This document shows positions 1-64,000 of a stretch of DNA of 64,000 nucleotides, in pieces. This stretch comes from Gryganskiella cystojenkinii. Lineage: Eukaryota; Mortierellomycota; Mortierellomycetes; Mortierellales; Mortierellaceae. The position numbers were made by a program, and so were the translations under genes. The stretch spans positions 1 through 64,000 of the forward strand of contig JAAAIG010000096.1 in assembly GCA_015852425.1 (NCBI GenBank), given 5' to 3'. Within the stretch, counting starts at the first letter, position 1, and each line of letters begins with the position of its first letter. The notes beneath the pieces were generated by a model. The model was given only the letters and a program-made list of their open reading frames with translations. It was not told the origin of the DNA and ran no database searches.

Positions 1-1020
1 GTATCAAGCCTCTCTGGCGCGGTAACACTGCCAACGTCATCCGTTACTTCCCCACTCAGGCTTTGAACTTTGCCTTCAAGGATTACTTCAAGGCCTTGTT
101 CAACTTCAAGAAGGAGCGTGATGGTTATGCCAAGTGGTTCGCCGGAAACATTGCCTCGGGTGGTGCTGCTGGTGCCTGCTCCCTTCTTTTCGTCTACTCT
201 TTGGACTATGCTCGTACCCGTCTTGCTAACGATGCCAAGGGTAAGGGTGGTGGAGCCCGTCAGTTCAACGGTCTCATTGATGTCTACAAGAAGACCATTG
301 CCACCGATGGTATTGCTGGTCTTTACCGTGGTTTCCCTCTCTCTGCTTTCGGTATTATCATTTACCGTGGATTGTAAGTCTTGTTACTTTTGGTTGTCGC
401 AATTTGCGTTGTTGTTATCTCTCTCTTGTCAATGCCTCCTTTCATTTTGATCCAATTTGTTCCTTCCGTCCCGATCATGGACTCTTTTTTTTTTTTTTTT
501 TCCTGCTCACCTGTCCCTCTCATCCTCTCCGATATCGTCTTCCCTTGACTTGCCTCCCCCCCTGTCAATTTTTTTTTGTTTGTTTACGTTTTCCAATCTA
601 TTGGTTTGTGTTGTTGTGGTTGTTGTTCATACCACTCGCTAACGTGATCGCTCTCCTCCTCTCTCCCACAGGTACTTTGGTCTTTACGATTCCGTCAAGC
701 CCCTCTTGCCCGAGTCCCTCCAGGGATCGTTCTTGGCCTCTTTCATTCTCGGATTCGGTGTCACCAACTTGGCTGGTCTTGCTTCTTACCCCGTCGATAC
801 TGTCCGTCGTAGAATGATGATGACCTCTGGTGAGGCCGTCAAGTACAAGTCCTCGGCCGATGCTTTCCGTCAGATTGTCCAGAAGGAGGGTTACAAGTCC
901 CTCTTCAAGGGTGCTGGTGCCAACGTTCTCCGTGCTATTGCCGGTGCCGGTGTCTTGTCCGGATACGATCAGCTCCAGGTCATCTTCTTCGGAAAGGCCT
1001 ACTCCGGCGGTTCCGGATAA
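1..1020 (+). CDS. Mitochondrial ADP/ATP carrier, 3' part (5' end outside window)
   Basis: This is the last 239 or so residues of an ADP/ATP translocase, which exchanges cytosolic ADP for matrix ATP across the inner mitochondrial membrane. Exons are <1-373 and 672-1020, joined by a GT-AG intron at 374-671 that contains a long poly-T run; the stop is TAA at 1018-1020. The join reads [13 protein letters not shown], a conserved carrier stretch. The nucleotide-carrier signature RRRMMM is present in exon 2, and the matrix-loop motifs characteristic of the mitochondrial carrier fold occur in both exons. Family members are about 310 residues, so roughly 70 N-terminal residues lie upstream of the window. 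Codon use is strongly biased (C-ending, few rare codons) compared with neighbouring genes, as expected for a highly expressed gene. Identification is secure. Confidence 0.95.
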
Positions 1021-1455
1021 ATATTTTTCGTTTTCAACGAAACGTATTGTTCAAACTAATAACTTAGACGAAGTCTCCTTTTTGATTAAAGAAGACGATG
1101 AAGATATAAATATGCATATTTTTTTTACCTATAATTTTATTTTTTTTGTTCTGTTATGATTGATTGCATGGCCATCGAGCCTTGGACGGTGTTGGACCCC
1201 TTCCGTTGACCGTTGAAAGCAAATCTTTGGATTTTCTTTCCCCTTCGGAAGGATGCCCTTTTTTTGTTGACAAAAAAAAAATCGTCCCGTGCGTGGCCGA
1301 AATGCATTATGATTGGCTGGTACCTGGAGCTATGGCAGTCACGGCGATTTTAGGAAAAGTGTTTTTTTTTTATATTTTTTTCGATTTTTTTTATTGACTT
1401 TCGGCTTGTGTTTCCACTTGACCAACCAACCAACCACCAACACTAAGCATCGCGA
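1021..1455. other. Intergenic: carrier 3' region and promoter of the fusion gene
   Basis: AT-rich, with several poly-T tracts and a short CCAACCAACCAACCACCAACACT stretch just before the next start codon. Short ORFs here have no recognisable motif. No gene seen. Confidence 0.5.
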
Positions 1456-3703
1456 ATGAAGACCCTGCAGGCCGTCGTGGCCGAGACCGATCATGGAGTC
1501 CGTGTTTGGAAGTTTGCTCTACAACTATGGAAGGACACCATCAAGTCCAGGGAGCAAATGCGTCAATCGTTCAAGCGGGGTGAGGTAACCAAGCAAACAG
1601 CTATTAACTTTGTCATGATCACGACAGAAGGTCACTCGTACTGACTAATCTCGACCAATACCGTCTTTGCCTAATAGGTCACAGTCAACGGAGAAATTGC
1701 AGAAGTGACTAGGATCCTGTCTACAGATGACGTGGTTCAAGTCCGATTCGATCTTCGCGCCGCACATAAGAGCATTTATGGAAAGGAACAGCTGGATATC
1801 CGTTACGAGGATGACGAACTGGCAATCGTGGTCAAACCGTCTGGGAAGACTATGGTGAATTTTGGTTTCACATTACCGTATTCGCTTCAATCGTCCAACA
1901 AGGCGCATACAGCATCTGAGCAAGAGGGGGACGAGGATCTGGAAATACCAATCGAGGAGGAAAATGGAGCTGATGACGACGACGACGATGATTTCGAAGT
2001 GCCAGTGAATGTCTCGCCAGCCGTGGGGATCCAAAGAGTGCCCTGTGCGATCCATGGATTGGAGAAAGCCGCGAATGGGCTGGTAAGGGTTTGTGACTAA
2101 ACGCATCAGGTACTATCGATCGAATCAGCGGCACTGATATGCATGCATTATTTTCGACTATTTTGTTTAGATCCTCGTCGCGAAAACAGTCGAGATGCGT
2201 CAGACACTTTTAAGGATGTTTATCGCTGGAGAGATCTCACGAACATTTAGAGTCATTTGCCATGGAGCTTTTACTCAGTCACCGTCCGAATCTACGAATG
2301 AGCAGAATCAACCGCAGGCAGGATCACAACAACAACAACAACCAACATCAGATACCCCCGCAGACAACCTACTTGAAGGGAGTCTCGTACCTATCGACAC
2401 CACCATCGACGATGCACCCTGTATAGGTTCTATCAAAATCGCTCAAATATCCCACTCGAACGAATCGGGTCACATTTCTACACTGGAAATCCAGCCCACA
2501 AAAGGTTTTATGGGTGTCAACATCCGACGTTACCTCCTTGCAGCAAACCACCCCATGGTCGGGGACAGTTCCAACACTCGACCCTTAAAAGCTAACCGAA
2601 ACAAGGGACTAATGTCAGCTTTGGTCCGGATGGAGTTTGCACACCCGACGACAGGTGTGAATATACTAGCAACACTGGAGGAACCAGCCAAATTCGAGCA
2701 GTTGCGGGTCCGAGAAGATAAGGCGAGACTGAAAAGGAAACTGGATGAGACAGAGGAACTACGGAAAGGTGGATTAGAGGATGTCGAGAACTATGATCGG
2801 AAATCCAATCTGCCGATTGCGTACATGGTCGGGGAGAAGGTAAAGAGTTTTCACTTGTTTTTTATTTATTCATTTTTGGGACTATTTTGCGTTGCGCATC
2901 AAATTATCTGGAAGCACACATTGAACTGGTATTACCTCGTATTCATCTAAAGCATATTGCATATTTTGTCTTCTATAAAGGAATTCTGCGGTATGCGGTT
3001 CAAGGTTTCGCCCGCAACACTGATTCCCCGATCCAGTACAGAAACACTCGTCCAGGCCGCAAAGGACTTGAGCAGGACTCGATCTGCCGTCAAAATCCTC
3101 GATGTCGGTACCGGTAGCGGATGTCTTCTCTTGGCTCTTGTTCATTCGCTTCCCGGCTCCACAGGGACCGGAGTCGACATCAGCGAGGAGGCTCTTCAAG
3201 TCGCCGGCACCAACGCGGAATTACACCACCTTACGGACCGCGTTCGATTCCAGTATGGTGATCTCGGGTTTTTACAAGGATCCAAGGATATTTTCCAAGA
3301 ATACGACATCTTGGTTTGTAATCCACCTTATCTGGACAGTAGCAAGGCCACGCGGTTGAAGAAGACATTTGCAGGAACCGAACATGAACCTGAGGTGGCC
3401 CTCTTTGCCGAGAAGGGAGGTTATGGCGCTTACGAGTTGTTGGCGAACAGTCTCTGGACGGATGTACAACTGCATAAAACTCAATCTGAAGGAACATCGT
3501 CAGATGGACATCGCCAACCACAGTTGATGGCTAAGGGAGGATATGTAATCCTGGAGATCGGTAGTGGGATGAGTCCCCGCGTCAAGGAGATCTTCAAGTT
3601 TTTGAGATTTGAACAGGCCTTGAAGGATAATCAAGATTCTGATCGTTGCCTAGTCTTTTCGATGCCTGTCGACTTTACCTTCCAGTTTGAAAATCAGATA
3701 TAA
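1456..3703 (+). CDS. S4 / RluA-like (degenerate) / HemK-PrmC N5-glutamine methyltransferase fusion
   Basis: Four exons (1456-1584, 1678-2082, 2171-2839, 2981-3703) encode about 641 residues in one continuous frame. Residues 1-65 form an S4-type RNA-binding domain (RRGEVTVNG-like core). Residues 75-385 follow the RluA pseudouridine-synthase layout: YEDDELAIVVKPSG, then HGLEKAANGL where active enzymes have HRLDxxTSG, then GLMSALVRMEFAHPTTG near the end. An acidic D-run sits inside. Residues 390-641 are a HemK/PrmC methyltransferase with DVGTGSG (SAM loop) and NPPY at about 515-518, the motif that binds the target glutamine. PrmC/Mtq enzymes methylate the GGQ glutamine of release factors. The usual helical PrmC N-domain is replaced by the RluA-like part. 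The putative catalytic Asp is Glu172, so pseudouridylation is doubtful while the methyltransferase looks intact. Mitochondrial versus cytosolic action cannot be read. Confidence 0.85.
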
Positions 3704-3904
3704 TCATTCTAGCGCATAATACCAATTTCTTAAAAAAGAGGAGGCGACTCAAAGATGCAGGTGTATTTCTTGATGTTGATGAAAATTTTGTCTTAAGAAA
3801 AAAGTACGTTGTCAAAAATGCTATGCTATGCTATCTAAGTATATGTTTTTTCTATTTTTTTTTTATAGATGTATAGGGTGACAGAAAAAATTGGTCTTTG
3901 GTAT

Positions 3905-6900
3905 TTACATCTTTTTGCTGTAGCGACGTCCTTTAAAGACAAAAACGCATCGCGCCGCGTCCTGCTCGATCTGCACCTGAATATTTTGCATTTCAAGTTG
4001 GATCATCTTGACTCCGGTGTCGGTCTCGGTGTTGACTTTCAGAGGGATCGAATCATCACTCAACTCGCAAGCGCTGTCAACGCTCTCGCATCGGCTACGG
4101 TCCTTGACTTCATGGATCTCCTCCTCATCTTTCTTCTTGACCGCCATCTCCTCAACTGCGACTTGCTCAGACTCGAAGGACAATGGCGAAAACGCGCTCT
4201 CCAAGACATCAAAATAAGCCGCGATGCCTTGCTCGGATTCGGCTAGTTCCTTCTCCCACGCCGCCAGTTCCCTGGCATCATCCAACGCCTTCTGGCGGGT
4301 ATCCTTAATATGGTTGACTGTGTCCATGACACGAGTGGATCGATCCCACTCCCTGGCGGGCTTCCAGGTCAGAGGTTCAAGTCCCAAGGTCCATGCATCG
4401 AACTTGGACATCACATGACGGTGCATTCGGACTTTGCGGAGTATAGGCAGGGCATGAAGAGACTCCACCATGGACTCGACACTTGAAAACTCGGCCTCTT
4501 GCATGGAAAGATAGTAAAGCTGCTTCGAGAATGGCTTCAGGAGTTGAGCAAGGAGGTCTGGGGTCTCGTTGATGACCCAGCGACCACGCAGCGTCAGCGA
4601 TTGAATCGAAGCCATGGGACCAGAGGGGCCGACGGGGATGACATCACGAGCAGGAGTGATTGCGCGTCGAACAGGCTTCTCGAGATCGAGTGTAAGATCA
4701 CACAGACTTGGGCACTGAAGGAGGAATCGGAACTCAAAGAGATGAGCAGGAAGACCTCGGAGCTTACAGGTCTTAAGCAAAGGAAGAGACCAGGTCCTTT
4801 TGAGATAAAAAAATTCCCAAAGAAAGGTAGCGAAGAGGAAGCACTGGTCAGCGAAAAGAATGAAAAAAGACCAGATAAAAAAAAGACTAGAAAAGACAAG
4901 ACAAGGACTGTAACACTCACCAGGACCAGGAAGGATCACAAAGGTACTCCTGGAAGTTCTCATCCAAAGGCGTGATACCGATATCCACAATCTCATACTC
5001 GAGCGTCAAGTGCTCGAGTTTCTGGGTCTTGTTCAAGGTCGCATAGTTGAACTGACCTGCAACCGATCCCGTTAATTCCAGCTCACGCAAGTTGGGAAGG
5101 TCCCATGCAGGCTGGATACCCTGACCGATGCTCCGGAACTCGCACTCCTTGTAGTCGTCGTCGTCGATCAATCGCAAGACCTCGAGGCAGGGACATCCAT
5201 TCAGAAACTCGGCCCCGTTGACGAACCGCTGGTGTCGACCCTGATGGAGATACAAGACCGTCAACTTGGGAAGCATGGTGAACATGTTCAAGTCGATTAA
5301 CTCCATTTGATAGTAGAGTCGAGCCTCGATCCACTCCAGAGTCTGATCGAATCCTGCACAGATATCCTTCAAGACAGGCACAATGAAATCCTCGGATCCG
5401 TTCCTCATGACGATTTTGCGCAAAGGGACTAGATCCAGACAGGGCTCATCCTCGAAGGGCCTTCTTGCAGTCTTGTCCTCGATCTGTGCCAATCGCGTCA
5501 AACGATCCTTCTTCTCCTCCAGAGCCCATTGAAACATCTTGTCGTCCACCAGCCTACTCGAGAACCGTTCCAGTCCGCGACAGCGTTTTAGGACGCGACC
5601 CATATTGACTAGCGGTTCTTCCGACCAATCCGTACAAAACGTGCGAAGACGCTTGACCCGTGAAAGAGGCAGACGTTCGATATAGGAAGCGTAATGCTCC
5701 CATTCTTCAAACTCGAGATAATTCGGGTTGTTGATCGATTCCAAAAGGCGAATGTACTTGCTATCGTGCGTGGCGTTACCAGACCAATTCGAGTGAGTCC
5801 AGTCCTTGGGTGGAAGAATCTCCAGCAAGTGAGGGTTTGGTGCTGGGTTCCATTTGGATTGTTTGACGGGCGGTGCGGGGAAGTGCTGACAAAGGGATTT
5901 GAGGAATGCGGCCCCCTTGATCGAAGCATCGACAGGTGGACGGGTAGTTGCGGCGGGTTGTTGTTCCTCCTCTTGCTGTTGTTGCTCTTCTTGAACGGGT
6001 GGATCCTGGAGAGGTTGCTCTTGAGCCGCTGCCGCTGCCGCCTCAAGTGTTGCCTCCTGAACTGTTGGTGTTACTGGGTCCGCGGGCTGAGTCTCCACCT
6101 CCTCCCCATCGACAGTCGCAAAGGCCATGACGAAAAGGTGATCAAAGTTCTCCATGCGCTCCAACTCCTCCTGGATCTCGGGCCAAAAAACCATCGCAGC
6201 AAAAGTCGTAAACTTGTCTTCAGCTTCCTCCGCAAGAAGGAAGCGTTCACTTTCCTCTGTGATTGCAAAGGCCATGATTGCAAAAAGCTCCAACTTGTCC
6301 GCGGTATAAATCTCTTCCAGGGTTGCATCCCAAAAGGCCAACTCCGAGAACAGGCAAAAATTATCTTCGGCCTCCGAGTGCTGGATCTCCTGTTCTTGCA
6401 CCTTGTCTTCCTCATCAGAAGTGTCGTCGTCGAAGTCGAAAAAGGCCATGACGGAAAACAGTTCTCGCTGAAACTCGACTTCGAGCTCAAGACGGGTGTC
6501 CTCCCAGAAGGCTAGTGCTGAAAACGCTTGCTCGTAAAACTCAGGATCGTCGTCCTCTTCCTCTTCTTCCTCTTCCTCCTCGAACAGAGAGAATGGCAGA
6601 GCTTCGAAAAACTCAAACACATCAAGAATAGAAAAGAACGGTCCTTCAAACTCAATCTCCTCCAGTTCCAGATCGTGATAGGGCATGATGGCAAAGGCGT
6701 TCATGTTGAGGGTCTCAGGATCGACGGGTTCGTCTTCGAGAGGAACCGACAATGACTCAGCCTCAGGGATCATGCGAAGGCAAAAAGATGGTGGGCGCTT
6801 GACTTTGGTCCGGACAGGCTTGTTGGCCTCGAATTCTGCAAAGAGCGAATGGTCAACAAACACCCAATCTAGATCATCATCTTCTTCAGCGTCAGTAGTG

Positions 6901-8069
6901 CTGTCGTCGACAACAGGGTTCAAGTACCGAAGGATAAAGGAAGGGAGTGTGACCTCCACGGGCTCTTCGTTTACTTCTTCGACCATAGCATCTGTGACTG
7001 TCGCATCTCCTGTCGGTGCATTGGTCGCTTCATCCAGGGGTGGGATCGTGTTGTTGATGTCGTTTTGTGTTGTTGAGGGGTCAGTTTCCTCTCCTGAAGG
7101 TGACGCAGTCGTTGCATTGGTCGTGGTCTCAGACACAGAGGCTGAAATCTCAGTGGAAAGGGCAGCAGCCATATCCACGGCCAATGCGTCCGCGGCCGCC
7201 AACTCTGCTGCTGCGTTTGCGGCACTCACGGCCGCCTCAATCGCTGCAACTGCGGCAGCAATTTCAGGGTCTATGCCCTCGTCCTGTTGCTCAGTCGAAG
7301 TCGCGTTTGTTGAGGTACTTGAATCGGTGATGTTTGAGTTGGTGGCGTCTGTCGATCGGTCCGTATCCGTCAGTTGCTGTTGTTGAACCTGTCCCGCAGG
7401 CTGCTGCTCTTGCTCCTCTGATACTGGTGCCGCCACTGTCGTTGTTTCGACAACAACAGGTTGTTCCTCTTCCTCCTCGACTGTATCTTCGTAAAACCGG
7501 ATCCGTTGAAGATTTTTGAATTCTCCAGCCCATTGTTGATAGGGTTCCAAATGAGTGATTGGGATCGTCAAGCTCGTAACCCTTGATTTGTGATGGTCCA
7601 GAAAGAGAACCCGGAAGAGTCGATAAGCGCGCTGCTCCATTGTCGTGTCGAACTCGGGTAAAAGATGCTTCAGGGTTGCAGTCCAGCGATCAAAGTTCAA
7701 ATCGCCCAAGTAGTTAATATAAGTCACCGTCAGGAATCCTCCAAAAGGTGGCAGGGGGTCACTCCAGTCCGGAGAAAGGAAGGGAACGAGGTCATCGGCT
7801 TGACGACATGAGAGGAGAAGAAGGTATAAAAGGCGTTTTGCTGGGAGAGAGGATTCGAAGGCAGGAGGGGAGAAACTGTGGGCGTTGGATAGTCGAGCAT
7901 GGTTCTTTTTGATCTGACGTTCGAGTAGCCGATATGGGTCGTGGTAAAGGATTGGAAGAGTGATATGGAAAAAAGTGCTGTTGACGGTCAAGAGTCGACC
8001 AAGAGTATAGATGTCTCCTCGGAGGTGACTGACGATTGTCTTGATACAGTGATCTGGTAGTTGCGACAT
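3905..8069 (-). CDS. Large F-box-like/LRR protein with acidic repeat region
   Basis: Two exons (8069-4921 and 4796-3905) give about 1346 residues; the donor is tg|gtgagt, and the acceptor at 4797 is the one that restores frame and continues the LRR. The N-terminus (LPDHCIKTIVSHLRGDIYTL) is F-box-like, suggesting an SCF ubiquitin-ligase adaptor. Residues 200-390 are Q/T/A-rich low complexity. Residues 390-680 are extremely acidic (a run of E/D) and hold about seven degenerate copies of a motif with core LF(A/S)xMAF followed by acidic residues. The C-terminal third has LRR-like segments (for example LPKLTVLYL, LPNLRELELTG) and a charged tail. It converges on the HemK fusion gene with 201 bp between stops. 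The F-box call is by position and pattern, so it is moderate; protein-coding status is certain. Confidence 0.8.
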
Positions 8070-9072
8070 GATAATTTTGTTAGGTTGTTCAGGTATATGA
8101 GTGCCGGTTGTATGTCGAAAGGTAGATGCGGAAAGATAGGGAACGATTGAAGAGGAATGCAGAATAAAAAGGTTGGATGGTGAGTGAGACTGTGAAAAAG
8201 GGCGTGCGAAGTTGAAAAAGAAGTGGCAAAGTGAAGGAGAAGAAAAAGAAAAAAAAATGGATCGCGGATAGGGGGCTCTCGAAGGTTCTTATGCAGATCG
8301 TGTCAGTTTTTTGTGGCGTAGTTAGGGGTCTTGTCTCTGGGCTTGACCATGCATTTTTGCCTATCATCATTTTACAGGGCGTGCAAGCTGGTGGCAAAGA
8401 CCTCTTGGGATTTTCGTTCGAAGGAATACTTAGTTTGGACAAAACACCCGTCCAAAAATGTGAGCGGGTGGGCATCACAAAAATCAACAAACCAGACAGG
8501 ACAAAACGACACTGCGGCTCAAAAATGAACCCTTGGTCCAGATGCAGCTCCAGTCCATCTTGAACTAGTGTGGGCATTTCGACTGCGCCATCTTTTGTCG
8601 CTCCTTTTGTGCGCGTTCACAGGTTGTTTAGGACATCACGCCCCATTGCATTTGTAGAGTGTTATGTATTATTTTCAAAAAGATCGTCCTAGACAAAGTT
8701 GAGAGCAAGAGATGATCGGGAATCAGGAATAACCTTGAAGGCGTGGTACTCAAGATTGAACCCTTTGGATCTGGGAACACAAATAACTCCAACTTTCCTT
8801 TTCTGGGCTGACGGCCGGCTCATTGCTTTTGTGCTCAGAAAAAAAAATCTTTTGATGTGGCTCATGCATTCAAAGCCAACTGCGGCAGGGGATAGAGAAG
8901 ACACATTCGAGTATTATTATTCATGCGTTGATATCCAATATACAACTTGATGTCGTTTCCTCTTCTTTACTTTGATTTTTGGCTCTTCTATCCTCGTCCT
9001 CTTCAACTCTGCCATTCCTCCAACCCCTTCCTTGCTTTTTCTTCTGCTTCGTCTATGGAACGCGACTTTTAC
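8070..9072. other. Intergenic between F-box gene start and GNAT gene stop
   Basis: About 1 kb holding the 5' flank of the upstream minus-strand gene (purine-rich GAAAAAGAAAAAAAAA on plus, so pyrimidine-rich on the transcribed strand). Open frames here are short and without motifs. No RNA gene recognised. Confidence 0.5.
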
Positions 9073-9993
9073 TTAAAGGTCAAGGCGCAGGACCTGGAAG
9101 TGAATATCCTCCTTTTTCATCAGGTTTTGGTCCGGGAAGGGCACCCTTTCGCCATAGTCAGCAAAGCCCAATCTCTTGTACCAGGTTACCAACTCAGGTC
9201 TCTGCTTGATCACATAGACTACAGCTTGTTTCCGTCCCAGGTTTTCCTTGGAGTAACGCAGGGCCTCATCGACGAGCATGCGACCGACGCCACGGGATTG
9301 GTACAAAGGATCGACAGAGAACAACCCGATAAAGATCTGTTGTTTTTTGGGCAAAGGGTCCTCGTATGAGCAGTAGTAACCTTCGGCCGTGTATTCACCA
9401 AAGTCAGGGTAGTACTCTGCGGGGTCCAGTTGAAGGGTGCCCACGGGTTTGTTCGTCTCAGTGTCAAAAGCGAGCAATATGGGGTTGATCTTGTCGAGTA
9501 GGGCATCCTTGAGCTGTTTGAGTGAGACGCGCTCGTCTGAGACTAGTAAGAGAACCAGAGAAGTGGGAGAGAAAGTAGCAGAAGAGCGGAATTAGAAACG
9601 TTGAAGGAATGGACAAGGCTTTGTGGAGCAGTGAAGGACGGCGATGGGGAGTTCATAAGCTTTCTGTTTGCAAGCGAAGGAGATAAAGAGGACATAGTGT
9701 GCGTCTCCCAAAGCACAAAAGAGCTGATCTGCGCGTGTGAAACTACTTACTCAAGTGGGCTTCCGTGGTCCAACCGCCCTCTAAAGGATCGTAAAAGAAC
9801 AGAGGAAACTGTTAGGATCAATAGAGAAGAAAAAGAAAACGATCCACAGGAAAGAGGCGAACAAAAGGAATGTCTTGCCTGATCTGTAGGCTCTGTTAAT
9901 GACTCCATGAATCTCTTTGGCGACCTTCATGTCGTCGTGCTTGGCCATACGGACAATGATGGTGTTCTTGGAGGTGGCAGCAGCTTCAGTCAT
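9073..9993 (-). CDS. GNAT-family N-acetyltransferase
   Basis: Three exons (9993-9879, 9780-9751, 9542-9073) encode about 204 residues. The joined N-terminus MTEAAATSKNTIIVR...VINRAYRSEGGWTTEAHL is the usual start of small fungal GNAT enzymes. The acetyl-CoA loop is QSRGVGRML (about residues 138-146), followed by a C-terminal WYKRLGFADYGER segment. The substrate is unknown; GNATs transfer acetyl from acetyl-CoA to amines. The first intron (9878-9781) starts with GC rather than GT (ag|gcaaga) and ends TTTAG. The 30-nt middle exon fits phase on both sides, which supports this model. The start of exon 3 could instead be 9536 (CTCAG), changing two residues. Confidence 0.85.
9781..9878 (-). other. 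GC-AG intron in the GNAT gene
   Basis: The donor reads cag|gcaaga on the minus strand and the acceptor is tttag. No GT donor nearby restores the frame, while this one gives S-E-G-G-W-T-T-E across the join, the family motif. Confidence 0.75.
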
Positions 9994-10351
9994 TTTGATT
10001 GGAAGAGAATCTGTGTGGGATGAATGGGATTGAAGAAGAGAGGTGGTTGTGAAGTCGAATCGTAAAAGTTGAAAAGCGTGGCAGTTTTATCGTCCAAGGG
10101 TATGTTGACTCAGCAGTGTAAAAGGGCTTTTCTCAAGCCTTCAATTGGCCGTCAGTTGGCTGGGGCTGAATTTTTTTAAATTTTTTGGGTCGAGACCCTT
10201 CATTTTTGTTGCTCTCGCACAAAAATGAACAATCGCGGCCAAATACGGACAACACTTTGACGTGGCATAGAACAAGTTGTTTGGGAAGATGCCATTTTTT
10301 TAATGTACGAAAAACTTAGTTTTTAGATAGCAGCAACACGTTTTTTGTAGT
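9994..10351. other. Intergenic between GNAT start and Tls1-like stop
   Basis: Promoter and 5' UTR of the GNAT gene plus the 3' UTR of the next minus-strand gene. No gene seen. Confidence 0.5.
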
Positions 10352-11894
10352 CTAGCGACGCATACGCTTCTTGAACCGTTCCATGACCAGATCGTCCGTC
10401 GCCATACCACGACCGGCGCCTCCTCTGTTGTTGTGTCCACCTCCCACGTTTTGGAAGCGATGGTTGGAGATGCCTCCATCGTGATTGCTGCTGCTGTTGC
10501 TGTTATTATTATTATTGTTATTATTACTGTTGTTGTTGTTTCCGTGATTACGTCTGTTCTGTTGATGGTGAGAGATACGTTCATGATCCGATTGCACATA
10601 GGCTGGCTGTGAGAACTATTAGAGAAAGTAAAACATGGTAGCGATCTGGATGTTAATTCCCTGATGTACACCGTGAAGAGCTCGATCTTTCCATTCATCC
10701 AACAAGATCAACTATTCTTACTCTCTCAGGGTTTATCCTCGTGGATGCGCGATCCTCAAAGATCTTGCGTTTGGCCTTCTCAGTCTCCTCGATGTTCTTC
10801 AGGCGCGCCCTAGGTTACAGAAAATATATGAGGAATAAGTTGCAGTGTTCAACATGACAGACCATTATGGCTAGCTCCAATGACAACATGACGACTTACT
10901 CCATGCCAAGGTCAACCTCTGGAATCGCAGTGAGCATAGTCGTCGAGAGCTGAACGTTTCCTTCCTGTTCTGGTTTTGGCGCTGTCCGCTATTTTTTGAT
11001 TGTCAAAAAACGAGAGTAGATGGGAGGTTGGATACTTAATAATGTGGTTTTGATGGTGGTAACAATCCCGAAAACAATCATGGTCGTCAAAATGACTCTG
11101 TCTTGCAATCTCTTACCCGGATGCCAAGCTCGTCCAGGATGTCGGTGTCTCCGCGGTATTGCTGGCCTGGTTCTCTTTCGTTGTCCTCTGCGGACTCTCC
11201 TTCGCCGCGGCGTTTCTTCATCTCTTCTTCGATGTACTTCATCATGTGCTTGTCCACATCCAAGGCATTCGTCTGTTTCGTGAACGAGTTCAAGATTCCC
11301 GTCGACTTTGCATTCTCACTAGTTGTTTTTGATTCGCAGCAAATAGAATGGAGAAGCTCACGCGTTAGTTTATCCTTAAGAGACTGTGCTCTATGAAAAG
11401 TTGGTGGCAAACGTCTTTTCTTCCATGCTTACCCCTCACGAGACTTTTCCACAAGTCCTCCCGACGACAACTTCCACGGGTCCTCAGGGACAGCGCTCTT
11501 GTCCTTTTTCTTTTTCTTTCCTGTCGTATCTCCAACGAGCAGATCTGTCGCAGCCACTCCTGCGGGTCTTTGGCGAAACTTGCGAAGCTCGACCAGTTCC
11601 TCGAGGCTATTTGGGCAGACAATGAAATAAAAGAAAAGGGAATTCCCGTGGGTAAGTCCGCATTGAATGAATGACCATTGGTGAGGCATGACGGTTTCCA
11701 GTTGTTAGTGATGACAAGGGTTGGTTCACTTACGTGAGTACCTCTTGTTCGTCCTCCTTGGGTTGTGATTCCTCGTCGACGTTTCCTCCTTCAGCGTTTG
11801 GGGATGTGGATGCTGTGCCCTCCTCCGGCGTGGTCTCGCGCTTGCGGTAAGTCCTTTGCTTGGATGCCCTTGACTTGATTGTTATTGAGCTCAT
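10352..11894 (-). CDS. C9orf78/Tls1-family spliceosome-associated protein
   Basis: Six exons (11894-11734, 11606-11433, 11390-11117, 10988-10900, 10809-10722, 10606-10352) encode about 346 residues, and all phases agree. Family marks in order: EELVELRKFRQRPAGV, then QTNALDVDKHMMKYIEEEM followed by KKRRG, then IPEVDLGMEARLKNIEETE, which straddles the exon 4/5 join. These are the conserved blocks of human C9orf78 and fission yeast Tls1, which act with the Brr2 helicase in pre-mRNA splicing (Tls1 also affects telomere-gene splicing). The C-terminus is an N-rich run, then G-rich, ending RFKKRMRR. A 44-bp intron inside exon 3 was considered and dropped because it breaks the frame. The gene shares a 408-bp divergent promoter region with the R3HCC1L-like gene. 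Confidence 0.88.
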
Positions 11895-12302
11895 GGTGAT
11901 TCTGATTCTCTTGAGTGTTAGTTCCTGTGGTTGGAGGATAGGATGTGGGGTGTAGCGGAGGGAAGAGTAGCGTGGCCTGTTACGACTTCATTCAAAACGA
12001 AGCAAAGAGATCAGTCCATTTGATGAGTGGCTTTGAACTTTTTTTATTCGCGGCATTCGAATGGAGAAGAGAGTTTCCTTAGTCGGCTGTTTTCCCCCTT
12101 CTTTCAGTTTCCGTTATTACTATTCAGGACTCGATCGAATTTCAACAAGAATTACAACGGCCTCCAACAGCTGCTCGCATTCATCCACCTTTTGCAGGAC
12201 CCAAGAGCAAGCTAGATTTTACTTCGACAACCAACACTCGCTCATTTCATTCTGTTCCTGCAGAGTAGCCACGCTCGCAAACACACACACACACACAGGA
12301 CC
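11895..12302. promoter_or_regulatory. Divergent intergenic region between Tls1-like and R3HCC1L-like genes
   Basis: 408 bp separating two start codons on opposite strands, so it must carry both promoters. It ends in a (CA)8-type run at about 12281-12298, directly before the plus-strand ATG. No TATA box was evident. Confidence 0.5.
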
Positions 12303-13991
12303 ATGTCCGAGGCAGGAAACATCGCTCAAGGACAAAACCAGGGGCGACGCACCCCTAAAGTCGGCGTGTACGTTCCACGGCATAGACGAGGAGGAGCTGC
12401 TGCCGGAGGAGGGGTAGGATCCAACCACAACAGCAATACTTCATCAACGTCCTCACCAGCTAGTGACTCTGCAGAATCAGAAAGGAATTCCGGTACATCC
12501 TCACCTCTGCACCGTGGCAACAGTGACGATGGATCCTCTACAAGATCAGGAAACTCTTCTGCGTCAGAGGTCCAACGGCGCGGCCGAGGCAAGTTTACGG
12601 CTCCAGGCGGTGGTAGTAGCGGCTCCGGAGGCAACAGCAACAGTGGCAGTAGCAACAACGGAAGGAGAAACACCAGGGACGGCCGTGGCGGCCATAGCAG
12701 TAATCACGCAAGCCCACAACAGCAGCAACAACCACAGCAACCTCTACCCAGACATGCCCCCCGTGGACGTGATTTCGATGCGACAGTCTTGAGGCGGTAC
12801 AGTGACGATGAAAATCGACCAGGATCGTCCTTCTCACGATCAAACAGTTACAACACCACCCGATCCAGCAACAACAATAGCGCCAACCAAGGCGTAAGCA
12901 CCAACAACAACAACAACGACAACGCCTCCAGGAACAGATCAGATGTTCGTTCATGGAGAAGAGATGATTCTGTACCATCACCAGTTGATGACTCTGGTCT
13001 CTCTGATCAACTCGACCGTCTCAACGTCTCGGGAACGGATGATCAACCCATAAAGAGTAACCCTGAGAGCTCTGAAGAACTGGAGGACTGGGAACTTGCT
13101 GCTCAACAATCCGACGACGACTCGATATCACAGATAGCAGCCCCGAAACCAAAGCATGCAGAGCGACCTCATCCTGCAGAGAGTTTGATCGGCGGTTCAC
13201 CATCCCCGAGAATCTCGAAAATCGGCAATTGGTCGGATGGTAATATGCGTGGGCTTTCATGGTCATTCTGCATAATTTCAAACTCGGAAAATAGGAGACT
13301 GACAGCTTTGCTTTATCTATTTATCCCTCATAGTTGTCAACGATGACATGTATATTCTAGAGTTGTATGACTTCTCAGCTATGATCAAGACGGTTCATTT
13401 GACAGACATGTTCGCGCCTTATGAGAACCGATCGGGCGGGTTCCGGATAAAATGGGTCGACGATACCAAGGCATTAGTGATCTTTGAGTCTGCAGCTGTT
13501 GGTATGTCTTAGACAAGGAATGCGGATGAAATCATTCTTTGTTTTATTACTGTACTGACTGGGCCCCTGGATTTATTTCTTGAATAGCCAAACAAGCGTA
13601 TGCCGCCAACGTGAACAACCAAATCGCCAAGATCAAGCCCTACACTGGAGCAGACAAGGATACGATCCGTAATGAGGGTAAACCCTCCAGTGGCGCATAT
13701 AACGGACTCCGACCTGCAAAGACCGACTCGGTGGCGAGACGGTTGATCCAGGGTGCATTGGGCGTACGAGTCAGACGGACACCTGAACAGATTGCGGAAG
13801 AAAAGGCTCTGGTGCAGGCTGCCAAAGGTTCGTGACTGAGTGCATGAACTCATTTTGTGGATTTTAATCTATTGAACACTATCTAAAAAATAATTCGTTT
13901 TTTGACGTTCTTGTCATTAGATGCCCGGAATGCACAAAGAGAAGAGGAGAGACGACAGCGTGAGAGTGCAGATGCTGTGTTTAACTCTTGA
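12303..13991 (+). CDS. R3HCC1L-like coiled-coil protein with C-terminal RRM-like fold
   Basis: Four exons (12303-13239, 13334-13501, 13588-13827, 13921-13991) encode about 471 residues; every join is in phase. The N-terminus has KVGVYVPRHRR, the short motif seen at the start of R3HCC1/R3H-associated proteins. Residues 30-250 are S/N/G/R-rich and presumably disordered. Residues 310-375 carry LELYDFSAMIKTVHLTDMF and FRIKWVDDTKALVIFES, the RRM-like core shared by R3HCC1 and R3HCC1L. The tail is a charged helix (REEERRQRES). No R3H motif itself is visible. A role in RNA metabolism is inferred from the family only. The stop lies 111 bp from the stop of the convergent FNBP4-like gene. Confidence 0.82.
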
Positions 13992-14102
13992 AACATCTAT
14001 TAAAAAGCGGCAGTTAAGTCGCGGCCGTGTTGAACACAACCTTGTAAATATCACAGTGAGGCAAACTCCATCGTTTACGGATTGTGCCCTGACAGTTTCT
14101 TT

Positions 14103-15475
14103 TTATTCAGCACCAGATACCGGAGATGATGAACGACTGCGTGAAGGAGAATATCTATCAGCCAAAGTCGGCGGATCCAGTTGCTGTAAAAGTTGGTCGG
14201 ATGGGTATAGTATTGATGTCGTTTTCTATTTGATTCAACAGGTAGATAACAATGGTCAGAGGCATTTATCGATTAGATTGCCACAACATATGGGGGAAAC
14301 ATCGACATCACGGTACTTACTGAAGCCAAATGAAGAAACGAATAAGAGCCAGCAACAGCGTCCCAAACCACTTTCCAGCCTGAAGGTACAGCCTGTTGCT
14401 CGACCTTGGTCATGGTTTCGATCATGTCTCCGACAATGCCGCCGTGCGGAGGAAGCTCTTGATCGTGGACTTCATCGACACGATCCTCTTGACCGTTTTC
14501 CTCCCCATCCTCGTCGATGTCCATTTGATCATCTTCATTTTCGTCCTTATCGTCATCCACGTCATTTTTTTTAATTTCATTGTTCCGCCGATCCAAAGCC
14601 GCAGCGCGTTCCTCGCCGAGAAAGTAGCCCGGTCTGAGTCCACCCTTTTCCCAATCTAGGATCCGGATTGCAAACTTTACGAGTGACTTTTCCAGGTTCT
14701 TGGTCTCCTGTTGTATCAAGGGACTTAATAAACGTGAGAGTTGATGGATCCTGCTGTAGATCGACTGGATACTGGCCGTTCGCAGCCACTGTTGACCCGA
14801 TTTCTCCTGGGCTGCGAGACGAGATTCTAGCGTCGAAGGCGTCTCTGGTCGGAGAGGAGAGGATGAGAGAGGTGGTCGGGTTTGATCCTTGGTTGTGAGC
14901 GGAAGAGCATCGATTCGAGCCATGAAGGCATCAAAGAGTTCTTGTTGTTCAGGGGTCATCTTTGTTGGGCTCTGTATCCGATCTGGCTCTGTTGTGAACT
15001 CCTTGCTCATAACAAGCTCCTCCAGATTCGAATCATGTATTGTGGTCGCCGCACATTCGACGGTATTCATAGGGTCGGCAGTCGTAAGCATATCTGAATC
15101 TGGACTCGACTTCTCATCGACCGACGCGGCAAAGTCTTGCAAGAACTTGAGCGAGCTAGAGACAAACTCCTCGTCTCTGTCATCACCACCGTCCATAATG
15201 ACGTCCTCCTCAGCTTGACCTGTAGGAGGAGTTGTGCTCGGTATCCGTAGTGCTGTTGAAGAGCCGGTTACATGTGGTCCCGCGGGAGAAGGTTCAGTGG
15301 TATCGTTATCTCCTAGCTCGGTGACCGGATTTGATTCCTCTGTTCCTGGGGTTGGAGATTGTTCCTTTTGCACAACGAAATCTTGTATCCTCCTAAATTG
15401 AATGACTGGAGAAGTAATAGATTCTTCACGATCCGAGTCGGATTCGCTACTCGCGTAATTGGCTAGCATGTCCAT
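14103..15475 (-). CDS. FNBP4-like protein with a partial WW domain
   Basis: Two exons (15475-14321 and 14183-14103) give about 411 residues. The start MDMLANYASSESDSD matches the acidic opening of formin-binding-protein-4-like proteins. After a low-complexity stretch comes a helical region (QSIYSRIHQLSRLLSPLIQQ ... ILDWEKGGLRPGYFLGEE) and an acidic linker. A WW-like half follows: PSGWKVVWDAVAGSYSF. The intron follows HLAS, and the second exon begins QLDPP and ends SPSRSRSSSPVSGAE. The second WW tryptophan is Leu, so ligand binding may be altered. FNBP4 has the same order of helical segment then WW. The small last exon is inferred from an acceptor (ttttacag) and an open SR-rich frame. Overall moderate confidence. 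Confidence 0.6.
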
Positions 15476-15941
15476 CCTTGCGTTATCGTGGCTGTGGGGC
15501 TAGTGGTGTATGCATTTCTCCTCCGGAGACAGACGGAACTGAACTTTTGAGTTGAACTGAAATGTACTAATGGTGCAATTGTCAAGGACTTTATGAATGC
15601 TCACAGAAAAACGCCCGTACTGCAGGGTAAACTGTCACGTGTAAAAATAACCTTTTTTTATCTCCGTCAGTCACCACGCCAAAGCAGACTAAATGCCTAC
15701 ATTTGACCCTTATCAAAAGTGAACGAGCTGTGCCTACAATACCCTGTCTGCCTTATCTTTGAGTTCGTTCCCACCTTTATTATAACTCTCCATCTCACAT
15801 CTCATCTCTGCTTTTTGCTTTTCCTTTCTTACTTTCTTTCTTTCGTCCCTCTATTTCCATCAAAACACCCCCATCTCACTCTCGAGCACCACTAACCATA
15901 GACCAAAACTAACAAACACTACACCCGCAGGACCAAGACAA
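15476..15941. promoter_or_regulatory. Divergent intergenic region between FNBP4-like and nickel transporter genes
   Basis: 466 bp between two outward-facing starts. The side next to the transporter is strongly pyrimidine-rich (TTTCTTTCTTTC, CCCCCATCTC), typical of fungal core promoters and 5' UTRs. A TTTATTATAACT element lies near 15776. Confidence 0.5.
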
Positions 15942-17342
15942 ATGTGCGAGACCATGTTTTCGCATCAACGACTCCGGCGGAAATGTATCGTTACCATGGG
16001 AGGATTGACCGCCGTGAACGTGGCCGTCTGGATCCTCGCCGGAATTGTCGCCAAGAAATACCCTGAACTTCTCGGCTCTATGGTCGTTGCCTATACCCTC
16101 GGACTCCGACATGCTGTCGACGCGGACCATCTCGCGGCTATCGATAATGTGACTCGGAAACTGATCTACCAAGGCTCCCTTCGGTCCCGCATCGCCCATG
16201 AGACACAAGAAGAGGGGGGAAAGCCGCACAGTCAGGAAGAACAAAGACGAGACCAAGAACAACATCAAGTGCAAGTACAAAAACAAGAGGTCGACTCCTC
16301 TTGGACACCGCCTGTCTGCGTCGGACTTTTCTTCTCGTTGGGCCACTCGACCATCGTGATCATTGCCTCAATCGCACTCGCGGCCACAGCTACGGCAATC
16401 AAAGACAAATTCGCCGCCTTTGGGGACACGGGCGGGATTATCGGTACCTCGGTGTCGGCTTCATTCCTGTTTTTGATCGGATTTATCAATCTGATTGTTC
16501 TCATCCAGGTTGGTCAGGAGCTGAGGCGAGTCAAGAAAACTGGCAAGTACTATTACTCAGATCCTGTCAAGGAGTTGATCGACGAGACCACCAAGACAAA
16601 GACCAAAAATACTACCACTACCTCTGCAGCATTTGCTGACTCTGATGCCATTACCGAAATGGATGTTGCTGATAAGAAGCACGAGGAAGCCCTAAACATG
16701 ACCGAGAAGGATCAAAAGACCGATTACAAGTCTGACGCGGGAGATCTTGAGGCCCAAGAGGCGGAAAAAGAACGTCAACATGAACGTCGATTTCAAACAG
16801 GTGGGCTCTTTGCCCGCATTTTCAGACCCTTGTTCAACCTAATTGACCGGACCTGGAAGATGTACCCTTTGGGAGTCTTGTTTGGTCTCGGATTTGATAC
16901 GGCCACTGAAGTCGGTCTCCTTGGGATCGCCGCCACGAACGCACAAGCGGGTTTTCCTACGGCGGTCATTCTTATTTTCCCAGCTCTCTTTACAGCTGGA
17001 ATGAGTTTGATTGACACGTTGGACGGCATCATTATGGTCAATGCCTATGGTTGGGCGTTCGTGAACCCGATCAAGAAGCTCTGGTACAACTTCGTTGTGA
17101 CTTTGATGGGCGTCATTGTCGCGTTCGTAGTCGGTTTCGCAGAACTGATGGGTCTCCTCTCGGAAAAGTTGGATCTCCAAGGCCCCTGGTGGGATTTCTT
17201 TGGGATGTTGAGCGATAATTTCGGAATCATTGGCTATGTGATCCTGGGAGCCTTTATCCTCACCTGGTTGTTCGCGGTCCTGTATTACAGGTACGGACCG
17301 ATGAAGGAACTCGAGAATACCGTTGTTATTATTAAAACATGA
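15942..17342 (+). CDS. NiCoT-family high-affinity nickel/cobalt transporter
   Basis: Single exon, 466 residues, from an ATG in a good context to TGA. The family signature for metal binding, LRHAVDADHLAAIDN, is in the second hydrophobic segment (about residues 50-64). Further conserved blocks are LFFSLGHSTIV, LGFDTATEVGLL and AGMSLIDTLDGI. About eight membrane segments can be counted. Two hydrophilic charged loops (about 88-115 and 205-285) separate them. Such permeases import Ni2+ (and Co2+) across the plasma membrane, in fungi to supply urease. No urease gene is in the window. The family call is very secure; which metal is preferred cannot be read. Confidence 0.93.
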   Translation: MCETMFSHQRLRRKCIVTMGGLTAVNVAVWILAGIVAKKYPELLGSMVVAYTLGLRHAVDADHLAAIDNVTRKLIYQGSLRSRIAHETQEEGGKPHSQEEQRRDQEQHQVQVQKQEVDSSWTPPVCVGLFFSLGHSTIVIIASIALAATATAIKDKFAAFGDTGGIIGTSVSASFLFLIGFINLIVLIQVGQELRRVKKTGKYYYSDPVKELIDETTKTKTKNTTTTSAAFADSDAITEMDVADKKHEEALNMTEKDQKTDYKSDAGDLEAQEAEKERQHERRFQTGGLFARIFRPLFNLIDRTWKMYPLGVLFGLGFDTATEVGLLGIAATNAQAGFPTAVILIFPALFTAGMSLIDTLDGIIMVNAYGWAFVNPIKKLWYNFVVTLMGVIVAFVVGFAELMGLLSEKLDLQGPWWDFFGMLSDNFGIIGYVILGAFILTWLFAVLYYRYGPMKELENTVVIIKT

Positions 17343-17874
17343 ATACAAACGCAAACATGGCATATAAAAATACTTCTGTCTGGCCTTGTAAGTTGAAGTG
17401 GTTCAAGTGCAGTCAATCCTCTACAGAACTCCCATATTGTCGATAGAAATGCAAGGTCGATTTGTAAAGAGCGAGTCCTGTCACCATATCGGATGAGATT
17501 CTCGCTGTTCGAGGGCGAAGAAAAGGATATAACGGGTTGTTCTTCTTCATACCTTTCATCTTTGTCTTGTCCGAGTAACTCTTCTATCTATTTTCTTTCG
17601 TTTCATCTGCTTCATCGTTATCTCTTTGTCCAATTCGTCATCGTGTTCTTGTCATGTCATCTTCTCATAGCACTACCAAGTCGTTGTCATGATATCAATC
17701 ATCTGTACTCTACCCGTTTGTCTTTCTTATATAAACACCCATCACAGCTTCCGTAGAACCTCGGTATGCAACTCACTATTATCATAAAGCATACTGCCTT
17801 CTCTTCCCCTACTTCCACTCTTCAATTGTGTGTCCGTTTGTGAAAAATTACTTGATTAAGAGTGCCAGGGAGGG
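17343..17874. other. Intergenic downstream of the nickel transporter
   Basis: 3' UTR followed by a 250-bp T/C-rich stretch (17550-17760). The 87-codon open frame at 17493-17756 is a by-product of this composition and is not annotated. No other signal. Confidence 0.45.
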
Positions 17875-18177
17875 TCACTGGATGCGCTTGGAAAAGGGTG
17901 GGATGGCATTACTGTTGGGGTTGGTGGATCTGTGTTCGTCGGCTGTAATTTGTTGTCCCTGTGTATGTTGCAATGCAACATTCCCTGCGAGCATGGACAG
18001 ACTGTGACTGGCGGTAAGGAGAATCAGAAAAAGGCGACTAAAAAAAATTGAACACGAAAAGTGCACGTAGTCTTTTGACGCGCGCGACAGACGGACTTGG
18101 TTATATACAGGTTTACATGGTATGTTTCGGATATCTTCATCACTGTCATTCCAGCATCTCTTCAGCGGTCGACTCAT
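17875..18177 (-). CDS. Possible small hypothetical gene
   Basis: A 100-codon open frame starts MSRPLKRCWNDSDEDIRN and ends NAIPPFSKRIQ. The charged start and the polar end look protein-like, while the middle (CSIFFSRLFLILLTASHS) is T-rich and could be an intron: a gtatataacc donor and a tttttttag acceptor are present. I do not recognise a family. It sits next to a transposase relic and could be part of decayed sequence. Confidence 0.3.
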   Translation of the reverse strand: MSRPLKRCWNDSDEDIRNIPCKPVYNQVRLSRASKDYVHFSCSIFFSRLFLILLTASHSLSMLAGNVALQHTQGQQITADEHRSTNPNSNAIPPFSKRIQ

Positions 18178-18226
18178 CTTTCCGTTATCAACAGTAGTTC
18201 CAACTGAACGTTTGCAAAAAGGGCAG

Positions 18227-18967
18227 TTACCACACGATCAGTTCATTCCTTGACAGAGCCTCCCAGACATACATCAGACCGGCGATTGCATCTAAACTTG
18301 TGAGGGAACCATCGCGTCCGAGATGCATGGAGGCAATCTGGAGTTGTATTTCAACCTGGTACTAGCATCGCTTCCCTTTGTATTCAAAGATAGGATGAAC
18401 CTCAATCATCTTCCTGACAAACTCGAATGACTCAGGGGTCAATCGTAAAATCCGTTTGAAGGCTGGCATGTTCTCGGGTACCAAGTAGATATCCCTGTAC
18501 TAACTGAAAGAGTAGTCATTCGTGATTACTCGCTCAACAAAATACCTGGATGAGTGGTAAGGGCACCAGAGTTCAACTGCTGCAGCCAACACGTTTGATG
18601 CAACAAGACCATCGTTTCCATTTTCTTCAACGTCATTTTGTGCCTTGACCACCACATAAAGTACGCTGACTGAGAACCTGTATCCATTCCTCACGAGGCG
18701 TTTTAGGGTGACGTGAATAGCTGCGGAACCTGGGGGGCATTTGGACACAATCGTGTTGGGGAGGCTTGGTGACTGGTGTTGAAGTGCAAGTGGAAAAGAA
18801 AAAAGAGTAGACCAACGGTTCAAGTCGTTTGATGTATGGTTGAGGATAAGAAAAACAACGGTCAGAGACGCCGCTTGTTTCATATGATTCTCACGCCAGT
18901 GAACATTGTGAGATGGATGTTTACTTTCCCAGGCACGCCGCTCGGATTTTGGTCGTTGGAAATTCAT
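18227..18967 (-). pseudogene. Harbinger/PIF-like transposase relic (N-terminal part)
   Basis: One reading frame runs from ATG at 18967 to a stop at 18229-18227 but is crossed by TAG at 18502-18500 and TAG at 18364-18362. The frame reads through as LVASNVLAAAVELW ... SSRYFVERVITNDY, then FKRILRLTPESFEFVRKMIE, VHPIFEYKG, then QVEIQLQIASMHLGRDGSL. This is the layout of the N-terminal region of HARBI1/PIF-type DDE transposase-derived proteins: F-x-M/L-(x)4-F, an I-x-x-(H/D)P-(V/I)F element, then Q-(x)2-L-(x)3-L-G-x-(D/E)G. No DDE catalytic part follows, so only the N-terminal part is left. Splicing around the stops is not excluded. No terminal inverted repeats were found by eye. Confidence 0.5.
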
Positions 18968-19427
18968 GCGCTACATGTACATTCCTCAATCTGAGAGCCG
19001 CCGCACTTTCTGTTTGACATTCTGAAGATCCAGAACCACAACATCAGCCCAGAAATCAAGCTACTATTGGATGAGAGCACGAGTGTTTACGATCCCGGAG
19101 CTCGGTATGGTTATCCGACTAGACTAACGCAATCATTATTGATTCTAACTGTGCAGCCTACATCCTGCTTCTGAACGCCTAACAGCGAGCGGCCATTCAT
19201 GATTTGGTATAAATATGACCCCTCTCCTCACTCTTTGCTGACACTCCATCTTCTCCAACGATCCCTTCCTCACCTCAAACAGTAAGTTGTCCCTTCAAAA
19301 CACTCCATCTTTAATCGCATCCTCCACTTCTTCTTTCTGCTTTCCTTGGCTTCTTCCTCCAATACTGACTTTTTCCCTATCTCCTCACTTCATTTCGCGC
19401 CCTACAATTCAGACAACAACAACCATC
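18968..19427. promoter_or_regulatory. Promoter and 5' UTR of the small secreted protein gene
   Basis: Contains a TATA box at 19208-19215 and a C/T-rich transcription-start zone. A likely 5' UTR intron lies at 19282-19412 (donor a|gtaagttg, acceptor aattcag), 15 bp before the start codon. Confidence 0.6.
19208..19215 (+). promoter_or_regulatory. TATA box
   Basis: TATAAATA about 220 bp before the start codon of the secreted protein; with the 131-bp UTR intron removed, the spacing suits a transcript start near 19240. Confidence 0.6.
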
Positions 19428-19760
19428 ATGCACAAGTCACTTGTTATCTTGGCCACCCTCGCCGCTAGCGCGTTCGCAGCCCCCAATGCCTTGATCTCAA
19501 ACAATGACGGCTCCCTGTACAGGTTCCTTGATGTTCCAGATGGCCAGCGTTACTGCTTCTGTCTCAAGCAGACCCAGACCGCCCGGATTGATGGCACCTA
19601 TGGAGGAGACGTCAAGCTGTTCTCGAGCAGCGACTGCACCGGCAACTATGCCAATGGCCAGACCATCACAAACAATGCGCAGTGGGTTAACAGTATCTCC
19701 CTTGGAGCCTCTGGCATTTCGTCCACCTGGGGCGCTGGCACGTCCTGCAGCTGGTACTAG
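19428..19760 (+). CDS. Small secreted cysteine-containing protein
   Basis: 110 residues, single coding exon. The N-terminus MHKSLVILATLAASAFAAPN is a clear signal peptide with cleavage after AFA. The mature protein is about 92 residues with five cysteines (YCFCLK, DCTGNY, TSCSWY), glycine-rich and slightly acidic. The longer frame starting upstream at 19287 is ignored because it would read through the 5' UTR intron. I recognise the general type, an extracellular small protein, but no named family. Nearby sequence on both sides is decayed, so this is the only clearly intact gene between 18 and 21 kb. Function unknown. Confidence 0.75.
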   Translation: MHKSLVILATLAASAFAAPNALISNNDGSLYRFLDVPDGQRYCFCLKQTQTARIDGTYGGDVKLFSSSDCTGNYANGQTITNNAQWVNSISLGASGISSTWGAGTSCSWY

Positions 19761-20250
19761 AAGAAGAGAGAAGTGTCAGCATTTTGTTCCAGTTTGTCTA
19801 GATTCCGGACATAAATTAAAAACTCAAGGAACAAGACTTTGTTGCCCAAATGTTTCGCTCTATTATTTCACTCGACTATGCATAGGTATGAGAGAAAAAC
19901 TTAAAAATGAAAGAAAGAGAGCAAGGAGGAGAGGGAGAGGGTGAATACAAAACTGTCATCACGAACAGGTTTGGCGAGTCTGAGGCGAACTTGTATTCCA
20001 GCCTTCGTGTTTTGGGGCGATACCAAAAGAAACCTTGCGAACTCAAATTTTCGATTATGGAGGAGGGATATTATTATTGACTAGAGGCGTCAAAGAGACT
20101 GATTTTCCAGCGACGGTATTTTGCGCGCACGTGGAGTGGCGGAGAAGCAATTCCTCATCCTCTCTTTCCCTTTCCCTTGTCCATTCCTTTTTTCCCTCTT
20201 CCCTTACACTTTACACCCGGTGCCTACCCGTATCTGTTGTCTTCCAACAA
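19761..20250. other. Intergenic: 3' UTR of secreted protein and flank of a broken gene
   Basis: Purine-rich stretch at about 19895-19940, then a C/T-rich promoter-like segment (20150-20220). No gene seen. Confidence 0.45.
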
Positions 20251-21102
20251 ACATGACCTGGAGTGATTCAGCCATGCCCTGGTTCAAGGATTCCGGTGGT
20301 TCATTGTCCTAACTGCCCTCACCACCACGAGCTTTGGAGTAGCGTCCGCAATCTTAACATACATCAATGGTGTCCTGGGTTGGGCCAGTCTCGTCTGTGT
20401 GATCTTCCTCAAGGCCATCTACATCTACTCGGCCCAGGCTCGAACTCGGCAATGGGCCTACAGGTTTTTTATCTGACCAGGTCTAATCCTGGCCCTAGCT
20501 GCTGTCCTGGTCGTGTATGGTAGACGAGAGATCGTATTGGAGATCAGTTTCCAACAGTTCCTATATCAATATGGTCCCGCAGTGGAACCGCGCTGGAAAT
20601 GTGGGCCACATGCCACCTCGTGTTATGCCAGGTGGGGCTTTAATTTCTCATCCTTGGTCTTGGCCGGAGTCGTAGTCTTGGAGGTGTTGTTGACGCTTTC
20701 GACAGGTGGGAAGGCTATACCGTATACGAATCTGAACCAACGATATATGGCCGATATGGTTATGAAGACCCGACGAAGATAGTCATCGTGAGACCCGAGT
20801 CCTCCCTCCTGCAACCTCTGTCGCAGCAGCCTTACGGCCATTATACACTTGCAACTGCACAACCAACGATGCAAAGTACTACCCCAGAAATGATGAGACT
20901 GCCACCAATGACCCCTGGAGGTATCACACCCCATTTCCAAGCTCAGTCGTAGTTGTCCTCACTATCTCCAATCCCAATATCAACTTTGCCACAGCAACAG
21001 CAGCATCTTTGGGAAGTGCAACAACACATCCAACTATTGCGGCAATGGGAACAACGACTTTTGTGGCAACAATCTGTCCAGCAACAACAGCAAAAATTCT
21101 GA
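20251..21102 (+). pseudogene. Broken four-helix membrane protein gene with Q-rich tail
   Basis: Coding-like sequence runs through the stretch but in changing frames. From 20291, frame 2 encodes hydrophobic segments (WFIVLTALTTTSFGVASAIL; ASLVCVIFLKAIYIY; then LILALAAVLVVYGRRE; SSLVLAGVVVLEVLL). A TGA at 20474-20476 interrupts it. Near 20690 the sense passes to another frame, which reads DRWEGYTVYESEPTIYGRYG ... PPMTPGGITPHFQAQS, meets TAG at 20950-20952, and goes on in frame to a Q-rich end (PQQQQHLWEVQQHIQLL ... QQQQQKF) and TGA at 21100. The start ATG at 20251 is also out of frame with the first helix. Two frameshifts and two stops with preserved tetraspan/MARVEL-like topology indicate a decaying gene. 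No plausible introns explain the breaks. Family not identified. Confidence 0.6.
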
Positions 21103-21416
21103 GAACGGACAATAGAGTTGAAAAATAACAAGGTGGTGTGGAGCAGTCAATTGATATTAGATGGGAGAGCTCACGTTTGTGGTTTGACATGGCTCCATGC
21201 CTCCAATGAACATGGAGCCTTAAATGATGGCCTTCCCTCCCACCGGATGAGAAGCATCCAACAACGAAGGAGACTCTTCCAGCCCAGGGCTCTCGATCCT
21301 TCCTTCATCCTGAAAGAAAAGAATAACAAATCAGAAACAAAAATAGTTCTCTTGTTTTATTCTTCGTTTTTCTTGAGGAAGCCTTGCAGTCATAGCTTGA
21401 GAGATCAGAGTTTTTT
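21103..21416. other. Intergenic
   Basis: 314 bp between the broken membrane-protein gene and the next stop codon. The CAACAACAG-type composition fades out; nothing else seen. Confidence 0.4.
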
Positions 21417-21869
21417 TTACAAGATCATGGTGGTGAACATCACCAGCAATAACACCATTCCAGTCTTGTTCTTGTTGGCAGATGATTTGGTGGGCGTAGG
21501 TGACACTGCCGCAGCTGTGGTGGTCGAGGGGGTTGGGGTAGCAACAGGAGAGGAGGAAGCAGGGGAAGGGAGGGAGGAGGTGCCGGTTGGTTGCTGAGAA
21601 TCGGGGATGACGCCGCCGTCACAAGTCAAGTAGACGCCAGCTGTAGTGTTGAATCCAAGGAGAGGCATCTCGTAGGACTCCGTCAAGCTTCTCCAGCAGC
21701 AACATCCCTTCTTGTATCCTGGCTCGAACATGCAATCTCCGCTGGGTCCCAGTGTATGCATTACACAGACCGTACCCGAACTCCTGTCCCAGATGACACT
21801 CCAAGTGGTGGGGTCTCCAGTCAGAGATGCTGCGGGCACGACGGTGCCAAAACCGGATGTGCAGGCCAT
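21417..21869 (-). CDS. S/T/P-rich, probably GPI-anchored or membrane-tailed surface protein
   Basis: From ATG at 21869 the frame gives 150 residues: a cysteine-containing domain (with GCCCW), then a P/S/T/A/V-rich linker (about residues 90-130), then SSANKNKTG and a hydrophobic end MVLLLVMFTTMIL. That end looks like a GPI-attachment signal. A secretion signal is missing from this start. The open frame extends upstream through LLLLALSISFF, which resembles one, and a ttacttctag acceptor lies just before it at about 21912. An upstream exon carrying the real ATG is therefore likely but could not be placed. No family recognised. Confidence 0.5.
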   Translation of the reverse strand: MACTSGFGTVVPAASLTGDPTTWSVIWDRSSGTVCVMHTLGPSGDCMFEPGYKKGCCCWRSLTESYEMPLLGFNTTAGVYLTCDGGVIPDSQQPTGTSSLPSPASSSPVATPTPSTTTAAAVSPTPTKSSANKNKTGMVLLLVMFTTMIL

Positions 21870-21912
21870 TTTTTTAAAAAAGCTGATCGAGAGGGCCAAA
21901 AGAAGCAATGTT

Positions 21913-22590
21913 CTAGAAGTAATGTTTGTTGGACAATTGAGAGGGTTAGCCTTCTCGTTTGTAAAAATATGAGCGAGGACGTTGGTTTATTATTGACCAG
22001 GAAGAGAAAAATATGAAGAATTCAAGACGAACAACAATTCATCAGGAACTGGTATCCTATGAACTAGTCTTTTTGATGTTATGATCACTGCGCTACATTT
22101 TGACAGCTAGCAACAATTTGTCTGGCACGGATCAAAAAACTTTTGAAAAGAAGAGGTTCAAAAAAAAAGGACCTACAGAGAGGCAACCGGTGATCAAGTT
22201 GCAGCCTGCGAGTGATTACAAGGGACAGAAAACGGTGAAAGATGAGGTGAGAAAGGAAAAGAGAAAAGAGGTAAAAAAAAGGAAGAGGGGGGAGAAGAGG
22301 AAACAGAAAAGGTGCCAGGAGGGCGAATGAAGATGCAGAGAGCCCACACCGCGCCCATTCGACCCTGGCTGTTTTAACTTGGGAAATTTTTGGTTTGACA
22401 GAGCTGCGGGGTTCAGAGTAAAAACCTTACTTGCTGATCAGTCCCCAGCCTCTGTTCTCCTTCTATGCTATGGTGAATAATAACAACAGTTTTTCTAAAA
22501 ACTATGATTCACCTTTCTAGAACCTGAAGGTATACTACACTACGGGTGTACATATGTGCATTGTTGCCCAGTGGTGGTGCCGTCGGCTAC
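21913..22590. other. Intergenic, no clear gene
   Basis: Contains a purine-rich tract at 22240-22330 (GAAAAG/GGAAGAGG repeats) that yields an open frame of K/R/E only. Any missing first exon of the S/T/P-rich gene would lie in the first 200 bp. Confidence 0.4.
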
Positions 22591-22659
22591 ATACACTTTT
22601 AGGTTGTCGGGAATGGTGCAACGAGCAACGCGACATATCTGACAATATGAAAATGCACT

Positions 22660-23010
22660 ATGAGATAGGAAGACGCCCACATGGTTGAGAGTCTGCCTAA
22701 TTCCATAATATGTGTGAAGATACCCTGCCGCTCCTTCTCTGTCTTCTCCAAGACCCCCAGGCGATCAGGGATATATTTGTTTTTGCGCCAGGCATACGTC
22801 GACCCGTATCTTATTTTCTTGCACTGTTTTCTCCATTGTTTGCAGGACAATACCCTCCTTTATAGGTCCTTCTTTGATCGCCACCTTCTTGTGCAGGTCG
22901 TCCACTGTATTAGTCAACCGTTTGTCCAACTGGTGCGTTTTTTTTCGCCGTCATGACATCTTGTTGAATGAGTTCGTTGATGACGGCAAGCTTATTCTGT
23001 GCAGGAAAGG
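22660..23010 (-). pseudogene. Coding-like coiled-coil relic
   Basis: On the minus strand, after a good acceptor (cctttcctgcacag, 23003-23016), the frame reads NKLAVINELIQQDVMTAK. At an A8 run (about 22933-22940) the sense moves by one base into DKRLTNTVDDLHKKVAIKEG ... VLQTMEKTVQENK. It then meets a stop, and the sense resumes in a third frame as YIPDRLGVLEKTEKERQG. The heptad-like charged pattern looks like former protein sequence. No family recognised; it could also be chance. Confidence 0.3.
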
Positions 23011-23505
23011 TACACAGGTCAGATCTAAGGCCTGCAGCACACCCAACACACTTACAGGTAAATCGCCATGTGCTGTAGTTGTCCGTCACTCATACTGACT
23101 GGTAGTCTGCCCAGCAGGACACGAGGACTGAGAAGCGTGAAACTTGTCATTGCACGCGTTGATGCCGATGCTTAATATTATGAAGAAGGATTGACATTGA
23201 AAACATGGCCTTTTTTTTTCCGTCTTCTCCAAGGAGAACCTTCATGAAAAGCAAACAAGACACTTTTCCTCAGTCCTTCTTCAGCTGTTATGAACAGGAA
23301 TTACAGCTTGATTGCTTTAGTCGGTAACGCCCTCCCCCCAAGCAACAACGACAGGTTGCCGAAAACAAGGTCCTGTCATTACATCTTTAAGTTTTCTTTA
23401 TGTTATCTTAAAATGACCATTTTTTATTACAAGACAAAGGGAAGAGAGAGAGAAAAAAAAAAGGGGGGAGGGTAAAGAGGGTATAGCTTATTATTTTTGA
23501 GATTT
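23011..23505. other. Intergenic
   Basis: No conserved coding pattern. A purine tract (GAGAGAGAAAAAAAAAAGGGGGGAGG) at about 23443-23470 lies next to the 3' end of the FAD monooxygenase gene. Confidence 0.4.
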
Positions 23506-26500
23506 CTAATCGTACATGTGCCAGTGCCCCGTCTTGGCAGTTGTGGCCTTGGATTCTAAATAGGGTTGATCTAGATGACCCTCTCGTCTTTTCGACTGGT
23601 ATGTCTGCTGTTGCTGCTGATACTGATTTGGGATCAAAAAGCCTTCAATGTTCATCAATGAGGACATTGGTCTTAACGATTGAGGGATGGGAGGCACGGG
23701 TGGGATCGCTTTCGCGTTGTTACTGTAGATGTTGTGGTGGTGGCTGTAGCTGTTCGCCAAGGAGGACGAATAAGCCGGCAAGAGAATCGACGGTGTCGAG
23801 GCCGAGAACGCCGTAGTGTCAAAGATCAAGTGATCGACCCTGTCATCATCGCTTTCCTTTTCGGAATGCTTGGTTGTTTTGATGTACCCTGAAGAAATGG
23901 ATTTTCTCCGTGCAATCTCGAATCGTCTATCCTTTGTCAGAGGCAGCGTCTTGTCCTTGTTCGGGTGGGTACCTCTATCAGGGACAGATTGCAAGAAATG
24001 AAGCATTGGACGAGCATCATACATTTGGTCGCCCAATTTAACCTTGAGACGTTCTGCTACCCAGTTTGAGGCCATCTTTCTCATGATTTTTCCAGTGAGT
24101 CTCTAGAAAAAAAAAAAAAAAGTAGACAACAGGGACAAGTATGAATATTTCGTCGTCGCAATTGCCCAATTCTTGTTTACGTAACATTCATTAATTTTAC
24201 CCGATTGAAGAAGAGCTGGTCCTGGTCCTTGGATCGAAGTACTGCGAATTTAGCATCTGGTCCACGTCTCTGGTAATGCAATCGGAAAAGAGCGTCGACA
24301 TCCGTGACAGAGTTACTTGGGAGGTCAACCAAGAGTGACGCGAGACTGATCGCGTCTAGAATCGCCTGCGTAGGTCCATGCCCTGACGAGATGAGGAGCT
24401 AATACGAAGAGGGTAGAGCAAACGGGCATTAATGAACCAGAGCAACCGTCTGCCACAACGATGCATAGGAGTTGTGAAAATAGAGGTGAACTTACTGTGT
24501 GGCATGCTTTGATAGGGTAAAGAGAGCGGACGAAATTATAGTACATTACACCGAAATTGTAGACGATGCTGTTAGCATAACTCGCACATCACCACAATAA
24601 TTAAAAAAAAGTGATTCATCCGTTGCGAACGCTAGCATTAAGACTTACCATCGCCCATCAATATCGTCCGACCAAAATGCCAACAATGATAAAATTTCTC
24701 CTCCGTGACCACCATGGACATCATCTTCTTCGAGGTTGCATCAATCATGTCCCCTAGTGTTCCTCCATAGGGTGTCAGCTGGTTCCTGAAAGTGTCCTTG
24801 ATAGAATATCTGGGATCGACCTGATTCCAGATGCGATCCGAGTTCTTGATTGTTAAATGATCCAAGGATCCGTCGTTCGCGTCCAAGATATTAGGGTATT
24901 GTCGAAACGCCTTTGCTTTTGCTTCGTTGTCGACGTACTCGCCGCTGCCACCCGCACTCTTCTGAGAGACCGTGGAACCGTTGCTCATGGTCACGAGCCC
25001 CGAGGATAAGCGCTTCCGAAGAGTTTGATCATCCTTGATGTTGCCATTGACGGTACTGTTCCCGCCGTTGCTGTTCGTCCTACTGTCATATCTCGGTCTT
25101 CCCTCCGCGGTCAAGGAGATGGAATTGATCCTCTCGTTCAGATAATCCAAATCGTCGTCGTCATCATCACTCAGGCCGCTTATCCCATTCTCAAAGTAAG
25201 CGACTCCGCGGGATCCCGGTGTAACCGGTGAAGAAGGCGGACTATATGAGCTTGACGATATACCAGAAAACGCACCCATATCATCGGACGTCGAAGTCGT
25301 GACCTTGGAATCGTGCCGTGGATAATGATAACCTTGTTCTGTATGGGAAGTCGTCGTCGATGAGGATTCGAGACTGACGCGGTCCGAGCTCTTCATCTTT
25401 GAGAGTTTTTTACTGGCGACAGATGAACTCGACTTTGACTTTTTCAGTCGAGGCACAGGTGTCGTGACGGCCCACCCGAATCGATTCTCGGCCATCGGTA
25501 CGAACCAGACCTATTTTACCCATAATATAATCCAGGGAAAGTTGCTTAGCATAAGACAAGCATATCCCTTAATGTACCTGTTATTGTTGCCATGGGTTCA
25601 TGCCAGATCGTCCCCACTTACCATGCAGTTGTATTCCTTGGGCATGACCAACATCATCTCACAATTCTTGGATCCCAGGACTGGGTATTTTTGTAAGGAC
25701 ATGGGTTGTGTGACCCCGGCGATACATCGTTGCTCGACTTTTGGTTTCTCTGAATCACTTGGGTGAGGCATCTTGCCATCCGGTGAACGACGACGGATCT
25801 CGTCATAGATGGCCTCACGAATTGGAGAGTCGCCTCCGTCTGCTGCGACCAGGATATCGCCCGAGTACTGAGATCCATCCTTGCATCGGATCTTGACTCC
25901 GTCCTTGTTTTGGACTGTGGATATGACTCGTTTGCTGAATAGGATCTTGTACGCCGGGATGCGGGAAAGGAGAATGTCGTAGAGTTTTGGACGGACGATT
26001 GTCAGCGTATCATAACCATATCTACGTGTAATATAATCAAGAGAAACACAACACATGTTGTAGGAAACGGGAGAGAGAAACAGAGAGACAGATAGAGAGA
26101 GAAAGTGTGCGGTTAGCTCAATTGAGAAACATTTTTGGCATTTAGAGCCTGAAAGGTCAGCATTAATTCTATTGTTGTTGTTGTGTTTGTTTGCGGGTGC
26201 GACGTGGGCGATGGGTTAGAGTATTAGAGAGCAAATATGAAATGTGGGCAAACACAAGGTGCCACAAAGAAGAAAAAATTGGACAAACAAGAAAGAGGGC
26301 AAAACCTGAACACAGAATTTGCGGTTCTCTGTGTTTGTTGTGGTTTCGTAGGGAAATCAGTGGAAGCAAAAAAAAACGAGGATGATTGTTGGGCGAGGGT
26401 GCGGGAGACCCATCCGTTTGTTTTTCTTTGGCGCCTTCCAGGCTAGAGCGCCTCAATTTCCACTGAAATAAAAAACTGGCTGTTATCCTTTCTCATACCT

Positions 26501-26791
26501 TTCTCCAGCAAACCCAACGTCAAGATGACACATCCTGCTAAGCTTATGATCCAAGAGATTGACTCCGGTCATGACATTTGATTGACGGACCAGATCGTCC
26601 ATAAGCCCTAGTTGTTCCATGACCTTCATAACCGAGGGCTGGATACTGATCACGGCTCCCAAGGGTTGAACATCCTCTCGGGCTTCGAGAATCAAAAAGT
26701 CGATACCGGCTCGTTCCAGCATCACACCGAGGGAGAGACCCGCGATTCCTCCTCCGGCAATGATGACCTTGAACTTGAACGGTAGTGGCAT
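23506..26791 (-). CDS. FAD-dependent monooxygenase with a large low-complexity insert and an 11-nt micro-exon
   Basis: Six exons (26791-26499, 26021-25622, 25510-24649, 24506-24496, 24398-24201, 24102-23506) encode about 786 residues. Group A flavin monooxygenase marks: GGGIAGLSLGVMLERAG (FAD/Rossmann, residues 11-27), LVAADGGDSPIRE (DG motif) and ILMGDACHT (GD motif). The GD motif is completed by the 11-nt exon (catgccacaca), which supplies A-C-H-T. These enzymes hydroxylate small molecules using NAD(P)H and O2. Between the WFVPM strand and the GD motif lies a 190-residue S/T/D-rich insert absent from the paralogue at 35.9 kb. The C-terminus (about 140 residues) is also long and P/S/Q-rich. 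After DACH, the usual LPxxGQG reads LISSGHG, so the FAD-phosphate loop is unusual. Substrate unknown. Confidence 0.85.
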
Positions 26792-27592
26792 CGTTACGGT
26801 TTGTTTGTTATTTTTTTTTTGTTGGGCGTATGATACTGAGTTAGTCCGTAAAGAGAGGGAGAACGTGGTTGTTTGTATTGTGACCAAAAAAAAAAAAAAT
26901 GAAAAAATATAAAAAATGTAAGGTTGAAAGAGAGTTGAGTTTAGGATTGAACGTGATGGGCAGAAGACCGTGGAATGTTTGCAAATGCAGAAAGAAAATA
27001 GAGAATGCAGATGATGATTAATTGCAAAGAAGCAAGATGAAGAGAGCAATGCGTGAAAACACCACGCATACGCGCTAGGCTAGCAAGGGAAGAGAGTGGA
27101 GAGGAGAGGGGAGAGGGCGAGGATGCAAATGGAAGGAATGAAAACAAGCCAATGGAGCAAAAAGTGGTCAAAGAAGCAAAAGAAAAAGCCCAGCTGCTCA
27201 AAGGCGCGAAGACAAGGTTCCAGGAACAGTCTTCTTTTCTTTTCTGAGTGTGCCTGGCTCTCCAAACAGTTGTGCCCTTTTTGAACGTGGTGGGGAGGGG
27301 GCACATGCCCAACAATAAAAGAGCGCACTTCCCGTTTCTCTCTTTACCTTTTGTGGAGATACCTCCATTTCCAGTTTTTATTTTCGGTCTCCGGCATCAT
27401 CGCTAATTCGTGGTTGTCTGTGCAAAATGGATATCATAGTCAACTATGTAACACCCACGCAAGCGCCGCTCGTTTTCTCTTTTTTAAGGTTCGTCGACGA
27501 TCAATCTTCTTTAATTATGCGCTTTTGAAAGCCGCACAAGGAAACAAAACAACATTCTTTTCAGTAGTATTTTTTCAATTTTTGATTCTTTT
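26792..27592. promoter_or_regulatory. Intergenic: upstream region of the FAD monooxygenase and 3' end of the BTB gene
   Basis: 801 bp. The part next to the FAD gene start is T/C-rich on the transcribed strand (TTTTTTTTTTTTTGGTCACAATAC-like). No further gene; open frames are composition by-products. Confidence 0.45.
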
Positions 27593-29494
27593 TCAGTTCC
27601 GTTGCAGGACTTGTTCCTTCATCATCTCGACCAAGATCCGTTCAAACGCTTCATGAGTCTTGAACCGGTCCAGAATCTTGGCCTCCCGGTTCGACAGGAT
27701 CTTGCCGAGATCCGAGACTAATTCCCGTATCAACGCCCGTTCAATTCTTGGGAACCTGTAACCCCAAGCAAACAATGTCTGTAACATCGATTCCCGTGGC
27801 ATCATTGTCGTTTTTGTCGCAGGAGCCCATTTCGACCTCAAGCTCTCGTTTTCGCTCTCAGCTCTTGTTGTCCGCTGCCGCCACCAACGTGCACCCAACG
27901 ACGATGACGACGCAGAAGATGACGACGATGAATAGTTTGAGCACAACATCAATTCGTGCTCCTCGCTCTCACAGCAACAGCAATCCGGGGATAGACCGAG
28001 CACGAGCGCGACACAATACTCTTCCAGTGGTTCAATCTCTAGAAACGTTGCCAGTGCCATAAGATCCTTGACTGTGTATCCACAGTTGGCCTCGACGACA
28101 GGGCGTTCGCCAAGATAGATGTATCGAACCACGGCCCGGACGACAGCAGGAGGTGAGTCCTCGAATCGGATCGATCGAATGGGTTCCTGCGGTTGATCAA
28201 TTAGTGGTGGGGGTGGAGAGGATGGTATCATCGAGTTGTTATTGGCGGTATTGATATTGGTGCCTCTGCTGTTGTTTCCTGCAGTAGAAGTTCCGTGGTG
28301 CGAAGCCACGGTGACATTTTCGCTCTCCGCCGGTTCATGGTCACTCACACTGTCATCTTTGAAGTTCCCTTTCTCTTCCTCCTCAGGTGGCAAGGTGGTC
28401 AGCAGCCGTTGCATCGAGTCAGATTCGACTGTGCCCAGGACACAGGCATGGGCATGGATCTCGTCTTCCTCATCATCATCATTCCGACCGCAAACATAGT
28501 CCAACCATACGACGTCATACGGGTCTTTGGCAAATAACAGTTGAATATCCGCACCTACCGCTCGTTCCAAGAATGCAGTCAGTTTTTGCCGAGCCTCGGT
28601 GGAGATGAAACGAGCGTCCAACGGTTTCTGACTCCAGTCCAGGCCAAGATATTTTGCTCCTCTTTGGAGACGGGACGGTCTCATGGGTCCTCCGATGATC
28701 TGTCTTGGTGATAACGATGATGATGAATGTTGCTCTGAGGTCCTGGGTCGGTAGGGTCCTCTTAACAGAGGCGGCTTGTCCTTGATGAGAACGACATGAA
28801 GTACGGTATGTTCATCGACGTTTGGGAGCGTGGACGCATGTAGGTCCACTAAACAGTCGTAATCACAGTGGGGGAGAAATAGATCAAAACTTGCACTCAA
28901 AGGTTGAAACCGACCGAGGATAGTACTTATCTGACTACTCTTTTGCACGTTTGTTTTTGTTTTGCCATTTTTTTCTACTTTTCTTTTCATTTTGTTCTTC
29001 TCACCTCGCAATCCCCGCAAGAGCGTCTCTGGCTGTCTAACTGGCATATCGATGAGAACAAATGGTCGTGGTTCCTGTTGCGGTGGTGCATTATAATACC
29101 CGCGAGGAGTCATGGACGAGATGCAGAGTCGCGAGTAGTACAAAAGATCGTGAGTCACCAAGGCTTGGACAGCTCGTTGAGTGGTTCTGATCGGCCGACA
29201 TTTTAGAGAGATGATCAAATCTGGAGGGTCATCGTTATCAAGGCCAAAGGGGTCTGCAGTTGTTGATGTGATATTCGCGGTAGAAGTAGAAACGGAGCAA
29301 GTCCAGGAACATGGTCGGTCTTGGCAAACGAAGGATATATGAAAGGGTCTGGGCCTCGGTCTGTCGTCTCTATCCAAGTCATCCTCGTAAGAATCTTGAG
29401 AGTGTATGTGTGAGTGAGTGTGTGAGTGGCGGTAAAAATAAGTGTCCGGCGGCGGTAGAGAGATCTCAAAGACCACTCTGTCGAGAGTGCTCAT
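27593..29494 (-). CDS. BTB/POZ-domain protein with a split BTB fold
   Basis: Single exon. The start chosen is MSTLDRVVFEISLPPPD at 29494, giving 633 residues; the frame is open 38 codons further but that part is UTR-like. Residues 1-250 contain a MATH-like or otherwise beta-rich region (FEISLPPP, FHISFVCQDRPCSWTC). Residues 330-510 look like a BTB domain: ADIQLLFAKDPYDVVWLD, an acidic/polar insert of about 90 residues, then FEDSPPAVVRAVVRYIYLGE and LMALATFLEIEPLEEYC. BTB proteins commonly serve as Cullin-3 adaptors. The C-terminal part is helical (RALIRELVSDLGKILSNREA). A lysine-rich stretch near residue 200 could be an unspliced intron, but no in-phase splice pair was found. Confidence 0.7.
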   Translation of the reverse strand: MSTLDRVVFEISLPPPDTYFYRHSHTHSHIHSQDSYEDDLDRDDRPRPRPFHISFVCQDRPCSWTCSVSTSTANITSTTADPFGLDNDDPPDLIISLKCRPIRTTQRAVQALVTHDLLYYSRLCISSMTPRGYYNAPPQQEPRPFVLIDMPVRQPETLLRGLRGEKNKMKRKVEKNGKTKTNVQKSSQISTILGRFQPLSASFDLFLPHCDYDCLVDLHASTLPNVDEHTVLHVVLIKDKPPLLRGPYRPRTSEQHSSSSLSPRQIIGGPMRPSRLQRGAKYLGLDWSQKPLDARFISTEARQKLTAFLERAVGADIQLLFAKDPYDVVWLDYVCGRNDDDEEDEIHAHACVLGTVESDSMQRLLTTLPPEEEEKGNFKDDSVSDHEPAESENVTVASHHGTSTAGNNSRGTNINTANNNSMIPSSPPPPLIDQPQEPIRSIRFEDSPPAVVRAVVRYIYLGERPVVEANCGYTVKDLMALATFLEIEPLEEYCVALVLGLSPDCCCCESEEHELMLCSNYSSSSSSASSSSLGARWWRQRTTRAESENESLRSKWAPATKTTMMPRESMLQTLFAWGYRFPRIERALIRELVSDLGKILSNREAKILDRFKTHEAFERILVEMMKEQVLQRN

Positions 29495-29951
29495 ATCGTA
29501 AAGAAAAGCAACGGCAGAGGCCCAAAGAGAGAAGGGTCGAAGTGAGTTCCAGAAAGACAAAGTAGGTGGAGAGGAATGAAAAAGGAGCCCATTGTTGACC
29601 GCTCTCACCCTCCCTGTCTTCGTGCTCTCCGAAGGCCGAAAAATCTGATCTTCGCGCTAAAACAGACTTCTATTTTTCAGGCTCTTTTTTTTTGCTCTTT
29701 TTACTGTCCTAGGGCAATATTGGCAATTAAAAGAACATGCATGCAACGAGTACAGTATGGGATACCTTTTTTCCTGGATCCACTTGATTTTGTGGGGTAC
29801 TGTACTCCAGCGGAAACGTTGCAGGTCTTAATCCAGTTTGTTAGAATGAGCTTCAACGACCTCGGGAGTCAAACAAGTTCAAAACGTATAGACGCATCCC
29901 TTTTCATTGAGAAAAGAATTGGGTTTACGGTCCTTCAAAGACCTTCCATAT
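29495..29951. other. Intergenic upstream of the BTB gene
   Basis: Promoter side of the BTB gene and flank of the accessory island. No gene seen. Confidence 0.4.
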
Positions 29952-30824
29952 TCAGAAAGCAATCCACTTCTCGTCCAAGAACAACAAATTTGCACAAACG
30001 GGGCGAGGTTGGTGCTTAGCATAGTCAATGACAGACATGTTGACCACTGAAAAGTTCTTGTGAGGAGGGTGTTCCAGGTCAAGGTTCACTAGTTCTTGGT
30101 TTTGAGGTTCGTAGGGCAGACCGTCATGGAAGAGAAGGTCGACTCGCACGGAGTACAGAGTTTCGGGATCCGGGCATATCAGACATTCATGGAAGAGAAA
30201 GTCGTCATGCTCAGAGGACAGAGTTTCAGAATCGAGGTTCTTGAACTCTCGGTTTTTTTTGGTTCTTGGGGATGTGGGATAAAGTCGCGTTTTTCTTGTC
30301 AAGGCAGGTCGATTGAAGTGGCAGAGGCGAAGTCATGTTGGTGTTGTCAGAGCGGGTTGTGTCAGGGCGGGTTGTTCCTCCCTTCTTAGGTTTGTCTCTC
30401 CGGGACAAAAGCTTGTTTGTCTTATTGCCTGAGAGGGCGGGATCTTGGAAACAATCAGTGGCAGGTATCGAAATCGGGTTGGAATCTGGCGGTTTTTGTG
30501 CAACAGGATAAATATGATGGAGATGGCCTAGATGGAGCGCTGCTTTCTTTACCAGGCCTATCTGTTTAACGAGAAAGACACAGTATCGGAGTCATTGCTA
30601 GCCTCCACTACTTCTACACCAGCAAGAGTCTTCTTGATGCTGAGGCACTTTCCATTCATGTGTCCGGACTCGCCGCAATAATGACAGAGCTTGTTGTCAA
30701 ACCTGGGCTGTATTGACGCACAGGTTTTCAAACGCGTGTGATTGATTGACATTGAAACATGCATCTTTATTTCATTTGGTGGAGACACTCTTGGGGTCCG
30801 TTCGATTTTGAACGGCCGGATCAC
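29952..30824 (-). pseudogene. Zinc-knuckle (gag-like) relic
   Basis: From 30824 an 88-codon frame encodes a CCHC zinc knuckle, CHYCGESGHMNGKC (C-x2-C-x4-H-x4-C), the nucleic-acid-binding finger of retroelement gag proteins. After a stop the minus strand is open again from 30543 to 30226 (P/T/K-rich, GGTTRPDTTRSDNTNMTS). The sense then shifts frame into a 117-codon stretch holding two copies of a 22-residue repeat (DSETLSSEHDDFLFHECLI and DPETLYSVRVDLLFHDGLP). No reverse transcriptase, integrase or LTRs were seen. A cellular zinc-knuckle gene in decay is the alternative. Confidence 0.4.
30070..30240. repeat. Imperfect 66-bp tandem repeat
   Basis: Two adjacent copies built on TCATGGAAGAGAA(A/G)GTCG and ACAGAGTTTC, about 66 bp apart, inside the zinc-knuckle relic. 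Confidence 0.6.
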
Positions 30825-30871
30825 TTGTGGATGGTCAGATTGGAGTTGGTCTTGAGAGCTATACTCAGTGC

Positions 30872-32097
30872 CTAAGCTCCGTTGCCCCCCAAGTCCAAAG
30901 TGGTCAGAGTTGAATTGATCTTGAGTGCCTCCGACAGCGCTTGAGTTCCATTGTTTCCTATCGAATTGTTCCTCAGGATTAAAGTGGTCAAAGTCAAGTT
31001 GGTCTTGAGTGCCTCAGACAGCGCCTGAGCACCGTTGATTCCGATCGAGTTGTACCCTAGATCCAAAGTGGTCAAAACCGAGTTGGTCTTGAGTGTTTCA
31101 GACAGCGCCCGAGCTCCATTCACTCCGATCGAGTTGTTCTCTAAATCCAAAGTGGTCAGGGTCGAGTTGGTCTTGAGTGCGCCTGATAGCGCCTGAGTTC
31201 CAAGGTCTCCGATCGAGTTGCCCCTCAAGTACAACCTGGTCAGAGTCGAGTTGGTCTTGAGTGCTTCAGACAGCGCCTCAGCACCGTTGATTCTGATCGA
31301 GTTGTTACACAATTTCAACGTGGTCAAAGCCGAGTTGGTCTTGAGAGCCTCAGACAGCGCCTGAGCACCGTTGATTCCGATCGAGTTGTACCCTAGATCC
31401 AAAGTGGTCAAAGCCGACTTGGTGCTGAGTGTTTCAGACAGCGCCCGGGCTCCATTCACTCCGATCGAGTTGCTCCTTAGATCCAAAGCGGCCAGGGTCG
31501 AGTTGGTCTTGAGTGCATTTGATAGCGCCTGGGTTCCAAGGTCTCCGATCGAGTTGCCCCTCAAGTACAACCTGGTCAGAGTCGAGTTGGTCTTGAGTGC
31601 TCCAGACAGCGCCTGAGCTCCGTTATCTCCAAGCCGGTTTTCCCCCAGATCCATAGTGGTTAGAGTCGAGTTGGTGTCGAGTGCCTCTGATAGCGCCTCA
31701 ACTCCGTTAGATCTGATCGAGTTGTTGTACAAGTTCAAAGTAGTCAAAGACAGGTTGATTTTGGTGCTTCAGACAGCGCTTGAGCTCCATTGTCTCCGAG
31801 AAAGTTGTAGAACAAGTTCAAAGTGGTCAAAGTCGAGTTGGTCTTGAGTGCCTCTGATAGCGCCTGAGCTCCATTCTCTTTGATCGAGTTGGCCGTCAAG
31901 TTCAAAGTGGTCAAAGTCGAGTTAGTCTTGAGTGCTTCAGAAAGCGCTCGAACACCGCTCTCTTCGATCAAGTTGGACTGCAAGTCCAAAATGGTCAGAG
32001 TCGAGTTGGTCTTGAGTGCCTCAGACAGCGCATGGGCTCCACTATTTCCGATCTTGTTATCCCACAAGTTCAAAGTGATCAGAGTCGAATTGGCCAT
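30872..32097 (-). repeat. Tandem 84-bp (28-residue) LRR array, about 14 full units
   Basis: Units follow STLTTLDLxxNSIGxNGAQALSEALKTN and stay exactly 84 bp apart across the frameshift. Units 7-9 and 11-13 carry matching variants in the same order (LYLRGNSIGDLGTQ, NSIGVNGAR, LDLGYNSIGINGAQ), so a four-unit block of 336 bp has been duplicated. The repeat type is the RNase-inhibitor (RNI) class. Confidence 0.85.
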
Positions 32098-33101
32098 GAT
32101 ACTTGAAAGTACTTGGTGTCGTGTGGATGTCGTCGATAGTTTAGCATAGGCAGAGCTCCGAATCGTCATGTGTTTTATAAAATGCTTGTTCTTCTCAATA
32201 GATTCCATGTCAGGGCCATGTTCTGACAAGACGATAGAGTTGTAGAGTCGAGATGTAAACGAGTCATGCCAATCCTGGCTCACAAGCGCACAGGACACGA
32301 GGTCTTTAGAGCCAAGGTTGCCGGCAATTCTTGAGCGAATCTCGTGTAGATCGAGGGGATGTGTCAGGAAAATCTTTGTCGTTGGCGCGCTGAATCCCCT
32401 TCCCCACGCTTGTAGCAAACTTCGAATGGGACCCTCTGTGACTGGGAGTGAACTCTCACCTCGAACAAACGAGTTGAGAAACTTGACGGTCCTTGACTCT
32501 GGTGCGAAAAACTTGTCCGCAATCTTTTTAATGTCTTCAAGGACGTTAACTAATTATATAATTGAGCGTTATATTAGATAAGAATCATTGTGGCAGAAAT
32601 CAAACGCGATGTACTCACCCGAAAGCGCTGTGCCAGGACGGGAGTCATCAGAGACTGGTGTTGAGCTGCGAGCACGGACAGGAACAGGGACTATGTCGGA
32701 GTATGAAAACGTTGTGAATAAAGTTAGAACAATGAAGCTCATGCCCGCGGTCAATGAGAAAGCGCGACATTACCTGGCGAAGGGCGTTGTACAATGACAA
32801 CGATTGTTTTCTTGGGTGGTGTTTTTTGAAAGACATCAGAGACATCGTCTGTTTCATCGAGCTCCTCCTTTGACGGAACTTCAGTGAGCAAGATTTCTTT
32901 GCGGTCTTTTTTGGGCAGGGCGGGAATGGAGACGCGCCAGAGAGTGAGCCTGTCAGCATCGACATCAGTGAAGTCATTAGCTTTCTTCGTCTTGATTGCC
33001 TCTTTAAGTTTTGCGATAGTCGTGGTAGATTCAATCTCAACAGGGAACGGGGTTGATTCGCCATTAACAAGACAGAACAGGGTCAGGAGATTGTCGGTTA
33101 A
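30872..33101 (-). pseudogene. Chimeric Crinkler-N-terminus / F-box / LRR gene, frameshifted
   Basis: Exon A (about 33101-32774) encodes a Crinkler (CRN) N-terminal ubiquitin-like domain: LTLFCLVNGES, DFTDVDADRLTLWRVSIP, and IVVIVQRPSPG at its end. Exon B (32690-32619) is a P/S-rich hinge. Exon C starts at 32549 with DIKKIADKFFAPES...LNSFVRGESSLP, the usual post-CRN helical segment. It passes straight into HPLDLHEIRSRIAGNLG...ALVSQDWHDSF, an F-box of the Mortierella LRR type, then 28-residue LRRs. CRN proteins are effector-like modular proteins; F-box/LRR proteins recruit substrates to SCF ligases. The frame ends early at 31744 because of a one-base shift in the fourth LRR; the remaining repeats stay open in the other frame to 30872. 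No ATG lies near the CRN start in frame (the open frame reaches one only at 33356). It therefore looks recently inactivated. Confidence 0.7.
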
Positions 33102-33581
33102 GTGGAGAGTGGCGTTGATATCGGTCGTGTTATTAAGGGTGTTTCTGCTGGTACTATTAAGGTAGGCTCGACCCAGCCCTCTCTCCTCGCCACGTGACTG
33201 CCGAAGGCGGTCATGTCCTCGTAGAGGGGCTGGAGGCAAATGTGGCCCTTTACATAGGATGGATATAAAAGGAAGGTGCTTAAGGGTAGTTGTTAAGGGT
33301 TTGTTGATCTGGTTCACAATGTCACCAAGCCTGGTCACAATCCCAAAGACCCACATTCATCTTGTCACATTCCTTATCGGACATGCCCTCCCATGCGTTC
33401 CACTGGCCACGGGCCATCCATGCCTTCCCATCCTTTCCCGTCCGTTGTCTTCCATATGCCTCCCACATGCCATACCTCTTTCCCTCATTTCCCATGCCAA
33501 ACATTTTCAAGCTTCAAGCCTCACTCCAAAAACATCCAGCCTAATTGAGCATCCAGTCACTAAGCCCTCGCCTTTTGCAAA
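33102..33581. other. Divergent intergenic region between the CRN chimera and the DUF6589-like fragment
   Basis: A TTTATATCC element (about 33260, minus strand) could be the TATA box of the CRN gene. The plus-strand half is C/T-rich with many CATCC/CCATGCC words. Confidence 0.4.
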
Positions 33582-34218
33582 ATGAATCCTTCGCCAACAA
33601 AACGACCGTTCCAGTTCGTCGAAGCTCAGTCTGTTGAAGAGCTTGTTATCGACTTCATCAGACAGTTGGATAGGCATCAGATACCATTATTGGTTACCCT
33701 GCGCACCTTGTTCAATTCGACTCAGCCAGAAGTTGGAAAGGTGTTGAACTATTTTTATCGCGATGGTGGAGCAGCTGAGGTTGTCGGCATTTGGGCAGCA
33801 GTGAACAAAGACAAATCATTCATTAAGGCTGTCACGACGGTCATCGTAAAAATGGGAGGGACAGAACTCAAACGTTTGTCCGAAGTTGAAGAACTTCGAC
33901 ATCCAGCAAACGCGATCGACCTCGACAAACTCCAAACCTTCAAGCTCGACTTTATTCAACAGCATATCGAAGCCTGCGCTCCAACTGTTCTTGCAGTTAT
34001 AAAAGGACTTGCCTCTGTCAACAGCGTCAAGAAATCGGCATCTACGATCGTGATGATATGCAGCGTTCTCCTCTTTCTACGGAGTCAGAAGTCGAATCAT
34101 TTCCAAATGATGATGGGCCTCTACCTGTACAGCTGTGGAAGTCCGAGCGTCGTCGTAAGTCTTCTGTCCAAGGCTTCGATCTCAGTGTCACATACCTCGG
34201 TTCTGCGTGCTCTCAAGG
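33582..34218 (+). pseudogene. N-terminal fragment of a DUF6589-associated multicopy family
   Basis: ATG at 33582 opens 212 codons to a splice-donor-like site (aag|ggtaagtg, 34219). The segment QKSNHFQMMMGLYLYSCGSP...SLLSKASISVSHTSVLRALK matches what I know of the region preceding DUF6589 in large repeated protein families of basidiomycetes and Mucoromycota (typical: Q-x-S-x-x-F-Q-x-x-M-G-L-Y-L). The DUF6589 core itself is absent: immediately after the donor-like site and a putative acceptor (34316-34317), the sequence is F-box/LRR in a different frame. It is therefore a truncated copy. The family name is from memory of motif patterns. Confidence 0.5.
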
Positions 34219-34306
34219 GTAAGTGTCTCTGTGTCACGGACAATTCGTATTTGAAGGCACCTGTACCAATAATTTTTCTTTACCTCACCGTTGATTGTAA
34301 TATTGC

Positions 34307-35068
34307 ATGCGCCATAGGGATGAGCTCTACATCGCTATACAGGGACATCAGGACCATCTCAAACTGTTTTTGGACTCCGGAGTGCCTGATAATGCTCCGA
34401 ACAGAGATGATGACGGCGATGAGTCTGATGAACGGATCAAGGATAACCTTCTCTCACGGTCATTGAATTCGCTGTTGTTCAATGGTCAAATTCTCTTTGA
34501 CAAGGCCTGCGTTCAACGACTCGAGCAACACGCTGGATCCACCTTGAGAACACTAAAAGTGACGCCTGATGTCGGAGTCGACGGAACGATGATCCACCGG
34601 ATCTTGTGCAGTTTACCGGCCTTGGAAAGTCTCGCAACGTCGTGCTGGTTCAGTGCCGCAGATGATATTTCAGAGTTCCCAGATCGACCTTGGGTCTGCA
34701 AGGGTCTGAGAAAGTTGAGAATCTTTAATGCTCCTGAGCCTTCGGATGAAGAGTACCAAGAAGAGATTTATAGACGATTTGGTGTCACGTTCAAGAAGCT
34801 GAGATCTCTGAAGCGCTCTGGAGGCAACATGGACTGGACAAAGGCTCGTCACCATCTCGGTAGTCTGCATTCGCTGGAGCTCTTTGAAGATTACAGTGGA
34901 CAAATGACGGAGGACGATGTTCGATGGATGACTGAGCATTGGACCCGGCTGGAATGTGTTCTTGGTAGTCCACATCCGGAATATGACATTCGAGAAAAGC
35001 TGGGGAAGATGTTGCTGGAGCATGGTATCCGCCGACATCTGATTCGTGAAGTCGTTCGGTTCTGTTGA
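34307..35068 (+). pseudogene. 5'-truncated F-box/LRR gene copy (LRR half)
   Basis: An open frame of 253 codons matches the C-terminal half of the intact gene at 61106-62707 nearly throughout: both carry SDEEYQEE(I/V)YRRFG(V/I)TFKKL, RSLKRSGG(N/S)MDWTKAR and TEDD(V/A)RWM(T/I)EHWTRLEC. Similarity starts at about 34318, in the middle of an LRR, with no F-box upstream. It also continues past the stop into the 3' flank to about 35155, so this is a DNA-level duplication with a lost 5' half. The in-frame ATG at 34307 may be fortuitous; the fragment could still be expressed. Confidence 0.7.
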
Positions 35069-35155
35069 ACTGATCAATGAATAAATGGTCAGTTGGGACC
35101 ACGTACAGTTGGATGGTGAGTGCGCGTTGAATATTTTTGAGCAAATTGATAAATA
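35069..35155 (+). repeat. Duplicated 3' flank
   Basis: GTTGGAT, GTTGAATAT/CTTTGAATTC, and GACAAATAAA-like words occur in the same order after the stops at 35068 and 62707, marking the duplicated block beyond the coding part. Confidence 0.5.
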
Positions 35156-35264
35156 AAACTCACGTACGCTGTTCCCAGAAAAGTGTCGGCTTGACAGGTT
35201 TCTTGCATGTTTTCAATATCAATAATCGATCATTCAGTCTCTCAAGAAAAGAATATCTCGACAT

Positions 35265-35551
35265 AATGTCACTATATACACTCCTCTCACCCGAGTATAG
35301 ACCTCACCTCGCCCAGTACTTAAATCGTCCATCCTTTGTCATTATGCTCTTGAATTAAGGGGGTGCGTATACCCAGAGAACTCTACAGTCGGCTGGGACT
35401 CTCGCAACAGAGTTCATGTTATTCGAAGGAAATTTTGTTTGTCACCTCCACGCCATCTGGAAACTCAGTTTCGAATTTTTACCGAACGTTCTTGACCCCT
35501 GTGCTGTCCAAACCTCAAGTACAATTTGGACTAGAAGACTTTGATCTATGA
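35265..35551 (+). pseudogene. F-box/LRR N-terminal relic
   Basis: MSLYTLLSPEYRPHLAQYLN starts at 35265 and parallels the first residues of the intact gene at 61106 (EIPEIRFQLAQYLNRSSL); the preceding UTR words ATCTCGACA also match. The frame stops at TAA 35356-35358. Homologous pieces (CTCCACGCCATCTGGAAACTC; CTGTCCAAACCTCAAGT) follow in order with deletions to about 35520. It lies downstream of a C-terminal copy, so these are remains of two different copies. Confidence 0.6.
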
Positions 35552-35923
35552 TGATCAACACAAAATCATGCACCTTTTGTTCAGCAGCTACTCGCTTAAA
35601 ATTGGCACGGCTCGCAGCGAGAATCGTATTACTGGGAGAATGGTGTCCTACAAGATTCCATTCCAGAAATAGTTAAAATCGGTTGAGAGAAGGAAAGAAT
35701 AATAAAAAAGAAGCGACTTTGCATGCACGCCAATACCCACTCGTACAGTTCATTTTTTTCTACACTCATGGCACTAATGATTCTGTAGCTACGATAATAT
35801 TTAAAACGAAGAAGGGCATTGTCCTTCCAGTCTGGGGGGCTTGAGATATGCCCATGGAAGGTTTGAAGTAATAAATCATGATGGAACAAAGAACGCAAAC
35901 CTCCCTCGACAGTTGGGGTGTAA

Positions 35924-36702
35924 TCATTTGAATAACGCCGCGGGAACTCGGCCCCTATCTTCCACAAACGGTAAGAACCTCAGTAACGGTCGTACCCTGT
36001 AAAACATATCCGAGACCATAAAAAACAGTCGGTCCGGCAACAATTTAAAATATGAGAACCGACTCAGCCTCGATAACCAACCTTGACCACCAAACAGACA
36101 ATCATAACAACTCGACCCGATCACGGCCAGATACGCGGATGTGGTCCTTTCCTTTTGATAATCTTCAAAGATGCTCTCGAAATCCCTTGTCGTTGGGTTC
36201 TTGGAGAGGGCAAAAATCCGGTTCACCAAGAAGACACTGTCGAGGATCGCCTGGTTGGCTCCCTGACCGCCATAAGGTAAAGACTTGTGACAGGCGTCAC
36301 CAATCAAGACGGTTCGACCGTGATACCATCGTTTAAAGATCCCTTGTTCCATCATCGCGAACGAGATATGGTCCGGCTGGGTCTTTTCGACAAGGTCACC
36401 GAAATCACCACCAGCGTTACTCAATGGGTTCTTAACATGAGCAAGCGATTTGAGGACGGATTTCGCATGTTCATGGATCTTGTTTGAGATTTCTCGTCGA
36501 GAACTTGGATCCGAAGAGGCGATTGAGGTGCATGGTGCGGGGAAATCACCTTCTAGGTTCTTTGAGGACTCGGACAGGGCACGATGCTCATTGTAATCAG
36601 TCAAGAGATCCTCTGGAAATTGACAAAACAGGTTCCAGGCGATACGGTAACCGTTCAATGGCATCAACCATATCTGTTTGTACCATGAAAATAGAGAAGT
36701 CA

Positions 36703-36733
<31 letters not shown>

Positions 36734-37742
36734 TAAAAAAAAGGTTCTTGAAAGAAGAGATTGGAGTAAAAAAAACTTACCGAGCGCTGGTTGTCTCTTC
36801 CTCGAAGGATTTGGAATTCAGAGTAATTACCATTTAACGACTCAAACTCGATGGGATCCAAGGGATCAGTAATGCCGACCACACAATGTTGGTACGGTTT
36901 CAAGTTGGTCTCGTCTTTGATCGATTCGCCTTTTGTCTCGAGGGCACGAAGCATATGTTTACGGACCATACTATAGGACCCATCAGCGCCAACCAGGATG
37001 GTTCCTTCGTAGACTGACCCATCTTGGCAAGTGCATGTCATGTATCCTCCGCTCTCGCCATTTTCCTTACCGTAGTAAGAAGAGTTGACTTGCGTCGTGC
37101 TGACAACACGTTTACCCATCAAGACCTTGTGCTTGGGGACGCGGGATAGGAGCATGTTGTGAAGCATGGTTCTTGGGATCAATCGGATGGCATTGCCATA
37201 TCTGAGTTGGATCAGGCAAAAAAAAAAAAAAAGACATAGATCGATGCAAACAAGGTTAGTCGCACAATATGACGATGGCTGTTATGCTGCTAAACGGGAA
37301 AAAAGGTGATAGTATTCGTGCTCGCCCATACTTACCGCATCTCACAGAACATCATGCTAGCGATACCATCATGGTTTGTCGGGTTCAAGTCCCCATGCAT
37401 CCGATCGTAATATCGGATTTGACGGACCGGTTTACTCTCTCGTAGGATCTCGTCCAAGAATCCCAGCTGTTCCAGCACGCGCATCACATTTGGTCCGATC
37501 GATAGAGCACTACCGACCGGTCGAATTGTACGGGAAGCCTCTATAATCGTGTACGCAATATTGGCACGTTCGAGCATCAGTCCCATTGAGAGACCACCGA
37601 TACCAGCGCCGGTGATAAGGATATGAAGTGGTCGGGGATTTCTTGGTGTTTTGTATAGCGAGGATTGCTGTTCTTTACTGCATGGTGGTGTTGGAGTAGG
37701 GATACGCGTGGAGCGTTTATGGTAATGGTTGCGACGAGTCAT
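35924..37742 (-). CDS. FAD-dependent monooxygenase (group A), paralogue of the 23.5-26.8 kb gene
   Basis: Three exons (37742-37336, 37201-36781, 36673-35924) encode about 525 residues. Motifs: ITGAGIGGLSMGLMLERAN (FAD, about residues 33-51), LVGADGSYSMVRK (DG motif), VLIGDACHKSLPYGGQGANQ (GD motif, intact). A C-terminal hydrophobic pair of segments (YLAVIGSSCYDCLFGG; FSYFKLLPDRLFFMVSDMFY) could associate with membranes. Both introns sit at the same codon and phase as introns 1 and 2 of the paralogue (R|YG and S/M|(I/V)W), which shows common descent. The first in-frame ATG is used; the frame is open a few codons further without an ATG. Substrate unknown. Confidence 0.9.
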
Positions 37743-38799
37743 CGTGCTTAAATTATGCCATGAAAAGGACAAGCGTTTTTTGAGTAGGAAAAGTCAAAAA
37801 GTGCCTTGTCCGGTTTGTGAACGTATGCAGATTGCGTCTTTTGTTAATGCGAGAGAAGTAGGCAGAGAAAGAGGGAACTGCGACGTTCGAGGTATCGATC
37901 AGCTGGAGGAAGATGAGGAAGGCGAACTTGATAGAGAATACGAGTCGAAAGAGATTTGGTGATGGGTCATATAAATACGGAAAAAGAGTTAAAAAAAATG
38001 AGCGGCAAGTGATGGTCTTTTAACAAGCTGTCTAAAGAAGTGAGGGCACAGACTCCAAGGCCAGATTGAGGCACCATAATAGCTTTCTATTGACGTTTAA
38101 GGTTTTGCTAGATCACCAAAAGGAGCAAAGAACCTTTGCTACACTCCTGTTTTCCATCTCTGCCCGTCTTTGGAGTGGTTGCGCCACACAGAACAAACGA
38201 AGACGTTGGTTCGAGTTGATTGTGATCAGAGAGCAGATGGTGCAACGCAAGGAAAAAAATAATTAAGTTAAACAATTGATGCACAACAAGAAAGCAAAAA
38301 AGCTGCTCGTGATTTGTGCCCGACAAAAGGGAACAGAGCATCTCTTTTTCTTGTTTTGGACATTCTTTCAAGAGGAAGACGAAAAAGGGATGCTCTTTTT
38401 CGTTTTTGCTGGCGAGCATTGCGTGAAAACGAAAATCTTGAAGGCGTGGAGGAGCAAGGACACCACAAAATGGAATCCCCAAATATATGTCCCATTTTGC
38501 GAACAGGAAGTGGACAAACTCTTGCTCGCTCCAATACCCGTTCACTATTCCTCCATTCTCCTTTCTGCACAGTCTTTTAATTTCATTCCATCAAAGAGAA
38601 CAATCATGGCCATAGTCTTGCCAACCAAAAACGGCAAAGCTTTCGTAACTGTCGCGTCAAAAACCATATCCTCACCTCCCAAGCAATCTCTTTTTACAAA
38701 CCTTTGTTGCGTTGAAACGCATTCATAGAGTACCTCAATATCGGCACTCGGTGCATCATTTCGTGAGTTCGCGCCATGTTATTGTTCGGAAGAGGGTTT
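37743..38799. other. Intergenic between FAD monooxygenase start and F-box/LRR stop
   Basis: About 1 kb; includes an AT-rich CATATAAATACGG element at about 37968 near the FAD gene start. Open frames here have no motif or sensible composition. Confidence 0.45.
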
Positions 38800-40867
38800 C
38801 TACATGTCATCATTGCTATGACTCGCGCTACTATCGCCGCTGCTTCGAATATGGATCAATCGAATATCCAGCTGGGGTCTTTGCTCTTGGATCACCAGGG
38901 CCTGTGCAGTCGACATACCATATCCTCCTTTAATCACCAACTGTTTCAGGGACCGGAGAGGCAAAGTGGTAACATCTTCATCGATTATTTCTTGAGTCTG
39001 ACCACTGTTTCGGCCTTCGCCTCCTTTGAAAACAGATTGGCCAGCAGGACCACCAGCCAGCCACTCGACCTCGGGCGCTCCCAGCGGAACCTCAAGTCCG
39101 GACCACTCTAAACTCTTGAGTCTGTCCAATCGACCCAAACGCCAAAGACCTCTTGCGAGCGTTAACGGCAGATGTAAATCCCGCATGCACAAGGCCTCGA
39201 GAGAAGAAAGTCTCTCGATCTGACGGTACAGCTGCTCCAAAATCAATTGTTGACGGTACTCTTGAACAGAACTAACTCCGGGGCTAGGTGGACCACTGGA
39301 ATGGGCTTGTGTTGTTGGTGATGTCGTCATCGATGGTGCCGAAGAAGATTCCGAAACAGCATAAGGCGGTAATCCATCCATTGTTTCCAAGTCTGGCTCA
39401 CCAAAGATCTGGAGCTCCAAATGCGGCTCAAAGAACTCTGAGGCCGTAGGCAGGATCGACTCTGTGATCAAACTCTCCATATTGTTTATGACCGCAGCCA
39501 ATCCCATAGTATTGCTGCTGCTGCTGCTACTGTTGTTGTTGCCGTTGATATTATTGCCATGTGTGCCTAGCCCAAACTCGATCAGGACCTTGTGAAGGGT
39601 GCTCAGCGAAAAGTTGAGTTCCTTCAGGTTCAGACACTTCCAGAGTTGATGGAAAAAGACACTAACAGAGACACGGTGACAGTACAGGAACGACACGGAT
39701 TCGAGAGCTACGCAGGTCGTCAAGAGCTTGCGGAGACCGACATCCGACATGTGAGCACAGCAGTTGAGGACGACCGAGCGCAGGTTCGGATTTTGATCCG
39801 CGAGATAAAACAGGGCCTTGTCCTGGACCCGGGTTGACATCAAATTGACGTCTTGGAGGTGTCGAGAGTGTTGGAACAGCGCCTCGAATCCCTCGGATTG
39901 GATCCGGTTACAGTTTGTAAAGTCGATTGTCGTAAGCTCTGTCCAGCCCTGAATCGACTTTACCGAATTGAGGGTGGTAAAGGTGGTAAAAGCGGCAGAT
40001 GTGGACAAAGTTCCTGCTGTGACGACGATAGGTTTGAACTCTTTTTCCTCGTTCGACAATGATGACGATGTCGATTCTGCGGCAGAATCTAATGCGTCGC
40101 ACCACTGAATCAAGCCATCATGGGTCAAGGAGGTATTTCCAGAGACAGCCAAGACTTGGATATTGGGGCATGCCTTGTTGATCTGAAAGAGAGCTTCGTC
40201 TGTCATCAGGTGTGTATCTGTCATATTCAGGTAGCGTAGGTTTTTCGATCCTTGAAACGAAGGTCGGAAATAACAATTGTCCTCCGAGTGGGATCCCTGT
40301 AATCGTGGAATTGAGAGCCGCTCCAGTTTTTTGAGATGGACTGCAGCTTCCAATAGATCGGCAATCATCCAAGACGCCTCGAGTTCCAACAGGTTTGGGG
40401 TGAGTCTTAGAGCCATCACGAGGCGGGAGCACCAATGGGTCTTCATGTTTAAAAATTGAATTTTCGTACGGAATACCAAGTTAGGACACAAACAAAAACA
40501 GTCATTGTATCAATGCATTTGAGGGGCGAGTGTGTAATCTTACCAAGGACCTGCCAATGGTCAGTCTTTGACAAAAGGAGCCATGCTGAACAAGGCCGGC
40601 CTCGAGACTGTCGAGGTTGAATCGGAGGTTATTGACGTGAATATCCTGGTAGAGGATCGGACAACAGATGTGGTACCAGGTACGACTGATCCTGCTAGCC
40701 CTGGCTAGACCGTGCTTTGTGAGAAAGGAGGTGATACAACTGACAATTTCGGGTAGTTCTACAGGAGAGAGGATCTTTGTTCTTTTGAGAGCAGGAGGAG
40801 ACGGGTATGGTGAATTGGTGGCGTATGAGGTGGAGGCGATGGGAGGAGAGAGGTCCATTGTCTCCAT
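38800..40867 (-). CDS. F-box/LRR protein
   Basis: Two exons (40867-40544 and 40440-38800) encode about 654 residues. After METMDLSPPIAST comes the F-box: LSPVELPEIVSCITSFLTKH...ARASRISRTWYHIC (about residues 30-75). The intron acceptor (gaag) lacks the usual C/T-AG, but a CTAAC branch site precedes it and the frame is kept as RSL|THWCSRLV. LRRs of the RNI type follow: LRYLNMTDTHLMTDEAL, LTTIDFTNCNRIQSEGF, LQDVNLMSTRVQDKAL, LRSVVLNCCAHMSDVGL. A polar insert (NNINGNNNSSSSSS) and a P/S-rich linker precede the last LRRs. It is expected to be a substrate receptor of an SCF ubiquitin ligase. Intact and well formed. Confidence 0.88.
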
Positions 40868-41786
40868 TGCTGTGGTTGATGGTGGGCCAAGGAATGAAGT
40901 GTGGGTATGTTTTGCGTGCGTGCGTGGGAAATGAGTTGTATGCAGCGAACAGTTATGACATAAGGAAAGAAAGAGAGACAGAGAAAAGAAAGAGTAATGA
41001 AGAAAAAGCAAAGGCAAAAAAGGAAGGGCAATGAGAGAGAGAGAGCAATGTTGCGCAGAGTGGAGAGAAAATATGGCAGAGTCTTCGCTCTTCTTTTACC
41101 CTTGCGAACAAAAATAGACTTTTTTTCTCGATTTCCACGGACACACTTTTCGATGCAAGCTGTATTGTCTGCTTCTTTCCAGTTCCCATTACTTCTTTTT
41201 CGTGAGCCATCGTTATTCAATCTCCTCTTTATTCTGTCTCTAGATTCTCCAGGCTGGCAGAACAAGAACCCGGATGCTCCACGTTCACATTCATATCGCA
41301 TGGCAAAAAAAATAAATAAAGGAAAGCAATTTTGTCAGCTATTATTAATGAACTGTGTAAGGCAATGGTATCCAAGAGCAGAGGAGCGATGCTCTACGAA
41401 GAAACAAAACAAAATCTCAGAGTGGGTAAAATACTGATGAGCTTTCGTCCTCTCCTGGCAAGCATTCTTTTCCATCGCAGAGGCTGTGCACTTCGTTCGC
41501 ATTACTCCCAATCACAATAGGAAGGCGGTAGGTAAGAAGAAAAGCATCGTGTCTATGCCCGTTTTTGTGTGTGAATGCATGTGTGTGTCTGCAAACACGA
41601 GTAATGAGGCGAGGTTGATTGTGAGTAAATGAGAAATGGGCGAACGCAAGAAAACAGTAAACAGAAACGTGACCCGGTGAAAACAAAAAGGAAAGCTGAA
41701 TTGTTATTAGAGCTTGTCTATGCTAAGGTGGTGGAAAATGCAAGAAAGGGGTATGTACGAAAGATGATCTTTAGATCTTGTGGTCC
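40868..41786. other. Intergenic between F-box/LRR start and MFS stop
   Basis: Purine-rich on plus (pyrimidine-rich leader for the minus-strand gene) to about 41050, then mixed sequence. No gene recognised. Confidence 0.45.
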
Positions 41787-43758
41787 TCAACGACCTTTCT
41801 TGTGACCATCGCTCAACTCGGCGATCGTATCCGTCTCGTCACTGACCGCGACCGTGGGTTCCTCCACCGGTGCCTCAATCTTTTCGTTTCCTTTCTCCAA
41901 AACCGTCTCCTGCTCAACCTCCTCCTGAGGCTGGTGCGAAGGGTCACGGTTAGGGTTAAAGACTATCGTAATGATCAAGCCCAATCCACAGAACCCTGCC
42001 ATGGTATAAAACGCGGACTGGTAGCCCTTCAACAACGCCGCCTTGTCGTTCACAACGTTGACCGGGGCATACTTGGTCGAAATCGCAGTCGCGATCGCAA
42101 TACCGATGGGTCCACCAAGCTGAATCGCTGAATTATAGATGCCGGAAACAACTCCCTGATCCTGGTTAGGCGCATACATGACAGCGTTGACCTGGTTGGC
42201 AAGATAAACAGGTGCGGTACCGAACACATTGACGACATACGCCGGAAATGGTCCCTTCCAGTACGAGTTCTTCTCGTCCATCTGAGCAAACAGGACCGCG
42301 GAAACCAACAAAAAGATCCATCCAACGATCAACAGGTACTTGGTTCGGGTCAAGGGTAAGACCTTGGCGGTCGCAACATTCATGGGGATAGAGCCGACAC
42401 CACAGACCAAGAACGCCAAACCGTTCTGCATGGTCGTGTATCCAAGAACGTTCTGGAGATACAGAGTTGTGAAGTACACCATGAGGTTGGTTGCGGATGA
42501 GACACAGACTGCTCCAAGAACCGAGGACGAGAAACGACGGGATCGCCAGATACGAGGAGGGATGGCGGGGTCAGCAACCTTGAATTCTATGACGATAAAG
42601 GCGACAAGCAAGACAATACCGACGATAAAAGGCGCAAGGGTCTGAGCGGCCGCCCATCCCCGAGCAGGCGCATCACTGAGATAATAGACAATCATGATGA
42701 TACCGCCCATGAAACAGATCAGACCTCCAGCATCGACTCCACGACGGGATCCATCCGGGTTACGGGCATTGTGTTGAATGTCAGGGATTACAAGGAAACC
42801 GATAGCGGCGAGGACTGCACCAAGGATCGCGCTCAGTCGGAAGACCCATCTAAAATGGGGGGAAGTATTGTGGAAATGGGAGAGTGAGTTCTTGTGGTTC
42901 CCTTTGGCGGCACAAAGTCCTTTGAGCACAAGAGTATTGTTTGCTTTGCTTTTTTTTACCTCCAACCGATGGTCTAGCACAAAATCAGGAGGAGGAGAGA
43001 AGGAGGGGGAAGGAGGGGGAAGCCCAGGTGGTTAGTTTTTTTTTCTCGGTTCTGTTTCAATTCTTTTTGTTCTCTTGTTGCAGTGTTCACTCTGAAAACA
43101 AATGCTGTCTTTGTCCCAGAGTTCAAACTTACATCGCCAAGGGCTCCACCCACGAGGGTACCCACGACCATACCAGAGGCTCCACAGGAACCAAAGACCG
43201 CCAAGGCTTGGTTTCTCTTGGGACCAGGTGGAAAGGTCGTCGTCAACGTCGCCAAAGCCGAAGGGATCGTCAATCCAGCGCCGATTCCCTGAAGTGCTCT
43301 GCTAATCGACATAAAGACGGGCGAGTTTGTCCATCCAATGATCAAGGACCAAAGAGAGAACCAGGTCAAACCCACGAGGAACAGAAGACGGTGCCCGAGA
43401 ATATCGCCAAGTCTTCCTGCCATAACTAAACATCCTGCGAACGCCAATGTGTAAGCCGACATGACCCTGATCATCAAAGAAGGACGCGAGATTAGAGGTG
43501 TATTCTTAAACGAGTCGCTGTATCAAAAGAACTATATGATACACGAGGGCAACAAAAAATAAAATAAAAATACCACTGCAACTGGTTGGGTTCATATTTG
43601 ACATCGGCAAGAATGGCGGGAAGAACAACGGTCGACGAAGAAATGTTGACAATCTCGAGCAGTTGAGCAAACGAGACGACGAGAAGGAGCAACCACTTGT
43701 GGGCTCGCAGCCTCGACCGCCAGTCCGTCGGTGGCTGTGGTGATGAGGGTGATGTCAT
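41787..43758 (-). CDS. DHA2-type major facilitator (drug:H+ antiporter-like) with a 14-nt micro-exon
   Basis: Four exons (43758-43574, 43466-43133, 42973-42960, 42849-41787) encode about 531 residues with roughly 14 hydrophobic segments. MFS motif A is GRLGDILGHR; a GTLVGGALGD motif C-like turn closes exon 2. The 14-nt exon (accatcggttggag) supplies T-I-G-W-R and joins to WVFRLSAILGAV, exactly the conserved W-R-W-x-F of DHA2 transporters; without it exons 2 and 4 do not share phase. DHA2 proteins export drugs or small metabolites across the plasma or vacuolar membrane. The C-terminus is cytoplasmic, acidic and polar. Substrate unknown. Confidence 0.9.
42960..42973 (-). other. 14-nt micro-exon
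   Basis: Flanked by tgctag acceptor and gtaaaa donor. Its length (2 mod 3) is what the flanking exon phases need, and its codons restore the W-R-W motif. Confidence 0.85.
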
Positions 43759-44343
43759 TTAATATTAGGTGTTGTACAAATATTTGTGTAGCTCGTCGAG
43801 ATGATAAAAAAAAGAAGAAATGAAAAGAAAAGAAAAGGTGCCCGATGCCGAGGTTTTTTAAGGAAAACTAAACGATCGGGAACATAAAAAAAAGTCTTAA
43901 ATCTCCTTTCTCCAACCGCTCCAAACCAAAGGAGAAACATTTTTTTTGTGGCCAATCACACGGCAAGAGAACCAATCTGGCAGATAAAAAAGAGAGCGGT
44001 GCTTGGGCCAGATCCAGAGATCTCTTGAGGATCATCCACAAGGCGGGGTTTCTTTTAGGGTCTTTTTATTTGTTGACTTTCATCGTTCTACCCTGTTGTC
44101 GGTTTGTGTATTGACTTTAGTGGAAACAAGAAAGACTCAAAGAGTTATTTTTCAAGATCAGCAAAAGTCCATTGCTCCAACACCTCATGTTGCCATTTTA
44201 TCCCTTTTCGCATGGGAAACACGTTTTTCCGGGAGAGCGCAAGAAAGTGAGTGACTGATTGTTTGGTATCGATGCTTTTATTTTTTATTTTTATTGTTCA
44301 TCAAGTCCTTGATCAAGAGTTCCTACAGGATTTCGCCCTATTT
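43759..44343. other. Intergenic between MFS start and LINKIN/TIP stop
   Basis: 585 bp, poly-A/T tracts, no conserved signal. Confidence 0.45.
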
Positions 44344-47288
44344 TTACAATGCGTCAAAGTTGATAATATGCAACGCCTTCTTTCTCTCCCTCTCATCCTC
44401 GCGCTATTGTCCAAGTAAGAATGCAGACAACAATCGTTAGTACAATATAATGGCATACCCGTGCAAGAGAACCATCCAAAAAGAAAGAAAGACTGCCTCC
44501 AATTTTTTTTTACCTTCTCCATCCAGTTCAATCCAACGACAACACCGGATAGGAGCGCAATCGCCGTTGCCAACGTGACAAACACCCAGGGGACATAATC
44601 GCCTGGACGGACATACAGCTCCAACGTCCATTCGTTCGGTCCTCCCTTATTTTTGTCCTCGTTCGTCGTCGCCTCACCACCTTCAGTCGATGAATTTGAT
44701 CCTGACGCTGGAGGCGATTCTGGGGGAGGGTTTGTCGGACGGGATTGATCATCTTCTTGTTGGTAAGGAATAATAATCAACTGCGAGTTGGGGATCACAC
44801 CCGCATAAGTCGTGAAGTGCTCTGGTTGGTTCCTGGTCACACCGACAAAGAGTTCCTCCACGTAGTTGTTGGTTCTTCCAAGTCCAAAGAGTGAATACGG
44901 AACGTTCAGTCCCAAGTATGTTGAAGATGGGTACTGAGCGACCTGGTTCGCACGCTTCTTTCCTGAGGTGTCCAAGATGGTAAACTTGAAGGTAGCACCT
45001 GGATAGTTCACGCCAAAAGGTTTCGCACCAGCCTTGGAGGGTTTCGTGTCGTACGCTCCACACCAGGTAGGACAAACACCGTTGGAAGCCAGAGTTTTCA
45101 AGAAGAAGGCGTCGTTGAAATAATTGTTATGAATCATGGTAATAGATCGTCCTGCCAATGCTTGTCGAGTGTTGCTGTTGCGGAGAAGCATAATATCGAC
45201 AGTGCCCTGTTTACAAGACAAAAAAAAAAAAAAAAAATGGGTGAACAAATTGCGTAACAGCATGAAATAAAGCCCGGGTCGGTACACGTCGGTCCAACAT
45301 CACTTACATCCTCATCCAGGTCCAAGAAAGCGGCAGCACGCACGTCCTGCAAGTTGTTCAGCTCATTCGCACCTTCTGTGACCTTGACAAAGCTCCGTCT
45401 CTTGGCATCGACTTCCGAGGGAACGCATCCATTGTCAGATCGACACAAGACCGACTGCAACAAGGTCGCACTCGAGGGTCTGTCATTGTTGCCAGCGGTC
45501 CCTGAGACGACCAACAGATCTGGGTATCCATCCAAGTTGTAATCGCCTACATGAACTGACACGGGCAAAATACCCTTGAATCCAGGATCTGTCAACAACA
45601 ACTGTTGACCATCCGGCAAGACATCCTCCAGTGGGAATCGAACAAGAGCCCCAGGGTTCGTGTTATGATCGGGATCTCTGCTAAAAGTGAAATTGGGATC
45701 CGCGACACACAAGTTGGTGACCTTGCGACAGTTCTTGTCATCCTTCGAGTTGCAAAGTGGCATCTGCAAATTATAGTAGATGTAGATTGAGCAGGCTCCG
45801 TGGTTATCGCATGCGGGGACAATCATGTCTACAGCACCATCGCCATCCATGTCTGCGAACGTGACCTGTCCCGCACCTGCGGGGAGCAATCCAGCGACAG
45901 CAAACTCGAATCCTGCATCCTTGTTGTTGGTATAGATCACGTAACTCAGTTGGTGAGTTGCTGGGTCCTGACACGTCAAAAAGATGTCTGATGTGGTGAG
46001 AGAGTAACGGAGTTAGAACTATTATGTAGTGTATGTCTCCTTGCGCTTCCTTCCAGGGATTGCTACATACCTGCTAAACAGTCTCCGTTCAGATCAACAA
46101 AGGCACTCGAGTGCGGGTTCGATAAGATGCACTGGGGTCCTGCTTCGCCCGTGAAATTCATCGGCACACTATACCATAGAGAAAAAGATAAAAAAATAAA
46201 AACGGTTGCGATCCGTTTTGGTTAGCAACCACTTCTTCCTTTGCTTCCTTATGAGATTTGATAAAATTTAAAAGAAAATCGCTCTGCTGGATCATCCTTA
46301 CAGCTCGAATATGGGTCCTCCTGGGTTCTTGGGATCATGAATGTTCTTCCAGACAGACAAGGGACTCGTTCCTGCCTGGTATCCTGCGAACGCATATCCC
46401 AATAGATCTGTTCGCATATCTCCGTTGACATCGAACGTCATCGGCTGTTGCGAAGTCGATGAAGGCAACGTGATGAATTCAGCATCTAATCATTTGAACA
46501 CAGTTTTGAGGTCCTTGGTTAGCCCTCTCATGGTGCGGCCGTTCAACAAGCAATAAAAACCGACAAGTTTCTTTTCTGTGCGTTTTTTTTTTTCCATTTT
46601 GATTTACCCCATCCATTGTCAATATTGCCGAGGTAAATACGCATCATGAGTTCTCCGTTGGGGTTCCGGACAGGGTCGACTTGTCCCATGACCAAGAGAT
46701 CGAGCCTTCCGTCGTGGTTGAAATCGCCTGGGACAATGTTCGTGATGATAAAGTTCTGGGGTGACTGGTCGATACGGATAGTAGCTGCTGGCAATATACT
46801 GAATGACCATGAAGCTAGATATTGAAGGTGGCAAAGTTCAAAAGAAAGGCAGCCTTAAGAGTTAGCAAATTGTAGTGTGCGGAGCATATCTTTTTCCACA
46901 GAGTCGACATTCAGTTTCATGACGTCTGTTCAGACATACGGTGGTCCCAGAGGTATATACTGAATGAGGTCTGGTCGTCGCTTAATGTAATGATGTCGGT
47001 GCTAATTGAAGACAAAAAAAAGGTGCAGCAGGGTCGTAAGTGTGAAATTCATTGAGGAGCAGAACGCTGGTTCCTTGTCATTGACAGTGGTCTCGACCAT
47101 TCAGGTCCCTGGCGTGGAACGTACTATTTGTCCCCGTTAAAGTCTCCAAAGGCCGCAACGGTGCCTTGGACATCGCCGAGTTTGACGTTGGTATCGACGT
47201 TGTAGAGTCCACTGGTAGGGTATTTGCGGGCAAGAGTGGTGCTGGCCGCGAATGAAAGTGCCAAGACCGCGGAGGTGAGTATCCTCAT
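44344..47288 (-). CDS. LINKIN/TIP (ITFG1-like) FG-GAP type I membrane protein
   Basis: Eight exons (47288-47125, 47001-46940, 46814-46608, 46485-46302, 46168-46071, 45987-45308, 45206-44514, 44403-44344) encode about 715 residues. A signal peptide (MRILTSAVLALSFAASTTLA) is followed by an FG-GAP beta-propeller region with Dx(D/N)xDGxxD-type Ca2+ loops: GDFNGDKYTD, GDFNHDGRLD, DVNGDMRTD, DLNGDCLAD, DMDGDGAVD, GDYNLDGYPD, and DLDEDGTVD, the last formed only by splicing exon 6 to 7. One membrane helix (VPWVFVTLATAIALLSGVVV) and a short cytoplasmic tail ending HIINFDAL follow; animal TIP/ITFG1 ends in a very similar FDAM. In animals LINKIN binds tubulin and RuvBL proteins and supports cell adhesion; its role in fungi is not known to me. 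The 62-nt second exon and all phases fit. Confidence 0.92.
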
Positions 47289-47803
47289 GACGAAATTTAT
47301 CTTTTTCCTTCAGAGATTGTGTTGGTCGTTTCGGTTCTGGCAGCGATTTTTTGTTTTCCGCTTTTGGATGAGTTGCTATTGCTGAGAAGAACTTCCTGTT
47401 GTTTGACAGATATGAGCACAGGAATAAAAAGGTGGTCCGGGTTGTTGAAAGAATGAGAATGTCGATGGTCAATGAAAAAAAACAGAATGTAATTCTCATC
47501 AAAACGTGGAGACGAACAAAAGAGGGGCTGTGTGTGACCAGCAGTCACACCCTTTGAATTTTTCATTTTTGCCTCGGCTGTGATGGGAATCTCACACATG
47601 CATGTTCTTCCCTTGACTCAAAGACTTTGCTAAAGAACAGGTGAAGCCCAAGCCTCGGCAATCGCTTTCCATATCACTGCATTCCCGGCTACCCACTGTG
47701 TCTGATATTTTGAAATGAAAAAGACTTTTAATTGAAGGTGTATATATACAATATGTCGAAAAAAGTAACTGAATAAAAGAGAGCACGAAAGGCAAATAGT
47801 TCT
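47289..47803. other. Intergenic between LINKIN/TIP start and cNMP/F-box stop
   Basis: 515 bp; promoter of the LINKIN gene and 3' UTR of its neighbour. Nothing else seen. Confidence 0.45.
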
Positions 47804-50446
47804 TTAAACGATAATAGTGAGACCAGGGCGTTGTTGAGCCAAGGCCCACTCCTTGCCTCGCTTGAGCGCATCCATCTTTCGAGCAAGATCCGCGTCATGC
47901 ACAGGCGCTGCCAACGATCCTGAGGAACCGTTATCGGTTCTAGAGCCAACTGCTCCTTCTCCTACAGGAACTTCCCCGCTGCCCTCCGAGGGACCGTGCG
48001 CGGACTCCGCCTCTGCAGGAGGAACGACCGCATCATCCACAGACTGGAGACAGACTGGGCCAGAGGACTTCATCTGACGGGGTGATCCCTGACCACTCAA
48101 GTCTCCAGTCCCAATGCCGGAACAACTCGAGACGTTCAGTCGCCTCAGGTGCGGGCAACGATTGATAATCTCTCGGACACCATGCTCCGTCACTCGAACA
48201 CAACCCCGAATCTCCAATTCCTCCAAAGTGTACTGACCAGGCTCTTGAGCATCCATTTGTGCGAGTTGATACAAAGAAGCATCCGAGACAGCCGACCCAC
48301 AAAACGACAAGTCCAGCTTGCGCAAGTAGGCACAACTGTCCAACAGGGCCTCGATCGCGAGATCCGTGAGCGCACAGCAGAACGACAGGGAGATGACCTC
48401 GAGTCGAGGCATGTTGGGCGACAACGCCACGATCACGGCATCGGTAAGGAAGGTACAATCAGAAAGGTACAGTTCCTTCAGTCTTGGGAAACAAGGTTCT
48501 GTCACATCAGCAGGAGCGGATGGATCGACGACCGTCATTGCTGCGGATTTCTTGTTATCCATGTCCAGGGAGATAAATGCCTCAGGGGAGATGGTCGTGC
48601 ATCGCTGCAAGTTGAGGTACTCGAGCTGTTTGGATCCATAAAAGCAGAGGTGGATAAAACTCTTGTCGGTCAAGTTCTTGCAGTACGACAAGTTCAAGTG
48701 CGAGAGCATCGGGCAACCTCGAGGACCCGTAGGAACTGCAGCCGCCTTGACCGGCTCTGTCGATTCGGGTTCTTCGACCATCTCGGTTGGTGTCTCGGCA
48801 AGAGGTGATTGTATATCGGGAGTTGTTTGATCTTGTCCTTGGCTCTGAGCATCAACATCCATATCGACCGAGGATCGTCTCGACATTTGGACTTGAACCT
48901 CATCCATAGAAACGTCAGTTGAACCATCTGTAGGAATCATATCCACCAGGCTCATTGGCTCCTCTGCTGTTTGCGATTCAAGCATGACGCCGACCAACTC
49001 TTGCTTAGGTGGGACAGTGACAGAGGCGGTCGACGTCATGGCCTCCTTGGGGTACAAACCGAAAATGGTCTCGTCGCCCAACTTGCGACAATTCGAGAAA
49101 TCGATCGATCTCAAGTTGTTGCAGTGAACACCCAGCGTTCGAAACCCAGCGTCAGTCACGTTCCAACAACTGTGTAGATCCAAATCCTGAACGCCTGGAA
49201 TATGAGCCGCCAACAAAGCGAGACCTTTATCCGAGATCAAAAAACAATCCCGTAGGGACACCGAGACGGTTCGAGAAGATTTGCGACTAAGGACCGTGCT
49301 GCAGAGATCCGCGATCAGGGCATCGCTGACAATCTTTTTGTGGACAGAGAGATCCAGGTTTCGAAGGATATTCTCGTCCTCGAGGATCATGGCATTCCAG
49401 GACTTGCAGACACGGCGAGCCATCAGAAGAGGACCTATGGGGAGAGAGTTGAGGATATGGGTGACAATTCCTGAATCCAGATCCTGGAAGCTTGCAGGCC
49501 TCATGAGTTTCTCGGGGGATTTCTTCGTGGCCAGGGAGATATTGGAGGACCGTCTCGAATTCTTTGTCATCGTCGAGGGAACCTTCAATCCTTGTTGCTC
49601 CGCCTCAGCAGGGTCAGAGGAATGGGCCATGCAGGAAGCATGAACTGGCACGTAGGTCGTATCGACCGAGGATTTCGCTTGGGCCGCATCCGCAATCTTC
49701 ATCAGATCCTGTTGTGACCAGACTGCGACACTCGCTCGACGTCTTCGAGGGTTGCTCGCTTGCAGACCACGGATCGTTGGATTCCTGCTTGTTGGTGGTT
49801 CTTGTGATTGGTCTTCTGAAGACGCGGCGTCCTGATTGAAAAAGTTTTTGGGAGAGGCCAGTGGTTCATCTCTGGGGGAGGTTGCAGCCGCTGCAGCCGC
49901 TTCGGCGTCCGAAAAGGACATCTCTTGTGAAATGTGAGACATTGAGGCTCGACGACCCCGTGTGAAATCGGTCATACAAGTCAAAGGAAGGACACTGATG
50001 GCTACATGAGAAAGAAAGAAGTGCAAACAAAAACAAAAAAAAGAAAAGAAAGAAAGAAAATATAAGGCAAGTGCACAAAAAAGGTGAGCAAATTGACAAG
50101 CACAGAAAGAAACCCCATGATATCGAGCAGTGTGTTTCATGCTGTACGACACAAATTTGCAGCAAGCATTTTCTGCTCTCGTAATCCTCTATTTTTTTTG
50201 GATACGTTACCTGCAGGGTCTCCAGCCTCGATGGGATGAATGGAGTCTTGAGAGGCTCGACGAAGAAAGGTAGATGCTTTGGGTGTCAGCGGCAATTGTT
50301 GGTCCGTGCTCTGCGGAGTTGCAACCTCATTCGGTAATGACATCGAGGACGACAGCTCTGCACTCATACCCGATATCGGGGCAATCGCTGGAGGATCGAC
50401 GTCCGTGGTACTGGTCATCTCAACCTCTTGATCCACCATCTTTTCC

Positions 50447-50483
<37 letters not shown>

Positions 50484-52295
50484 GACAAGCATTGTTTTCT
50501 AACCAGTTTTTATACAGCCGTGTTCCCTCCGAAGTGATCGTCTCTGCAGCTCCAGGAACGGCTTTGAACACAGCCTCGAGGTTTTCTTTGGTCAGGACAA
50601 ACACCTCGACCTCTGAGACGGCCCTGACGTTTGCAATCCGTGGGACGTCCAAAAGGACGGCAATCTCGCCAAAGAACTGACCATCCCTGAACCGAGCTAG
50701 GACTCGCAAGTTGTCGTCGGAAAGAATCTCAACCGTGCCCGAGGTGATAAAGAACATTTCCCGGCCAATCTCGCCGCGATGAATGATGGACTGTCCGATG
50801 TTATAGGTCCTTGGCTCAACGTTGAGGGAGAGCAAGTGAATGACCTCCGAGGAGCAACTCTGGAATAGTGGAACCTATGATCGTTCCCCCAACGAACCAC
50901 ACAAAAAGAAAAAAAATGCCAACAGTAACAAGAGGTGTCAAGATGATACAGTCAGTCAACGTGCGGCTAAAACCAACGTGATGGTCGACAAAAACGATAG
51001 GGTTCATTCTTTTTCTGTTCATGACCCTCCTGTTTGTTTCAAACTTTTACCTTGCGGATTGCGCTATGGACATCCCTCTTGGCAAAGCTTTCCGACTTGG
51101 CGTCATCCTGATATTGATCGGGTCCGCCCGTTCCACCATCCAGTGTCCGTTTGGCTGAGATAGACTGTCGTCGTTTCAAATACATCTGATACCGTTCCTG
51201 TGTCTGGTACCCGATAGCTTTCGCCATTTCAGGTGATTGTTCCATGGCCTTGACAAGATCATCGCCAGACAGGATCGCAATCGTACACCGGTTCTTGGCC
51301 AATACGTCCATGGATCTGGGGACTCGGTAAAGAACGCCGACATCACCAAAGAAATTATTCTCTTTGATTTCATAATATGTCGCCTCGTTATCATGCGACA
51401 CAACTTTGACGGTTCCGCGGAGGACATAAAACATGGCACTCGATTGCTCTGATCGGTGGATGATATGATCCTGGGGGTGATAGTGACGAATGTGCATCCT
51501 TGAGGCGAGGAGTTGGATTCCGTGATCGGTACAGTCCTTGAAGAGAGGGTGTTCACTCAACGATTGTGAGAGTTTTGGGGGGACAGTTGTAGGGGTTAAC
51601 GAAGAAGAAGAAAAAGAATGGGGGAGAGGTTGGGGAGGGGGGTGTGCCAAAATGGGCGATGAAGGAGGCGATGACAGACTGCTGGAGTTGGTTGTTTTAT
51701 CGTGCAGGAACCCGTGTTGGTCGAAAGAGAGAGGAGGCTGAGGCTGAGTTTCGTTGTTATTGCTGTTGTCGTTGTCGTTGATGTTGTTGCTGTCTTTACA
51801 CTCTTGTTGTTCTCCAAAGAGTGGTTGCTCCTGTTCGGGGACTTGGTCAAGTTGTTGTTGGGGAGAGTAGGTACGTCGTTGATGAAGTAGAGAGCTCCTC
51901 CTTTGGCCTTTGACAGGTGACTCTGGTGGTGTTCTGAGAGCCGATGTTGCGGTGGATGCAGATGGATCGTGGGGTTGGTGTTGATATTGGTCTTTTGAGA
52001 AGAGGTTGTCCAAGCCAACGGCTAGTGATTGTTGAGCAGTCGATGGCGGCGGTGGTGGCGCAGGTGAAGAGGGTCTGCTTGCGTTGTTTTCGACCGAGTT
52101 TTCTGGGATAAAAGAGGAGGAGACGTCCTTGTTGTCAAAGGAGGTTGTGTCCACGACGTGTTGGGTTGTCTTCTCGTCGTTGTCGTTGGTAGGGTTAGAT
52201 GAGGTGGATCCGTTTTGAGGCGGTTCTCCGAGAGCAACAACAGCAGCAGCGGTCTTGGACAACTTTGAAGGAGGGGTGGGCGTCGGCCACAACAT
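47804..52295 (-). CDS. cNMP-binding x2 / F-box / LRR protein
   Basis: Three exons (52295-51051, 50874-50211, 50001-47804) encode about 1368 residues. Residues 1-240 are S/P/Q/N-rich. Two cyclic-nucleotide-binding folds follow: the first (about 245-360, FFGDVGVLYRVPRS) lacks the usual Gly-Glu and has a weak phosphate cassette; the second (about 416-520) has FFGEIAVLLDVPRIANVRA, closer to a ligand-binding cassette. A polyQ run (13 Q) follows. Near residue 810 is an F-box (DSGIVTHILNSLPIG...RRVCKSWNAM), then RNI/AMN1-like LRRs (LDLHSCWNVTDAGFRTLG, LNLSYCKNLTDKSFIHL, ISLSFCCALTDLAIEAL, LDLSFCGSAVSDASLY, LEIRGCVRVTEHGVREI). This predicts an SCF receptor whose action could respond to cAMP/cGMP or membrane state. 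The annotated start is the first ATG in frame; a TTG codon precedes it. Confidence 0.9.
50452..50484 (-). repeat. CAA/CAG-type trinucleotide run encoding polyglutamine
   Basis: Plus strand (TTG)n, minus strand (CAA)n, pure over about 11 units, within the cNMP/F-box gene between the second cNMP fold and the F-box; likely length-variable between strains. Confidence 0.8.
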
Positions 52296-53423
52296 CAAAT
52301 CCGAAGAGGATTGTCGTCGTCGTTTGGATGGAAGAGTGGGCTGAACCGTTGTGACAGAAACAGATATGGGGTTCTTTTTTATATTCGTGTCGTGTGAGTG
52401 ATGACCGTGTGCTTATTTTTTGGATCGTGAACGTGAAAGAGCGATAGAATGGTGATACAGAAAGAGATATGTACAAAGAAGAAAGAGGAAAAAGCTTGAA
52501 AGACTTTCGCCTGCTCTACATATGAAGTGAAGAGGAGTAGCGTAAAGAAAAAAAGATAGAAAAGTGTGGGTAAGAAAGTAAAGATGAAGAAAGAGAAAAA
52601 AAAGTTGAGTTGACACATTTTTTTTGTGAGACCAGAGGAGCACAATGAACAGTCCTGGTCCACCAGACCAGGCTAGCCAAATAAAAGTTTTTTTTGTGTT
52701 CTGGGTCCTCAGCAATCGATGATCACCACTGGCATCATTACCATGTTGTACGTCTCTCGTGTCATTCTCTTATCTCACATGTTTATGTCTTGATGACGAA
52801 GAGACGACGATCTCAAAAGATGAACTCACCAACTGCAAAAAAAAAAAAGAAGCTCCCTCTCCCCTCTTTTTTTTTCACGCCCTCTTCTCACGCCTTTTGA
52901 TCAAATTTCATTTTCATCCAATTTTTCATTTTTTTTTTTGCTTGTTGCTTTTCTGTTTTTTTTCTGGCTTACTGTTGCATCTCTTTCCCCCTTCTTTCAC
53001 CTCCTTTTCGCAGTCGTCTGTCTCTTTGTCCCAAAAATGATACACAAACAGGGTCACAGAAATTGATGAAATCCCAGTTCATGCAAACCTTTTTTTTGCG
53101 TTCAACCGTTGGCGGCTGCTGAGAAGACTTCATTTCGAGCAGAGAAATACTCAGTCACATCGTATCACGTGAATGATTTAGTTCCAACCAATAGGAATTC
53201 GCTTTCGATCATGATACCGAGTGCTTTGGACCCCGTTCGTTTGCTCCAAGTAAGCTTGATCATGTTACTTACACGTACTCCACAGCCGGTGAACCTTCAT
53301 ACCTCCTCGATCATCATCACCGATAAGCCTCCAAGCATCTGTACAGGACTAATCAAGAGTGCAAAGGATGTTTTTCTTGGTTGAGGTTGTTTTATTCCAA
53401 AAGTCTCTTTTTCATTTATTTTT
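52296..53423. other. Intergenic between cNMP/F-box start and quinone oxidoreductase stop
   Basis: 1.1 kb. Long T/C runs at 52850-53010 and scattered poly-A. No protein-coding pattern or RNA gene recognised. Confidence 0.45.
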
Positions 53424-54684
53424 TTACAGCTTACTGTGAGAGGTTGCAACGCCATTCTTGCCAATCGCAACCACGGCTTTTCCAAACGTCTTTCTTGACG
53501 CCAAATCGTTCAGCCCAACCTTGACTGAATCCAGACCGTCATAGACCCTCTCATACACCACGGGGACCAACTTTTCGGTCGCAAACATTTCCAAGAGTTC
53601 CTTCCAGACTTTAGCGACCGTGGCGAGATCGTATTTCTGGTAAGCACCCCAATGGACACCGACCACAGAAATATTCTTGAGCAAGATCCTGTTGGCGGGG
53701 ATCTTTTCGATAGTTCCAGCTGCGAAACCGACTACCAGGATACGAGCACACCAGGCGGCACATCTCAACGAATCATTGATCAAACCAACAGGGTCATAGA
53801 TCACATCGACACCCTTGCCTCCCGTAATCTTGAGAACCTGAGCGGCCCAGTCCTTGTCACGGTAGTTGACACCATAATCGGCCCCGTTCTTGAGCGCAAT
53901 GTCGAGCTTGTCCTGGGAACCAGCAGTCGCAATGACTTTGGCACCGAGGGCGCGAGCGATCTGAACTGCACAGAGTCCGACACCTCCAGCGGCGGCATGG
54001 ACAAGACACCATTCTCCGGATTTCAGTTGAGCACGTTCGACCAAGGCCGCGTAACTGGTTGGGTAAGTGATAAAAAGGCCGGCGGCCTGAGCAAAGGACA
54101 GGTTATCGGGGATAGGGAGGACAGTCTTGGCGTTGCAGGCGAGTTTCTCCGCGTAACAACCCTGAGTCGATCCAAAGACTCGATCGCCAACCTTAAAATG
54201 ACCCTTGGTCTCGGGGTGAATCTTGGTGATGGTACCTGCAAACTGTTTTTTGATAATAGATGATGAATGTGTTTGTTAGCGATCTGTTGCAGATATTAAC
54301 AAAGTGGATTGAGTGTATAGAGCGCATAATAGCATGTCTGGCGATCGTCTTTTTTCTTTTTTACCTCGGCGCCGGGAATATAGGGGTATGGGGGCTTGAT
54401 TTGGTACTTTTCTTGAACCTGTTTGTAGCCAAGTTGACGATGATAGGTCAGTCAACAGTTCAAAATACAAAAAATAGTCGATAGAATATGAAGTCGACTG
54501 AGAGCTAGGGAGAGAGAGCTGTGTGTATTCACGAGGACAGTACCTGCAAGATATCGAAAAAGTTGAGACCGGCAGCAGCAACGTCAACGAGGACCTCGCC
54601 TTTCTTGAGGACGGGCTCGGGCACGGTCTGGACACGCATCTCGTCGACAGAGGACAATGCCTTTTCAATAAGAATGGCCTTCAT
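53424..54684 (-). CDS. Zinc-free quinone oxidoreductase (zeta-crystallin type, MDR family)
   Basis: Three exons (54684-54544, 54418-54365, 54242-53424) encode about 337 residues, the usual length. N-terminal GroES-like part: MKAILIEKALSSVDEM ... AAAGLNFFDILQ, then KPPYPYIPGAE across exon 2. The NADPH-binding Rossmann part has HAAAGGVGLCAVQIARALGA and KVIATAGSQDKLDIAL; FVPxxxxC/Zn ligands of true alcohol dehydrogenases are absent. YDPVGLINDSLRC and LVVGFAAGTIEKIP are conserved further on. It should reduce quinones or activated alkenes with NADPH, probably in the cytosol. It is divergent from the H+-ATPase gene across 0.94 kb. Confidence 0.93.
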
Positions 54685-55627
54685 TTGTTGAATGCGGAAA
54701 GAGTGATGTGTTTGGGGGTGAGAGAGGAGAATTAAGCAAGAACGGGAATGGAGAGTGTGGAGAAGAAGAATGAATGGAATGAATGCAAATAGAAAGAAAG
54801 TGCAGCCGAGGAGAGAGGCAATAGAAAAAAGGCTCAAAAGAAAAAATTGCACCGGCCGATCACTTTTTTGAGGGTCGCAATCGGTCTGTGTGCCGATTGT
54901 GTGTTGTGGGCACTGACACCCTCTTCTTTTTTCATATTCTTTTTTAGTTTGTTGTCCATAGTTGTTGGTCTTGTTCTTTTTTTCTTCGTCATCGGTGAAG
55001 GATTCCATCAACAACATGGCGATCCCAGAGAAGAAGAAAAATGAAACAGCGTAGGTTATCGTAGACTCTCACTCCATCTTTTACATCTGAAAAGACGCGT
55101 TCCTTGCCGGAACGAGGGAATAAATAAGAAAATTCTCCTTTGAATTTGAATCCTTTCCCAGCGAAGGACATCTTTTGCTCTACACACACATACACTGGCA
55201 GACAAAAAAAGAGCAACAAAACAAACCGACACAGCCATCTCTTGCTTCATTCATTCTGTTTTGTTCCTTCTTTTCATTCCTCCTTTTTTGACAATTTCAT
55301 TTTTTTTCTTATCAAATCTTTCCTTGTCAAAGGTCTCATTACTTTACTCTCTATCTCCACTCACTCCAATTGGGACACGTTTCGACAATTCCACCCTCCG
55401 CGCGTCCTTTGACAAACGTATGTGCATCAATCACCCTACTTGCTCTTTTGTTTTGACTGTGCCATTCAAAACTAATTATGCAATCATGCTCAACTCACAT
55501 ATCTTCATGACCTCGGTCAACCCCTATTTACATTCTGGAATATATTCACAGTCAGTTACCAAGAAGGTTGAAAAAAGGCACAACAGCTAATACCCCCGAG
55601 GCAACTCGAGACAGGAAACTATAGAAG
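54685..55627. promoter_or_regulatory. Divergent promoter region of quinone oxidoreductase and H+-ATPase
   Basis: 943 bp between outward-facing starts, with a strongly C/T-rich plus-strand stretch (55240-55420) next to the ATPase side. A 5' UTR intron for the ATPase is possible but could not be fixed. Confidence 0.45.
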
Positions 55628-58600
55628 ATGGCTCGAGGATACAAGGAACTCCTCGACCCGGACCACCATGACCACCATGATACCATCCCTCTCACACAAC
55701 AGGATCACTTGCTCGACGCCAGCAAAGATCATCTCAACGATGGTATTGAACTGGATGCAATGCTCTTACAGACCCTACCAACCCAAGGACTCACAACCTC
55801 GGAGGCAGGCAGACGCAGGGCGATTTATGGACCCAATCAACTGGTCGAGGTCAAACGGAACCAGATCCTCAAGTTTTTGAGTTACTTTGTTGGACCGATC
55901 GCCTTTCTTATCGAACTCGCCTGTGTTATCTCGATTATTGTCAAGGTAAAAAAGAAAAAAAAGATGATATATGTGCGCATTGGAGTTGGTCTGATAAGCA
56001 GAAAGGAGGGAACAGAATCGTCACGAAAGGCTTTTTTTTTTCCAGACCCATTACACAAACGGGAAGAGCAGATAGGGCTGAGGCTGTGGACGCCCCTCGC
56101 AGATTGCAGATGTCACCAAAACGATTTTGTATTTTTGGACTGAGGTGGCGGTGCCAAAACTCAAAAACTCAAAATTCAAAAATGATCAAAAGTCGACACA
56201 ATGCTCAAGCAGTCCAACTAACGCATGAGAAAAAAAAACGAATGCCTTACTTTTTAGGACTGGTTCAACTTTGCTATCATCCTGGGTCTCCTCTTCTTGA
56301 ACGCTATTATTGGATACGTGGAAGAAGCCCGTGCCGAGTCTGCGGTGGACGCACTCCGACACACACTTGCGTTGAAGACCCGATGCTGGCGTGATGGACA
56401 CCTTCAGGAACTCGATACAGCGCTCTTGGTACCCGGAGATATTATTGTTCTTCGACTCGGAGATATCGTCCCTGCGGATGCCAAGCTGTTAGGCGTTGGT
56501 GCGACAGGTGTCGAGACTGAATCTGCACTGTTGATCGATCAATCGTCCTTGACGGGCGAGTCTCTGGCGGTTCGAAAAAAGAAAGGCGACGAAGTCTTTT
56601 CATCGACTGTGGTCAAGCAAGGACAGCAGATGGCGATCGTGACCAAAACAGGAAGTAAGACGTTCATCGGAAAGGCCGCTCATCTCATTGCCTCGACTCA
56701 GGTAAGGTTTAACGATGCTACGCACTCTTGTGGAATCTGAATGATGCGCAATTATGCTAATCTTCTAACTCACCGCCATTTTTTTATTCTTTACCGACTT
56801 CTATTTGCTTGCATTAGGATGAGGGACACTTCCAAAAGATCATTGGCAGGATCGGCAACTTTTTGATCCTTTTTACACTCATCTTGGTTGTCACCATCAT
56901 CATTTTCCAGTTCATCGCCTTCAGGAATGACCCCGTCCGTGGTCAAGTTCTCAAGATTCTCGGACCGGTCTTGATCTTGGCCGTGGCAGCTATCCCTGTC
57001 GGTCTCCCCACCGTCTTGGCAGTCACCATGGCAGTCGGCGCTCGAGGTCTAGCTCAAAAGCAAGTCATTGTTAAACGTCTTGCCGCTGTTGAGGAAATGT
57101 CTTCCCTCTCCGTTCTCTGTTCCGATAAGACTGGTACTCTGACAAAGAACGAACTTACTTTTGATGAACCTTACCTCTGTGATGGTTACTCGCCTGAGGA
57201 TCTGTTGCTATATTCTTATCTGGCCTCGGAATTCGGTGCCAACGACCCGATTGAATTGGCAGTTCGAACCGCGGCAGAACATCAAGTCGGACTGCTGAGA
57301 AACAGGCCCGCCCACCAGGCTCACTTGGTTCCAGGGTATGAAGTCAATGAGTTTGTCCCCTTTAATCCCTCAGTCAAGTACACACAAGCCACGGTCACGA
57401 AACATGAAGACGGAACGACGTTCAAGGTCGCCAAAGGCGCTCCTCAGATGATTATGAAACTTGTTGGAGGACACGAGGGCGGTGTGAATGCTTATATCAC
57501 AATGGCGAAACGTGGTCTCCGAGCCCTGGGTGTCGCGCGTACGATTGCTGGAACTAAGGATCAATGGCAATTGGTCGGACTGATTAGCTTGTTGGACCCA
57601 CCTAGAGAGGACTCCGCAGAGACGATTGAGCGTTGTCAACGGATGGGCATTACAGTCAAGATGGTCACGGGAGATCAACAGATCATTGCCAAGGAGGTGT
57701 CTCGACGCCTGGGACTCGGTCAAGTCATTCTGGATGCAAGTCATATGGCGAACCCCAACATTCCTGAATCGGTCTTATCGGATCGGTTTTACAGAGCGGA
57801 TGGATTCGCAGAAGTCACGCCGGAGCACAAGTTCAAGATTGTGGATGCGTTGCAGAAGCGCGGACTTCTTGTCGGTATGACGGGCGATGGAGTCAACGAT
57901 GCGCCGGCGCTCAAGAAGGCTAATGTCGGTATTGCGGTTCATGGATGTACGGATGCTGCTCGCTCCGCCGCGGATATTGTACTCATGGCGCCCGGATTGT
58001 CAACAATCATCGAGGGCATCACGTCTTCGAGAGCCATCTTTCAGCGAATGCGGTCTTATGCGTTATACCGAATCACGTCCACGGTCCACTTTTTGATCTT
58101 TTTCTTTGTCGTTGTCCTGGCCTATGACTGGACTCTGCCTGCCAAGCTATTGATCCTGATTTGTATCCTGAACGATCTTGCCACATTGGTCATTGCTGTC
58201 GATAATGCTCAGGTCTCATCTCAGCCGGACAAGTGGCGCGTCGGTCAATTGATCTTTTTATCCTGTTTCCTCGGTGTCCTCTTGACGGCTCTGTCGTTTG
58301 GTCATTTCTACTATTTCTGGAAGGTGATCGGATATGAACCCCAACCCGAAGCGGCGCCCGATACCGTCGATCGTCGATTGGACTCGATCATGTATCTGCA
58401 CATTTCGTCCGCACCCCATTTCCTGATCTTTTCGACTCGTCTGACCGGATACTTTTGGGAGTCCTTGCCCTCGTTTGTTTTTGTTGTCGTCATCATTGGA
58501 ACCCAGGTCGTGGCGTTGTTGATGGTCTTTTTCGGATGGTTGACGCCCGCGGTCCCAATCGGTCAAGCGCTCGCAGTGTTTGGCATCTCGTTGGTCTCGT

Positions 58601-58929
58601 GTGTGGTTCTGGATGTGATCAAGGTCCAGATCTTCAAGTACTGGACGATCGGGTCCCATTCGTTGAGCTGTGCACCCTGTGGTCCGAGGCGTAAGATGTT
58701 ACAGAAGCGACGTAGGGAGGAAGCCCGAGAACAACGCGTCTGGATGAATATGGAGGAGGTCCTGGAGATTGGGTTGAAGACCAAGGTGATCTTTGCGTTG
58801 TTGAAGGCCGATGGTGAAATCCCCCATGGTCGGTATTCCGATCGTCGATCTTCTGAAAGCAGTGGCGTGACGGGGATGAGTAGTCGATACCAAGATGCCT
58901 GGGGTCGTCAGAGCCAGGACTCTCTTTAA
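55628..58929 (+). CDS. Plasma-membrane H+-ATPase (P-type IIIA)
   Basis: Three exons (55628-55945, 56258-56701, 56818-58929) encode about 957 residues. TGES actuator motif lies in LLIDQSSLTGESLAV. The TM4 motif AAIPVGLPTVLAVTMAVGA is typical of fungal and plant proton pumps. The phosphorylated Asp is in CSDKTGTLTKN (about residue 357), and the hinge GMTGDGVNDAPALKKANVGI is complete. About ten membrane helices can be counted. The enzyme uses ATP to export H+, setting membrane potential and driving transporters such as the NiCoT and MFS genes nearby. The C-terminal tail (about 90 residues, basic then S-rich, ending GRQSQDSL) does not resemble the yeast Pma1 autoinhibitory tail. Length slightly exceeds yeast Pma1 (918). 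Confidence 0.95.
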
Positions 58930-59249
58930 AAGAGTTTTTCTTTTTTTTTGTTTTGTTCATACAGTACATATTTACCATTCATTCTTTATCTATCATTTCT
59001 TGAACAAAAAAATAAAAAATAAAAAAAGCATCAATTTTTAAATGCGCTCGTCCACGCGTTTTGATGAAATCGATCAAAGATGGCTTCAATGGACGCGTGG
59101 ACAAATTTTCGTTGTTATATTCCCACTGACATCAAGACGAGGCAAAGGTTGAGTTCTTTTCTTTAAAGCATCGAAGTTCTCACTCAGGACTACACCATCC
59201 TTTTCTAATTCTTACGTAGTGTCCTTCCGATAACACAAAAGAAAAGATA
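58930..59249. other. Intergenic downstream of the H+-ATPase
   Basis: Poly-T/poly-A 3' UTR region, then an inverted repeat (see separate entry). No gene. Confidence 0.45.
59050..59102. repeat. 10-bp perfect inverted repeat
   Basis: GTCCACGCGT (59050-59059) and ACGCGTGGAC (59093-59102) with a 33-bp spacer; each arm contains the palindrome ACGCGT. It may be a transcript hairpin or the remnant of a small element. Confidence 0.55.
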
Positions 59250-59930
59250 CAAAATGTCGATGTCATGAAGCTGGGCTTTCAACTGGCGGAACATAATCAA
59301 CACTGCCACAACCTCACCTCCGTTGTCATTTGGATTGACTCCCAGGAGAAGAAAGGACTTGTACCTTTTCTTAAGTCGAGGATCGATGACAGTGACGGAG
59401 ACGGTCGTAAATGACGACCACAACCACTGAAACGACTGCACCTGCAAGGTACAAGTCTCACCGAGTCCTGCTCAAGTGGGCTCGACCCACCCCTTCACGA
59501 CACTTCATGAGATGTGCTTCCTTTTTGAGAAGAGATCGCAGAGGTGAAAATCCGATGGGTCTGCTTGGGTCTTGTCAGCTATCGATCGGGGTCACTGTTG
59601 ACAAGTATTTTCCTCTGAGGTCCGAGGAATTCTACCGGCATGTTGGGGCCTTTGAAGGCTCTGAAATCCTTGACTATTAAGCAGGGATTGGTCTATGGTT
59701 AAGGTCTCCGATATTTGAGCGCACTGAGTCTGTTAGAGAGGCTTGAGATCGGACATACCCGGGATGAGTTCACAGAAGAAGACATTGCATGGATGATCAA
59801 GCATTGGGACGCGTCATTGGTCGCCTCCAAAGTAAAGAATAGATCATAAAACCTTTGGAAAGTTGTTACTAGATCATGGTGTGCAGAGGGACCTTCCAAG
59901 TAATACGGTGCGCACGGTAGGTTGTCCCCT
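59250..59930 (+). pseudogene. F-box/LRR relic, C-terminal half
   Basis: The plus strand reads, with stops and at least one frame change, KLGFQLAEHNQHCHNLTSVV, LKALKSLTIKQGLVY (stop), GLRYLSALSLLERLEIGHTR, DEFTEEDIAWMIKHWD. The last two blocks share frame across a TAA near 59695. T-E-(D/E)-D-(x)2-W-M-(I/T)-(x)H-W is also the ending motif of the intact gene at 61.1 kb, so this is an older copy of the same family. Confidence 0.55.
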
Positions 59931-60729
59931 CACTCCGTCCTATCATCCATCAATACGTTAATTTTGCGCGGTTTTAGATCACTTGTTGATTAACGTCGGG
60001 CGAGAAATCTAGGTTAGGAGATTGTTTAATACTCCCATTTCCTCTCCGTGTTGGCTCGAGGACGCCCCTTCAATGGACTGGACTTTCATGTCTTTGGATT
60101 TTCTTTCCACAGCCCTGCTGATGCACGAGGAACAGGGATATAATAAATGGGTAGCTGAGCAGTTGACGATTTTCCACGATTGTATCAATGGACTCCTGGC
60201 TGTCTCCAAGTTCTCTGTTCGATGAGCACAATTTTCTCTGGCTCCTGTAAATATTTGAACCAGTGAGACTCAGACCGGACTCTCGCCTACGTGATTCAAA
60301 ATGTTAAAAGCGGAGGAAGGCAACACAACAAAGTCGCTTGCCAGCGCTTGAATTTTTGTACTAAGACAGACAAGGATGGGATATTTAGGGAGCAATCGGA
60401 CGGACAAGAGATAATAAGCCTGGCTAAGAAACCTTGTTTGTTTGCAGACTGCTGGTCTCCAATCTTTGGATCAAGAATACCTTCCCGAGGCAATAAAAAG
60501 GAAAAGGATGAGCGTCATTTAATAATTGGAGGGCGTCCATCCATCTAAACGTTAGTCCGAGTTACTTTACATGTTCATGAACTTCGAAACCTTTCCCGCG
60601 CTTGTGATTGTGAAACAGAACTTTCAGATCGACGGGATCGCCCCTGACTCTGTATGGGTCTGAATGAATTGGCGATCGATGTTGGTTTAAGCTGAGAATC
60701 GGTGAGACATTCAGGCACCTACAGTTATT
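59931..60729. other. Low-coding stretch between F-box relics
   Basis: Short open frames on both strands (for example 60022-60225 plus, 67 codons) show no family motif; probably decayed accessory DNA. Confidence 0.4.
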
Positions 60730-60930
60730 CAAAAACTATGATTGCCGTCTGGCTTGGGTTTATTGAGTAGAGACCACTGGCTCGCCATCCAAGAAATGAA
60801 GGAGAATGACAATTTATGAATGATTGAGCATTGGCCTCATATTCCGGCACTGCTCTGGTGCACTCCGTTGAAATCACAAGGAGCACCACAGGTTGTGAAA
60901 GATTTTTATTGTGGCACAACGGATGTCGAT
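60730..60930 (+). pseudogene. Short F-box/LRR-like relic
   Basis: Reads SRDHWLAIQEMKENDNL, a stop, then MIEHWPHIPALLWCTPLKSQ; the MIEHW block resembles the C-terminal block of the neighbouring F-box/LRR genes. Short, so uncertain. Confidence 0.35.
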
Positions 60931-61105
60931 GTCAACTGTAAAACAAAGATGGTGGCGAGTGCACAGACATCAAACGATGAAAGTGGTGGCAAAATATGAG
61001 AATGCATGTCGTTTGGACGCAAACGTGAAGTGATTTTTAATTTATCTCTTTCCTTTTCCTTTTCACTTCTTTCACCATCCAGTCAACAAACGCAATCTCG
61101 ACAAT

Positions 61106-62707
61106 ATGCCTTCTTATGCGCTTGAAATACCTGAAATCAGATTCCAACTCGCCCAATACTTGAATCGGTCATCCCTTATCCATTGTGCCCTAGTCTCAAG
61201 GGACTGGAATGCAACCTTTCAAGACTGGATCTATCGTGAGATCGAGACACTCCCAAAGGACCTTAATCCCAAGATCCGTGTTCTTCTTCTCCCAAGATCA
61301 ACTTTGGATCGTCGCCTTCACGCCATCAGGAAACTCGGCCTGAGGGAGCAAGAGTCTGGACTATTTGCCTCAAGCACTCGACCTTTGAACTGTCCAAACC
61401 TCAAGTCTCTTCGACTTCAAATTAACCTCTCAGACTCCCCTATCTTGATCCACAATCATCGACAGACACTCACCACGCTGTCCCTCTGTGGCAGCTTATA
61501 TGCAATATATGCAAGAGACCCAGATTTCTACGAGAGCTGGTGGCGAGCGGCAGCGTCTTGTTCGTCACTTGAAATGCTCTGCATGTACTGGCTTGAACTT
61601 AAGCCGAAGGCTTGGTCCTGCTTTTGGTCCCTATGGTCTCGCCTGACAGGCCTCCGCCTCAAGTCCGTTCGATTGTACTCTCCTACCAAGACCTCTCAGC
61701 AGTATGACAGCCAGCATCAAGATGAATACACCTCTTTCCTTCAGGGGCTTTGTCCCTCAAGAATCAAGACGCTCGAAATGTCGGAGATCTCAGGTTTAGC
61801 CTCATTTGATAATGATCTCCTTTTCTTGAGTTTTTGCCCGGTCGTGGAAACCTTTATTTGGAGGCCGATTCACTCCAGTCATAGTCGAGAGCTTCCGCAT
61901 ATGTCCTTGGTCAAACAGCTAGCAGAGCGTACTCGAAACTGCCCCAGCCTCGCCAAGCTCAAGCTCTGTATCGACGGCATTGAACAGCGGGACTGTCTCA
62001 AATCGTCGTTTCTGGACTCCAGAGTGCGCGATGACGTGAGAAGCGATGATGGCAGTGATCAGTCCAGTGACCATATCAAGAACAAGTTTCTCCCGCGGTC
62101 TTTGGAATCGCTGACGCTCCAAGGTCAAATCCTCGTTGACAAGATCTGCTTTCAACGACTAGAGCAACAAGCTGGATCCACTCTGAGAACGCTGAAGCTG
62201 ACGCTTTATCTCAGTTTCGATGGCAAAATGATCCACCAGATCTTGTGCAGTTTACCAGTCTTGGAAAGTTTCACGACTTCGTACTGGTTCAGAACTGCGG
62301 ATGACTTTTCAGAGTTCCCAGATCGTCCTTGGGCCTGTGTGGGTCTGAGAAAGTTGACGATCTTTAATGCTGCTGAGCCTTCGGATGAAGAGTACCAGGA
62401 AGAAGTTTATAGACGATTTGGTATCACGTTCAAGAAGCTGAGATCTTTGAAGCGCTCTGGAGGTAGCATGGACTGGACAAAGGCCCGTCGCCACCTCGGT
62501 GGTCTGGATTCGCTGGAGTTCTTTGAAGATTACTGTGGAGAAATGACGGAGGACGACGCTCGATGGATGATTGAGCACTGGACCCGGCTAGAGTGTATTC
62601 TTGGTAGTCCACATCCGGAACATCACGTTCGAGAAGAGCTGGGGAAGATATTGAGGGAGCATGGTATCCGCCAACATCTGGTTCGTGAAGTCGTTCATAT
62701 CGCTTGA
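61106..62707 (+). CDS. F-box/LRR protein (intact parent of the copies at 34-35.5 kb)
   Basis: Single exon, 533 residues. The F-box-like N-terminus is EIPEIRFQLAQYLNRSSLIH, CALVSRDWNATFQDW (about residues 7-42). LRR-like segments follow (CPNLKSLRLQINLS, LTTLSLCGSLYA, RIKTLEMSEISGL, LESLTLQGQILVDK, LEQQAGSTLRTLKLTL). The C-terminus holds TEDDARWMIEHWTRLECILG and a basic helix. A role as SCF ligase receptor is predicted from architecture; the target is unknown. An LRR segment of the same sequence recurs at 34.3-35.1 kb and an N-terminal piece at 35.3 kb. Upstream, TTTCCTTTTCCTTTTCACTTC is a probable start-site tract. Confidence 0.85.
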   Translation: MPSYALEIPEIRFQLAQYLNRSSLIHCALVSRDWNATFQDWIYREIETLPKDLNPKIRVLLLPRSTLDRRLHAIRKLGLREQESGLFASSTRPLNCPNLKSLRLQINLSDSPILIHNHRQTLTTLSLCGSLYAIYARDPDFYESWWRAAASCSSLEMLCMYWLELKPKAWSCFWSLWSRLTGLRLKSVRLYSPTKTSQQYDSQHQDEYTSFLQGLCPSRIKTLEMSEISGLASFDNDLLFLSFCPVVETFIWRPIHSSHSRELPHMSLVKQLAERTRNCPSLAKLKLCIDGIEQRDCLKSSFLDSRVRDDVRSDDGSDQSSDHIKNKFLPRSLESLTLQGQILVDKICFQRLEQQAGSTLRTLKLTLYLSFDGKMIHQILCSLPVLESFTTSYWFRTADDFSEFPDRPWACVGLRKLTIFNAAEPSDEEYQEEVYRRFGITFKKLRSLKRSGGSMDWTKARRHLGGLDSLEFFEDYCGEMTEDDARWMIEHWTRLECILGSPHPEHHVREELGKILREHGIRQHLVREVVHIA

Positions 62708-63265
62708 ATAGATCAGCGAGAGAACAATGAAGGATAATCTGTGGGAACCAGTACTGTTGGATAGCGAAAGCACTTTGAATTCTTCTAGCAACCTGACAAA
62801 TAAAGAGCACACACACACACACACAGACGCACACACCAAGTTAGCGATGAGGACGATTCAGGGTGCTGTAGGCCGAGGTTGAACGCTGTAGTGATCGATT
62901 GGCGCCCAGAATACGGCCGAAGTATGTTCTCTAGTTTTTGAAGTGTCACCCGCGGGAGGGTTGTCGGAGATTGGATCTCCCTACGACCAAACGCCTTCAT
63001 TCATTGACCTGTTCGGCCCTCCAACTAATCAAAGCTGATTAATCGAAGCGAAGTCAGATGCACATTTCCACAAAGCACAGCTAAAAAAATACACTTTACC
63101 TATCTAAGTGTGGATCCCATCGCAAAATTCCCTACACCTCCTCTTTTTCCTCCTATCTTCTCTTCATTTTTGCGTCATTCTCCTTAGTTTTTCATGACTT
63201 ACTCCTTTTCCCTCTGGCAACCAACAGTCTCCTTCGACCGACCACCCCACCATTCTCTGCAAATT
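62708..63265. other. Intergenic between two F-box genes
   Basis: 3' flank shared with the copy at 35.07-35.16 kb, a (CA) microsatellite, then a C/T-rich promoter-like stretch (63110-63240). Confidence 0.5.
62808..62824. repeat. (CA)n microsatellite
   Basis: CACACACACACACACAC followed after a short break by further CA units to 62836. Confidence 0.85.
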
Positions 63266-64000
63266 ATGCTTGTCAACCCCCTGACCTTAACAGAGGTTCT
63301 TCATCGCCTCGGCGAATTCATGGACCAGCCATCCCTCGCAAGCTCCATTCAGGTCTCTCGTACCTGGCATCGCACTCTCGAGCCTTGGTTTTGGACTGAC
63401 CTCTCGTTCTCTCTGTCAAAGGTTATCCCTCGACGACCTCGACTTTTGTCCTTCAAGAAAAACGTCGACCTTATCCAAAGACTCGAGATCCTATTCGAAA
63501 ATTCTGTTGTATTCAGTCATGTTTACGACCCACCAGTCTACCCGATGTGTCCAAGTCTTACAACTCTGATCCCCAAGCAATCTTCCTGGGCGAGTGACAA
63601 TTCGGTCGCAGTCCTGATCCAGAAACTTCAAGGTATTCTGCGTCACCTGTCTTACAGTCTGTCATTATACCAGCAAGTCCCTGACGCCTTTTGGAACAGT
63701 CTAGTGAGTTGTGCATATCTTGAGCGGCTTGAGATCGATGGCCTCTGGTTTCCTTGTCAAAGGCGATTCCTTTCTCTGAAGAGGACCCTGTGGTCGCGCC
63801 TCCATGTCCTGGAATTCAAGGCATCGTGGCAACGAGATGAATTGCATCACGAAGATGAAGGTCCTCTGAATCATTTTGTGCCTGACGAGTTCGATGAAAA
63901 CGAGGATGTCCAAGAGTGGCTTTTCGAATCCTTTAACCAGCCTGTGCTCCCAACCCCGATCGCTGTGAGCATCTCCCATACTCCTCTTCTTCCTCCTCCA
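63266..64000 (+). CDS. F-box protein, 3' end beyond the window
   Basis: The frame is open from 63194 (or ATG 63266, preferred) to the last base with no stop, at least 245 residues. MLVNPLTLTEVLHRLGEFMD, then SLASSIQVSRTWHRTLEPWFW is the standard start of Mortierella-type F-box proteins (NPLxLxEVLxxIGxFL...CxxVSxxW). LRR-like segments follow: CPSLTTLIPKQ, CAYLERLEIDGLWF, LHVLEFKASW. It differs in sequence from the 61.1-kb gene, so it is a separate subfamily. An upstream ATG at 63194 in frame would add 24 residues. Confidence 0.75.
   Translation, partial: MLVNPLTLTEVLHRLGEFMDQPSLASSIQVSRTWHRTLEPWFWTDLSFSLSKVIPRRPRLLSFKKNVDLIQRLEILFENSVVFSHVYDPPVYPMCPSLTTLIPKQSSWASDNSVAVLIQKLQGILRHLSYSLSLYQQVPDAFWNSLVSCAYLERLEIDGLWFPCQRRFLSLKRTLWSRLHVLEFKASWQRDELHHEDEGPLNHFVPDEFDENEDVQEWLFESFNQPVLPTPIAVSISHTPLLPPP

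What the first reader, a model, noticed from the sequence alone, without database searches (positions are those of the whole stretch)
30872..33101. Crinkler N-terminus fused to an F-box/LRR body
Seen: the CRN ubiquitin-like start, hinge and post-CRN helical segment are in frame, across two introns, with an F-box and RNI repeats. Known: CRN proteins are modular, with interchangeable C-terminal effector domains, mostly kinases, nucleases or NTPases; an F-box/LRR body is not among the ones I know. Inference: a CRN-SCF chimera that could direct ubiquitination of a target chosen by hypervariable LRRs. This copy is damaged (lost start codon, frameshift in repeat 4), but intact relatives may exist.
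Basis: partly seen in the sequence, partly recalled or inferred. Interest (0 to 1): 0.8.

Follow-up and report, generated by a model that had tools for sequence, protein, structure and literature searches.

The report
Broken Crinkler–F-box–LRR fusion gene
In a fungal genome, the front end of a Crinkler effector-type gene has been joined in frame to the body of an F-box/leucine-rich-repeat gene, a combination that could aim protein-tagging machinery at chosen targets; this copy now looks dead, but a second species has an independent, intact-looking gene model of the same kind.

Summary
On the minus strand a Crinkler (CRN) header, hinge exon and post-CRN helices run in frame, across two introns, into an F-box-like segment and about 14 RNI-type 84-nt leucine-rich repeats. 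CRN and F-box parts meet inside one exon, where this genome's stand-alone F-box/LRR genes have their start codon; here no ATG stands there. No other CRN–F-box join was seen among 43 CRN matches (27 read at least 0.9 kb downstream, 3 cut off by contig ends, 13 compared by contig only). The copy looks dead or dying: no ATG at the CRN start, one inverted-repeat arm of a Mutator-like element 61 bp upstream, a frame slip near 31768; but an upstream in-frame ATG exists. Of 96 CRN proteins found in public data, one (Dissophora ornata, 739 aa) also has CRN + F-box + LRR, with another F-box/LRR family and junction: an independent event or a merged model. Seven literature searches with Crinkler/CRN terms listed no paper on a CRN–F-box protein. 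Verdict: a real chimera, a new variant of the modular CRN kind. SCF function is plausible but unshown, the F-box assignment is marginal, and this copy is probably a pseudogene.

The parts
32787..33086 (-). Crinkler N-terminal (ubiquitin-like header) domain, PF20147
   Evidence: E 1.7e-26, 93.4 bits; one of 43 matches in the assembly
32774..33101 (-). CRN exon 1 as far as homology goes; no ATG at the usual start (33099-33101); frame open upstream to an ATG at 33356
32691..32773 (-). intron 1 (83 nt, GT..AG)
   Evidence: aligned to the same position in L002
32619..32690 (-). exon 2, CRN hinge
32550..32618 (-). intron 2 (69 nt, GT..AG)
   Evidence: donor aligned to L002
32383..32549 (-). post-CRN helical segment (start of exon 3); in CRN relatives such as L002 it leads towards a P-loop NTPase
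   Evidence: (63% to L002, 40% to L004)
32370..32394 (-). junction: CRN homology ends and F-box homology begins within a few codons, at the start-codon position of stand-alone F-box/LRR genes; none of these codons is ATG
32227..32346 (-). F-box-like segment (residues 70-109 of the exon 3 ORF)
   Evidence: PF12937 E 4.6e-4, below cut-off; three helices
30890..32093 (-). RNI-type LRR array, 14.3 units of 84 nt, higher-order period 336 nt
31744..31768 (-). frame slip inside the LRR array (overlap of the two LRR reading frames)
33163..33287 (.). single terminal-inverted-repeat arm of a Mutator-like (MITE-type) element, 61 bp upstream of the CRN start; no second arm found in the window

Best explanation
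An illegitimate (short-homology) recombination joined the 5' part of a CRN gene (header domain, hinge exon, about 56 codons of exon 3) to an F-box/RNI-LRR gene at its start codon, in place of the P-loop NTPase body seen in CRN relatives (join shown; route inferred). The CRN part then had to supply start codon and promoter, because the F-box part has no ATG at its start. If expressed, the product would be a CRN-headed F-box protein: the F-box docks on Skp1/SCF and the LRR horseshoe selects a target for ubiquitination (inferred from knowledge of these domains). A later rearrangement that left one Mutator-like repeat arm just upstream went with loss of the CRN start, and the LRR frame slipped, so the present copy is most likely a young pseudogene.
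For: One exon carries post-CRN segment and F-box without stop or intron. Intron 1 and the donor of intron 2 are conserved in position with L002. 29 of 30 stand-alone F-box matches examined (29 loci) have an in-frame ATG at the junction codons; the window has none, and the first Met in exon 3 is residue 116, after the F-box. No other CRN-F-box join seen among 43 CRN matches (limits in the full report). Start lost, repeat arm 61 bp upstream. dN/dS 0.13-0.23 for CRN against its four nearest paralogues, 0.39-0.54 for the F-box against its eight nearest; paralogue-paralogue medians 0.39 and 0.40.
Against: The frame upstream of the CRN domain is open for 85 codons to an ATG at 33356 (1-2% by chance, my arithmetic), so an N-terminally extended protein is possible. 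dN/dS covers mostly the time before the fusion, CRN synonymous sites are near saturation, and three of the next four CRN comparisons gave 0.36-0.70 (the fourth was saturated), so it does not show that the chimera itself was selected. The F-box is below Pfam's cut-off here, only 10 of 120 listed relatives carry it, and no F-box protein is among the PDB matches listed. No transcript data. The first rival shares the join and the pseudogene state, so the odds overlap.
Confidence: 0.6

Rival explanations
1. Dead on arrival: a chance recombination between two abundant families that never made a useful product; CRN and F-box/LRR genes are simply sometimes neighbours in the same regions.
For: Only join seen in the genome; no orthologue found (2 hits among 141 candidates, both covering only about half of the query, the F-box half); damage at start and in LRRs. 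CRN and F-box/LRR genes lie head to head at C675 and C666 and tail to tail at C49.
Against: The join is clean: whole header domain, whole F-box segment, correct frame, no ATG at the F-box start; three lesions noted (start, frame slip, stop in the last partial repeat) over about 2.1 kb of exons.
Confidence: 0.3
2. Still active: translation starts at the upstream ATG (33356) and gives an N-terminally extended CRN-F-box protein with about four LRRs.
For: Frame open from 33356 through the CRN domain.
Against: The extension runs through a transposon arm; 4 of 4 nearest paralogues have the Met at the usual place, and M1 is nearly invariant in the 79-protein and invariant in the 17-protein alignment; the LRR array would be cut to less than a third.
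Confidence: 0.1
3. Positional only: two transcripts, CRN and F-box/LRR separate.
For: No RNA data to exclude it.
Against: Shared exon without a stop; no ATG before residue 116, after the F-box.
Confidence: 0.05
4. Assembly chimera.
For: Fragmented assembly (1050 contigs); several contigs end 54-55 bases into the same repeat arm, which suggests a short-read assembly.
Against: No second near-identical copy of either half is among the matches listed (next best 65% or less over the F-box). Only a few bases could be shared at the join, far below such an overlap length (inference).
Confidence: 0.04

Closest known systems
Crinkler / CR (Crinkler-RHS-type) proteins, PF20147 header
   Same: Header domain, hinge and post-CRN segment as in some Mortierellaceae CRN proteins with a P-loop NTPase body
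   Different: Body is F-box + LRR. Among 96 CRN proteins, Pfam matches of the bodies were mostly P-loop NTPase/AAA families and some kinases; F-box in 1 (one search shows 25 of 35 families). The passages read in PMC5289972 name NTPase, REase, nuclease, peptidase and GTPase domains.
Stand-alone F-box/RNI-LRR family of Mortierellaceae
   Same: F-box-like segment and 28-residue LRRs; 61-65% protein identity to the ten best own-genome matches
   Different: Those start at the F-box Met; the window copy has a CRN front instead
P0141, Dissophora ornata EDD21DRAFT_385091
   Same: CRN (91.2 bits) + F-box (31.5 bits, over cut-off) + LRR (PF24758) in one 739-aa model
   Different: Other F-box/LRR family, joined after the hinge exon and not after the post-CRN segment; its F-box Met is still present
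Ralstonia GALA (RipG) effectors
   Same: F-box + LRR effectors (PMC2244805: search listing with the start of its abstract); GALA/RipG4 LRR structures are among the sequence-profile and fold matches
   Different: Bacterial, type III secreted, LRRs assigned to the CC subfamily, no CRN header known to me. The matches are to the LRR part only; other LRR proteins match as well or better. Analogue, not relative.

Membership tests
Crinkler (CRN) | PF20147 header domain over the curated cut-off | tested here: met
   93.4 against 24.6 bits
Crinkler (CRN) | Initiator Met at the start of the header | tested here: not met
   present in 4 of 4 nearest own-genome paralogues
Crinkler (CRN) | End-of-header motif (VQRP in these fungi, taken here as the counterpart of HVLVxxP) | tested here: met
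   (window); VQRP in 75 of 96 CRN proteins
Crinkler (CRN) | Known type of C-terminal effector domain (NTPase, nuclease, kinase) | tested here: not met
   F-box-like and LRR matches
F-box/LRR SCF substrate receptor | F-box domain | tested here: inconclusive
   PF12937 20.3 of 24.3 bits in this copy; 10 of 120 listed relatives carry PF12937; three helices predicted; no F-box protein among the PDB matches listed
F-box/LRR SCF substrate receptor | LRR target-binding array | tested here: met
   (repeats and fold; binding itself untested)
F-box/LRR SCF substrate receptor | Binding to Skp1/cullin | not testable with these tools
   needs a binding assay
Functional gene | Uninterrupted reading frame from the usual start to the end of the LRR array | tested here: not met
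Mutator-like (MITE) element arm upstream | Long inverted repeats with 9-bp target duplications in full copies | tested here: met
   3 of 3 two-armed copies read (C335, C794, C203, duplications read by eye); the window has one arm only. That 9 bp fits Mutator-like elements is recalled.

The most novel reading that the evidence does not exclude
Mortierellaceae repeatedly fit CRN headers onto F-box/LRR bodies (two families, two junctions, both near the F-box start codon), building CRN-headed SCF substrate receptors: a eukaryotic counterpart of bacterial GALA effectors, either delivered to other cells or used in self/non-self conflict, of which the window copy is one short-lived product.
Probability: 0.2. 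Interest if true: 0.85.

Novelty: new variant of a known kind. Interest (0 to 1): 0.52.

Why it matters
If CRN headers are combined with F-box/LRR bodies, the known set of CRN activities would gain target-selective ubiquitination, and the lineage would offer a natural test of what the CRN header does when its enzyme body is swapped. It also shows, at base resolution, how a modular effector-type gene acquires a new body: a join at the start codon of the incoming gene.

Tried and rejected
A search with the post-CRN + F-box stretch for an orthologue of the same junction gave 2 hits among 141 candidates, each covering about half of the stretch. Searches for a second transposon arm or a repeat of the flanking 9-mer found none (one search has one further match with 3 mismatches at 59477, same orientation). 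Aligning the sequence upstream of the CRN start with that of L001-L004 showed no convincing similarity by eye. A PDB sequence search with the CRN exon gave 11 matches, none significant, the parkin Ubl among them at E 0.46-0.73. Literature: searches (Crinkler/CRN terms; Mortierella F-box/LRR expansion) listed no paper that by title or start of abstract describes a CRN-F-box protein; the papers listed were not read through, and the key survey (Zhang et al. 2016) is not held. Rejected as unlikely: two separate genes (shared exon, no ATG); an assembly join (no near-identical copy of either half).

Full report
What is there. On the minus strand, reading down from 33101, the window holds a Crinkler N-terminal domain (PF20147, E 1.7e-26), a first intron (32691-32773), a 72-nt hinge exon, a second intron (32550-32618), and a third exon that begins with the helical post-CRN segment and passes without stop or intron into an F-box-like segment and RNI-type LRRs. 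Both introns have GT..AG ends; intron 1 and the donor of intron 2 align with the own-genome CRN gene L002. The LRR array has 14.3 units of 84 nt with a 336-nt higher-order period; 200-nt blocks 336 nt apart are up to 92.5% identical, a sign of recent unequal exchange (inference). The frame slips near 31768 and goes on in another frame for 298 codons to a stop at 30872.

Where the two halves meet. In CRN relatives with a post-CRN segment, such as L002, the body that follows holds a P-loop NTPase (rows; 56 of the 96 CRN proteins have a P-loop-like motif). The stand-alone F-box/LRR genes of this genome, 61-65% identical in the ten best matches, begin where the CRN homology of the window ends. The most similar start by eye is a Mortierella hygrophila protein, P0002. 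In 29 of 30 stand-alone matches (29 loci, two places in L042; the two window loci and the second locus of the C675 gene dropped) an in-frame ATG stands at these codons; the exception, L040, has a stop beside them; the window has no ATG. The first Met of exon 3 is residue 116, after the F-box. So at DNA level the F-box depends on a start further up. The predicted structure of the exon 3 frame (mean pLDDT 83) shows three helices for the post-CRN part, a low-confidence linker at residues 53-64 (the junction), three helices for the F-box and an alpha/beta LRR horseshoe. PDB matches listed are LRR proteins, many of ribonuclease-inhibitor or NLR type; no F-box protein is among them by name other than the GALA LRR entries, so the F-box rests on PF12937 below cut-off here, on the 10 of 120 listed relatives that carry it, and on the helices.

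How unusual. The assembly (35.0 Mb, 1050 contigs) has 43 PF20147 matches. Thirty were fetched with up to 1.5 kb on each side and compared with 30 F-box/LRR loci: only the window has CRN and F-box on one strand (C675 and C666 have them head to head). Three of the 30 (L006, L010, L026) lose their downstream side to the contig end within 0.3 kb, so they cannot be judged. For the other 13 matches I compared contig lists: only C49 is shared with the F-box/LRR matches listed, on the opposite strand (the list is cut off). With the other F-box family only C205 is shared, with the F-box over 5 kb upstream of the CRN. Two more CRN-like stretches, at C666 and C386, lie outside the 43. In public proteins, a search with the CRN header among proteins of about 330-1050 residues gave 96 hits of 254 candidates. 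All 96 were scanned with Pfam (79, 17): one, P0141 of Dissophora ornata, has an F-box (and LRR). Its F-box belongs to another family; the two own-genome relatives read (L076, L077) start at the corresponding Met, and 15 residues lie between hinge and this Met. It is an independent fusion or a merged gene model; I cannot tell which. P0192 of Podila humilis joins CRN to proteasome-repeat sequence. Proteins outside that length range, or sharing too few 5-residue words, would be missed.

State of this copy. There is no ATG at the CRN start. At 33163-33287, 61 bp further up, lies one arm of an inverted-repeat element. Copies at C335, C794 and C203 have two arms 65 bp apart and 9-bp target duplications; the window has one arm, and no second was found. 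Against a simple dead-gene reading, the frame is open from the CRN domain up to an ATG at 33356. dN/dS is 0.13-0.23 for the CRN part against L001-L004 (three of the next four comparisons 0.36-0.70, one saturated; paralogue median 0.39 over 72 unsaturated pairs) and 0.39-0.54 for the F-box part against its eight nearest paralogues (median 0.40 over 378 pairs). So there is no sign of long neutral decay, but these values cover mostly the time before the fusion.

Mechanism. Shown: an in-frame join at the start codon of the F-box gene, no ATG at either usual start, a transposon arm upstream. Inferred: short-homology recombination; a CRN promoter driving an F-box/LRR body; if expressed, docking on Skp1 and LRR-chosen targets. 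The nearest functional analogue is the bacterial GALA family (F-box + LRR effectors; PMC2244805, listing and start of abstract; GALA LRR structures among the matches, best ranks 3rd and 41st). The resemblance is in the LRR and is not membership.

Literature. Searches (and 42 on Mortierella F-box/LRR genes) listed no paper that by title or start of abstract describes a CRN-F-box protein. Besides the listings I read passages of PMC5289972, PMC6131194, PMC9815663, PMC10234402 and PMC11064341. PMC5289972 gives the HVLVxxP motif as the recombination hot spot; the window's join lies beyond its counterpart, after the post-CRN segment. Zhang et al. 2016 is not held, so a mention there cannot be excluded. 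[quoted passage not shown]

Noticed in passing
window 33163-33287; G000 C335:13048-13367, C794:11588-11902, C203:20124-20439: A Mutator-like MITE family with arms of about 125 bp and 9-bp target duplications; several copies lie at contig ends, and several have a CCCCTTAA/TTAAGGGG-like motif close by (by eye).
   Followed up: partly
P0192 (Podila humilis): Gene model joining a CRN header and the start of a P-loop domain to proteasome/cyclosome repeats; another CRN chimera or a merged model.
   Followed up: no
G000 C675:20621-22397, C666:3439-4685, C49:6451-8169: CRN genes directly beside F-box/LRR genes, head to head twice and tail to tail once; the C666 CRN looks broken.
   Followed up: partly
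window 30558-31013 (-): ORF overlapping the end of the LRR array with a weak CCHC zinc-knuckle match (E 0.054), perhaps a retroelement remnant.
   Followed up: no
window 27593-29656 (-): 687-aa ORF with a weak BTB match (E 0.0044, below cut-off).
   Followed up: no
window 33564-34466 (+): 300-aa ORF without a significant Pfam match next to the transposon arm; possibly transposon-derived (recalled resemblance only).
   Followed up: no
G000 C386:20263-20610 (-): CRN-like header in a 619-aa open frame, found with P0141 but not listed for PF20147.
   Followed up: no
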